Of a DNA stretch of 60,827 bases, positions 1-60,827 are shown one piece after another. The stretch is taken from assembly GCA_937944145.1 (NCBI GenBank), contig CALDZK010000002.1:1-60827 (forward strand), written 5' to 3'. Both the position numbers and the translations under genes were made by a program. The first letter of the stretch is position 1. Every line of letters starts with the position of its first letter. The notes under the pieces were generated by a model. The model worked only from the letters and a program-made list of their open reading frames with translations. It made no database searches and was not told the origin of the DNA. The DNA is from an uncultured Candidatus Altimarinota bacterium (GTDB lineage Bacteria > Patescibacteriota > Gracilibacteria > BD1-5 > UBA6164).

Positions 1-645
1 CTGTCTATTGAGCTCAGCATTTGATTGACTGATTTTCGTAGTGAGAGCATGTATTAGTTCTTTTGTTACAACAGAACTATCGAGATTTTGTAGTCCATAG
101 AGTGCATTTCAGATAGCCTGACCATCAATTCCATTATTCCCATTATTTATTTTTTTTATCAAATATCATAATATTTCTTGTATTTGATTTTTTGGAGTCT
201 GTTTCAAAGTGTCTCTAGAAAATATATAGAGTATATTGAAGAGATTTCTAATATGTATATGGTTATTTGAAGTAAGTATACTATGAAAATGTGACAAGTA
301 TTCCTCAGAAGTATCTCTATTCTTGTTAATTTCTGAACACAATATAGAGTCTTGTGGTCAAAATTTTTCTATTATTTCTAGAGGTGCTGTTGGTGTATTT
401 GAAATACTCTTAGAGAGAGAGTTTTGTATAAAATCAAAGCCCTTGGATTTATTGGCTTTTTTTCCTAGAGTGCTTTTTATCTTTTCTATAGTTATACGTA
501 CGGAGTTTTCTACCGAGTCATCATGAACTCACTCTTTTGGGATAAACCATTTATGTAATAACTCTTCTAATTGTTGTTTTTTAGGATCTTTTAATTCTAT
601 CCATTCTTGTGATCAGGTTATACGGTCAAGTATTTTTGATTGCAT
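1..645 (-). CDS. Helical-repeat protein, 3' part cut by window edge
   Basis: Reading TGA as Gly, an ATG at 645 opens a frame that runs off the window, giving the first 215 residues. The family is not recognised. The visible part is hydrophilic and largely helical, with no signal peptide or membrane segment. Near the window edge a motif of the form IGNALYGLQNLDSS followed by a helix ending in LTTKI appears; this resembles one unit of the alpha-solenoid repeats with an 'I-x-NALxGLxxM' core, which would continue beyond the window. Such solenoids usually bind protein or RNA, but no function can be assigned. It is transcribed in the same direction as the ABC-F gene 76 bases upstream. The start has no Shine-Dalgarno motif. 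Confidence 0.6.
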
Positions 646-721
646 ATTTAGGTATACTTATATTTCTGTATTATATACATAATAGTATGGATTTATGATC
701 TGTCAATATATATGTAAAATA

Positions 722-2437
722 CTATTTCCTTTTTCTACTTTTCCCAAACTTCTCTTTTACTTTTTTGAATTGTTTCTCTCAGAGCTTGTCCTCTAGTACC
801 AGATTGAGCTGAGCTTCTTCATCAAAGAGACTCATATCCATCTCGAGATTGTGTTCGAGTTTGAACCTATAATCCTCATAATTTCCATAACTAATAGAGA
901 GTTCTCATTCTGATACAAACCATATATGGGTTGCGAGTTTGTTTACGAAGTATCTATCATGACTGATAAAGATAAGAGTTCCCTGATATTTTTTGAGTGC
1001 AGACTCCAGTGATTCTCTCGTATCATAATCGAGATGATTCGTCGGTTCATCAAATATAAGTACATTTGATTCTTTTTGTCCGAGGATAGCAAATAAGAGT
1101 TTACTCGTTTGCCCTCCAGATAGCTGAGATACACGTTTGTCTATATCTTCTACCTCAAATAGATAGTGTTTGAGTATAGCGATCAGGTGTTGATCTGGGA
1201 ATAGGAGTCCATGTTTTTGGAAGTTTTCTCGTATAGTTTTGTTCTTATCGAGTTCTTCATGCATCTGAGAATAGTAGAGTATCTCTGTGGATTTCCCTAC
1301 AGACATATGCCCCTCGAGAAGAGAAACCTGTCAGAGAACTGTTTTTATGAGAGTCGATTTCCCAACACCATTATCACCAACTATCCCGATTCTCTGACCC
1401 ACATGAGCTGTGACTTCTTGGATAAAAAACAATGAGTCACTTCTCCCGATAAAAGCTTCTTTGAAATCAATAATCTTGTTACTAGATTCTCCTGCGTAAG
1501 AAAAAAGAAAATGAGGTTTCTTAGGGATGTAGGGTTTTTCGAATTTTTCCATTCTGTCTATCATTTTTTCTCGACTCTTCGCCCACCCTGCTCTCGATCC
1601 TGCACGAAAACGGTTAATAAGATTCTCTTGTTTTCCTATGTATTCTTGCTGTCTTTCCCATTCTTCTATACGTTTTTTCTCGATTTTTTCCCTTTCTGAG
1701 ACATATCTAGAATAATCACAGTGATACATGGTTGGAGTTCTTGCAGGTTGTACTTCGAGAGTTTTGTTACAGGTTTTATCAAGGAACTCTCTATCATGCG
1801 AGATGATCACATATCCTCATACCCACTTGTTGTTCAGGTATGATTCGAGCCACTCGACACTTTGCATATCTATGAAGTTAGTTGGCTCGTCTAAGAAAAG
1901 TACATCAGGGTCTTGTAGAAGTACTTTTGCGAGTGCTACTTTTGTTCTTTGCCCTCAGCTTATTTCTACGAGTTTTTTATCCAGTAGTTCGAGTACCCCT
2001 ATACCATTTGCGACTTGATGAATTCTATTCTCGTATTCATAGCCTCATTTGTTATTAAACTCTTCGAGTAGAGAAGTGTATTGTATCATAGTTTCTTCAC
2101 TACTATCTGATTGCATAGCATTCTCTAGTTCTTTGAGCGTTTTCTCTATATTTCTGAGCTGAGAAAAAGCATCTCTCATTTCCTCGTGTACTGTTTTTTG
2201 TTCATCGTCACTATATACTTGGTGCAGATATCATAAGGTCATATTTCCTATGTTGTCTATGCTCCCGTCATACTCCTCTATTTCTCCTACTATTATCTTC
2301 ATCAGAGAGGTTTTTCCAGAACCATTTGGTCATACTATAGATATTCTATCGGTTCTATTGAGAGTCAGGTCTACGTCTTTGAGAATCAGTTCTCATCAGA
2401 ACTCAAGTTTCTTGATCGAGATTTTGAGATGGTTCAT
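722..2437 (-). CDS. ABC-F family ATPase (ribosome-associated, EttA/Uup type)
   Basis: This 571-residue protein has two ABC cassettes and no membrane segment, the hallmark of ABC-F translation factors that act in the ribosomal E site. Cassette one has Walker A GPNGSGKTS at about residues 36-44, signature ISGGQRTK and Walker B LFLDEPTN. After a charged linker, cassette two has GDNGVGKST, signature LSGGQTSK and LIFDEPTNHLD, followed by the switch histidine in ISHDRYF. A short basic tail (KSRKRK) ends the protein. Several Walker or signature glycines are TGA, so a standard-code reading breaks the gene into pieces. The start is ATG at 2437, the first ATG of the frame. Which ABC-F subfamily it belongs to, including antibiotic-resistance types, cannot be decided by eye. 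Confidence 0.93.
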
Positions 2438-2554
2438 ATGGTTTTTTAGTTCTGTATGCCAGAAGTATATTGATGAATAATAATAACACAAAAAATTGAT
2501 TTAAATATATTATTATATATAGTCAATACCTGTTAATTATACAAAAGTTCTTAT

Positions 2555-3637
2555 ATGAGTACTAGCGGGATCCAAAGACATCAACAGGAAGTCTGAGAAA
2601 TTTCTTCTACAAAGGAAGTCATTACTATTCCTGAAAATACACTTACTGAGCAAGAAATACTCAAAGAGGTGGTGTTTCAACTTATAAAAAAAGATGGATC
2701 TTTATCTACATATCTATCACATACTCTGGAGGCAGATACTACAGAAACTATAGGCGAGACTCAACAAGCCCTATGAACTATACTTATTCTTAATCAACAC
2801 TTAAATCAATTATCAGAAGACCAAAGAAAGATCATACACTTTTTTTTGCAACATCCTTGGGAAACATTTACAAAGACAGAGATAGCTAAGAATATATGAG
2901 TAAGTTCTTCTGGATTGAGAAGAGAACTTGAAAAACTACAAGATCAGGAGGATATAATGAAAAACAGTAGCATTTTAACTACAGAAGACTCATATAGATA
3001 TTATTCAAGTATAGGAAGTTTTCCCCTCGATGAGATATCAGAAAAGACACAGATACAGCCATGACTTTGGTATATTCCTGATAGGAAGTCACTGTATAGT
3101 GAAGGAAAATTAGATTATTTAGGTAATACTTGAAGTAAGTTGTTAGAATTCTTTATATCTCACCTCTGGAAGATTTACTCCAAGCAAGAGATTTTAGATC
3201 ATGTATGGAAAAATAATCTTGAAATAAACCAAAAAATAGTAGATATTTATATTTATAAGTTACGAACAAAAAATATCTCATGTATAAAAAGCTGCTCATG
3301 ACTGTGATACTACTTAGAGAAGGGAAGACTAGATGTAAATAAAATCAAAAATAAGATAACATTATCAGAAGGGGTAGTATTCCTTCCCGATCTCTATATG
3401 ATTCATACATCAAGAAGTAGAAAAAACCTTACCCGTGCTGAGTTTTTCGCTTTTAACAAAATCGTATCTCATCCTGGTAGGATATTTTCTAAAGGACAAC
3501 TAGACTTTTCTAGTAAAGATGATACTAAATCGGTAAAAGTTTATTTTGCTAAAGTTCGTAAGAAACTCAATTTACTACAAGAATGACTCTGAGACAATAT
3601 AAAAAACCACCACTGAGAATGATACTCACGGAAATAA
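2555..3637 (+). CDS. Transcription regulator with two OmpR-type winged helices
   Basis: This 360-residue protein carries an N-terminal helix-turn-helix-like segment (about residues 100-130, TKTEIAKNIGVSSSGLRREL) and then two winged-helix domains of the OmpR/PhoB C-terminal type. The first is about residues 193-265 (SKLLEFFISHLWKIYSKQEI, then VDIYIYKLRTK and GLGYYLE). The second is about 288-360 (TRAEFFAFNKIVSHPGRIFS, then VKVYFAKVRKKL and GEGYSRK). Each keeps the pattern of a leucine-rich first helix, a recognition helix ending in an 'IYxLRxK'-like stretch, and the GxGY wing. There is no receiver domain and no partner kinase nearby, so control by phosphorylation is not indicated. It is divergent from the ABC-F gene. 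Likely a DNA-binding regulator; its targets are unknown. Confidence 0.72.
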
Positions 3638-3719
3638 ACACTATTTAAGGTTTCCTAAATATGAAAAAATACTATACTTTTATAAGAGCTATAGTATTTT
3701 TTAAAAAATTGGGTAATTC

Positions 3720-4310
3720 ATGATAGCAATAATAGACTGTGGTTCCAAGGTAGTTTGCAAGATTTCAGAGATAGTTACGGAACTCTGATATGAAAACAAG
3801 GTCTTTTTGATGAAAGATTTGCTTCACAAAAAGTGACTTTGTACACCAGATTTAGAAGCGTTTAATGGGATTATTTTTAGTGGTTCACCGATAACTCTGG
3901 TATGTGAAGATAGAAAAACCTGTGAGAATAGAGATGAGTACCTGGAGTTATTTCCTTTTATAAAAGATATACACACTCCTATACTCGGGATATGTTTTGG
4001 GCATCAAGTGATAGGACACACTTTTGGATGTGGATATCACGTGGATGAGTTTATCAATGGGGACAACACCATAGAAATAGTAGAACCCAATATTTTATTT
4101 GAAGGAATTGAGGACTTCGTATTTCAAGAAAATCATGAACAACATATAACAGTTCCAGATGATTTTATCCTCCTAGCAAAATCAGATACTTGTGAAAATG
4201 AGTCTATGAAGCATAAAGACAAAGATATTTTTTGAGTGCAATTTCACCCAGAAATATCGGGAGAAAGTGGAAGAAAACTCCTAGCAAACTTTCTAAAAAT
4301 ATGTAAATAA
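3720..4310 (+). CDS. Class I glutamine amidotransferase (stand-alone)
   Basis: This 196-residue protein is a single glutaminase domain. The nucleophile elbow is GICFGH with Cys92, and the catalytic His176 and Glu178 lie in QFHPE near the C-terminus, so the triad is complete. The start MIAIIDCGSK and the closing FHPE resemble the amidotransferase domain of GMP synthase (GuaA) more than PurQ, and PurL in this window already has its own glutaminase domain. No synthetase partner is adjacent, so it may serve a GuaA-type synthetase encoded elsewhere, or act as a free GATase. It lies 82 bases after the winged-helix regulator and upstream of ftsH. Confidence 0.8.
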
Positions 4311-4327
4311 ATCAAGAGAAAAAAACA

Positions 4328-4355
4328 TTGCAAAACTCCTTGTTTATCATACAAT
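4328..4355 (+). promoter_or_regulatory. Putative ftsH promoter
   Basis: A -35-like TTGCAA (4328-4333) and a -10-like TACAAT (4350-4355) are separated by 16 bp, the spacing seen at most other promoters in this window. The predicted start leaves a leader of about 45 bases before the ftsH ATG. Confidence 0.5.
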
Positions 4356-4407
4356 TTCTATCGTGCAAAAAATTATTTTATACTAAACAAAATCAGAAAA
4401 TACATCC

Positions 4408-6324
<1,917 letters not shown>

Positions 6325-6325
6325 T

Positions 6326-6353
6326 TTGACATTGCTTGACCATTATATAAAAT
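6326..6353 (+). promoter_or_regulatory. Putative promoter of the 6384-7204 gene pair
   Basis: TTGACA (6326-6331) and TAAAAT (6348-6353) are separated by 16 bp, directly after the ftsH stop codon. The -10 box overlaps the first arm of the ftsH terminator, so the terminator and the next promoter are packed into about 60 bases. Confidence 0.5.
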
Positions 6354-6383
6354 ATTCTCAATTATTTTTTGAGAATATTTTTT
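6351..6383 (+). terminator. Rho-independent terminator of ftsH, ending at the next ATG
   Basis: A 10-bp inverted repeat (AATATTCTCA / TGAGAATATT) with an A/T loop is followed by a run of T that ends immediately before the ATG at 6384. Confidence 0.7.
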
Positions 6384-6905
6384 ATGAATGTAAAACCTTA
6401 TCCAACTCTTGAAGAGTTTCAAGATGCTCTTTATGAGACTTGAGGACATTTCGATCTCATAGATCCACTTTTACACGAAGGAGTCTCTCCTGATATACGT
6501 GAGGAATTTGTAAATCAAATAGAAGAACTTCTTATATGAGAAAAGGATTTCCCAGAGTGAGAAGAGGAATATATTATGTCATATAACGAACAAGTACAGG
6601 AAAGTATGTGATATATACTGGAGACGCTTTTATTTGAGAGCCTTACTGCAAACAATTTAGAAGACTCAAAAAGATATTTAGAAAAACTACGTATAGCTGC
6701 GGGAGAAAAAAATAATTATTATATATTATGAGAATCATTGATAGCCATTTTAGAGTGAAAATGATGAGAGATCCCAGAAGACATTTTGAGGTACCTTGTA
6801 GAAGACTCAGAGACAGATAGTGTCAAACTTATGATGTTTTTATCTCAAATAGTATCTGAATCAAAAAAATGAATGAAACTTCTAGAAAAGATTTCGAATC
6901 CATAG
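6384..6905 (+). CDS. Hypothetical acidic helical protein
   Basis: This 173-residue protein is not recognised. It is rich in Glu, Leu and Ile, has no signal peptide or membrane segment, and looks all-helical, with nine TGA-encoded glycines. Its 3' end overlaps the start of csaA by 37 bases in another frame, so the two are probably translated together from one mRNA. The ATG at 6384 directly follows the T-run of the ftsH terminator, and the predicted transcript start leaves only about 20-25 bases of leader with no Shine-Dalgarno motif. The link with CsaA suggests, but does not prove, a role in translation or protein folding. Confidence 0.75.
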
Positions 6906-7204
6906 AACTCCGTAGTGGAACCATCATAGATGTTCAGGACTTCCCTGAGGCTCATAATCCATCTTATAAAGTCTGGGTAGATTTTTGAGAGGAAATAGGT
7001 ATCAAAAAAACCAGTGCACAGATAACAGAGTTATATACAAAAGAAGAACTTATAGGAAAGCAAATCATAGGAGTAGTAAATCTTCCTCCGAAACAAATCG
7101 CAAACTTTATCTCGGAGTTCTTACTGACTGGGTTTCATACGAATGATGGAGTAGTACTTGTGAGTGTAGATAAGAAAATCGATAATGGTAATAAATTACT
7201 ATAA
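6869..7204 (+). CDS. csaA: CsaA-type tRNA-binding domain protein / secretion chaperone
   Basis: This 111-residue protein matches the CsaA family along its whole length: ELRSGTIIDVQDFPEA, then GIKKTSAQIT, then VVNLPPKQIANFISEFL and the closing NGNKLL. CsaA is a homodimeric OB-fold protein related to the tRNA-binding domain of methionyl- and phenylalanyl-tRNA synthetases, and is described in Bacillus as a chaperone that binds exported preproteins. The conserved DFGEEIG segment uses TGA for the first Gly. The ATG at 6869 lies inside the upstream gene, suggesting coupled translation. Confidence 0.92.
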
Positions 7205-7229
7205 CCTAGATTCTCCACAAGTTTTTAAC

Positions 7230-7259
7230 ATAAAAGGTCTTTATATAATAGCCTTTTAT
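7230..7259 (+). terminator. Weak terminator-like hairpin after csaA
   Basis: An 8-bp perfect inverted repeat (ATAAAAGG / CCTTTTAT) with a 14-base loop lies 26 bases after the csaA stop. The trailing T-run is poor, so termination is uncertain. Confidence 0.35.
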
Positions 7260-7286
7260 TGACTATAATCTTATTTTTATTATTAA
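7259..7286 (+). promoter_or_regulatory. Putative promoter of the purL-purM-purN operon
   Basis: TTGACT (7259-7264) and TATTAA (7281-7286) are spaced by 16 bp and sit 41 bases before the purL ATG. Confidence 0.45.
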
Positions 7287-7326
7287 TAAGTAATTAAATA
7301 TTATTTTTTAAAATTAAAAATAGTTT

Positions 7327-10300
7327 ATGAATCCTCAACCTGATATAAAATTGTTACAGGCTCCTTTAGAGACTATTCCTAGTCATGTCCAAGAAAAGAA
7401 TCTCCATGCAGCAAAAGACAGAGGATTAGATATAGGAAATTATACAGCATCTGTTTTATATGGTGTAACAGGAGAGCTTAGAAACGATAAGGATGCTCAA
7501 AGAGTCTTACGTGTAGAGGATGTAAAAATATTATGAAATTCAACTCAGTCTTTTGTCTGACAAAGAGAATGAACTATGACCTCATGGGGAAGTAAGGTAA
7601 GAGATGTTTTAGATGCTACTGGAGTTCAATCGAAAGGAAGAGTAGAAAGAATTATTCATCACTCTTTTGATTCAGATGATACCGAGGTCTATTCAAAAAT
7701 CTGAAACATATGGCACGATAGGATGACAGAACAATCTGTACAAAAAGCAGAATCAGTAGCTCAATTGTTTAACATGTGAGAAAAAACAGCTCTGGCATTT
7801 ATAGATATATCTAAGTGAAAGGAGATAATGCAGAACTGGAGTAAAGAAGTAGGAGCAAACCTGACTCCTGATCAAATGGACTTTCTTTATGGACTCTTTA
7901 CTGAAAAATGAAGAAATCCAACAGATATGGAACTCTTTGCTTATGCTCAGGCAAATTCAGAACATTGTTTTCATGGTACTTTCAATGGAACGCATCTCAT
8001 AGACTGAAAACTCCAGGATAAGACTCTCTTTCAGAGAATTAAAAATACTCATGCTCATAATCCAAATCGTACACTCAGTGCATACTACGATAATGCATGT
8101 GCTGTTTCATGATCAGAGGAAATTGTATACATAGAGTCAGACTCTGGAGTCATGATACCAGTCAGTAAAGATATAGTTGACCTACTCAAAGTAGAGTCTC
8201 ATAATCATCCTTCATATAACGAACCAGAACAGTGATCTGCCACATGAACAGGATGAGACCTAAGAGATTTAGAGGCTGTTGAAAATGGTTCCAAGGCAAC
8301 TGCTGTAGGTATGTCATTTTTTACATCACATACAGACGGGAATATTCTTCCTGTGCCAAATGAATATGCAAGTGCAAGAAAAATAATGTTGGATGGACCT
8401 ATATGATGAGCTTCATATGCGAATGAGTTTGGAGTTCCAGCTATATATGGTGATGCAAGAGTGCTTGATCAAAAAGTATGAGGAGTACATTGGGGATATA
8501 ATAAACCAATAGTTCTTGCATGATGAACAGGTATATCTCTCAGAGAATGAAAAAAGTTTCAAAAATGAATCAGAAAAGAAATCCTCGAAGTTTGAACTCA
8601 GATTATTCAGCTAGGATGATCAGGTATGAAAATAGGTATCGGTGGATGATCAGGTTCATCAGTAGAATGATGAGCTCAAGATGCGAATCTAGACTTTAAC
8701 TCTGTACAGAGATGAAATGCAGAGATGCAGAGGAGATGCTCTATGGTCATAGAAAAGTGTATGAAGATGGGTGAGAATAATCCTCTTATCGCAGTACATG
8801 ACGTATGAGCTGGTTGAGATGGAAATGCTATACAAGAGTTTGTAAAAGACTCTGGTAAGTGAGCTACTATAGACCTAAGTAAGATACCTATCTCAGATCT
8901 GAGTATGTCTCCACTTGAGATATGGTCGAACGAGTCACAGGAACGTTTTATATTAGGTATACATCCAGATAAAACTCACATATTTAAAAGAACCTGTGAA
9001 ATAGAAAATGCTCCATTTTCTATAGTAGGAGAAATAGAAGAAGGGACACAATTTACTGTTGTGGACAAGACTACATGAGAAATAGTTATGGATATGGATA
9101 TGGAAGAACTCCTTTGAGAAAATGTTCCAGTACAATTAGAAGATAAGACGGTACAGATAGATGGATGAGAGCTAGATATAAATAGTATGGATCTATCAGA
9201 GTCCATGAGAAATATCTTAGCTCATCCTACAGTTGCAGACAAATCTGTATATATAACTATCTGAGATAGAACAGTACAATGAAAAACAGTTCAAGACCAA
9301 ATGGTATGACCATGGCAGATTCCAGTTTCAAACGTAGGAGTCACACTTTTATGAATGGAAGGAAAAACAGGAAAAGCAATCACAACCTGAGAGAGGACTC
9401 CACTCGCTATTATAAATCCAGCAGCATCTGTGAGAATGGGAATAGGAGAAAGTATTACTAATCTCTTCTCTGCAAGTATAGAGGACTTTGATTCTATGGT
9501 TATATCAGGAAACTGGATGGCTGCTAGAAGTCATCCAGGTCAACTAGCAGCACTCGATACTTGAGTAAAAGCAGCTGAAAAACTATGTATAGCTCTAGGT
9601 ATATCTATTCCTGTAGGGAAAGATTCTCTCTCACTAAAGTCTCAATCAGAATCATGAGAACATGTAGTATCTCCATTATCATTTGTTGCAACAGTTCATG
9701 CTCAGACTCTCGATGCATACAAGACATTGACTCCAGAACTTCAAAGAGTCGAAGAATCAGAATTATTTCTGATAGATCTATGAGAAGGAAAAAATAGAAT
9801 GGGATGATCTATGCTTGCTCAGATTTCGGATCAGTTCTGAAATGAGACACCAGATGTAGATAACCCAGAGATGCTATTATGATTTATGAAAGTAATGAGA
9901 GAATTACATGAAAAGTGAATCTTGCTTGCATATCATGATAGGTCAGATGGGTGACTCTTTACGACCCTTAGTGAGATGTCGTTTGCGTCTCATTTGTGAC
10001 TTGATATAGATATTAACGATACATCATGAAGCGCAAAAGTAGATTTTATGAGGTCTCTTTTTTCAGAAGAACTCTGAGTTGTTATCCAAGTAGAAAATTC
10101 TAAAATCCCAATATTGAGAAGTATTTTAGAAAAACATGGATTGATACAAATTCTATCTAAGATAGGAAAACCAAACTTAGAAGAACAAAAAGTGAAGATA
10201 TTTCATGAATGAAATTTGAAAATAAGTGAACGTCGTATAGATTTACAGAGAATCTGGTCTGAAGATGGTTATAAAAAGAGATGTGATAGAGAAAATCCAG

Positions 10301-11154
10301 ATACGGCAAAACAAGACTTTGACCGTATACTTGAAGAAAATGAATTACCTATGCCAACTAAGCTAACCTTTGATGTATCTGAGCATTCTGTTCATGAGTT
10401 AATGAAGGAGTATGATAATACAACTAAGCAGAGACCAAAGGTTGCACTCCTCAGAGCGCAATGAACAAATGGACAGGATGAAATGATTAGATACTTTACG
10501 AGATGTTGATTTGATGTCGTAAATGTTCATATAAATCAATTGAAATCATGAGAATATAATCTAAAAGACTTTACAGGTTTTGCTGTCCCTGGAGGATTTT
10601 CATTTGGTGATGTTCTGGGAGCAGGTTCGGCATTTGCTAGAATGATAGAGGAAAACGAAGAAATAAAACAACAACTACAAGAGTTTAAATGATTTAAATT
10701 TGGTGTGTGTAATGGCTGTCAGGTTCTTTCTCAGATTTGAGATATTATAGGTAATGGACAAGAATTCCCGAGATTTGAAAGAAATGATTCAGCTATGTTT
10801 GAGGCAAGGTTGTCTCCAGTAGTAATAGAAGAAAACCCAGAGAGTATATTTTTGAAATGAATGGGTGGAAGTATTATACCTGTAAAGTCTTCTCATGCAG
10901 AAGGAAAATCTATTTGAGGTAATCTTAGTTCAAGTATTAAGTATTCTGATCACTCAGGAGCACCAACAGATGTTTATCCACATAATCCAAATGGTTCACA
11001 GGGTTGAGCTACAGGGTATGAAGTAGGAAATACATTTTTTATGATGTGACACCCAGAGAGAGAACCAGACCCGAAATCTCCATGGCTACAAATACCTCTC
11101 AACATGAGACTGTGGGTAGAACAACAGAAAGAAGCAGGAATTTTAAACTTTTAG
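7327..11154 (+). CDS. purL: Phosphoribosylformylglycinamidine synthase, large fused type
   Basis: PurL converts FGAR, glutamine and ATP to FGAM, the fourth step of de novo purine synthesis. The 1275-residue product is the long single-chain form. Synthetase motifs include [20 protein letters not shown] and the glycine-rich GGGGSGSS stretch. The C-terminal glutaminase domain has VPGGFSFGD, the nucleophile Cys1128 in GVCNGCQ, and the closing HPERE triad region. About a third of its glycines are TGA, so the standard code shows it only as fragments. It starts a purL-purM-purN cluster, and the purM ATG follows 10 bases after its stop. Confidence 0.95.
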
Positions 11155-11164
11155 TAATAATAAT

Positions 11165-12613
11165 ATGCCAAAAGAATCGCTAGTAGACTATTCTCAAGAG
11201 GTAATATGACTTGGAGATAATGCATCTGATACTCTTCAAGAATCATGTCAGGAAGCAAACAAAAACACATGGGTAGCCTGATTTTTTAAAGAGTCGTCAT
11301 GATATGAACTCAAGAAATGATTTGCAGCAAAAGAAAGTATAGATGGTGTAGGGACAAAAGTACAAATATACACAGAAGCATTTGAGTGATATTACCTACA
11401 GTATAAAAATAGCAAAATAGGAGACTTTGAATTCATGGTTTTATCGGTCGATATATGGGAAAGAATGCTCCATGATCTCATAGCCATGAATACTGATGAT
11501 CTCAGAAATGGCGAAATGGCAGTAGCTGTTACAAATATTATTGATGTAAATCATCTAAAATGATGAGAAAGAGGGAAAGTCTTTGTGGATTCTCTTGCTT
11601 TAGCTATGAAAAATGTAATCAAAGAACTAGATATTATGATTACAGCTGGAGAGACAGCGATACTATGAGAACCAAAAAAAGTATGAGAGATAATAGAAGC
11701 TATAGAGGAGGTATTAGAGTGAGTCAGAGAGACACCTATGCTTGGTTTTTTAGTCTCTCCCTTTATAAAAATGGTACGAAAATGAGTAAAAGATAAACTC
11801 GCTTGAATACTTCCAAAAATTGAATTTAATATCGCAGGAACTTCTTTAGGTATAACAGATGGAAAGGAAAAACTTGTACCAATACAAGAATGAGATGATA
11901 TTATCCTCTTTGAGGAGACTCCGCATCAAGGTATACGTTGACCAAGATCAAATGGACTAACAGCTATTCGTAAAATGATGACAGAACTCGCATGACGTGG
12001 ATGGGAAAATCTTACTTTTGAAGAATTTATGGCTATTGCTGAAGTTGCAAGAAGAGGTCATATGAAGATTAATGGAAACATAGAAAATGACTGTAAATGA
12101 AAAAAAATGTGGGAAATAGCAACGTGAAAGACAACAGTATTTAACCCATTTATTTCACGTATACTCCTAGGATGAAAAAACATAAATAGCCTAGATATTA
12201 CTAACATTTCGGGAGACAAATTTGTCACTATACCTCATAATAATTGATCAATACCTAAGGTAAAAATTTCATCTATTATCCATATTACTGGGAATCCTGG
12301 TAAGAAAATATTAGATGGATTACAATGACATAGTGCTAGTATTAGTAATAGACAGATACCACAACCTCATATTATTAGCCTTTTATGTTCATTGTATGGA
12401 ATAAATACAAAAGATGCTATGAGTTCTTGGAATTGCAATATGCCTTACGCTCTTACTTGCCCTCCTTCGGAAACAGAGAAAGTACTGAAACTTGCGAAGC
12501 AAAATGGATTTATAGCAGCAATAAGAGGTAGTGTTTGAGAGTATAAATGAAAAGATGCAGTAGTAACTATGTTTGATAGGTTAGATGGGTATTATATTGA
12601 TATAAAGAATTAA
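11165..12613 (+). CDS. purM: Phosphoribosylformylglycinamidine cyclo-ligase (AIR synthetase), divergent
   Basis: PurM closes FGAM to AIR using ATP and follows PurL in the pathway. The 482-residue product has the PurM/SelD/ThiL-superfamily fold signs: GVGTKVQIYTEAF near the N-terminus, an acidic VLSVDIWERMLHDLIAMNTD segment, then GGERGKVFVDSLA, ITAGETAILG and RGPRSNGLTAIRKMM. It is much longer than typical PurM (about 345 residues), with extra sequence in the second half, and is clearly divergent. Position between purL and purN supports the assignment. The start has no Shine-Dalgarno motif and lies 10 bases after purL. Confidence 0.85.
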
Positions 12614-12656
12614 GCCTCTAATATAAATGTATTTTTAATCTTACAATTTCTTACTC

Positions 12657-13459
12657 ATGACTATAAAAGCACTTCACCTCTGTTCTGGATGAGGAACAAC
12701 GATGCAAAGTGCTGCTGGGAAAGCAAATAATGGAGAACTAGGAGATATAAGATCAGTAATGATGCTCGGTTCAAAGCCGTGAATCGGGGCACTAAAAAAA
12801 GCATCAGACCTAGATATATCTAGAACAGCTTGTAGAAATCCAAAAAACTCAAAAGAGCTTATACATTGGACTAAAAAAATGCAGGCTGATATGGTATTTG
12901 CAAATGGTTGGCTTCCGAAGATACCAGAAGAATTTATACAGTACTGTAGAGAGAATTCTATTATACTTTTTAATCAACATCCAGGTACTCTGAGAGAAGA
13001 TCGCTTAGATTTCTGAGGAGATGGAGAACTCGGTATGTATGGGAGTCGTGTAACAGCTGCACGAGTAAAATACTTACTCAATACTAAAATACAATGAGAA
13101 GAACATATATTTACAGAGAGTACTATACACCATATAGAGAGAGATGTTGATAGAGGTCTCCCAGTATCTATAGAAAAGTATAATTTTACTGATATTATGT
13201 AAAATCTTCGTAAGAATAACAATGGGAAGATATTTCAAGTATCGATGTGAGAAAGACTATCGAGGATGTCCAGAGATGATTATTAGAAGTAGAGCACGAA
13301 ACAGTAGCTCAGGTCATGAAAAGAGCGCGACAGGGAGATAGATTTATAGAAGTACCCAAAGAATACTATGAACCACTTTTTTGTCCTACGAACTATGATA
13401 AAGCAGAAGAGTTGCTCAAGGCTAAGAAATGGGCTGTAGAAACATATCCTAATTGATAA
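12657..13459 (+). pseudogene. purN: purN-like formyltransferase broken by stop and frame change
   Basis: PurN transfers a formyl group from 10-formyl-tetrahydrofolate to GAR. The open part (12657-13202, 181 residues) has the N-terminal LCSGGGTTMQ, a formyltransferase core with FNQHPGTL (the catalytic Asn-His pair) and TESTIHHIERDVDRG. It stops at TAA 13200-13202. From 13220 to 13459, in the -1 frame, the expected C-terminal part continues (DVRKTIEDVQRGLLEVEHET, like the 'DTxxSLxxRIxxxEHxLYP' helix of the family) and ends at TAA. Joining the two needs at least two changes, since the -1 frame has TAA at 13211 and 13217. It is either a pseudogene, a split gene, or an assembly fault. If it is real, the GAR step must be done by another enzyme. 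Confidence 0.7.
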
Positions 13460-13465
13460 TACCTT

Positions 13466-13497
13466 AAAAAGCTAACAAATCAGTTAGCTTTTTTTGT
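13466..13497 (+). terminator. Terminator of the purine operon
   Basis: An 11-bp stem (AAAAAGCTAAC / GTTAGCTTTTT) with a six-base loop is followed by a T-run, right after the purN remnant. Confidence 0.85.
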
Positions 13498-13539
13498 TTT
13501 TGGGACTACAATACTTGTATTAGTTTTTATACATTTTCT

Positions 13540-14151
13540 ATGCTTCACGCACTTATTGAAAAAATAATATTTCTCATAGGGGATCTTGGTTACACAGGTA
13601 TTTTTATCATGATGACTATAGAGTCTTCTTTTATCCCTTTTCCGAGTGAAGTAGCTATGATACCTGCGGGGTATCTCTCGAGTTTAGGGCAAATGAACTT
13701 TTTTATAGCATTTCTTGCCGGAACTTTTGGTGCTCTCGTTGGTGCCAGTATCAACTATTGGTGAGGAAACTATCTGGGGAGGCCTATAGTAAAAAAACTG
13801 GTAGGAGACTATGGGAGATACTTTTTTCTCAAGATGTCACACTACGAAAAAACAGAGCTATACTTTGAAAGACATGGTTCGATAACGACACTCGTTGGGA
13901 GGTTTATACCAGCTGTGAGGCAGCTTATCTCTATCCCTGCAGGAATCTTTCAGATGAATTATTTCAAATTTTTGCTTTATACTGCAATTGGAGCTGGAAC
14001 TTGGAACTTAGTTCTTATGTCTATAGGATATATAGCAGGTGAAAATAGGGAACTCATAGCCCGTTATACAACACAAGCGCTCATGGTCCTAGTTATTGTT
14101 ATAATACTCCTTATTTGATTGTATTATAGAAGTCAGAAAATATGAAAATAA
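13540..14151 (+). CDS. DedA family (SNARE-associated/VTT) membrane protein
   Basis: This 203-residue protein is a DedA-family integral membrane protein, a group linked to lipid scrambling or undecaprenyl-phosphate recycling and to envelope integrity. Conserved signatures are ESSFIPFPSEVAMIPAGYLS, GASINYWGGNYLGR and the basic GRFIPAVRQLISIPAG motif. Hydrophobic segments lie around residues 15-35, 50-75, 135-160 and 170-190. Its stop overlaps the start of murD by 10 bases, so it is translated with a peptidoglycan precursor enzyme, which fits a role in carrier-lipid recycling. Confidence 0.92.
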
Positions 14152-15485
14152 AAGAATTACAAAATAAAAAAATAGCAATACTTTGATTCTGAAAAGAAGG
14201 GCAGGGAAGTTTACGATTTCTCCAAAAGATAGGAGTAACAGATATAACCGTACTTGATGCAAATCCTATAGCAGATATAGATGTAACATCAATCACAGGA
14301 GAATCATATATGGATGACCTTGCTATATATGACTGTATTATAAAAACTCCTGGAATAACTCCTTTTCAAGAAAAACTTGAACCTTATAGAGGTAAGTTTA
14401 TATCTCAGACAAGTATATTTTTTGCAAATTATACCTGAAAAGTTATTGCTATAACGGGAACAAAAGGAAAATCTACGATATCTACACTTTTATATGAGTG
14501 TCTTAAAGAAGCATGATACAACGTAAAACTCGTAGGAAACATAGGAAAACCTGTTTTGGATGAAATAGATATACTAGGTAATGAAGAGTATGACTATATA
14601 ATTTATGAGATGTCGAGTTATATGCTTCAGGATTTCGAACCTCAGACGTATATCAGTGTGTTTAACAATGTATATAGATGTCATATAGATTGGCACGGAA
14701 GCCTCGAAGTGTATACGCAAGCAAAACTCAATGTTCTAAAAAATGCCCAATATAAAATAATAAACAGCGAATTCCAAGATAAAGCCTCTGGACAGTATAA
14801 GTTGTTTGGAGAGTGATGACATTATCGATATCAAAATAAGATATTTTATATATGAGACCAAGAAGTATTACAAGATGAAAATATACTTCTCGAGTGAGAA
14901 CATAACAGAAAAAATATATGTGGAGTGATAGGGGTACTAGATACGATTTTTTGAGATATTTCGAGACTACAAAGAGTACTAAAAACCGTACTAAGGGGCT
15001 TTTCTGGCTTACCCGAACGTATGGAAAGGATAGGGCAATATAACGGAGTCACTTTTATAAATGACGCTATAGCAACAACCCCAGAGAGCACTATGGCTGC
15101 GTTAAAAACTTTTGAAGACAGACTTCAAACCCTGTTTCTCTGAGGGGAGGATAGCTGATTTGATTTTTCTGAACTCAGAAAAAAAATACTCCAGTCAAAC
15201 ATCCAAAATATCATAACATTTCCAGATTCGAGTGAAAAAGTGTTCCCAGAGATCACATGATATTGATTTGATGAAGCGTTTGAACTAGATATCGAATGAA
15301 AGAAAGTGTTCTGTATTAGAACTCGATCTATGCAGTCAGGGGTAGACTTTGCTTATAAACATACAAAACCATGAAATATAGCCTTGTTGTCATGTGCATC
15401 ACCGAGTTTCTCTGTATGGAAAAGTTACAAAGTAAAAGCCGAGGAGTTCAAAAAATACGTGAAACAAAAGTCTAAAGATCTATAG
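14142..15485 (+). CDS. murD: UDP-N-acetylmuramoylalanine--D-glutamate ligase
   Basis: MurD adds D-glutamate to UDP-MurNAc-L-Ala in the cytoplasmic stage of peptidoglycan synthesis. The 447-residue product has the Mur-ligase P-loop ITGTKGKSTIS, the acidic YEMSSYMLQD motif, HIDWHGSLEVYTQAKLN, EGEHNRKN, and the third-domain GLPERME and NDAIATTPES motifs characteristic of MurD. Length is normal. It starts inside the DedA gene and ends at TAG 15483-15485, within the palindrome CTATAG that also supplies the stop codon of the opposing gene. Confidence 0.95.
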
Positions 15486-16499
15486 TTTTTTTATCAGAGC
15501 CCTTAACTCAGCATCTATAGTGTTGAGTATATAGATCTTTTTAAAAGTATTTTTGGGAAGAGAGGGGAGAGTATATCCTATAGTATCTCAATATTGATCA
15601 TATATCTGTGTTTGGTGGGTAGAATATATCTTCTTTTGAGTTGTGTTGATAGCATCTCTATAGCTCTGGAGAAGGGATATAGATTCCTCTGTATTTGATT
15701 TTTTGAGATAATTTTTTGTTATCTTTTCAAATACTTTTTCTACAGTTGTATCTATAGTTTTGGTATCGATATCTTTCCTAGATATAACTATTCCATCGAG
15801 AACTTCTCTCCCAGGTCACCTACGATTTCTTCCATTATATATAAAAGCACTGGATCATCCGGCATCTAGATTTAGGGCATTGTGACATCCTATTTTTAGG
15901 AGAACTGGTACCATATCATCCATATTGGCTTCAGAAATAGTTCCAAACAGTATGTTTTTTCACTCCTTGGTACTACAGACAAAGTGTCTTGTGAGTTTTC
16001 TACGCATCTTGTTTCCTATGAGTCCTACATCATAATAATGTTCGAGCGTATTTTTTCCTGACTGAAGTAAGAGGGGAAAGTTTGCAAATCATTCATATAT
16101 TTCGCTTCTTTTACCTGGGTTAATTTTATCTGTCTGATGTAAAAAAGGATTTTGCTCGCTATCCCATCAAAAAACGACTCTTTCACCAGTAGATTTATAT
16201 GTTGTTATTTCTTTCCCTTGTATGAAACGCTCGTTTATAGTACTATTTCCATTGCATCTAGAATAGTCATCAGGACAAAAAAATACTCCATTTATCCCTG
16301 AAACTCACTGGTAGTCTTTTATTATCTTTCTGAGACTAGAACCTTCTTCTGATAGCCCTATCTGGATATCGTGTATTTCTGAGTTTGTACTATAGTTTAT
16401 ATATTCTACCTTGTGGGAGTTTATTTCTATTTGAGTAAAAGTATTTCCAAAAACTCACAGAGGAAAAAATAATCAGATGTATATACAGAGTTTTTTCAT
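15480..16499 (-). CDS. Exported NAGPA-type phosphodiester glycosidase
   Basis: This 339-residue protein has an N-terminal signal-like hydrophobic stretch (KKLCIYIGLFFPLGVFG). It carries the phosphodiester-glycosidase (NAGPA) pattern, with VSGINGVFFCPDDY early and the conserved ALNLDAGGSSAFIYNGR late, where an Asp-Ala-Gly-Gly-Ser core forms the active site. The mammalian enzyme uncovers mannose-6-phosphate; bacterial members are thought to act on phosphodiester-linked sugars of surface polymers. It probably works outside the membrane. A C-terminal helical tail of about 100 residues is unassigned. It lies downstream of the PGRP amidase gene on the same strand, 314 bases away. Confidence 0.8.
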
Positions 16500-16813
16500 A
16501 AAGTATTTTTTACAAGATTCTATTTCTAGTATACTGAGATATTTATAGAAATACAGGTAAAGAGAGAAGTAGCTTCATAAATCCCAATCACTTAACATAA
16601 TATAACTTATGTTAAGTGATTTGTGTAAATTCAAGTAAACTCCTTTTTTCTATTCAGGTATTTCTCTGTATTGTTGTTCTTCTTTCTAGAACGTATTTTC
16701 TATATAGAATTACAACAAGAGTTTTTATAAGGAGAGAAAATATACTATAAAAGATAAAAGAGATATAATATTATGTTAAGTGCTTTTATTGTAAATTATA
16801 GGTGTTAAGACAC
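16500..16813. promoter_or_regulatory. 314-base intergenic region with a long dyad and a half-site
   Basis: No gene is seen here. It holds a perfect 15-bp inverted repeat, AATCACTTAACATAA (16586-16600) and TTATGTTAAGTGATT (16607-16621), with a 6-base spacer, about 90 bases upstream of the glycosidase start. A further copy of its arm, TTATGTTAAGTG, is at 16771-16782. The short hairpin AGGTGT/ACACCT at 16800-16815 touches the stop codon of the PGRP amidase gene. The dyad lacks a T-run on either strand, so an operator is more likely than a terminator. Confidence 0.55.
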
Positions 16814-17893
16814 CTAAGAACTTAGGATATTTTTTGCTAAAATACGTATAATCTTGAGTTTTCTGATAATCTCTCTGTTTGTTTCTACTTCTAAACGAGT
16901 TTCTATAACTGATATTAGTTGTTCTAGTTTTACTTTTGAAAACGTTTTAAGGAGTTTAATTATCTTTCCATTATCTCAGACTTTTTCACTTTTGATAAGG
17001 TTATGATTATTGTCTCATCTTTTTACTGGAGTAAATCATTTAGAGTATTCAGTGTTATCTAAACGTATCTGTTCTATTTGTTTGTACAGTGCATCTCCAG
17101 GACAATTCGTATGTCCAGCATCTCTATGTCAGCTGAGTGTCTTTCGTAGATGTGTTTCGAGTGGAAATATATTACAAGCAGCACCAGAACAGTTGTAATT
17201 ATAATAGTAGTTCTTATCTAGGTCTATCCCATATGTAAATGAAAGATGTTGTACGAGTTTTTCAAGAGACTTGTATTGTTTTTTATTTATAGGTTTTTCG
17301 TGATAGTCTCACATAACAGCAACTCATACAGTGGATATATTATTCCATACCACATGGGCTCATACGCTATAATCCCCTCACTTACGTCACTCGTATATCT
17401 CTCCATCATATCAGATAATATAGTTATATCCGATATCCCCCCACTGTCTTGAGAGTGAATGAAATCTATGTATATCTTGTATCCCTTTTTGACTACTTTC
17501 ATATTCTGTCGCAGTATGGTGGATAACTATAGCGTTTACATAGTCTGATTTTTGGATTTGCCACGCGAGTTTTTTGTCTCCTTCATATCTTTGTCTGTGG
17601 GCTATAGTATATTGTTGGGAAAAGTTTTCGTTTATAAAGGCTATTTTTTTATCATGATCATCCCTTCTTTTCTTTGCGATATCAGGAGAAGTATTTGAGA
17701 CTTGAGCTTTGCTACGGGAAGCTATTATATCTTGCCAGTATGTACTATCTATGTAGGTATATTGTTCATCAGCTCACCACTCAGCTCTCGATATGATGTC
17801 TAGTGGGTTTTCTCACTCTGAGTACACAGAAATACTTATAAAGAGACTCCATATAAATAATAAGGTTCCTGTTATAATGATTTTTGTATACAT
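16814..17893 (-). CDS. Exported PGRP-type N-acetylmuramoyl-L-alanine amidase
   Basis: This 359-residue protein begins with a signal peptide-like helix (KIIITGTLLFIWSLFISISV) and contains an amidase_2/PGRP domain that cleaves the amide between MurNAc and the stem peptide. Visible motifs are AIVIHHTATE (first zinc His), the glycine-rich GYNYIIGYDGEIYEGR with the catalytic-region tyrosine, VGAHVVWNNISTVGVAVMGD, and SGHRDAGHTNCPGD with the second His and the zinc Cys. A short insertion (NYNCSGAACN) precedes the last motif. The C-terminal 90 residues form a predicted coiled coil, perhaps for wall binding. It could remodel the cell's own wall or attack that of a host; the sequence does not decide. 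Confidence 0.9.
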
Positions 17894-17940
17894 CTATGAG
17901 GGATTTTTGGTTATTATAGTTCTCATTATATAGGTTTATA

Positions 17941-17973
17941 AAAAAAAGAAATCTATTTTAGATTTCTTTTTTT
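17941..17973 (-). terminator. Terminator downstream of pilT
   Basis: A 15-bp perfect stem (AAAAAAAGAAATCTA / TAGATTTCTTTTTTT) with a 3-base loop lies between the pilT stop and the amidase start. It is symmetric, and pilT on the minus strand is the gene that reads into it. Confidence 0.85.
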
Positions 17974-17984
17974 GTTTCTAGATA

Positions 17985-19019
17985 TTATTCCCCATCATCT
18001 TTTGGCATGTATTTATCATAGGTCTCTTTTGCGATAACTCATGATTCAAAGAGTTTTTCTATACTTTTTTGCATAGTAGTCATTCCGTCTTTTCTTCCAG
18101 TTTCTATGGCACTATTTATCTGGTGAATATGATTTTCACGTATCATATTTGAGACTCCTGTAGTATTGACCAGTACTTCGGTTGCTACTACCCTACTTCC
18201 ATCTACTTTTTTGAGAAGATCCTGCCACACTACCCCTACGAGTGATTCTGAGAGTTGTGCGCGTATTTGTCATTTTTCATCTCATGGAAACATATCTATT
18301 ACACGTGATATAGTTGACGCTGCACCATTTGAATGGAGTGTTGCAAATACCAAATTCCCTGTTTCTGCTGCTCTAAGAGCGAGTCTAAATGTCTCGAGAT
18401 CTCTCATTTCTCCTACCATAATAACATCACTTGCTTGCCTGAGAGCGTATTTCAAACCATTATCAAAACTGTGAGTATGACTTCATACTTCTCTTTGTTC
18501 TACGAGAGAGGCCTTACTCTCATGTATAAATTCTATAGGATCTTCGATAGTGAGAATATGTTTTTCATAATTCTTATTAATCTCATTGATCATCGAAGCA
18601 AGTGTCGTGGACTTCCCTGATCCCACAGATCCTGTCACGAGAACGAGACCACTTTTTTTCTTGGTAAAATCAAGCAACACATCTGGTAGGTGTAACTCAG
18701 AAAACTCAGGAACGACTCCCTCTATAATACGAAAAACTACAGCGTAGCCATTTCTCTGAGATAGGACATTTGCTCTAAATCTCCCATATCACTTGAGAGT
18801 AATAGCAAAATCGAGTTCTAACTCATCTGCAAATTGTTTCTTGAGTTTCTCTGGGATGATAGAGAGTATTTCTTGATTGAGAGTAGCAGGTGCGTTCTTT
18901 CCGTATTCGCTGAGAAACACTACTTCTCCCGAGATCTTAAGAGATGGATAATTATCGGGTGCCAGCATTATATCAGAAGCATTTTTTTCTATTGCTACTT
19001 TGAGTATTTCTCAGATCAT
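17985..19019 (-). CDS. pilT: Type IV pilus retraction ATPase PilT
   Basis: PilT is a hexameric ATPase that drives retraction of type IV pili. The 344-residue product is full length. It has the N-terminal [19 protein letters not shown] region, Walker [13 protein letters not shown], an Asp box [10 protein letters not shown], the Walker B-like [20 protein letters not shown] and the His box [18 protein letters not shown] typical PilT ends with an AIRNLIRE motif; here the corresponding tail is [18 protein letters not shown]. No pilin or assembly gene is adjacent. It suggests twitching motility or pilus-based DNA uptake or attachment. Confidence 0.93.
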
Positions 19020-19100
19020 AGTTGAGCATGTTTTATAGATGTATATACAGAATGATACCATATATTTGGTGATATATCCAAAAAACACATAGTGAAAAAA

Positions 19101-19128
19101 TTGACAATACCTCTATCCCTCATACACT
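19101..19128 (+). promoter_or_regulatory. Putative thrS promoter
   Basis: TTGACA (19101-19106) and TACACT (19123-19128) with a 16-bp spacer predict a leader of about 155 bases before the thrS ATG, which holds both hairpins described below. Confidence 0.5.
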
Positions 19129-19188
19129 AGGAATCAAGAAATGTTTCCTAACAAGCACATATGAGGCTAGCATTACTTGTAACCACTC

Positions 19189-19269
19189 CTACAACTCTCT
19201 CCTTAGAGGGGTTTTTGTAGAATACTTTAAACAGGCTACGAAATCTCTCTAGAAATAGGGAGATTTTTT
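19189..19269 (+). promoter_or_regulatory. thrS leader with two tandem hairpins, second terminator-like
   Basis: Hairpin 1 (19189-19220) pairs CTACAA with TTGTAG and CTCTCT with AGAGGG around a CCTT loop. Hairpin 2 (19241-19269) pairs AAATCTCTCTA with TAGGGAGATTT around a GAAA tetraloop and is followed by T, like a rho-independent terminator, 22 bases before the thrS start. The layout suggests attenuation of thrS. The conserved T-box sequence was not found. Confidence 0.55.
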
Positions 19270-19291
19270 ATAAATACGTAATAATATACCT

Positions 19292-21166
19292 ATGAACTAC
19301 TCTATCGAAACAAAGAGACATTCTCTCGCACATATCATGGCACAAGCCGTACAACAAAACTTTCCTGGAACAAAAATAGCTACAGGACCGTATACTGATG
19401 ATGGATTTTATTATGACTTTGATTTCTGAGAAGCTGAGTTTTCTGATAAAGATTTCAAAATAATAGAAAAATCATGCAAGAAAATCGTCTCTCAAAACCA
19501 AGATTTTCAGATGTTTGAAGTGAGCTATGATCAGGCACGTGAGATCATAAAGATGATGGGAGAAGATTTTAAGATAGAGCTGGTGGATATGATAGAATCT
19601 GGAAAGTTCAAAAATACAGAAAAAATCTCAGGAAAAATCAGCTTTTATATCAATACAGGAAAAGGAGGAAATAGTTCTGATCTTCAGGAATTTATACAAG
19701 AAAAATGATACTTTGATTTTAGTTCACATCTAGATGGAGACCAAGTGCGTAATCTCAAGTTCATAGATATGTGTGCTGGACCTGAACATGTAGCTTCTAC
19801 TTCTTCTCTTGATGCAAATAGTTTTAAAATAGCAAGAGTTGCCGGAGCATACTGGCTCGGAGACGAAAAAAACCAGCAACTAACCCGTATATATTGTTAC
19901 GCATTTGAAAACAAAGATGAGTTAGACAAGCATCTTCATATGCTAGCAGAAGCAAAGAAAAGAGATCATAGAATCATAGGAGCCAAACTCAAACTCTTTA
20001 GTGTCAGTGAGCTTATTGGTCCTGGACTCCCCCTCATGCAACCAGCTGGGATGATTATTCGTAAGGCACTTGAGGACTACCTCTGGGACCTGCATAAGAC
20101 CAGAGGATATGATAGAGTGCGGACTCCTCATATTGCAAAAGAAATACTTTATGAAACGAGTGGCCATGCTGCCAAGTTTGGTGATGAACTCTTTCGTGTG
20201 CAGTGAAAAGAAGATGCTTTTATTATGAAACCTATGAATTGTCCTCATCATATGCAGATATTTGCAGATAATCAGTTTTCTTACCGTGATATGCCAGTAA
20301 GGTATTTTGAGCCAGCGACTATCTACCGTGATGAAAAATCATGACAGCTCTCAGGACTTACCAGAGTTCGCTCTATCACTCAGGATGATGGACATCTCTT
20401 TTGTAGAATTACTCAGGTACAGCAGGAAGTAAAAGCCATAACAGATATAATAAAAGAATTTTATACAACTCTTGGCCTTACGGCAGATTATTGGGTATCT
20501 CTTTCAGTACGTGATGACGATAAAAGTAAATACCTCGGGACAGATGAGGCCTGGGAAGTATCTGAAAAAGCACTCGAGGAAGCATCGAAAGAAAACGATC
20601 TTCCCTATAAAAGGATCGAATGAGAGGCTGCTTTTTATGGACCAAAGCTGGATTTTATGTTCAAAGATGCTATTGGTCGTGAATGGCAGTTAGCAACAAT
20701 ACAAGTAGATTTTAATCAACCAGAGAGATTTGATCTCAGTTTCACAAATGAAAAAGGAGAAAAAGAACGTCCTGTGGTGATTCATAGAGCAATCGCTGGT
20801 TCTCTTGAGAGAGGTATGGGGGTATTTATAGAACACTTTGCTGGGACTTTCCCACTCTGGATGTCACCAAGACAGGTAATCATTGTGCCTGTAGCAGAAA
20901 CATTTAATAGTTATAGCGAAGAAGTCTTTCAGAAACTCAAGGATGCAGGGATCAGAGTACAACTCGACGATAGTTCTGACAGCCTCAATAAGAAAGTGAG
21001 AAACGCAGAAAAGATGCATATAAACCATATACTTGTTATATGAGAAGAAGAACAAAAAAATAAAAGTGTTGCTGTAAGAAACTATAAAACCAAAGAGCAA
21101 ACAAGTGAAAAAGTAGATGATTTTATCGAAAGTATCAGGAGAGAAATACAAGAAAAGAAACTATAA
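19292..21166 (+). CDS. thrS: Threonyl-tRNA synthetase without TGS domain
   Basis: ThrRS charges tRNA-Thr. The 624-residue product starts directly at the editing domain, with [19 protein letters not shown] carrying the HxxxH zinc-like motif, so the N-terminal TGS/N1 domain of longer ThrRS is absent. The class II catalytic core follows: motif 1 region ending in [13 protein letters not shown], the zinc Cys in [13 protein letters not shown], motif 2 [20 protein letters not shown] and motif 3 [14 protein letters not shown]. The anticodon-binding domain begins at [11 protein letters not shown]. The ATG at 19292 is the first of the frame. Confidence 0.96.
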
Positions 21167-21250
21167 TCTAGTGAAGCGAACGTATAATTATTGATAATAT
21201 TTTATTTATCTGATATAATTTATTTATATATAGTAATTTATATCACGATT

Positions 21251-21781
21251 ATGTCTCCAAAAGGAAATAATGTTTTTGAATGAAGAGAAGGACTCAACTC
21301 CAAATCAAATACATCTCAAAACTTATGATGAAATAATGCGTCAAAGGTAAGTGAGATTATCTCTCCCAATTACAACATACCTCTGAGTATCGAAAAAGAC
21401 TACATAGTACTTGTGTCAGATGTAGAATCATTGCTGAAATCAAACGCAGGAAATACTACAAAAGAAGGTGCTATTTTTACTATATCTTTTCGAGCTCTTG
21501 ATCTACAAGAAAAAATAAAATGATGTGAGTTTTTAAATGAAAAAAGTAACAATATCTTGGAACAAATATCTGAAGTGTTACATCCAATAAGTAAAATAGC
21601 AGTCGAGACTAAAAATATGCGTAGTCAGGAATCTCAAAGTAAAAAAGAAGATATGAGAAAAGAAATCAGGACTACTTTAGGGAATTCGTTTGAGAACCTA
21701 GATCTCGAAAAACTTTTAGACTCCCTGAAGGGCTTCCGTTGATTGCTACTAGATATGCGTTCAAATAACACAACTACATAA
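21251..21781 (+). CDS. Hypothetical small protein with helical C-terminus
   Basis: This 176-residue protein is not recognised. The first 45 residues are low in hydrophobics and rich in Ser, Asn and Gly, so probably disordered. A middle beta-like part contains YNIPLSIEKDYIVLVSDVES, and the second half is a charged coiled coil rich in Lys and Glu. No signal peptide or membrane segment is seen. Its last eight bases overlap the end of recX on the other strand, so the two genes converge. It lies 84 bases after thrS. Confidence 0.65.
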
Positions 21782-22400
21782 CTATATTTTTTATATCATC
21801 ATACTGAAATCACTTTTCTAGCAGTTTTTGAATAATCCTTTGTCTCAAAAATGTAGATCATTTCTCCCCTCTCTTTGCGACAGAGAGATTGGAGGTGAGT
21901 TTTGCTAAGAGTTTTTTGTAGTGCTTTTCAATATTCTTAGTTTCTCCATCTACGAAGTAAATATCTAATAATCACTCTAATACTTCCCTATCCTCAGTGG
22001 TTTCTGAGAGTGTTTGAAATATAAATTTTCTACTCTTTCATTTGCGAGCATAACTATCTATCTTTCTCTGGAAAAAATCCGTATCAAGTATGCTTTCTCA
22101 TGACTCTGTATATTTTTCTAGATACTGCTCTACTGATTCCTTTGGGAATCATTTCTGAAACATTTTTTGTCTGATATACTTGTAGTTTTTATTACGAAAT
22201 ATATAGTTATCGATTTTTGATGCTATTATTTCTGCCTCTTGTAGGAGATGTTTTATATCAGAGAAGACCTTTTGACTATCCTCCTGAGTTCCCTTTTCCT
22301 CTAGTTTTTGTAGAAGTCTTTTATTGCTTGGATAATAACGAAAATAGTACCACAGTGCGTAGTCACGGAGTCTCGAGAGTGAGTAGAGTTTATCTTGCAA
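21774..22400 (-). CDS. recX: RecX-like regulatory protein
   Basis: This 208-residue protein looks like RecX, which binds RecA filaments and damps recombination. It shows the repeating three-helix units of the family: YSLSRLRDYALWYYFRYYPS with LLQKLEEKG, then ILDTDFFQRKIDSYARKGKS, and a final STFLRQRIIQKLLEKGFQYD DIKNIV unit matching the 'kgf..e.i..vl' end. Conservation is by pattern, not strict identity. The only available start in the frame is a TTG at 22400; an upstream in-frame TAG limits it. A groES promoter overlaps this start. Confidence 0.7.
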
Positions 22401-22421
22401 AACGGTATGTTTCTATATAAT
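22395..22421 (+). promoter_or_regulatory. Putative groES cluster promoter
   Basis: TTGCAA (22395-22400) and a perfect TATAAT (22416-22421) are separated by 15 bp, about 40 bases before groES. The -35 box lies on the start codon of the opposite-strand recX. No CIRCE-type dyad was seen. Confidence 0.45.
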
Positions 22422-22460
22422 GTTTCTAGCTTATTTTATTTTTTAAAAAAGTAAATACTT

Positions 22461-22742
22461 ATGAATATCGAGCCACTCTTTGACAGAGTAGTACTCAAAT
22501 CTGTAGAAGCAGAGTCTATTACAAACTCAGGGATTATCCTCCCTGAAAGTGCTACCAAAGAAAAACCGAGTATGTATGAGGTAGTCGCTATATGACCATG
22601 AAAACCTGATAGAGATATGTCAGGAATATCTCTCTGAGATAGAGTCCTAGCTGGGCAGTATAGTGGAGATGAGGTAAAGATAGAAGATCAAGAATATAAG
22701 ATCGTGGCTATAGAGTATATTTTAGCGATTATAAAATCATAA
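22461..22742 (+). CDS. groS: Co-chaperonin GroES
   Basis: GroES caps the GroEL ring. The 93-residue product has the N-terminal [15 protein letters not shown], the mobile-loop region [19 protein letters not shown] and the closing [14 protein letters not shown]. Three glycines in the central VVAIGPGKPD-type turn and the following loop are TGA. The first gene of a cluster groES-ridA-nudix-groEL. Confidence 0.95.
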
Positions 22743-22743
22743 C

Positions 22744-23109
22744 ATGAAAAAAGTATTTTGAAGGAACGAAAAATTTCCAATATCATCTGCGATACTCCAT
22801 GACTGTAAATATGAAATGGAAATTTGAGGAAATATATGAATATGAAGCAGTATTGAGGAGCAAACAGTATATGCTTTGGATTGCATAGTAAAGGAACTTG
22901 AAAGAGTATGATGGGATCTGAATAATCTTGTTAAAGTAAGGATATTTCTTACAACTATGGATGATTATGACTGAATGAATAAAGCATATACTGAATATTT
23001 TCAGGGGTATGATTATCCAGCAAGATTTGGACTTTCTGTTGTAGAACTTCCTGCATGATCTCGTATAGAGATAGAAAGTAAAGCTGTGTGAGACACAATA
23101 CAGGAATAA
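22744..23109 (+). CDS. RidA/YjgF family protein
   Basis: RidA-family trimers hydrolyse reactive enamine/imine intermediates such as 2-aminoacrylate. The 121-residue product shows the family order: IGGNIGIGSSIEEQTVYALD, LNNLVKVRIFLTTMDDYDGM, then a C-terminal PARFGLSVVELPAGSRIEIE ending that carries the conserved Arg (PAR) and Glu of the pocket. It starts one base after groES stops, so the two are co-translated. Placement between groES and groEL is unusual. Confidence 0.88.
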
Positions 23110-23128
23110 ATATATAATTAGTTAAATT

Positions 23129-23566
23129 ATGAGAGAGGCAGAGTATTATGCTGCAGTGTATGGAATAATAAAAAATGAGCAGTGACAGATACTCTGTATG
23201 CAGCGCAAAAATACATGATATATGGATTGATTTTATTGACTTCCTGCCTGACATCTAGAGTGAGAAGAAACACTCAAAAAGTGAATCGCGAGAGAACTCA
23301 AGGAAGAGATATGTATAGGGGTTTTAGAAAATGACTTAGAGCTTGTTCATACATCTCACCGTGTCAACCCTGGAGAGAGAGTGTACTTTGATTTTTATTT
23401 TCTGCTTACAAGTTATAGCTGAGAAGTATCTAATGGAGAACCAGAAAAATGTTCAGATATATCATTTCTAGATCCTGATGATCCAAAGATTGTTCCATAT
23501 CTCAGAGAAGTCTTCCAAAAAGTAGATTCAAGCGAATCTTTTTCTGAAAAGAATATGAATACTTAA
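23129..23566 (+). CDS. Nudix hydrolase
   Basis: This 145-residue protein has a complete Nudix box, GHLEGEETLKKGIARELKEE, matching GX5EX7REUXEEXGU up to the last Gly, which is replaced by Cys-Ile. Upstream is YAAVYGIIKNEQGQILCMQR with LPAG, typical of MutT/ADP-ribose or NTP-cleaving members. The substrate cannot be told. It lies 19 bases after ridA and 20 before groEL and is probably in the same transcript. Eight TGA codons read as Gly in the first half alone. Confidence 0.92.
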
Positions 23567-23586
23567 ATACTAATTTTAAATAAACT

Positions 23587-25245
23587 ATGGCAAAACAAAT
23601 ACAATACAGTAATGATGCAAGATCAGCAATGTTTGCTGGTATAGAACAAGTCGCAAAAACAGTAACCGTAACTATGTGACCAAAAGGGAGAAATGTTGTA
23701 TTTGATAAATGATTTGGAGCACCTCAGGTAACCAATGATGGAGCTACAATCGCTCGTGAAATAGAGCTCGAAGATAAGTTCGAAAACATGGGGGCAGAAC
23801 TCGTAAAAGAAGCAGCTGAGAGAACAAATACCCTTGCTGGTGACGGAACTACTACTGCGACCCTTCTCACCTACGCACTCGCAAAAGAATGACTCAAGAA
23901 TATTAACTCAGGAGTAAATGCTGTAGAGTTAAAAAATGGAATGAAAAAGGCCTGAGAACTCATAGTACAAGAGCTCGAAAAAACAGCTATTTCTATCAGC
24001 AGTAAACAAGAAGTATCACAAGTTGCGACTATCTCAGCACAAGATGAAAAAGTAGGGGAAATCATAGCTGAGGCTATGGAAAAAGTAGGAAATGATGGAG
24101 TGATATCTGTAGAAGAAGGACAGACGTTTGAAATGGAAGTGGAAATAACCGAATGAATGCAGTTTGATCAAGGATACATGAGTCCATATATGGTAAGTAA
24201 CACTGACAAGATGATTGCCGAAATCAAAAATGCCCCTATCCTCATTACTGATAAAAAAATCACCAATATGAAAGAGTTCCTTCCTCTTTTGGAGCAACTT
24301 GTTCAGAGTGGAAAAAAAGATCTTGTGATTATTGCAGATGACATAGAATGAGAAGCTCTTACGACAATTATTCTCAATAAACTCAAATGAGTACTCAATG
24401 TCCTGTGAGTAAAAGCTCCAGGTTTCTGAGATAAGAAAAAAGAAATGCTCAGAGATATAGCTGTTTTAACTGGTGGTACACTGATAACAGAGGAGCTTGG
24501 GATGAAACTCGAAAGTACGACTCTAGATCAGCTCGGAAATGCAAAAAACATAGTATCTACACAAGATACTACAACTATCATAGGTGGTACTGGATCACTA
24601 GAGGATATTCGCTCAAGAGTCCAAGAACTAAAATCTCAGTATGAGAGTTCTGATAGTAGTTATGATAAAGAAAAACTCGCTGAGAGAATCGCAAAACTCT
24701 CAGGAGGAGTTGCCGTTATCAAGGTATGAGCAGCAAGTGAAATAGAGATGAAAGAAAAAAAACTTCGTATAGAAGACGCTCTCAATGCTACCCGTGCTGC
24801 CGTATCTGAATGAGTGGTTGCTGGTGGTGGTATCGCACTTCTCAGAGCTTCTAAGATCCTTGAATGACAAGATTTTGGAAACGATGATCAAAACATCTGA
24901 AGGAGTATCGTAAAAGAAGCACTCTCCTACCCTGCAAAACAGATCATCCAAAATGCTGGAAAAGATGAAAGCGAAATACTCCAAAAAATCATCTGACACG
25001 CAGAAAATCAGTACTGATACGATGCTGCAACAGATCAGTTTGTAGATATGATAGAGTCATGAATCATAGATCCAAAAAAAGTAGAAAGAATAGCCCTCCA
25101 AGAAGCTATATCTCTTGCAGGGATGTTTCTGACTACAGAAGCAGCTATTACCGATATACCAGGAAAATGATGAGATGCTCCGGCTATGCCTCCTATGTGA
25201 TGAATGGGGTGAATGTGAGGTATGCCAGGAATGGGGATGATGTAG
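23587..25245 (+). CDS. groL: Chaperonin GroEL
   Basis: GroEL is the 60-kDa folding chamber. The 552-residue product has [20 protein letters not shown], the ATP-site [50 protein letters not shown], the hinge [11 protein letters not shown] and the classic C-terminal [15 protein letters not shown] tail. Many of these glycines are TGA. Ends with a terminator at 25264. Confidence 0.98.
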
Positions 25246-25263
25246 AAAAAGCTATTATTTTAT

Positions 25264-25293
25264 AAAAAAGTCTTGAGAAATCAGGGCTTTTTT
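25264..25293 (+). terminator. Terminator after groEL
   Basis: A 13-bp stem (AAAAAAGTCTTGA / TCAGGGCTTTTTT, with G-T pairs) closes on a GAAA tetraloop and ends in T, 18 bases after the groEL stop. Confidence 0.85.
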
Positions 25294-25347
25294 GTGTTTT
25301 AGGGCTAAGTGTGGTATTTTTAGAGAATATCCGTTACTGTAAAAATT

Positions 25348-26982
25348 ATGTGAAACGTAGAACTTGCATCACTCTCTGAAAAAATCGAGGTCCCAAAACT
25401 TCCAGAGATAGCTCCACGCTCGATACAAGAACTGAAACACGATATCATATATGGACTATGAGAAAATAACAATACCTCTAAGGACGATATGGAAAACATG
25501 ATTTCGTGGATGAGAACAAAATTTTTTCATAGGGATAGTCTTATCTCTATTGATAGAGTAGTAAACTCATGAAATAGTATAAATTGAGAAGGAATCAAAG
25601 AGGTTATTAAAAATCATATCCTACTCACAAAAATCCTCAATGAAACGGTAAATATACTCAATGTCTATGACAAACCAGAACATAAAATAGGTATGCAGGA
25701 ATTAGTATCAGATATAGTACTTCAGATGAAACATACAGACTTCTCTGGCGAAGATAAACAAAGTCTTTTAGAGAGGGTTGATGCTTATCATGATTTTCAT
25801 TATGTATACAAGAGGTACTATGCAGAGAAATACAATTTGTCTGATGAGTTTATTTTAAAAATAGAGTGAGGATCTGAACTCATTGAAGTTGATGGGTGGT
25901 TAGAAGGGGCTATGAATCAAGAAGGTTGAATGAATATGGACGCAGTACAAGAGTTTGAAACGATGCTCGATAATGAATTATGAAAGACAAAAGATATACA
26001 AGAAAATATTTCTTTGAATGAGTATCCATGACAGGACATAGTTATGAGTCTTTTTATCCACCCAGAGTTTCCATGAAAAGTGAAATCAGAACTCATAGAA
26101 AAAAGAGTTGAAAAGATTTTTTGAAATCAGGTAACCCTAAAATGACAAAATATAATCAGTCAAAACTATGATAGTATTATTTCAAAAGTTGCACAACTAT
26201 GTAAAAATAATTCTGATATACAGAAACATTTTCTTGCTCTACTGAAACAGCTTATTATCCCAAGTTCAAGAAAAAGCTCGTTGTTTTTACAGAAGCTATA
26301 TAAACTCTGAGTTATAGATAATAACACGGCTCTATTGTATCTTGAGTGAAAAACTTGATTCAAAAGAGGTACAATGACTATGAATCAATTTATAGATGAT
26401 TTCGGACTCCCTAGTGATTTAGTTGATTCTATGGGAGATATTTTAGGAGAAGGATTGGATTCAAAACAGATTCAAAATTTCTCAAAGATGATTCAATACT
26501 TCCTGAGAATAGAGTCTGAATGAGGGTATAATGTTGAAAATTATGCGTGAGTTAGTTCGGCACAATGATATCTTCAAACACTCAAGAAGAATGCAAAATA
26601 CAGAGTAGCAAGTACAGGAGAATTTTCATGGTGGAAGCTATGAATCAAAATGAAACCAGGAAAAAACTGGAAGTGAAGTTCACTAGACACGAGACTCAGA
26701 AAACTTCCAGAAAGTGTAAGGGGAAAATTTAGAGGACTCTCTAAGCAGTACAATTTGATATGAAACCCTTGAGCTCAATCCGTAAAGAGTCTTTCAGCTA
26801 CAGAGCAAGTACTCTTAAATTTTGGGCATATATATGACCGTAACAAAGGACATTTTATAAAAGCCCTCAATGGAAGTATAGAGAGTGTAGAGTATCTCTA
26901 TTCAAAAATACATCATACAAAAGTAGACGGCAATACTAAAAACCTTATGAAGGTAGCAAAAAAAGAAATTTACGGTGTTTAG
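25348..26982 (+). CDS. Large helical protein with lysozyme-like C-terminal region
   Basis: This 544-residue protein is not firmly recognised. The N-terminal 350 residues are helical and charged with no signal peptide. The C-terminal 190 residues resemble a soluble lytic-transglycosylase fold: a hydrophobic helix ending in LRIESEGGYNVENYAGVSSA with a candidate catalytic Glu, a following GYLQTLKK (compare the GxxQ segment of SLT enzymes), and NPGAQSVKSLSATEQVLLNF, like the NP/dQ...Q motif of related peptidoglycan or phage hydrolases. This match is by eye and may be wrong. The lack of a secretion signal is odd for such an enzyme. Confidence 0.55.
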
Positions 26983-27009
26983 TCTTGCTATTATACTCCT
27001 CTTCCCTAC

Positions 27010-27043
27010 AATCTCTCTAGTTTAAAACCTAGAGAGATTTTTT
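27010..27043 (+). terminator. Terminator between the 25348 gene and the RNA methyltransferase
   Basis: An 11-bp perfect stem (AATCTCTCTAG / CTAGAGAGATT) with an 8-base loop and T-run ends at the base before the next ATG (27044). Confidence 0.75.
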
Positions 27044-28480
27044 ATGAAAAAATGACATATACTGGAAGACATAACTGTAGAAAAACTTGTTTTTGGTGGA
27101 AAATGATTTGTAAGACTAGACGAATGAGTGACTGATAGTAACAAAAAGAAAGTCCTTTTTATAACTGGTTGAGCTGTTCCTGGGAGTATTGTAGATGTGA
27201 AGATAATAAAAAAGAGGAAGGACTACTACGAGAGTCAGATAGTTGCTGTAAAGAAAAAATCCCTTATTGAAACAGGAGCATACGAACTATTTCCTGGAGC
27301 TCCATGGATGAATATAGACTACAACGAACAGTTAAAAATCAAGCAAACGCAAATTGAGGAATCATTTTTTCATGTTCAAAAGATTCAACCGGAGATAAAC
27401 TTTCTCCCTATTATACCTGCTCCAGATCAGTTTGGGTACAGAAATAAGATAGAATTCTCTTTTGGAAAATATATTTCTCATAAAGAAGAAGTATTTCAAG
27501 AGTTTAATGTCGGGTTTCATAAAAGAGGAGAGTTTAGCAAGGTAGAAGATTATGATGAATGTCTGCTTATAGACTCAGAGCAGAATATACTCTATAAAAA
27601 AATAAAAGATTTTGCAAAGCAGTCGTGACTTCCAGTGCATGATCAAAAGATGTGAACAGGCTTTCGGAGACATATACTGATTCGTAAAACATATTTTACA
27701 AATCAGACAATGGTAATATTCTCATATTTTCCAGAGTACTTTGAAAATAAAAAAGATTTAGAAAGTGCTCTTATCGATATAAAGAAGTTTTTTATAGAGC
27801 TAGCAGAGTCTGATACTTCCCTATCTTCTATATACCTGAGTCATAACTCTAACAAGTCTGATACAGTTATTGGAGATATGGAACTTATATGTGGTTCAGA
27901 AGTGATTACAGAAGAGTTATTAGGCTTACAATTTGATATAGGTCCAAAGAGTTTCTTTCAAACAAACTCCCGTGGAGCAGAGCTACTCTATACTCTTGTA
28001 AAGGACTTTTCTCACAAAGAAAGTTTCAAAAATGGTACCGTACTAGATCTTTATGGAGGAACAGGAACTATTGGAATGATTATGAGCGACATAGCAAAAG
28101 ATGTCATCAGTGTTGAACTCAATGAAGAAGCAAGCACAAACGGACAAAGAAATGCTCAAAAAAACTCTATAAATAATGTAGAGTTTATAAATGTAAAAGT
28201 CGAAGATTTCTTGAATGATTATATAGAAAAGTGAATGAAAGCAGATCTACTTATTATAGACCCCCCCAGAGCTGGAATGCATCCAAGTGCTCCAGAGAAT
28301 ATTCTCAAATTTAACACAAAACAGATTATCTATGTCAGTTGTAATCCTGCTACTCTTGCCAGGGATTGCCAGTATATACTCGAAAATTCTGATTATACTA
28401 TAGAAAAAGTACAAGCTGTTGATATGTTCCCTCATACGCATCATATAGAGACTGTAGTGAGTTTTATAAAAAAAGACTAG
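27044..28480 (+). CDS. RlmD/TrmA-type (uracil-C5) RNA methyltransferase lacking the Fe-S cysteines
   Basis: This 478-residue SAM-dependent enzyme methylates C5 of a uridine in rRNA or tRNA. An N-terminal TRAM-like domain (EDITVEKLVFGGKGFVRLDE) precedes the catalytic core: FFQTNSRGAELLY, the SAM loop LDLYGGTGTIGM, DPPRAGMHP and the nucleophile Cys in YVSCNPATLARD, with the general-base region VDMFPHTHHIE at the end. In RlmD/RumA the segment before the 'YxxQLxxK' helix carries a CxxxxxCGGC cluster; here it reads GAYELFPGAPWMNIDYNEQL, with no cysteine, so the 4Fe-4S cluster is absent. Substrate (U747, U1939 or tRNA U54) cannot be assigned. Confidence 0.9.
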
Positions 28481-28500
28481 AATAAATCTAGTCTTTTTTT
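28468..28500. terminator. Bidirectional terminator between the methyltransferase and dnaA
   Basis: A 14-bp perfect stem (AAAAAAAGACTAGA / TCTAGTCTTTTTTT) with a 5-base loop lies between two converging genes. It contains the methyltransferase stop codon and ends four bases before the dnaA stop. Confidence 0.9.
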
Positions 28501-28504
28501 ATAT

Positions 28505-29926
28505 TTATATTCCTATCCCATCTTTTATAGCATTCACCTCATAGAGGAGGTTTTTATCTTTTTTGATGATTTTTTCGAGCTTATTACAGCTATAGAGAAC
28601 AGATGCATGGTTTCTTCCAGAGAAGATATTCCCTATCCTTTCGTAGGTATAATTCATCTTTGTTTTGAGGAGATACATAGAAACTTGCCTTGGGATCATA
28701 AACTCTTTTTTTCTATTCCCTCCGAGTATTCCCTCTTTTTCGATTCCAAAATGTTTACTGACAGCATCTATGATATCTTCGTAACTTCTGATTGTTGTCT
28801 TGTGTGTACGTGGAGTTCTCCCTTCTCCGAGTAGGTCTTTGGTATAACTGAGTTTTTGGAGTTTGCTTGCTATTCTCTCAAGTGTTGGGGTGTTTCCTGT
28901 GAGTTCATACTCTGCAATCATTTGATTGAGAACCCCCTCGAGTTCACGAACGTTTTCTGTAACATTAGCAGCGATAAACTCTGCCACATCTTGTGGTATG
29001 AGAAACTCTCTTTCTCTTGATTTTTCTTGTATGATAGCGAGTCTCGTCTCATAGTCAGGTTTTCCTATATCTACAGTGATTCCCCACTCAAAACGACTTC
29101 TGAGTCTTGGTTCGAGTTCTGTGAGTTCTTTTGGAACTCTGTCCCCACTGATAATTATCTGTTTATTTGCGTCATAGAGAAGATTAAAAACATTGTAGAG
29201 TTCATTTTGTGTCTGTTCTTTTTTACTGAGAAACTGTACATCATCGAGAATAAGTACATCCATCTCTCTGTATTTTTGTCTCATCTTTTCTACATTTCTC
29301 TTTTTTACAGCTGTTACATATTCTGTGATGAACTTATCTGCAGTAGAGTATACTACTTTTTTATCTTTTACTTTTTTAATTATCTCATTCCCTGTTGCTT
29401 GGAGGAGATGAGTCTTTCCAAGACCTACATCTCAGTAGATATAGAGAGGATTATATGATTTTCCAGGATTTCTCGCAACAGCTTCACAAGCAGAAAAAGC
29501 AAGTTGGTTATCAGCACCAACGATAAAATTACTCAGAGCATATCTGTCATTTACACTTTTCTTTTGTTGCATAGTTACGCTGGTGTAAGAAAGTTTTTCA
29601 TCTTTTTTTACTTGTCTGAGAGTAGATTTATAAAAGGTAGTGCAATCTACTGAGTCAGTATTAGAAGGATTATCTATATTTATATCAACTCTAAAATTGA
29701 TTTTTTTAATTGTTTCACCAAATTCTTTTTGTGCTGCTAGGAGAGTCTGATTCATGAACTTCGCTTCTATATTATCTTTCATAAAAGCAGAGACAGTCCC
29801 AAAAATAATTTCATCTTTCCCTATTTCAAGTATAGACATCTTTCTAAAGTACACAAGGAAATCTTGTTTCTTGATGTCTTCTATAAGTGATAGTAAAATA
29901 TTTTTTAGGTGAAAATGCTTTTCCAT
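28505..29926 (-). CDS. dnaA: Chromosomal replication initiator DnaA
   Basis: DnaA opens the origin. The 473-residue product has the N-terminal protein-interaction domain, a short linker, AAA+ with NPLYIYGDVGLGKTHLLQA (Walker A), MDVLILDDVQFLSKKEQTQN (Walker B), sensor and LEPRLRSRFEWG box, and the C-terminal DNA-binding domain with GGNRKKEFMIPRQVSMYLLK and the signature GRNHASVLYSCNKL. The P-loop Gly is TGA. The ATG at 29926 is in frame with the family N-terminus. Confidence 0.97.
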
Positions 29927-29988
29927 AGCTATAAAAAGTATTTAAAAATATAAAAATAACTCTTGTCTAATACCTGAATTATGTCTCT

Positions 29989-30016
29989 AATGTAAGCATA
30001 TTGTTATCTGAGTCAA
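29989..30016 (-). promoter_or_regulatory. Putative dnaA promoter
   Basis: On the minus strand, TTGACT (30016-30011) and TACATT (29994-29989) are separated by 16 bp, giving a leader of about 55 bases to the dnaA start. Confidence 0.45.
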
Positions 30017-30042
30017 AAGAAAAAAATATTTGACACTAGCTA

Positions 30043-30065
30043 TGTGTATAATTAATTTATACAAC
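30043..30065. promoter_or_regulatory. DnaA-box-like sites upstream of dnaA
   Basis: TTATACACA on the minus strand (30051-30043) matches the DnaA-box consensus TTATNCACA. A weaker site, TTATACAAC, is on the plus strand at 30057-30065. The flanking 200 bases are AT-rich. Two sites could be an autoregulatory operator or an edge of an origin. Confidence 0.4.
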
Positions 30066-30136
30066 TATTATTTTGCTTTGCTTGAGCAAATGCTTACAAT
30101 ATTTTAAGGACTATTATTATATTGATACTTTTTATA

Positions 30137-31015
30137 ATGTTAAAAAGAAACATTCTGTTTTTATTTACATTTTTGTGTTTCCTATTGCTTGGAATATTTT
30201 TAGTTTTTTCTTTTGGAAAAGATGAAAAAAATATATTTTTTTCATATCCTGAGGGAGATATACATTTTGCAGGAGAAAATGTCCCAATAAGTACAAGCAA
30301 TTATTACAACAAACAACGATTTGATAAAGAATTCACCATCTCTGGAAATAACCTCTATCAGTTCTATCTCTATGTAAAGAGGTATCCTCTTTATATCCCC
30401 TATATAGAAGAGCAACTCAAGGCAAGCGATATACCAAATGACTTTAAATACCTACCCATAGCAGAGAGTGCTCTGAGAAATGACGTAGTTTCTAGTGCTG
30501 GAGCTGCAGGGATATGGCAGTTTATGCCTGAAACAGCAAAACAATATGGACTCAGAGTAGACGAGTTTGTAGATGAGAGATACAATTTTCAAAAATCCAC
30601 AGAATCTGCTATAGCCTATCTCAAAGAGCTTCATAGACAGTTTGATGATTGGTCTCTAGTGGCTGCATCATATAACAGATGAGAAAATGCTATAGCAAAA
30701 GCTCTTAGAGATCAAGATGTGGATAACTATTATGATCTCTACCTCAATAAAGAAACATCTCGATATGTTTTTAGAATTATTGCTATCAAGTATCTCGTAG
30801 AATGATATTTGAAACAAAAATGACTTATTGATACATTTATAGGAGGAGTATATCACCCTCCAGAAACAGAAATCTTGTCTGTCAACCAGATTACAGATAT
30901 CCTACAGTGGAGTAAGCAAGAGGAGTATAGCTATAGGGATATAAAAATACTCAACCCACGGATTATCTGAAATACTCTTCCTGAGGGACAGTGGGAAATA
31001 ATAGTTTTGAAATAA
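30137..31015 (+). CDS. Membrane-anchored lytic transglycosylase (MltD/SLT type)
   Basis: This 292-residue protein cleaves peptidoglycan glycan strands. It starts with an N-terminal membrane or signal helix (about residues 5-26), then an SLT domain: LPIAESALRND with the catalytic Glu110, SSAGAAGIWQFMPETAKQYG, and AASYNRGENAIAKAL. The C-terminal part (YSYRDIKILNPRI) resembles the start of a LysM-like or substrate-guiding segment of MltD. The ATG at 30137 is preferred over an in-frame TTG at 30122. It lies upstream of the DUF1704 pair with only nine bases to the next gene. Confidence 0.92.
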
Positions 31016-31024
31016 GAGAAAAAT

Positions 31025-32578
31025 ATGAAATTTTATATAAAACTTTTTTTTACAAAAAATATAGATCAGATCATAGATCTGGCAAACAGCTATGTTTTTC
31101 ATGGTGATCTAGAAAAGATAATAGAAGTAACTTATAGTTATAGAGAGATAGAATGAGGGTTCTTACTAAACGAAACACTGTTTGAAGAGTACCTCTGAGA
31201 TAATTATCCAAAATACTCTATAGATTTCCTCGGGAGGAAATATAAGTACAAAATACAAGTTCAAATCGTACTCATAGATGATATACTCAAAAAAGCCCTC
31301 AAGATAAAAGTTTGTTCTCGTAGTGAATCTATACGTCGAGGGGTTTTTGTGGAGGCACTTGAGTACGTGAAAAATATCCTAGAAATATCAGTTATGTGAG
31401 TAGAGTTTGAGCTCGAAAAAGCAGGAGTCGCACATAAACTCACAGATAAAAAAGTCCAAAAAAGAGTATCTGAAATAGAAAAACGAGAAAAGTTAGCTTT
31501 TTGACCAAAAGTTATAGACAACATGGAAGAATTTTCACCTTGTTATAACTTTATAGTAAGAAACCATGAATCAAGAAAGAAATTCCTCTCAGAGAAAGAT
31601 CAAAAAGCAATGCAAAAGTATCTAAAAATCATCAGAGGATCATCATCGTGTGAACTCACCGATAGTCCGAGAGTCCTAAAAAAACATCTAAAAGGAAGTT
31701 TCTTAAAAAAACAAATATCCAGGAAAGATTATAGGATCGTTTTTGACAGCGTCTGTGAGTTTTATGGACTCCCTCAAAAAACTAAACTCTCTAATGCAGG
31801 GTCTATATATGATGGTGACAATTTTTTAGAGATCCCAAGAGATGAAGCACACGCATTTTTTACTATAGAGAGACTCCTCAAGCTCCTGACTCACGAGATA
31901 GAGTCTCATTATATAAACTCTTATAATGGAAAGCTTTTATTGTGAAATTTTCGAGGTTCAAAAAATCTCCCAAAAGAAGAATGACTCGCGATGTTCATGG
32001 AGAAGATCTTTCATGGTTACAGCTATGAAAACATCGATAACATAGTAGAGTATTTTTTTACTATCATGGCTGGTGAATGCTTGGAGTGAGATAAGTTTGA
32101 AGACTTTATGCGTATCATGGGAAAAGAATATAAATGTAAGCGTTCGTATAAGAGCTCTGTTATACGTGCAAAGAGAAATTACTCTTCAACCTTTATATGA
32201 GTACAACACAAGGATGTAGTATATTTTCGTGGGCTTACAGAAATTATATGTTTTCTAAAAAACGGTGGCCAATTCAAAAAATTATTCCTATGAAAGATAG
32301 GGTTTCACGATGTAGACAATCTCTTTTCTATATATGAGAGTTATGAGAATAAGCAGGATTTAGTATTTCCTATCTTCATCTCGGATTTGATATACTATTA
32401 TATGATAGAAAAGCAAAATAATTCAGATTTTGTTTTTGAGGCTCCAGAGTATTACCTCTACCTCAGAAAAAAGTACTGGTTTGTTGGTTTAGATTCTTTT
32501 GATATTATTGGCCAGATTCAAAGAAAGTGGAAAAAAATAGAAAAGATAATAAAACTGGTAGAAAAGGCATCGATGTAG
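31025..32578 (+). CDS. DUF1704 family metallopeptidase A (MATCAP-like)
   Basis: This 517-residue protein has the two hallmarks of DUF1704: an HExxxH zinc site, His290-Glu291-x3-His295 in LLTHEIESHYIN, and a downstream PKEEGLAMFMEKI motif (Glu-Glu-Gly320-Leu-Ala), the 'QEGLA' motif whose Glu is the third metal ligand. The family includes eukaryotic MATCAP (KIAA0895L), a tubulin tyrosine carboxypeptidase. Bacterial members have no known substrate. The N-terminal half includes a KTKLSNAGSIYDGD-like segment also seen in family members. No signal peptide is present, so it is likely cytosolic. It lies 9 bases after the transglycosylase and 60 before a paralogue. Confidence 0.85.
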
Positions 32579-32638
32579 TTTGATAATACGCAATAATTAT
32601 GCTATCCTATACTATATAAGGATATATTATCACTGTAT

Positions 32639-34234
32639 ATGAACGAAAAGACAAACATCTCCCCAAATATCGAAGATACTATAGAATCCATAGTAACAGA
32701 AGATTTCCTAAAACTTACGGGTTTTATTTTTGCATATGATTCTTCGGGATATAACACAAAATTATTCTCGAACTTTCTATGAATTTCTTATGATATAAGT
32801 ATCTGATACCAAGACTTCCTCTCTCAATCATATTCTTCTCTAAAAGCAAAAAAACAAGACTTCTTACAAATACAAAAGGCACTAAAAAACATAGATAATT
32901 GTGACACTTTATGAGAAAAGTGTCAGTATTATGCACTCAATTTTGAAAAGATTATGTATTTTTTCGATCTGTTAGAACTCTATATCCCGATCGAAGCAAG
33001 AAAAATAGACATATATAGTAAGCAAGTATGAGCTTCTTCTCAAGAAATAAGAGAAATAGAAGCTCTTGAAGAAAAAATCTATGGAAAAAAGATATCAGAT
33101 CAACCCAAATACGCTCTGGTAGCTACAAAACAAATAAGAAGAAGGTATGGAGAAAACGAGAAACTCCTATCTAAGGAAGAAGGAATATTTATAGAGAAGA
33201 TATTATCATCCCTAGAACAAGAGTTTTCAAATACTGTTTCTAGTAAATGAGAAAATAACAATATACATCTAGAGGATCCGCTCTTAGGAATAAAGGAACT
33301 TGATAAGTCCATACTTGATAAGGAAATACCTCAAGAGAAGTACATAAAAATATTTGAATTATGTATAGAAATACTTGCAATACCCAGTGCGTGAGTGAAC
33401 CTAAAAGAAAATATCTCTAATGTTTCTGTAAGTTATAATGGTATAAATATACCCAAAAATCACCCTAGCTATAAAACACTTACCGTAAAAAGAATTATTG
33501 AGTTGATATCTCATGAGCTTGAGAGACATATGATAGGAAATGTAAACAATAAAAAACTAATAGGAACGTTTAAATCACTTTCTTATTTATGACAAGAAGA
33601 ATGAATGGCTCATGTTATAGAGAAACTGAGTATGGGAAATAGTCTAGATAATATTCCTGTAAATAGATACCTCCCGAGAATGCTTGTGTGAGAACTCTAT
33701 AATGGTCCAACTTTCAAGAGATTTCTCGGAATTATGAATAAACTTGATGGAGAAAATATGGATATTGACTCTTTCTTTGTGAGATTTAAGAGATGAAAGG
33801 ATGAGGAGCTCCCATGAGTGAATCCAAAAGAAAAACTCTATGGTATAGGAGCGCTAGAAATCATAGATAGAATTAAATCTGGTGAAAATCCTCTCGGAAT
33901 GTTTCTTGCAAAAAATGGAAAAGATGAACAAAAAATAATAAATACTATAGTAGGAAAAACAGACGATAATGAAATCACTCCACAGATGTTAGAGGCTCAG
34001 GAGATAACTCTACCTCTTATGCTCTGAGATCTTATACGCTACAAACTCCTTTGCCCTGTAGAAGACAGAGAGTTTAATTATTGAGGGTTCTTAAAGTACT
34101 TTAGGGATCGTTATGGAGAGATGTTTGAACATTTTTGAATAAACTATAGAGACTTTATCCTATGACATATACTCGAACATAGAAAGAAAAATGCTCGAAA
34201 GGTACAAGAAATAGTAGATATTATTCATCAATAG
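32639..34234 (+). CDS. DUF1704 family metallopeptidase B (paralogue of A)
   Basis: This 531-residue protein is built like its upstream neighbour: HExxxH at His292-Glu293-x3-His297 (LISHELERHMIG), then a QEEGMAHVIEKL motif with Gly322 encoded by TGA. The spacing from HExxxH to the EEG motif is nearly the same in both (25 residues), and both carry an 'I-N-x-P' segment (YNGINIPKNHP) before the zinc helix. The N-terminal 170 residues are an acidic, helical region rich in Lys and Glu. Sequence similarity outside motifs is low, so the duplication is old. No signal peptide is visible. It ends before rnpB. Confidence 0.82.
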
Positions 34235-34235
34235 T

Positions 34236-34263
34236 TTTACTTTTGTTCCCTAATATATAAAAT
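34236..34263 (+). promoter_or_regulatory. rnpB promoter
   Basis: TTTACT (34236-34241) and TAAAAT (34258-34263) with a 16-bp spacer place the start of transcription about 8 bases downstream, at the 5' end of RNase P RNA inferred from its P1 helix. This is the promoter with the best independent support. Confidence 0.6.
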
Positions 34264-34270
34264 CACTCTC

Positions 34271-34627
34271 ACGTGAGAGGAGGTATCTACGTTCTACTTT
34301 GTAGAATGAGGAAAGTCTGGACATCATGAGAACAGCCCTGAAGCTAACGGCTTCGGATATGAGGAGAATTCATAAACTCATATTACAGCCAGTGCCGCAG
34401 AGACTATACTATCCCCCAGGGAGAAAGGTGAAAAGTCACTCTCAGAGTGATCCTCTACTGTGAAGTAGATGTGGTGGTAAACCTAGGGTGATGCAATGGG
34501 AATGGTCCCGCGATAGGTTATTGTTCTCTATCGCTTAGAAGCGGGATACTCAGCTAGAGCGTGTCAGCGATGATACGTCGAGATAGATTGATACCGAGAT
34601 ACAAAATCCGGCTTATTACTCTCACGT
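34271..34627 (+). ncRNA. rnpB: RNase P RNA (bacterial type A-like)
   Basis: RNase P RNA is the catalytic subunit that removes 5' leaders from pre-tRNAs. The conserved GAGGAAAGTC of helix P4/J3 lies near 34310, followed by the GGACATCATG-like part, an internal GGTAAACC (about 34480), and the 3' conserved ATCCGGCTTAT near 34605. The ends pair: ACGTGAGAG (34271-34279) with CTCTCACGT (34619-34627) forms P1. The size of 357 bases is typical. The nearby promoter and terminator frame it. Confidence 0.95.
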
Positions 34628-34644
34628 TTTTCTTGTATTTTACT

Positions 34645-34678
34645 ATAATTCCCTATACTATCAGGGAATTATTTTTTT
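34645..34678 (+). terminator. Terminator of rnpB, ending at the adk region start
   Basis: A 10-bp stem (ATAATTCCCT / AGGGAATTAT) with an 8-base loop is followed by T's that run up to an ATG at 34679. A perfect TATAAT (34644-34649) overlaps the first arm and could be the -10 box of adk. Confidence 0.75.
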
Positions 34679-34693
34679 ATGTATCATCGATTT

Positions 34694-35305
34694 ATGAAAC
34701 TTGTATTTACAGGAATACAATGATGTGGAAAAGGAACACAAGCAAGGCTTATGGCAGATAAGTATGGTTTTAGGGTACTCGAGATGGGAACAGAGTTTAG
34801 AAGAGTTGTTTCGAGTGGGACAGAGCTATGAAATACTCTTAAAGATATCATGGAAAAAGGAGACCAGGTAAACTGAGAACTTGGGAGAAAGGTTATGGAA
34901 GAAGCAATAGCAAACTGTAAAGACGAAAAAGTAATCTATGATGGGTTTATACGTAATAGTTGGAATATAGAAGTATTTGATGAACTCGTACCAAACTACC
35001 AGGTAGTTTTATTTCATCTCTCAGAAGAGAAATCAAAACAGAGGCTTCTAGGAAGGATGTTTAATCCAAAAACAGGAGAAACATTTATGAGTGGAATAAC
35101 TCATGACCCAAAAACAGGAGACGAACTTATCACTAGATCCGATGATAATGAAGAAGGAATCGTTAAGAGAATCGATCTCTACAGGGAAGTAACTCTTCCT
35201 ATAGTTGAAGAACAGATCAAACAGTGAAAGGTAATAGAAATAAATGCAGATCAATCAGTAGAAGAAGTATTTGGAGAATTAGAACAAAAATTACACCTAA
35301 ATTAA
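34694..35305 (+). CDS. adk: Adenylate kinase
   Basis: Adk interconverts 2 ADP with ATP and AMP. The 203-residue product has the P-loop FTGIQGCGKGTQ, the AMP-site EMGTEFRR with the following helix, YDGFIRN (family GFPR with Pro replaced by Ile), and a LID region beginning GRMFNPKTGETF with no Cys4 zinc site. The start ATG at 34694 gives the usual short N-terminus before the P-loop; an in-frame ATG at 34679 would add MYHRF and sits against the terminator. It lies 5 bases before frmA. Confidence 0.92.
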
Positions 35306-35310
35306 AAAAT

Positions 35311-36420
<1,110 letters not shown>

Positions 36421-36425
36421 AAACT

Positions 36426-37583
36426 ATGTTTGCTTTTCAACTATGAAGAGAGTTCAAGCTCTCATTTTCAGAACTTTGGAGTGTTTTTCCAGACGCAATT
36501 TTTGAGTGTATCAGCGAAGATATATGTATACTTTCAGGAGTTGAGAAAAAAGATATTCTTACTTGGGCACCGAGGATGGGTGGAATTATAAAAGCTATCC
36601 AGCTTATAGAGTGATATAGATGAAATCCAAGTGAAACAATATTTGAAATCGCAGAGTTTCATGAGTGAAAATTTGCCTATGGAATTACGTATTTTTGATG
36701 AACTTGAGACTTGAAAAAGATACTCATGGATACAAAAAAACTCCTCAGAAAACATTCTATATCTTCTCGTTTTATCAATAAAAACTTTACTCCACTGAGT
36801 TCTGCTCAGATAATAGGAGAAAATCTTGTAAAAAAAGAAAGTGATTTTTCTATTGTTGATACTGGAAACACAGAGTATTTTGGAAAAACTATCTGGGTGC
36901 AGGATATAGACGGATACTCAAAGAGAGACTATGGAAAAACTCGTGATATGCAGGTAGGAATGCTCCCTCCAAAACTCGCTCAAATCATGGTAAATATCTC
37001 TGGTGGAAAAAAAGTATATGATCCCTTTTGTGGGCTTGGGACTATTCCTATAGAGTGTATACTGAGAGGAAATAAAGAAGTCTATGGGAGTGATATATCT
37101 GCTGAAAATACACAAAAAACTAAGAAAAATATAGCTTTTGTACAAAAAGAGTTCTCAAATAATATAAAAACTACTGAGTGTATTACTCTTGATGCTCGTG
37201 GTATTAGTAGTTCTCCCTTTTTGAAGAAATCAGACGCAATAGTTACCGAATGATATCTCGGGCAAGTATTTCAAAAATACTCTATTACTGAGAAGAAAAT
37301 AGCTGAGGAAAAACAAAAACTTCTCAGTATCTATAGAGATTTCTTTCTCTGACTGCAAAAAGCAAAATACCGTGGAACTGTAGTTATTTCTTTCCCTTTT
37401 TGGGAAGTACATGGGAAGTATCATTACTTCTCAGAAGTATACAAAATAGTCGAAAAACATTGTAAAATAGAGCACCTACTTCCCTATCATGAAACTATAA
37501 AACATACTCGTAGCGGAAGTCTGCTCTATAAAAGAAAGGATCAGGTAGTTGGGAGAGAGATATTTAAGTTGAAAATACAATAA
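36426..37583 (+). CDS. UPF0020/Trm11-G10-type RNA (guanine-N2) methyltransferase
   Basis: This 385-residue protein is a SAM-dependent RNA methyltransferase with an N-terminal THUMP-like half and a C-terminal Rossmann domain. The SAM motif VYDPFCGLGTIPIE is clear, followed by VYGSDISAENTQKT. In the archaeal/eukaryal Trm-G10 and Trm11 group the motif IV is DPPYG; here the equivalent position reads AIVTEGYLGQV, so the usual DPPY is replaced by TEGYLG. It follows frmA by 5 bases and is probably in the adk-frmA transcript. Likely acts on tRNA guanosine; the target is not certain. Confidence 0.78.
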
Positions 37584-37593
37584 AAATATAGTA

Positions 37594-37627
37594 AAATTAT
37601 ATCTAGATATTTAGATATAATTTTTTT
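37594..37627 (+). terminator. Terminator before the 37630 gene
   Basis: A 12-bp perfect stem (AAATTATATCTA / TAGATATAATTT) with a 6-base loop and T-run ends 2 bases before the next ATG. TTGAAA (37569) and TAAAAT (37592) 17 bp apart could start the next gene. Confidence 0.7.
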
Positions 37628-37629
37628 GT

Positions 37630-39033
37630 ATGCCTCAAGCTCTAGTTTGATGAATAGATGAATTCACAAAAATAAATTACTGAAAAGAAGGAGAAAACTT
37701 TGATAGTGTAGAACTATCAGGGATTTTACATTTGTTTAATTTAAAAGATATATCAGATGAAGAGTTAGAAAAAAGAGTTTCAAACTTACTATGAAAAGAT
37801 CATGATATACATTCTCCTGAGACCCTTACATATGTCACATCACTCTACCAAAAAGCACTTACTACTTATAAAAATACTTTTCTGATAGATATTAAAGAAC
37901 CGTTTGTGTCTCAAAAATTTCATTCAGGCAGTGATATTATAAGATTTCTAAAACTCACAGCAACCTCCTGACACAAAGAAAGAAGACAGATATATTGCGA
38001 TCTTGTAAAAATGACGTTTTGTCACCATGAAGTAGAGAGACACCCACAGATGAAATACGCAGAAGAAAATACAAAACAATTTATTGCTAATAATTATTTG
38101 AAGTCTTGTGTTCCTGAAATAGGAAATTTTGATTTTGATCTATCAAAAATCATGGAAAAAAAAGAATGAAAAGACTATTATGAGACAAGAGGGACATATT
38201 CTAAAGTACTCCCTAACGGGCAAAGAAAAAAAATAAACTGTACCCTTCGTTATAGGTGAAAATCTGCTGATAAGATGCTTGTTAAGATGCTATGAAACAA
38301 AACCTGAAGTGCAAAAATAATGAACATCATTAAAGATTCAATAGGGATAGAACTCGAAGCTGATAATAAGGAAGAATCGTTTCACCTGTTAGAATACCAA
38401 TACTATGTTCATAAAAAACATGGAAATATAGAGCAGACTGAGTTTCGTCAAAAATTATGATTTTATACACAAGAGGATATAAAAGATTTTTGTGATAAAC
38501 AAGAAGCTTCAAATGAATTTAGAGAGTATATCTCTACAAAGTTATCAGCTCTCAAAAAAAGTAACGGTACGGCAAAATACCAAGACTGTAAGTTACAATG
38601 AATGATAGATCTAGGGGATGGAATGCTTAATGGTTGCGAATCAAGGGTAGTAATCAAATGAAATAAAAATCAAAGTGGTCTCTCTGCTTCAGAAATAGTA
38701 GATGGAAAAAAAGTTATTGAAGCAATGATAGGTCTAAGGTGATGGGTATCAAAAAGCTATATAAAAAGTGTTATAAAAAATATTTGAGAACTCCCTAATA
38801 TATATAAAAACAACAACTCTATAGAAAGTGAATTTTTAAAAAATTTAATAAAAGTCCCAGTTCCTAAACTCAATAGAAATATTTTTTCTACTACATCTCG
38901 ATTAGAAGAAGTAATAACAAATGCATCTACGTATCCTGATTTTATCGTCAGTGCCATAAAAAAAAGCTTTTTCCCGAAGCTCTGCCTAGAAGAGGTTGTA
39001 AATCATGTAAGAGCTAAAGCTCAAGAGATATAA
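37630..39033 (+). CDS. Uncharacterised protein with weak RelA/SpoT-like segment
   Basis: This 467-residue protein is not recognised with confidence. The N-terminal 200 residues are helical. A central stretch, LRYRGKSADKMLVKMLG then KIMNIIKDSIGIELEAD, and a later GCESRVVIKGNKNQSGLSAS recall the 'S..K...K......DliGiRi' and strand patterns of RelA/SpoT-like nucleotidyltransferases, but catalytic residues cannot be matched, so this is only a suggestion. There is no signal peptide. The ATG follows a terminator T-run by two bases. Confidence 0.5.
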
Positions 39034-39034
39034 A

Positions 39035-39349
39035 CTACTGCTTATTCCACGCATCTATCCCTCACTCTAAATCACAAGCAAAAGCAAATCACTGTTCTTT
39101 CATATATTCTCTCATAGTAGCGCTTCTATTTCCATGCCAACAGTAGATCAGATAAGGCTTTGATTTATCTAGTTTTTGTACCTGTATCCTCCATAGAGGC
39201 ATATTTACATTGATGAGAGTTTGGTCTTCTGAGATTTTTCCATAGGTCTCAAGCTCCCCTCGAGTACGAGAATCTATAAGTGTATACTTCCCTGTTTCGA
39301 GTTCTGCCTTGAAATCCTCGAGAGATATCTGTGTAAATTTTTCTACCAT
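39035..39349 (-). CDS. Rhodanese-like sulfurtransferase
   Basis: This 104-residue single-domain rhodanese carries persulfide on an active-site Cys. The loop IYCWHGNRSATM gives the CxxGxRS arrangement, with the Cys followed by a Trp-His-Gly-Asn-Arg turn. Upstream are TLIDSRTRGELETYGKISED and the closing CDLEGGIDAWNKQ, standard for the fold. Its ATG overlaps the stop region of a 29-residue membrane peptide gene, with which it is likely co-translated. Confidence 0.9.
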
Positions 39350-39432
39350 AATTTTATGATAATTATATAAATTATTACTAGTATAACTGGAAGAAGGATA
39401 ATTCCATAGAGTTTTGCGAGTTTTTGAAACAT
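39343..39432 (-). CDS. 29-residue predicted membrane peptide
   Basis: An ATG at 39432 opens a 29-codon frame, too short for most gene finders, with no TGA. After MFQKLAKL comes one continuous hydrophobic helix, YGIILLPVILVIIYIIIIKLW. Its stop overlaps the start of the rhodanese gene, and its start lies 6 bases after the zinc-ribbon gene's stop, so all three look like one compact operon. Tiny single-helix peptides often bind larger membrane partners. Function unknown; codon content alone cannot prove expression. Confidence 0.55.
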   Translation of the reverse strand: MFQKLAKLYGIILLPVILVIIYIIIIKLW

Positions 39433-39438
39433 ATATCT

Positions 39439-39756
39439 CTATCTTACAATTATATCACTAGCTTTTTGCTGAATAGAATATGTAGTAGGAGTAACTGTAA
39501 AAGTTCCTCAAACTTTTCAAAAATTGACATTTGATCTTATTTCTTCAAGATTTTCAGGAAGATCGTTTTCTGGACAGCCACAGGTATCACACCTAGTACC
39601 TGTTCAATTTCTCACAACAGTACGATTGTCACAACTATTACATATTACTCAGATATACCCCTGACTCAAAGACTCCACACGCTCAAGTTTTTCTTTATCT
39701 ATAGCATCTTGTACCGGAGTAAATCATTTCATTGTAAAAGAATGTTGTATATTCAT
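39439..39756 (-). CDS. Small zinc-ribbon protein
   Basis: This 105-residue protein has a Cys4-type zinc finger: VICNSCDN (CxxC), then CDTCGC (CxxC), separated by 14 residues with a glycine-rich bend, a rubredoxin-like knuckle. A short acidic helix and a beta-rich tail follow. The C-terminal TFTVTPTTYSIQQKASDIIV looks like an extra strand pair. Downstream genes encode a membrane peptide and a rhodanese, so a role in sulfur or metal handling is possible but not shown. Confidence 0.65.
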
Positions 39757-39802
39757 AGTCTTATACTTATCTAAATATTTAAATAAATAATAATTATTTT
39801 TT

Positions 39803-41881
39803 CTATTTAGCAATACTTCCTACTAAAACATATCTATTCATACTCTCTATTTTTATGGATACGGTATCTCCTATCTGTATAGAATCATCTTTGGGAAAAA
39901 ATACTTCTTTAAAATTACGAGTTCTTCCAAAAAACTGATCATCTTTTTCTCCAGATACAAGGATATCCTCCACTCTTCAGATCATAAGAGCGTTTCTCTT
40001 CTGAATATTTTCTAGGAGGAGGTCATTGAGAATACTCCACCTCTCAGCTTTTATATCGTCAGGAACATCATCTGGATATATCTTTGCAGCAAGAGTCTGG
40101 GGTCTAACACTGTAGCGTGCTATATAGGCAAAGTCAAACTCGCACTCTCTAAATGCTTTGACAGTATCCTGAAACATCTCATCAGTCTCTCCACTATACC
40201 CTACGATAATATCTGTAGAGATAGAAAACAAAGGATCTTTACTTCTGAGATATTGCACTTGGTCACGAAATGCTTCATAGGTATGCTTACGATTCATCTT
40301 CTTGAGCATCTGGTTATTTCCAGACTGGAGTGCAAAATGCAGGTAATTACAGGTACTTCTCAGATCAAAATGCGCATCAAGGACGTCACGAGTCATGTCA
40401 TGAGGATTACTCGATGTAAACCTTACTCGCTCTATTTCTGGAATAGAATCTATGCCTTCTAGAAGACTCCTAAAAGGTGAACGAAAAGTATGTTTCCATA
40501 CGATACTCTCAAATTCTTTCCAGTTATGTGCACGATGAAGTTTTTCTCTGTTTGTTTCATCTATACTTTTATTCCATGTCTGATCAAAGATAATAACTTC
40601 TACATCTAGACAGTGCTTTATATAATCTCCTATATGATGAGGGGCATCATCTATCACTATATCTAGTTTATATTTTTGAGCTGCTTTGTATTTGGTATCT
40701 TCCCCTGATTCTAGGATAAAAACTATTTCTTCAAAAAAATTATCTGAGAATTCTTTTTTTAGAAACACCTCTGTATCTTGTCTCTCTTCTGGACTACGAG
40801 AAGTTATTATGTAGAGGAGATGTCATTTTTTGTGAAGGTTTTGTAGTACCTGTTTAGAGTCTGGATGAAGATGAAGTGAGTTTTTATTTTTACGAGAATA
40901 ATCTTTGTACTCTTTTCTGAGATCTTGTATGCCATTGAAATCAAAGCTACGGATATCATCCATCTGCACTATATCATGAAACTTTCTATTATAGATTTCA
41001 AGTATCTCGACTGACCATACAACTAGAAGTGTGTCATCTATATCTATCCCTATTTTGAGTTTTTTGTCTCAGGTATTCCAGCTACTTGTTTCACTGTTCC
41101 AGAGTTTTTTGTCTATAAACTGTTTCCCGTAACTATTTACGTTTTGCCCGAGAAGCGTTATCTCTGTAGCTCAGTTTTCTGCTGCTTCTCTACACTCTGC
41201 AATAATTTCATCATGAGATCGACTGGTCTCGAGTCCCCTAGTGTATGGGACAATACAAAAACTACAGTAGTTATCACACCCTGTTTGGATGATTACATTT
41301 GCAGAAAAAGGATTTTCTCTTTGTTGGACTTGTTTGAGATAGTCATCGAACTTGTCTTCTTGGCCTATTTTTTCACCATAGATATGTGTGAGTATATGAG
41401 GAACATACTTCGTCTCTTCTATACGAAGAGTAAAGTCTATTTGCTGGCTACGTGGAAAGAGTTTGTCATCACTGTTGTATATCCCAGACAACTCCTCCAC
41501 GAGCTCGATGGTACTGGTTTTTCTTCTCTTTGTATCCTCGTCTAAGTATCTCTTGGCTATACCAGTCTTTCGTACCATACAACCCGTTATTCCAGCTATG
41601 ATCTGTCATGTAGTCTCACCTCTCTGCTCTGCAGGAGAAAAAGAAGCTGCATCAGTATGATCTTTAAGCCTTCTAGTATTTTCTTTTTTTATCTCATGGA
41701 GCATTCCAAATACTCTATCTTCTCATTTTTGTCTGACACTACAGGTATTAAATACTACGATATCAGCCTCTTGCCAAGATGATACCTTCATAAAACCTGA
41801 TTGAAGTAAGACCATATTAATCTTCTCACTATCAGCTTGATTCATCTGGCAGCCAAATGTCTGTATGAAGTATTTTTTCAC
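39803..41881 (-). CDS. miaB: tRNA methylthiotransferase MiaB with inserted HAD phosphatase domain
   Basis: MiaB adds a methylthio group to i6A37 of tRNAs using two 4Fe-4S clusters. The 692-residue product begins with the UPF0004 cluster motifs [26 protein letters not shown] and TGCMVRKTG. The radical SAM cluster is C202xxxC206xxC209 in GCDNYCSFC. After [11 protein letters not shown] (ending at residue 252) the MiaB fold is interrupted by about 213 residues and resumes at about residue 466 with the [18 protein letters not shown] strand, followed by [14 protein letters not shown] and a C-terminal TRAM domain. The insert (residues 253-465) is a complete HAD-type domain: [10 protein letters not shown] (Asp280, Asp282), IITSRSPEE and VIDDAPHH, like the NT5C group of nucleotidases. 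The frame is unbroken. The start is GTG at 41881, after GGGAAAG. Normal MiaB is about 440 residues. Confidence 0.9.
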
Positions 41882-41942
41882 GCGTACTTTCCCTATAAAT
41901 AGTTATATTATGCAAGTATAATCACTTTTATTATGGGTCAAT

Positions 41943-41972
41943 AAAAAAGCTCTGATTTTTCAGAGCTTTTTT
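41943..41972 (-). terminator. Terminator of the 42744-41998 gene
   Basis: A 13-bp perfect stem (AAAAAAGCTCTGA / TCAGAGCTTTTTT) with a 4-base loop, downstream of that gene's stop and upstream of miaB. Confidence 0.85.
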
Positions 41973-41997
41973 GTATTACTAATAGTGTTTTTACATT

Positions 41998-42744
41998 TTA
42001 TTTCTTATCATATTGAGTATTAAAGTGATCTCAACTTAACTTATAAATATGTATATTACGCCTAATCCATTCAATATCTTGGCTAACAAGTTTTTTTCCT
42101 CCTATAAATATTAATGCATTATCGTTTAAATATCTCAATTCCATCATTCTATTTCTTCCCATTGCGATAAAGTTCTGTGCGCCAATAGATTTAATAGTAT
42201 CTAATTCAAGGTATGCGAATATAAATCTCATTCCATTTAATTGTTCCGTACTCATTTCTAAGAAATTTTCTGTTCCAATTACACGGAACTGCTCAAGTGT
42301 ATAAAAGCCGTGTCCTATTTCTTCTAATTTATCGATAGGAGTTTCTAATATTCTTTCTCCAGTAATTTCTTTTAAGATTTCAGGTGCTATATGTCTCAGG
42401 CTACTAATCCTATCATAATTCATTCTGTTGTCTATGATTGTTTCTAATCATAAAGCTACTTGCTTATCTCAATCTAAAAAGACCTCTATTCACCTTGCTT
42501 TTTCTGAGTCCAAAAGAGATAAGAGCTCTTCAGATATTATAGAATGTTTAAGATTAGTGTTTCCCTTTGTAGAGGTTTCCTCATTACAATTAAGTTGAGT
42601 ATCTGATTGTTCAATAGCATACGTATGATTAGGAGTATTCAGAATTTGAATACCCGCTAATATAGATGCAGATATAAGATTGCGTATACTACTCGGTGAT
42701 ATATACGTTCTTATATCCTCTACTCCAGTCTTTATGGTTTCCAT
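41998..42744 (-). CDS. Hypothetical protein with short repeats
   Basis: This 248-residue protein is not recognised. The first 45 residues hold a moderately hydrophobic stretch (NLISASILAGIQIL), possibly a membrane or signal segment. The second half consists of degenerate ~20-residue units built around 'IGxxxFxxMxxxxLxxMRxI' (for example FRVIGTENFLEMSTEQLNGM and IKSIGAQNFIAMGRNRMMEL), suggesting a small solenoid for binding. The start is ATG at 42744. The terminator at 41943 ends the transcript. Unknown role. Confidence 0.6.
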
Positions 42745-42843
42745 AAAAATACTTTGTTATAATATAATTAATATTATAAATTTAATAAATAAAAAGTCAA
42801 ACAAAACTACCTGACTTTTATATACTGAAAAAATTTTCTATTT

Positions 42844-44367
42844 CTACACCCCCAAAAACATAAAATACACAGCAACACTTGCCATAGATACTTGAACGAG
42901 CATAAGAGGAAATGCGAGTTTGAAGTATTCCATAAATGAGAGATGGTATTTTTCTTTTTCGAGGAGTCCTGCAGCTACGAGATTGGCACTGGCTCAGATA
43001 AGTGTCCCATTTCACCCAAGACACGCTCCAAAGGCAAGTGACCACCAGAGGAAACCAGCATCTATTCCCTGACCTGCATAGAAATTGATAAGACTCGCAG
43101 TAACAGGAAGCATCACTGCTGTAAATGGGATATTGTCCAAAAATGCTGAAAATATAGCAGATATCCACAGTATAGCCAGAGCACAGTAGAGGAGATTATC
43201 TCCAAAAGTGATCTGTATCTGATTTGCAGCCAGATCGAGAACACCAGTATGTTCTACAGCCCCAACAATCATAAAGAGAAATATAAAGAACCCGATGACG
43301 AGCCACTCAACATCATTTGAAAAGGTCTTATGAATTCTTTCTTCCATGAGTTCTCTGGATTTATGGCATTTTCAAAACTTTCTTCTGATGAGTCTGTCAC
43401 GTATGAGCATCAAAAGTGCAGCCCCCATAATAGCAGGAATAGCCGCAGGCATATGAAAAAATCCATGGAGAAAGAAAAATATAATCACAAGAGTGAGGAC
43501 AGAGAGCGAAGCTACAAGCAGTTTTTTATGTTTGATTCTATAAGTAGACTTCATTTCTCTGAGTTGTTTGTCAAAGTTTTTTATCTTTTTTGCTTTACTG
43601 AGTTCTCATTTCATCAGACTATAGAGACTGACAGCGATGATAATACACATCACTACTACTGGAAATCAGAGGTTCAAAATAAATGAGTTAAACGAAAGTC
43701 CAGCAAAACTCCCTATCATGATGTTTGGTGGATCACCGATAAGAGTCGCAGTACCTCAGAGATTTGAGGCAATGATCATCGGAATAATAAACCTGACAGG
43801 ATTGAGTTCAAGTATACGAGCAATACCAATAGCGACAGGAACTATGAGAAATATCGTCGTAACATTATCGAGAAATGCTGAAAGTATAGCAGTAATAAAA
43901 AAGAAAGAAAAAAAGAGTATCGTGACTTTTCCTCTAGAAATTTCAAAGAGCTTTACAGCGATCCATTCAAACAAATGCGTCTGCCCTAGAACTCCAACGA
44001 TCATCATCATCCCAACCAAAAGTGCTATCACTTCTCCATCTATCGAAGCAAATGCTTGATCGAGAGTCAATACTCGGAGCTCTGGTATGAAATGACCAAA
44101 TGCGTAGGTCATAAACATCAGTGCTGCAGCAATAAAAAAAACTACCAGTGTCCTGTGAACTTTCTCTGTAGCGACCAGTGTGATAACTAGAAACATCACG
44201 AGTGATACGAGAATTCAAACTGCGATATTGAACGCATTGGGACTATGTGTAGCTGTAGTTACCAGAGCATCTGATGAAGAAAATACAGATTGTATAAATA
44301 GTGTATTTCCAAATATGCTGGCCAGTAGTATTTTCAACCATGAGCATCAACGAACTCCTTCTTCCAT
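42844..44367 (-). CDS. ArsB/NhaD-type ion transporter
   Basis: This 507-residue membrane protein belongs to the ion-transporter superfamily that includes ArsB arsenite pumps, NhaD Na+/H+ antiporters and CitM. It has about 12 hydrophobic segments and the duplicated signature: GTATLIGDPPNIMIGS in the first half and GNGTLIGASANLVAAG in the second, each preceded by an LDN motif (SAFLDNVTT, SAFLDNIPF). The DPPN and SANL pairs fit NhaD-like antiporters slightly better than ArsB, but the ion cannot be decided. A central charged loop (about 250-300) splits the halves. Confidence 0.87.
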
Positions 44368-44455
44368 AATAAAATTCTTAAAAAAGTAAATGAAACGGAC
44401 CTGTTTTAGTCAGAAAAAAAATAAAGTCAAAAGAAATTGTGAAAATACTTATTTT

Positions 44456-44483
44456 TTGACTCTTTTATAAAAAATACTATAAA
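44456..44483 (+). promoter_or_regulatory. Putative promoter of the 44517 gene
   Basis: TTGACT (44456-44461) and TATAAA (44478-44483) are separated by 16 bp, 33 bases before the ATG. Confidence 0.55.
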
Positions 44484-44516
44484 TTTAAATAGAGATTATA
44501 TATAACCTAAAAAACT

Positions 44517-45304
44517 ATGTGAATAAATAGTATGGACGAAATAGATGCTACAGGTGAGCATATGAAAAATCTAAAATCAGAGCTCTGAGAGAGGTTGTTT
44601 CGACTTACTTCTGCAAATAAACATAATCCTAACTGTATTGATGGGAGAGATAGTGACAATGCGAGACCTTCTATTCCTGGAGGAAAATTTGGTGCTTTAG
44701 GAGTAGTTTTTGCAGCCATTGATAGCATGATAGGAGCAGATTATGATAGAGAACAAATCACTAAAATAGTAAAACAGTATTTTGGTGGAAAACTATGAGG
44801 ACATAGTGATACCCATAAACAATCAAATCAACCAGGACATGAGTGTGATGGCTGTGGTCATGTATATAGGTTGCTTCACGAAGGAACTGAGAGATATAAT
44901 TTACAATCAGAAAGTGTGCAATCCTTGGTCGAGCAGATCATATCTACAGAGAATACAGAAATAGATGTATTAGAAGGAACTCATCAAGAGAGATCGGTCA
45001 TTATTGTAAACGCTCCTGGATACGGTAAAGATCTAGTGGAAGAAAATGACAGGATTTTGTATATAATGCTGCTTATAGTACTGATATATACAAACAAATG
45101 TCTGGAAAACTCTCTTATGTATTAAAAATCCCCCAACATAAATTAGTTGATGCATTATTAGAACAAGCAGAAAATCATGTTATGACAACTGCTGGAGATC
45201 TCGCAAAGTGACTTCCAGTTTTTGAGGTATCGTGAGTGGATGTAGATACTCATGGGGTTTTGAAAGATTGTACCATAAAACATATAATGGATGTTCCCCA
45301 ATAA
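44517..45304 (+). pseudogene. Unknown protein, frameshifted near 45050
   Basis: The open frame from ATG 44517 ends at TAA 45123 (202 residues), but from about 45053 the -1 frame continues in a protein-like sequence (DFVYNAAYSTDIYKQMSGKL ... HIMDVPQ) to TAA 45302-45304, while the original frame degenerates after EENDR. One indel near 45043-45053 would give a product of about 262 residues. The protein is not recognised. It has SIPGGKFGALGVVFAAIDSM, a metal-site-like GGHSDTH followed by HECDGCGHVYRLLHE, and IIVNAPGYG. The gene stands alone with its own promoter and terminator. Confidence 0.6.
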
Positions 45305-45306
45305 AG

Positions 45307-45332
45307 AAAGGAGAGAAATAATCTCTCTTTTT
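45307..45332 (+). terminator. Terminator after the frameshifted gene
   Basis: A 10-bp stem (AAAGGAGAGA / TCTCTCTTTT, one G-T pair) with a 5-base loop and T-run, directly after the stop of the shifted frame. Its position supports the shifted frame as the real gene end. Confidence 0.7.
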
Positions 45333-45335
45333 CTA

Positions 45336-45363
45336 TTGAAAAGCTGTCTCTAAAAACTATACT
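45336..45363 (+). promoter_or_regulatory. Putative promoter of the ddl operon
   Basis: TTGAAA (45336-45341) and TATACT (45358-45363) with a 16-bp spacer, 32 bases before ddl. Confidence 0.5.
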
Positions 45364-45395
45364 AAGTACTAATATAGTATTTAGTAATTTCATAT

Positions 45396-46541
<1,146 letters not shown>

Positions 46542-46544
46542 TAT

Positions 46545-47297
46545 ATGGATCCAAAAAAATGCATTGTCTGAAACACGGTCACAACGTATCTGCAGAGTAA
46601 AAACAAAGATCCAAAAAATACTTTGTTATTTTTGCATGGTTGGATGCAAGACAAGGATTCTTTTCAGGATATTTTTTCCATTTTAGACGACAAAGATATA
46701 CCATACATCTCCCTAGATCTTCCATGATTTGGTGGAAGTGAGCTAGTATCAAGTGATATGCAGATAGAAGACTATGGGAAATTTGTAATAAACTTTATAG
46801 AAAAACAAGAGTTAAAAAACCCTGTTCTTGTGGGACATTCGTTTGGAGGGAGAGTATCCATATATCTCGGAAGTTTGTATGAAAATATCTCTAAAGTCGT
46901 TCTCATATGAGCTGCAGGTATTGCTCCTGAGATGAATCCTCTCAGGTTCGCTATTGTAAAAACTGGAAAAATTATTCTCTCTCTACCATGACTCAGAACA
47001 GTTTGAAAAAAAATAAAAGCAAAAACTGCAGCAGATGATTATATATCTGCTGGAAAGATGACACAGATATATAGAAATACTATTGTAAATGACTTGCAGC
47101 ACTATATGAAACAAGTATGATTCCCTACACTCATGATCTGGTGAAAAGATGACGATCAAGTAACAATAGACGAAGCAAGAATTATGCATAGTCACATAGA
47201 GGACTCTGAGCTACATATCTTAGATGGAACTCATTTCATTCACCAGGAAAAAGTTTCTGAGGTAACAAAACTTATATTAGATTTTATAAATAATTAG
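46545..47297 (+). CDS. Alpha/beta hydrolase
   Basis: This 250-residue cytosolic hydrolase has the fold signature LLFLHGWMQDKDSF (oxyanion HG), the nucleophile elbow VGHSFGGRVS with Ser99, a candidate acid Asp in WGKDDDQVT and the His in LDGTHFIHQE. The triad is complete. It resembles generic esterases or C-C hydrolases of the MhpC type; the substrate is unknown. Its place between ddl and murF is reported for other CPR-like operons only by inference; it could act on carrier or precursor esters. Confidence 0.88.
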
Positions 47298-47298
47298 T

Positions 47299-48684
47299 AT
47301 GATATTTACAAATATTCTCTTAGCATTTCAACTCGAGAACTATCAAATTAAAAGATCGCTTCGTTTTTTGTACAAACATCCGAGATTTTGGATATTTGGA
47401 TCAAAAAGACAAAAACTCCAATACACACAAAAAGCAAAACTTCTTCTGGGGATATCGATATGATTCTTTGTTTTAGATATTCTGGCGAGTATATTTATAA
47501 CCTCAGGAATACTCCTGATCTTTTCCCTCCTTGCTTCTATTTTGAGTTTACCTCTGTATTTTGCTGTTTCTTGCATCATCGTAACACCTCTAGATAGGTA
47601 CCTCAAAAAGAGAATTATAAAAAAGGCAAAAGCCAAACTCGATAACTTCCCCCACCTCAAAATCATTGCTATCACTGGAAGCTTCTGAAAGACAACTACC
47701 AAAGAAGTGCTTCATACTATTCTCTCAGAAAAATACAATATCCTCTCAACACAAGGAACAAAAAATACTCCACTTGGGATCAGTCGACTCATACTTGATG
47801 AACTCTCACTCAAACATCATGTATTTATAGTAGAGATGTGAGCGTATATAAAATGAGATATAAAAGAACTCTGTGATTTCGTCTGACCAAACATATCTAT
47901 CCTCACAGGTATCACTCTCCAACACCTCGAGAGGTTCAAAACACTCGATAATATCATAGATGCAAAGTTTGAGATACTCGAGTGCCTCTGACCAAAAGAC
48001 TTTGCAGTCGTAGACACGAGTACAGAGTGAGTGCAGAGATGACTTGCAGAAAAACCTCTAGATATAGGAGAAATACAAACTGTTGAGAGAGGACTTCCCT
48101 ACTCTTATAAAGAAAATTTATGAGGTATTATATTTCACATAGATGGAAAAAAATACGAAACAAAATTGCTCTCGAACTATATTCTCCAGACTTTTGAGAT
48201 ATGCCTCAGAGTTGCAGAACATCTTGGGATGAAACACAGTGATTTTGCTACAGCTGTAACAAAAGTAGACTTTGTAGAGCATAGGATGCAATTGATTCAC
48301 AACACTGATACAGGTGTATATGTCATTGACGATAGTTTCAACGGAAACATAGAATGAATAGAATCTATACTGGATCTGATGGCACGAGCTCCATTTACGG
48401 GGAGAAAAATACTTATCGCAGGATGAGTGGTAGAACTCGGGGATAAGACTGAAGAAGTGCATCTAAAACTTGGAAGACAAATGTCTCGAGTAGCTGACAA
48501 GATCCTACTAGTCGATGGACCTGTCTGAAATACTCTAAAGAAGTGACTCTCAGATGCCTGATATACTTGAGTAAATATACATACATACAAGACTCCTCTA
48601 GAACTTCATGAAGATCTCAAAAATATTATCCAAAAAGGAGATATGGTAGTATTTCAAAATGATTTACCTGATAATTATCTCTAG
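47299..48684 (+). CDS. murF: UDP-MurNAc-tripeptide--D-alanyl-D-alanine ligase
   Basis: MurF adds D-Ala-D-Ala to the UDP-MurNAc tripeptide. The 461-residue product has an unusual hydrophobic N-terminal part (about residues 45-95, two membrane-like stretches and basic loops) before the Mur-ligase P-loop IIAITGSFGKTTTKEV. MurF-specific motifs follow: STQGTKNTPLGISRLIL, VFIVEMGAYIKGDI, SILTGITLQHLERF, VIDDSFNGNIEGIES and the C-terminal ILIAGGVVELGDKTEEVH. The membrane-like N-terminus suggests anchoring, compared with the usual soluble enzyme. Confidence 0.93.
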
Positions 48685-48696
48685 ATCTTATTGTTT

Positions 48697-49770
48697 CTAA
48701 GAAGCATTTGTTTTTGAAGTTTTTATATCCCAAGCCAATCATGATTCTTGCAATGACAACAAATATTTATATCATTGGTCTACCTGATCTGGGTCTCATA
48801 GAGTTATATCCGCACTTTTCATAGCATCATGATGATTTCCATGATGTTCTTCTCAAACACATTGAAAACGTAAATACTCATTCCACATCTTTCAAATTTT
48901 AGCATCACCATTATAGGTAATATTTTGGGAATAATCCCCTCTGTTTCATTCTTTTTTTTGTTCTGCTCCATGTCAGTAACCATTCACAAGTGTGACTGTA
49001 AGATTTCACAAAGCTGCATGCGCAACAGCCATTGTAAGCGCTTGTTGTACTCAAAACATAGCTACATAAGATCCAAACAATCATAGACTTGGTCCATATC
49101 TTGCTATAACTCATGGTTTTTCTCATTCTATTTTTACTCGAGATAGAGGAACCTTCCCTTCATCAATGAATCATGGCTTACTTTGATCATACATTATATC
49201 TATCGACTCAAAGTAGTCTTTTTTCTCTGAGGGAATAAAATACTGTTTTAAAAACCTCATATGCCCATCACTCGATACTGCCTGGGGAGTGTGAGGATCT
49301 CAGAGATCTTCAGAATCCATATCCCAGGTATTATCTGATTCCATATGATGTTGTGTATGAGCTGCTACCCATTCTTTTGGTACTATAGTTGATCATATAC
49401 GGATAAGTACCTCAGAAGCCACTACTAATAAAGGATCTAGTTTTGTAGATTTATGAGTTTTGTTTCTATGAAGATTGAGAGTAATTGCTGCAGTTGTTGC
49501 GTGGTGTATACCTAAAACTATAGCTGCTGGAACACCATATGGAATCGATAATAAAGCTGATACATGCATACTCACATCACTCGGAAGTTTAGAAACTATA
49601 CTCGATCATAAGTGTTTGTATCAATTCCAATTGATAGGATTTTCTGGATCTATTAAAGTAGCAATCTGTTTTTTTATATCCTCATCAGGTATTTTAGATA
49701 CTACTTTTGATACTATTGTTTGATCTTGAGGAGTATCTTTATTTATTATATCCGTAGGGAATGTTTGCAT
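48697..49770 (-). CDS. Membrane fatty-acid desaturase (Delta9/acyl-CoA type)
   Basis: This 357-residue protein has the three histidine boxes of di-iron membrane desaturases: HRNKTH (101-106), HTQHH and, near the C-terminus, GEEHHGNHH, all in the arrangement of the acyl-CoA/Delta9 desaturase group. Hydrophobic segments flank box one (PAAIVLGIHHATTAAITLNL) and lie before box three (AMFGVQQALTMAVAHAALGN). It inserts double bonds into acyl chains, using an electron donor not encoded nearby. CPR bacteria usually lack fatty-acid synthesis, so it may act on lipids taken from a host. Confidence 0.9.
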
Positions 49771-49835
49771 GAAGAAAAGTAGTGATGTTAACTATAACAT
49801 AAGTATAAAGTAAATAGTATAAAAATCAAATACTA

Positions 49836-50231
49836 TTACTGTGTGAAAACTTTTTGGGTTTGTAAATTTTTAATAGCTGCATATACGGCCATATTTATCA
49901 TTGCTTCATTTTCTTCTTCTGAAAGCCTATCTAAGCCATAGTGGTCCTGTATAGAGATAATACTTTTAGTAATTACTTGGAGTATATATGATTCTTTACT
50001 ATAACTTCTTTCTTGCTGTAACACTTTTGCCTTACTTTGTATAACCTTTTTTTCTTGGCTTTCTCAAAGATTCTCTAAAGTTTTTCCCGATCCTTGTTTT
50101 GCAAATTCTCTTATCTGATCAAGAGTTAATCTTGGTCTTTCTTCATATAGTGTATCTTCAGGAAGTGGAACGAGATTTTTTTCTGTAGGTTCGATATCCT
50201 CAGGCTCCATATTTTCTTGCAAAGTTGGCAT
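49836..50231 (-). CDS. Hypothetical small acidic protein
   Basis: This 131-residue protein is not recognised. The first 45 residues are acidic and proline-rich (MEPEDIEPTEKN, PLPEDTLYEERP) and probably flexible; the rest is helical, with an ENEAMINMAVYAAIKNLQ helix near the end. No signal peptide or membrane segment. It lies between the desaturase and pcrA, separated by 65 and 104 bases. Confidence 0.6.
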
Positions 50232-50335
50232 AGTTTATAGTAAATATATAATCTAAATATATACTTATTATTACCAATTAGTACAAAAGTCAATGTTTGC
50301 TTATAAATAAATATTAAATACTTGTTAAATACTCT

Positions 50336-52549
50336 TTATATCTTCTTCACTGGTGCAATCCTAATATTCATTTTCTTCATTCCCTTCCCTGGAAATGCTA
50401 TTTCTGCTAGTTCTCCGTTAAGTGACGTAATAATACCATTTCAAAACTTATGATGATGAACTTTATCTCACATAGAAAAATCAGAAACATTGTTTGATAC
50501 TTTAGGTTTTTGAGTTGCAAAAGTTCCTATAGTAGACTCTCCTAACCCCTGAGAAAAACTGGTAGAAAAACCAGAAAAACTATTACTCCCGACTTCTTCT
50601 TTTATCAGAAGTTCTTCAGGAATCTCTTTGAGAAAACGACTAGCAGGATTGCGTATATAGTCACCGAAATAAAAACGTTCTTTTGCTCGAGATAAAAACA
50701 GTTCTTGCTCCGCACGTGTCATGGCAACATACATCAGCCTACGTTCTTCCTCAAGCTGCTTGGGGTCGGTTATAGAACGATTATGTGGAAATATCCCCTC
50801 TTCGAGCCCAGATACAAATACACGTTTTTGTTCGAGTCATTTAGAGGTATGAATCGTCATAAGTGTGACATAATCTTGTCTTTCATCTTTTGTATCCATA
50901 TCGGTTATAAGAGCAACTTCTTCTAAGAACATAGAGAGTGATTCGCGGGGATTCATACCATTATATTCACTCGCTACATTTTCTAACTCTACAAGGTTGT
51001 CCTGTTTTGATTCTACTTCTTCTTTTGAGAACTCTGTTTGTAAGTATTCCTTGTATCCTATAGATTTTACTATTTCTGAAATAAGTGCAGATACCTCTAA
51101 CCCAAAAGACTTTTCCATAAGTATTTTATATATGTTTCCAAATTCTGTTAGAGCTATTTTTGCAGCATTTCTCAGTTCATCAGCCTCTTCAATATTTTCT
51201 ATAATTTGAAGATAGTTAATACCAAATTGTTCACGATAACTATCTAAAACTTGTATAGACTTTGCTCCTATTTTCCTACTTGGAGTATTAATAATTCTTT
51301 TAAAACTTACTACATCATTTGGATTATGCAGTATTTTCAGATAAGAAAGTATATCCTTTATCTCTTTTCTGTCATAAAACTTCATTCCTCCTACAACTCT
51401 ATATGGCAGATTATTTTTTAAAAGTGCTTCTTCTATTTTTCTTGATTGACTGTTAGTTCTATAGAGTATCAGATTATCTTTTAGATCACCTTCATGTTCT
51501 TTTATATTCTCAGCTATCCAGTTTGCTTCTGCTCCATCATCATAACACTCTCCATAGATTATGTTTTCACCAGAGTCATTATCTGTCCAGAGTTCCTTTT
51601 TTAGTGAATCTTTGTTATTTTTTATAATAGCATTAGCTGACTCTATGATCTTTTTAGTACTTCTATAGTTTTGTTCGAGTTTTACTATAAGAGCCTGGGG
51701 ATAATCTTTTTGAAAATTGAGTATATTTCTCATATCTGCACCTCTCCAACTATAAATTGATTGCCAATCATCACCAACTACTGCAAGATTTTTATATCTA
51801 CTCGCAAGAAGCTTAACTATTTTATACTGAGGAATATTGGTATCTTGGTACTCATCTACCATCAGGTATTTGTATCTTTCTTGATAATGATCGAGTATTT
51901 CAGGTATATTTTCAAGTATTTGCAACGTTTTTACCAGTATATCATCAAAATCTAGAGCATTGTTTTCTCTAAGTTTCTTTTCGTATCTTGTATATGCATC
52001 ATTTACTACTTCTTTTATATGTGTATCTACTTCTTTTCCATACATTTCAGCAGTAATACATTTGTTCTTCGCGTCACTTATATAATAGGCTATTTGCCTA
52101 GGAGGGTATTCTTTTTCTATAAGTCATAAATCGTTTTTGATAATTCCTTTCATGATAGAAAGTTTATCAGATTCATCATAGATAATGAAGTCCTTTTTGA
52201 TTCCTATGACATTCGTAACTTTTTCTTGAATAGATGTATTTCACAGAACTTCTTTGAGAATAAATACTCAAAAACTATGAAATGTTCCTATATAAGGGAT
52301 ATGAGGGTTACGGAAAGCATTTGATATATCCATACCAATACTCTTCCCTATTCTCTCTTTCATCTCACTTGCTGCTTTGTTGGTGAAAGTAACAGCTAAT
52401 ATGCTTGATGGAGTGATATTTTTTTCTGATATCATATGTGCTATGCGTGCGGTGAGAGTAGCTGTTTTTCCACTCCCTGCTCACGCAATAATAAGGAGGG
52501 GGCCTTCTGTCTTCTCAGCAGCCTTTTGTTGCTCTGGATTTAGATTCAT
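50336..52549 (-). CDS. pcrA: UvrD/PcrA-type DNA helicase
   Basis: This 737-residue superfamily 1A helicase unwinds DNA 3' to 5' in repair and replication restart. Motifs in order: [15 protein letters not shown] with the Q motif, [16 protein letters not shown] (Walker A, with TGA for one Gly), [24 protein letters not shown]-like motif Ib, [16 protein letters not shown] (Walker B), [47 protein letters not shown] and [17 protein letters not shown]-terminal tail with an [19 protein letters not shown] tudor-like fold, common in PcrA/UvrD, ends the protein. Full length. Confidence 0.95.
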
Positions 52550-52637
52550 ATAGTTGTAGATTTATACGTATTTTTCATAAAAATAAGACTATAGAGAACA
52601 ATAAAAAACACAAATATAAAAACTTTTTAAAAGCTAT

Positions 52638-52665
52638 TTGAAAAACACCAAAAATATACTATTAT
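52638..52665 (+). promoter_or_regulatory. Putative promoter of the DHFR fusion gene
   Basis: TTGAAA (52638-52643) and TATTAT (52660-52665) are separated by 16 bp, 35 bases before the ATG. Confidence 0.5.
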
Positions 52666-52699
52666 CATAGTAATAAAAGCACACATAAAAAAATATTTC

Positions 52700-53761
52700 A
52701 TGGCAAAACTCAAAAAATACTCCATCATCATAGCAGTTGATGAAAAACATGGGATATGAAAAGATAATTCTATACCATGGAAACTCAAAAACGATCTACA
52801 ACACTTCAAGTCCGTGACCACGACCACAAGAAGTAAGAAGAAACAAAACGTTGTTATCATGTGACGCAAGACTTGGGAATCACTTCCAAAAAGTGTCAGA
52901 CCTCTCCCTGGAAGGATAAACTATATACTCTCCTCTGGATACAAAGAAAACCCCAGTATAAATGCTGATGGGAGTTTTTGATTCAATTCTTTTGAATCAG
53001 CTCATGAATACGCATCTGCCCAAAAAAACATAGAAACCATCTATATCATAGGAGGTTCATACCTCTACAATCTTGTTTTGGACTTAGAGTATTTACAACA
53101 CATATATCTCACTCGTGTATATGGAGACTTCAACTGTGACGTATTTATGTGAAAGATCCCTCCTCATTTCAAAATCACCTCTACATCTGAGAAACAAAAA
53201 GAGTGAAACACAGAGTACCAGATGTTTACTTATAAAAATCAAAAATCCTTTTTCACAGGGGTTTTCTCTCCGCTCTATCTTGTGTTGTGAGTTCTTTTTA
53301 TACTGATACTCTGATACCTACTCTACGCGAGTTTTGCAAACTCCTCTACCCAACCAAAACAAACTCCTGATATTCTCAAAACACAAATAGTTCCCAAACC
53401 TACACTACAAGAAAATAAAGAAGAAACTACTGCACTTCCAGAAAATAATTCTCCATCACAGAAACAAGAGTCTACAAACACAGATATTCCCAAGAAAACT
53501 GAGTCTATAGGATCAGTTACCATACACTATCCAGAAACAGGTATTAGATCTCTTGATAGACAGATACAAAACTATAAAGAAAGAAAAAAAATACTCTACA
53601 AGATCCTCGTGCACAACGCAAGCCTTGAGTCTGAAACTCTTCCAGAGATTACACTTGATTATGAAATAATTTCAGAAACGTCTGATTCTATAACAGTATC
53701 CTTTGTAGAAACAATAAGTGGGAAAATTACCTGAGAAGAAGAACGAGTATATATAAAATAA
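52700..53761 (+). CDS. folA: Dihydrofolate reductase fused to membrane anchor and outer domain
   Basis: DHFR reduces dihydrofolate with NADPH. Residues 1-175 are a normal DHFR: YSIIIAVDEKHGIGKDNSIP, the substrate loop WKLKNDLQHFK with acidic Asp32, MGRKTWESLP, PGRINYILSS, IYIIGGSYLYN and a final FxxY-like EYQMFTYKNQ. The frame then continues with no stop into a hydrophobic helix (about 189-212, LVLGVLFILILGYLLYASFA), a Pro/Ser/Thr-rich linker of about 60 residues, and a final domain of about 90 residues with IHYPETGIRSLDRQIQNYKE and strands. The positive KNQK before the helix predicts DHFR inside and the tail outside. Total 353 residues against about 160 usual. The single reading frame rules out a simple missed stop. 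Confidence 0.88.
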
Positions 53762-53769
53762 TACAAATA

Positions 53770-54183
53770 CTATTTTACAAGAGAGATACTTGGTGATTCC
53801 TCAAGCGAAAAAGAAAGATGATCATCTACTATCTTTTGAATCTCAGAAAAGATATGTGGTATTTCTGTAGATCTATACATAATCTTTTGTAGTATATCTT
53901 TTGGTCCATCGATTCCGCTTATTTCATGGAGAAGCATATCTCTAACCTGAGCGCATTCTTCCCATATTATGTCTTCTAGTAACTCAACATTGTATCATCC
54001 ATCTGCCTGCTTATCTGCGATATCATAAACTCTATCATAGATAGCATCCAGGGCTATCATCGGCCTCTGGGGATCAGTATTATCATTATCTGCAACAAGA
54101 GATACTCCCTCTAATGAAACATAAGCTCAGGGGTGAATTCAGATTTCTCCCTTAGGAAAAATATTTATGATCTCTGCAGACAT
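53770..54183 (-). CDS. Hypothetical small protein
   Basis: This 137-residue protein is not recognised. It starts with a beta-like MSAEIINIFPKGEIGIHPGA segment, has a central RPMIALDAIYDRVYDIADKQ helix, and an acidic C-terminal helix. No membrane segment or signal peptide. It lies 44 bases downstream of the helicase-nuclease gene stop region on the same strand and may be in the same transcript. A possible role in repair cannot be inferred. Confidence 0.58.
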
Positions 54184-54227
54184 AATGACATATTAGTTTT
54201 TAAGTTGCAATAACTTACCTAAAAAAA

Positions 54228-57200
54228 TTACTTTGTCAATATTTCCTTCCAAAATTCAATATCAGATATCTGTGCCCGGGCTGTTTTGATCTCTTCCAGG
54301 AACTCATTATATTCTTCCTGCGTTGGCTGTATTTCTACCTGTTTATATTTTCCATCTTTTCACTCTACGAAATCTATGGCCAATCCTCCAATAGAAAACT
54401 TTTCCATAAACTCTCTATCATTTTCACTCAGGAGCTTATAGAACAAAAGTTGTCTGAAATACTTTCATTCTCACTGCTTCTTATTTCCATACCTATCAAG
54501 TCACTTGATAGTATTTTCTGTTTTTGTTTTTCCTGTTTTATAGTCTATAAGTTTCACCGTGTCTTTGAAAAATGCCATTTGTCATGCTGTGTCAGCCGAG
54601 TTATTTCAGATTTGACTCGCAGTCTCTCCGAGCTTTTCTACTTTATCTATCGTCCCAGTAAGAGGAATTCACTCAAAAAATATATTTTTCCTACGAAAAG
54701 AATACTCCAAAAGAAAGGGTTCTGACATCTGAGAACTATAGAGATCATAGTATCATTCAAGTCCTTGTATTCCCTTCTCTGTTGCTTCTTCTAGTTCAGA
54801 TGAAGTGAGGAGTTCTTTTTTTATGAGATGCAAAAAAGTAGTAGTGAGATATGATTTTTCAGGAATAATTGCCTCTTGTTTGTACTTCAAGTAAAACAAT
54901 TCTAGAGTTCTATGATACACAGTCCCAAAAGCTGTAAATTTATTGCCACTAAAAGGATAACGAAACACAACTCTATTAAGGAATTCTATAGGACTACTGA
55001 GAAAAGTATTGAGATCTGATGGTGAGAGTCTATAGTTTTCCAAAAACTCTGATATATAATCAAACTCTACTCCAGAGTAGTGTATCAACTTGTTTGAGAT
55101 ATCTGTTTCTACCATTTCTTCGAGTATCCCAGAACTCTTGTAGTCATCTATTTCTGAATAAACTCCTACTATTTCCTCTAAAAATATAGAAGGTAAAAGA
55201 GGTTTTTTGTCTCTTCCTGCTGGAAAAGATAAAAAAAGCTTATTTTTTGACCTAGTCACTGCAACAAAAAAGAGACGTCTCTCCTCCTCGATAGCATTTT
55301 CAGCGAGTTCTTGTATTCATTCTCCAGCTATAGAGTTAGGAAGTTTGAGTTTGTCTGGGATCTTCTTCCCATCCCAGTTACCCGTATAGAGTCCTGGAAT
55401 AAAAACTACCTCATACTCAAGTCATTTTGAACTATGGGCTGTAACGATCTGTACTCACTTTTTAGGTTTTTTTAGGATCTGTCTTTGTATGGGATAGTTA
55501 TACTCTCGGTAGAGAGCAATACGAGAGAGTAGATCATCTACAGAGAAATCACGGGAGTTTTCAGACCAATTTTTTATAGTAGCTAGGAGTGTGTATACAT
55601 CCTGGGTGTCATCAAAACTCCCCTGCTTATGTATATGTTCTAGGAGTTCTATATCCTCTATCAAAAAACTCAAAAACTCCCTGAGACTCATCTCTTGTAT
55701 TTTTGTCCTATACGACAAAAATCTTTCTCTAAAATCCCTCATACCAGATATATCTAGGTCTCATATTATTTGGAGTTTCTGGTCATCTATGAGGACATCT
55801 ATCATTTTTAGAGGGACTTTTCTTCTATAGTTCTCTATATAGAGATACCTATTTATCCTCAGAATATCTATCTGTGATAGCTTCAAGATACTACTACGAA
55901 GTATGTGTATAAAATTCGTATCGTTTGCGTGAGGGTTTTGGACTATCATAAGAAAATCCAAAATAAAAGATACATAGTGTGACTGGAGAATATTACTCTG
56001 CAATTTCGACTCTGACTCTATCCCATTTTGCGAGAGTAGAGTAGACCATTTTTTTACTTCTTTGTTGTTCCTGACTATGATGGCGATTTCCTCTATAGGA
56101 GTACCTAACGCAAGCTCTCGTGTAATATGGTCATATATATATGCGTCCTCATCCGTCTCATTTTGTGCTCTATAGAGAGTAGGAATTTCTTGTGAATTTG
56201 CGTATTTTCCAGCAGATATGAGTTCTTTTTCTAGAGTTTTTATACTATTTGTGAGTCTCGTATCATTGTGCTCTATCAGGGTTTTGGCCGTATCAAGTAT
56301 CTGTTGATTTGAACGGTAGTTATTTCTCAGAACAATAAACTTGGTATCTGGATACACCTGATAAAAATCAAGCATATTTTCTATATTTGCTCCTTGAAAA
56401 CGATAGATAGACTGGTCATCATCTCCAACCACCATGATATTTCCAGAACTACTATCATCACCCGAAAAACTCGATGGATCTTCACTCAGTATAAGCTGAA
56501 TAATTTCATTTTGTGAATTATTTGTGTCCTGATACTCATCAAGCATAATAAACTGAAAGAGTTCTGCGTAGTGAAGTCTCAGTTCTTCGTCTTGGCGAAA
56601 CTCCTGAACTACAAACTGTATCATATCGTTGAAATCATATCTCGAATGATCTCTGAGATACTGATTATACGCTCTATATAGATACTCTAGTTCTGTCAGC
56701 TTCTCTATATGCTTTGCTTGTTTTTCTTTGGTAGTTTCGTATTTTTTGAGAGTAGGTTTTATTTCAGCGAGTTCTTCTTCATAAATTCCTACTTGTTTCT
56801 TCGTCAAGATACTAAGTCTATCAGGAGTAACTCATTCTTGCTTGAGAGTAGAAATACGTGACTTGATATCACGGAGATAATAGAGTGGATCATAATCAGA
56901 AGTCAGTGCAGTTATAGATCCGTTTTGTATTTCTTTTTCAAGTATATTTCTCAGTATCTCCATCTGATCTACATCATCTATAGAAACCCCTGCTTTATAA
57001 GCTATAAACTTCTCTGGGAAGGTCTGAATAACTTCCTGAGAAAATCAGTGAATCGTCGATACCTGAACTTTATAAGCATCTTCTCCGATAAAGTCCAAAA
57101 GTCTCTGTCTAATAGCGACAACTCCTGCTTCTGTAAAAGTCGTAATAAATATATTCTCAGGATTGAGTCCTGCTTTGAGAATAATATTTGCAGCACGGAG

Positions 57201-57329
57201 GGCAATGATCTGAGTCTTCCCTGTTCCTGGTCCTGCAACTACCATGATAGGACCATAGAGCGTATCTACGGCATCTTTTTGCTCAGGGTTGAGCATATCA
57301 TAGTTTTTTTGAAAATCTTTTGTGTTCAA
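54228..57329 (-). CDS. UvrD-family helicase with C-terminal RecB-like nuclease
   Basis: This 1033-residue protein has an SF1A helicase core followed by a PD-(D/E)XK nuclease, as in AddA/RecB-type enzymes that process DNA ends. Helicase motifs: LNPEQKDAVDT, VVAGPGTGKTQIIALRA (Walker A), FTEAGVVAIRQRL, FIMLDEYQDTNNSQNEI (Walker B), VVGDDDQSIYRFQGANIENM, NNYRSNQQI and VQIVTAHSSKGLEYEVVFIP. The C-terminal nuclease shows SPSDLNTFLSSPIEFLN, a GTVYHRTLE helix, LTGTIDKVEK and the catalytic LIDYKTGK. No AddB partner is adjacent. The start is a TTG at 57329; no ATG is available in frame upstream. Confidence 0.9.
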
Positions 57330-57415
57330 TTTTTTTATAATTATAGAATGTCTATTGAAATAGAACTACTGTGTATTCTACCAAGAATCAAAGAAAATAA
57401 AAATACAAAACATAG

Positions 57416-57439
57416 AAAAAGGCTCGCTTGTAGCGAGCC
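57416..57439 (-). terminator. Terminator of the 45-residue protein transcript
   Basis: On the minus strand an 8-bp GC-rich stem (GGCTCGCT / AGCGAGCC) with loop ACA is followed by five T. It is the strongest hairpin in this AT-rich window. Confidence 0.85.
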
Positions 57440-57514
57440 GTTTCGGACAGATATATAGAGACCGTATGTCCTATATACCTTTGGTAAAAAGAAGATGCCT
57501 CCCTGTTAAAGAAG

Positions 57515-57652
57515 CTATGAAGATTTTTTAAGAGGATATTTTTCCTCTAATTTTTTATGTAGTTCTTCAATTTTTTCACGGAATTTTTCGATTCCGTTTT
57601 TTGCTATGAAATCCCGATTTTCAGGATTCATACATAAATATGAATCAAACAT
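57515..57652 (-). CDS. 45-residue coiled-coil protein with own promoter, RBS and terminator
   Basis: ATG at 57652 follows AGGGG by eight bases, one of the few clear ribosome-binding sites in the window. The 45-residue product, MFDSYLCMNPENRDFIAKNG followed by a Lys/Glu-rich helix (FREKIEELHKKLEEKYPLK), is a likely amphipathic coiled coil. A promoter lies upstream, with TTGACA and TATAAT; the transcript starts near a GTGACAG hairpin; and a GC-rich terminator lies 75 bases downstream, after a structured 3' region. Function unknown. An internal ATG at 57631 would give 38 residues. Confidence 0.6.
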   Translation of the reverse strand: MFDSYLCMNPENRDFIAKNGIEKFREKIEELHKKLEEKYPLKKSS

Positions 57653-57671
57653 ATTTATTCCCCTTTTCTAC

Positions 57672-57726
57672 CTGTCACCATCATTAGTGACAGTTTTATA
57701 TTATATGATCAATATTATTTTGTCAA
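57672..57726 (-). promoter_or_regulatory. Promoter and 5' hairpin of the 45-residue protein gene
   Basis: On the minus strand, TTGACA (57726-57721) is followed by TATAAT (57705-57700, 15-bp spacer) or TAATAT (17-bp spacer). The inverted repeat CTGTCAC/GTGACAG (57672-57693) comes next, at the start of the transcript. Confidence 0.6.
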
Positions 57727-57732
57727 GTATTT

Positions 57733-59502
57733 TTAAAACACGACATCATATCAGAGTCTATACTCTCTCGTTCCATTTGGTAATTCCCAGTCAAAGAGAT
57801 AGTGATCTTTTAGGTCATACTGGAGTTGGTTGAGAATTGATTCTGTATTATCTGCATTTAAAGAAAAGAATTTGAGAGAACGTATTTGTCTCTGTGTTCC
57901 ATTGTCATTGAAAGAAAAACTATTTCCATCTACTCTATAGACAGCAGTACTCTCAGCTAAAACCTGTGGAGTTATCTGGGTATCAATAGAGATATTGTGT
58001 TGCTTACGAAAATGCGCTGGCTGAAGTAGGAGATATCCTGAGTCTGGGGAATACCTAGACGAAGCAGTATATATTTCCCTTGCTACGATATCATTTCTTG
58101 CCTGTAGAGAGAGAGTCTTATAGGATTCTGGAGTATCTTCATAGTCAAATCTGTTCGTATAGAGGAGATCTCTCGGGAGGTTATAGTATCTATACTGATC
58201 AGCTGTTTTGTTCTGAGTCGCTCAGACAGGATCATCAAAAGTAGGATCATAATAACGATCCCCTATCCTCATCCACGCGTGCCCTATCTCTGGAAAGTCC
58301 CTTGCATCTATTACACTCCCACGTATAACTTCTGTATCTCTCACCCCTGCAAACATCATCATGTAAGAAGTCAGTTTCGTATATCCTGTACAAACTCCAT
58401 CATTGTTTACAAAGGTATCAATTCCAGAAAATATCTTGCTATCTTCTAGGTCAATTTCACGAGTATATTCTACATTATTTAGTACCCAGTCATATACACT
58501 AGCTATCTTTTCTTCTGAGTTTTTACCAGCTGTCAAAAGTCGTGTCGTATTTTTGAGTTTTTGAAAGTCCCTATCTGTATCCCTGCTGAGATCTATTTTG
58601 TCATCGAGTATATGTAGGAGAAAACTCTGCTTATCAACTACTCCATCGAGTATATCCTCGTCTATAAGCTTCTTTTTTGTAAAATCCACAACGAACCTGT
58701 ACTCACCATCATCAGAACGAGATAAGACATGGTTTTGAATCGATATTCCTAGTCTCTCTAGGTCAGAGAGAAACACTCAGTAAGTATCTTGGATTATTTT
58801 AAATTTTTGAAATACATATCCATAAAAGTCCTGTCCCTCTTGTGTGTAATTGGTTGTATCAGTTATAAATGCGTCAAACACATCCTGCAGCTCAGAAAAA
58901 GCGATTTTTTCTTCGAGGGTATACTCTGGTATCAGTCTATACTGCTTATCTCAAAGTGAGTAGAGTATAATCCCCTGTGTAGAAGATAATTGTTTGAGGT
59001 TACTATTAGAGTCTATAGGAAAAAACTTCGAAAAACGAACCTTCTTTATAGTATTTCCATCTACAAAATCAAACACATCATTTACTATATATATCTGCCT
59101 TCCTCACTCTAAAAGCTTATTTACATAAGAAGGATGTCTAGAGAGTTGTGTTTGGTTTCGTAAGTTAGTCCTTTCACGGAGTTCTAGTACTTTTTGCTGA
59201 GTTGGGGTATTTTTTACTCTAGTAAATACCTCAAAGAGATAATTGTTATTGTGCCTATCCAGTTGTCATAAAATACGGGTATTATTATCTGAGAGAGGTC
59301 TTTTTCTATATTCGTCTAGAGAATCTGCAAGTGATTCTAGTATCTCTTGCTGTCTTTTAGGAGAATACTTCTTATCTATATTCTCAGAAAACCTCTCATA
59401 AACCTCTGCTATTTTTTCGTTACTCACAGAGGCAAATCCCTGTCAGATACTAAGAAAAAAAGAGGCAAAAATAAATACAAGAGCCACAAATATCTTTTTC
59501 AT
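57733..59502 (-). CDS. Exported transglutaminase-like protein
   Basis: This 589-residue protein begins with a signal peptide (IFVALVFIFASFFLSIGQGF). A transglutaminase-like/protease domain lies in the second half, with the catalytic triad visible: Cys in NNDGVCTGYTKLTSYMMMFA, His in IGHAWMRIGD and Asp in YYDPTFDDPVG. The N-terminal 240 residues are helical with no assigned fold, and a beta-rich C-terminal part (SIDTQITPQVLAESTAVYRV) follows. Such domains act as cysteine peptidases or cross-linkers, likely outside the membrane. It lies 21 bases after ctpA on the same strand, suggesting joint action on surface proteins. Confidence 0.82.
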
Positions 59503-59523
59503 GTGTTTTTAGAGTTTTATGTT

Positions 59524-60827
59524 TTATTTATCAAGTGCTGCCTTGAGTTGCGTATCTACACCAGAAACTCATTGTTCCCTATCGAGTTCTACCTCTATAT
59601 CTGCAGGTATTCAAACACCATCTATACCTGTTTGAGTTTTCCCGGTAAGCCACTTTGCGATAGTGTATTTAAATGCTGATCCATCACTATAAGTCTTTAC
59701 ATTTTGAACAGAACCTTTCCCAAAAGAATCTTCTCCTATAATAGTAGCTCATGGAAAGTAATCCTTTATAGTTCCAACGAGTATCTCGCTAGCTGAAGCT
59801 GATCCAGAGTTCTGGAGTAGTACCAACTCATACTGAGAGAAATCTATATCAGTAAATCACTCTGACCTAAATACATCCTGTTTTTCTCCAAAATCTACTA
59901 TAGCCGTTGGTTCTCACTCTGGTATAAAATACCCAAGCATCTTACTGACTTGGTCGAGAAATCCCCCAGGGTTATTTCTGACATCTATAATCACTTTTGA
60001 TATTCCCGAACTTGATTTTAGAACTTCTAGGGAGTTAGAAAACTCATCAAATACGTTTGGTCAAAAGTTTCTGACCTGAATATAAAAGGTATCATTTTCA
60101 AGTACTTCATACTCTATATCTTTTATAACTATTTTTCCACGTACTACTGGTATTTCGAGATCTTCTCATGATCTATCTACAGTTAAAACTACGGTAGTTC
60201 CTGATGGTCATTTTATGAGTCCTACTGCTTGAGTCAGAGAGAGTTGTTCTGTGACAGGTTCACCATCTATGTGTGTAATTATATCACCTCATTTGAGTCC
60301 TGCTTTTTCTGCAGGAGAATCAACTATCGGACTGACAATTACGAGTATTCCTGGTTCTGGCATATCTACAAACGCTCCTATTCCTTCAAATTCTCCGTTA
60401 AGACTCTCCTGAAAACTCTTGTTTGCTACAGGTGGGAAATAGGTTGTATATATGTCATCAGATCATTCTGCAAGACCACTAATAGCACTATAAAATAATT
60501 CTTTATCATCGAGGTTTTCTCTATCAAAATGAGATTGTTTCAGTGTCTTAAACACATCTTGAAAAATAACACTTTGCTCTCAGAGATCTACATCGAGTTC
60601 TGCAGGAGTATTTGGAACTGCCGACTCGATCGCTCTTGAAAGTCCTCTGAGGTCTCTACGGGTAGCGTTTTGAGCTCTAAGTCCAGCAACATCTACATCA
60701 TCTCATAGGGAGAATCCTACTATTTTTTCACTGAGTTTCGAAAAAGTATAGAGGTCTATAGTCTTATTTGGATAGATATTCGACTGAGTATTTTTGATGA
60801 GGTCGAGATATACGAGTTTTTGTAAAT
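59524..60827 (-). CDS. ctpA: C-terminal processing peptidase (CtpA/S41), 5' part cut by window edge
   Basis: This S41 peptidase, partial at its N-terminus (at least 434 residues remain), degrades or matures exported proteins outside the membrane. A PDZ domain ([20 protein letters not shown] and [15 protein letters not shown]) precedes the catalytic core: [16 protein letters not shown], the nucleophile Ser in [16 protein letters not shown] and the general-base Lys in [11 protein letters not shown], followed by [19 protein letters not shown]. The upstream 130 residues include [22 protein letters not shown] of unknown fold. It ends just upstream of the transglutaminase gene. Confidence 0.9.

Follow-up and report, generated by a model that had tools for sequence, protein, structure and literature searches.

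We describe a gene of an uncultured Candidatus Altimarinota bacterium (Gracilibacteria, BD1-5) in which a complete dihydrofolate reductase (DHFR) continues without a stop into a transmembrane helix, a linker and an orphan outer domain (Table 1), and which is probably the product of a lineage-specific fusion between the sole folA of this genome and a sequence encoding a single-pass membrane protein, such that a cytosolic DHFR would be tethered to the membrane. The gene lies in a window of 60,827 nucleotides, by which we mean the whole stretch of DNA that was analysed. Textbooks present DHFR as a soluble enzyme, and it is a drug target; the domain arrangement that we observe for it here is new, occurs in a single genome and includes an orphan partner domain. 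Should the fused protein be produced, an enzyme that is both essential and cytosolic would be anchored through its C-terminus and would carry an outer domain. We found no description of a naturally membrane-spanning DHFR in the open-access papers covered, and the phrase ‘membrane-bound dihydrofolate reductase’ returned no paper in the open-access literature.

Table 1. Features of the DHFR fusion gene and its neighbours, in window coordinates.
Feature	Position	Strand	Basis
UvrD/PcrA helicase gene, syntenic neighbour transcribed divergently from DHFR	50336..52549	-	
DHFR domain, residues 1-182; Trp27, Asp32, Arg72, Gly118-Gly119 and Thr138 kept	52700..53245	+	Pfam, PDB alignment, column conservation
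Met175, inside last DHFR strand and in frame; no other ATG between 53151 and 53420	53222..53224	+	frame and alignment
Predicted transmembrane helix, residues 184-213; hydrophobic core 192-210 (53273-53329)	53249..53338	+	hydropathy, model
Predicted disordered linker, residues 211-264	53330..53491	+	composition, model
Orphan outer domain, residues 265-353, ~85-90 aa	53492..53758	+	model; no family match
TAA stop, first in-frame TAA/TAG	53759..53761	+	frame analysis
137-aa ORF between fusion end and RecB-like gene, no family match above any cut-off	53770..54183	-	
RecB-like UvrD-helicase/PD-(D/E)XK gene beyond the tail, syntenic neighbour	54228..57329	-	

Read with translation table 25, in which TGA encodes glycine, positions 52700-53761 of the plus strand are open from ATG to TAA and encode 353 amino acids with eight in-frame TGA codons; the same frame is broken under table 11, and the claim of a fused frame therefore depends on the genetic code. 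Code 25 is the validated code of Gracilibacteria (PMC6851277), and many in-frame TGA codons occur in long frames throughout the window. The frame stays open for 171 further codons after the DHFR (P ~0.002 by chance, from the per-codon frequency of TAA and TAG), and this opening across DHFR and tail is not due to chance. For the tail itself, the coding score in frame 0 is 0.248 bits/codon, above that of all 1000 dinucleotide shuffles, while its other five frames have negative coding scores and 2 to 11 stops. Its GC content by codon position (0.444/0.357/0.257) lies beside that of the window's other genes (0.458/0.320/0.273), and its codon usage is typical of them. Third-position GC is higher in the DHFR domain (0.374) than in the tail (0.257) or the other genes (0.273), a gap that may reflect different histories of the two halves but does not show separate genes. 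The original prediction of one uninterrupted gene running from DHFR through membrane helix and linker to an outer domain is thus borne out by a single table-25 frame. The source genome is a draft with an estimated completeness of 98.01%.

The enzyme domain is unambiguous, matching Pfam DHFR_1 (PF00186) over residues 8-176 with an E-value of 4.9e-35 and 121 bits against a gathering cut-off of 25. It had been described as a standard DHFR ending at residue 175; a complete DHFR it is, but its best structural relatives by sequence (PDB DHFRs) align up to residue 182, which puts the domain at about residues 1-182. The six residues W27, D32, R72, G118, G119 and T138 occupy positions that are near-invariant among 39 aligned DHFRs and are conserved here, so that the active site is intact at the level of sequence. 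Since no second DHFR was found in the genome, the fused protein presumably does the essential DHFR work. Thymidylate synthase is encoded separately, by thyA on another contig (G000:C10), and the 353-aa protein has no match to PF00303. Identity of the DHFR domain to most same-family relatives is ~36-48%, and other DHFRs from the candidate phyla radiation (CPR) complemented an Escherichia coli folA deletion (PMC11974145).

Beyond the DHFR, the protein contains one hydrophobic segment, LYLVLGVLFILILGYLLYA, with a Kyte-Doolittle mean of 2.51, and the helix that surrounds it is confident in a single-sequence structure model (core pLDDT 88-94). The protein accordingly has the make-up of a single-pass membrane protein, with one hydrophobic helix of ~20 residues and no N-terminal signal, and the membrane helix claimed from the sequence is borne out. 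Topology is likely N-inside/C-outside: the N-terminus is without signal or hydrophobic stretch, and the DHFR end is K-rich. This was also the orientation first proposed, with DHFR in the cytosol and the tail outside, on the strength of the charge pattern; it remains the likely topology, but the flanking charges favour it only slightly, with two positive and no negative residues among the 15 before the helix and one of each after it. The reverse orientation is unlikely on general grounds, because it would require signal-less export of an NADPH-dependent enzyme. The 54 residues of the linker comprise P 7, S 6, T 8, Q 6, N 5, K 5 and E 5, with no glycine.

The outer domain is predicted, at low to medium confidence in the single-sequence model, to have a strand-helix-strand-strand order. 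It has no Pfam or other family match and is without relatives in the class (353 genomes). For the tail, neither 287 genomes drawn across the phylum nor the family sample, GTDB contigs or phages contained a homologue, and the full 353-aa protein was not found in viral contigs. Comparison of tail homologues across CPR genomes, suggested at the outset as a check, therefore returned none in either the class or the phylum sample, and an outer tail serving as a sensor or a conserved device gains nothing from a sequence that is without homologue and absent from the other checked DHFRs of the order; a functional linkage of folate reduction to the outer domain can at most be inferred. Weak tail matches (E 4e-4 to 0.07) were to unrelated proteins sharing only a transmembrane segment and a low-complexity linker. 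With a 99-residue model, the matches from Foldseek and VIA-align were likewise no more than weak and mixed (best E 0.42; highest Z 6.7). The strand order and a Tyr-Pro motif prompted us to consider a PdaC/RsiV-type domain (PF13739, DUF4163), an identity that is unsupported by Pfam (no match) or by hhalign (probability 3.6%); nor does DUF4163 have a match in this genome at E 0.1 or better. As a separate observation, PdaC/DUF4163-type proteins (L093-L097) occur in some members of the order, with five matches at E <=1.4e-4, three of them above the Pfam cut-off.

The fusion is a singleton, present in one genome. DHFR was found in 49 of 60 relatives, and the ~58 DHFRs of the same order stop at the DHFR fold, save for short C-terminal extensions. 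In table-25 genomes the listed frame lengths stop at TGA, and translations were therefore read directly; with code 25, the relatives' DHFRs all end at the fold or within ~15 residues of it. Across the class, DHFR occurs in 263 of 353 genomes, and among the matches listed for the class none of the longest DHFR frames that were read is a C-terminal fusion. Judged from these translations, we regard a tailed DHFR as firmly absent from the rest of the order and only provisionally so from the rest of the class. Several long DHFR frames in the class (297 aa in G179, 238 aa in G203, and others) owe their length to an upstream open frame and are not C-terminal fusions. The only other genome of the same genus (G001, 77% complete) has no DHFR match and is uninformative on the fusion, because the contig bearing its UvrD end breaks off at that point. 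Two genomes of the same family (G013, locus L019; G014, locus L006) carry a divergent DHFR (27-32% identity) whose closest grouping is with the DHFRs of a different family within the order, which suggests gene replacement.

The locus itself is conserved. In G034, a genome of another genus in the same family, the order UvrD(-), DHFR(+), RecB-like(-) is as in the window, and its DHFR ends at residue 190 without a tail. Because the neighbours match on both sides of the junction, the tail has been inserted or fused into a locus that is conserved in other respects, and the tail-less arrangement of G034 is, from this comparison, likely the state before fusion. G034 has no ORF at the position of the window's 137-aa ORF. 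The DHFR of G027 also lies beside UvrD, and in many other family members DHFR instead adjoins thyA, as judged by sequence likeness of the neighbour gene.

A different kind of C-terminus was observed in genus g13, where five DHFRs (L032, L117, L034, L118, L120; genomes G034, G063, G027, G062, G064) have 10-15 extra C-terminal residues predicted to form cationic amphipathic helices: IFKKIKQFFKK, VLEKIKSLFKK, FIQKIKNIFHK, KFMDKFLHYFKK and ISLIKKIFQG. Their moments are 0.56-0.83, four of the five being at least 0.68, a value that 6.8% of 220 background C-termini reach, and such a cationic helix is absent from most other family members. These tails resemble MinD-type membrane-targeting helices. MinD binds membranes via an amphipathic helix (PMC13246001). 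If the g13 tails bind membranes as well, tethering of DHFR would have arisen by two different devices in the family.

We propose that, in one lineage, folA was joined to a coding sequence for a transmembrane helix, a flexible linker and a small outer domain. Being translated ahead of the rest, the DHFR domain would fold in the cytosol, and the late hydrophobic helix would then be inserted as a C-terminal internal signal-anchor with the C-terminus outside, so that DHFR activity would be held at the inner membrane face with ~140 residues outside. The enzyme would keep its ordinary job, the reduction of dihydrofolate to tetrahydrofolate for thymidylate synthesis, with thyA elsewhere in the genome; the cell would tolerate the tether or gain slightly from it, and the outer part might keep its pre-fusion envelope role. 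From the sequence we infer expression as one chain, insertion in the N-in/C-out sense and retained activity, and our default is that a chance fusion was retained as harmless.

It is very unlikely, in our judgement, that the gene is an artefact, either of two neighbouring genes run together through loss of a stop or of a chimeric contig, even though the junction is confirmed in no close relative and the draft genome comprises 18 contigs. The original prediction had pointed to an indel between 53220 and 53290 that hides a stop as the way in which two genes might look like one. The nearest out-of-frame stop is at 53233, and frame 0 keeps the C-terminal strand of the family (F/M-x-x-Y-K) beyond it; a frameshift there would damage the DHFR and not restore a natural end, because the frame-0 homology runs past it. 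A separate downstream gene would moreover lack a start codon between 53225 and the interior of the membrane helix, since the sole ATG, at 53222, lies in the last DHFR strand, and GTG at 53282 and TTG at 53285 are inside the transmembrane segment. On this frame analysis a hidden indel, and with it any two-gene or sequencing-error reading, is unlikely. One contig carries both the tail and its flanks, and the gene order across the junction, shared with G034, argues against a chimera. The same ATG bears on whether one gene might give two products, either by cutting of the fusion or by additional translation of the tail from 53222 (MFTYKNQKSFFTGVF...). Met175 is a possible internal start for a tail-only product: no other ATG lies near the junction, and this one is in frame, immediately ahead of the membrane helix, and stands where 89% of relatives have Phe. 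Yet no clear Shine-Dalgarno motif lies upstream of it (AGTGAAACACAGAGTACCAG), no stop is available to end a short DHFR, and a start there would leave part of the last DHFR strand ahead of the membrane helix. We thus regard two products as improbable, and the resulting coexistence of a soluble DHFR with a separate membrane protein, in which tethering would be incidental, as equally so.

A further reading extends the fusion that we favour and is not exclusive of it, namely that DHFR in this clade is deliberately membrane-held, by a transmembrane helix here and by an amphipathic helix in g13; we think this possible though doubtful. Perhaps coupled to host folate exchange, such an arrangement would place folate reduction beside folate uptake or exchange at the membrane of a presumed episymbiont, a suggestion we make only tentatively. 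It is encouraged by the cationic amphipathic helices on all five g13 DHFRs of this type and by the position of two of these (G034 and G027) beside UvrD. It also fits the physiology, in that genes for folate one-carbon metabolism occur in a Gracilibacterium (BD1-5) genome from which those for folate biosynthesis are missing (PMC6851277), while folate genes are common in CPR and sharing of folate with hosts has been proposed (PMC11974145); the membrane is the surface where such exchange would occur. However, the g13 helices have few residues and come from five sequences of shared ancestry, and the DHFR tree does not resolve g13 as sister to the window genome. With the window fusion and the g13 tails together, membrane organisation of folate chemistry in some CPR bacteria becomes testable.

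Compared with known systems, the window protein has in common with standalone bacterial FolA (PF00186) the fold and the near-invariant catalytic residues; those relatives, in the sequences tabulated, end at ~157-200 residues without transmembrane or outer domain, whereas the window protein adds 171 residues, so that its chain neither ends after the fold nor is free of a membrane segment. A C-terminal helix of the MinD type, which the short g13 tails resemble, is a device that would recruit an enzyme from the cytosol to the membrane, and the window protein differs in having a full transmembrane helix and an outer domain. The N-terminal part of NCBIfam PRK00478 (a segregation/condensation protein A model of 505 positions) matches the window DHFR (E 6.9e-10), which suggests that other bacterial DHFR fusions exist, though with a different partner and no transmembrane tail matched. 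In the DHFR-thymidylate synthase of protozoa and plants, DHFR is the N-terminal part of the fusion, as it is here, but the partner there is an enzyme that acts in the same pathway and is cytosolic, whereas in the window protein it is a transmembrane helix with an orphan outer domain.
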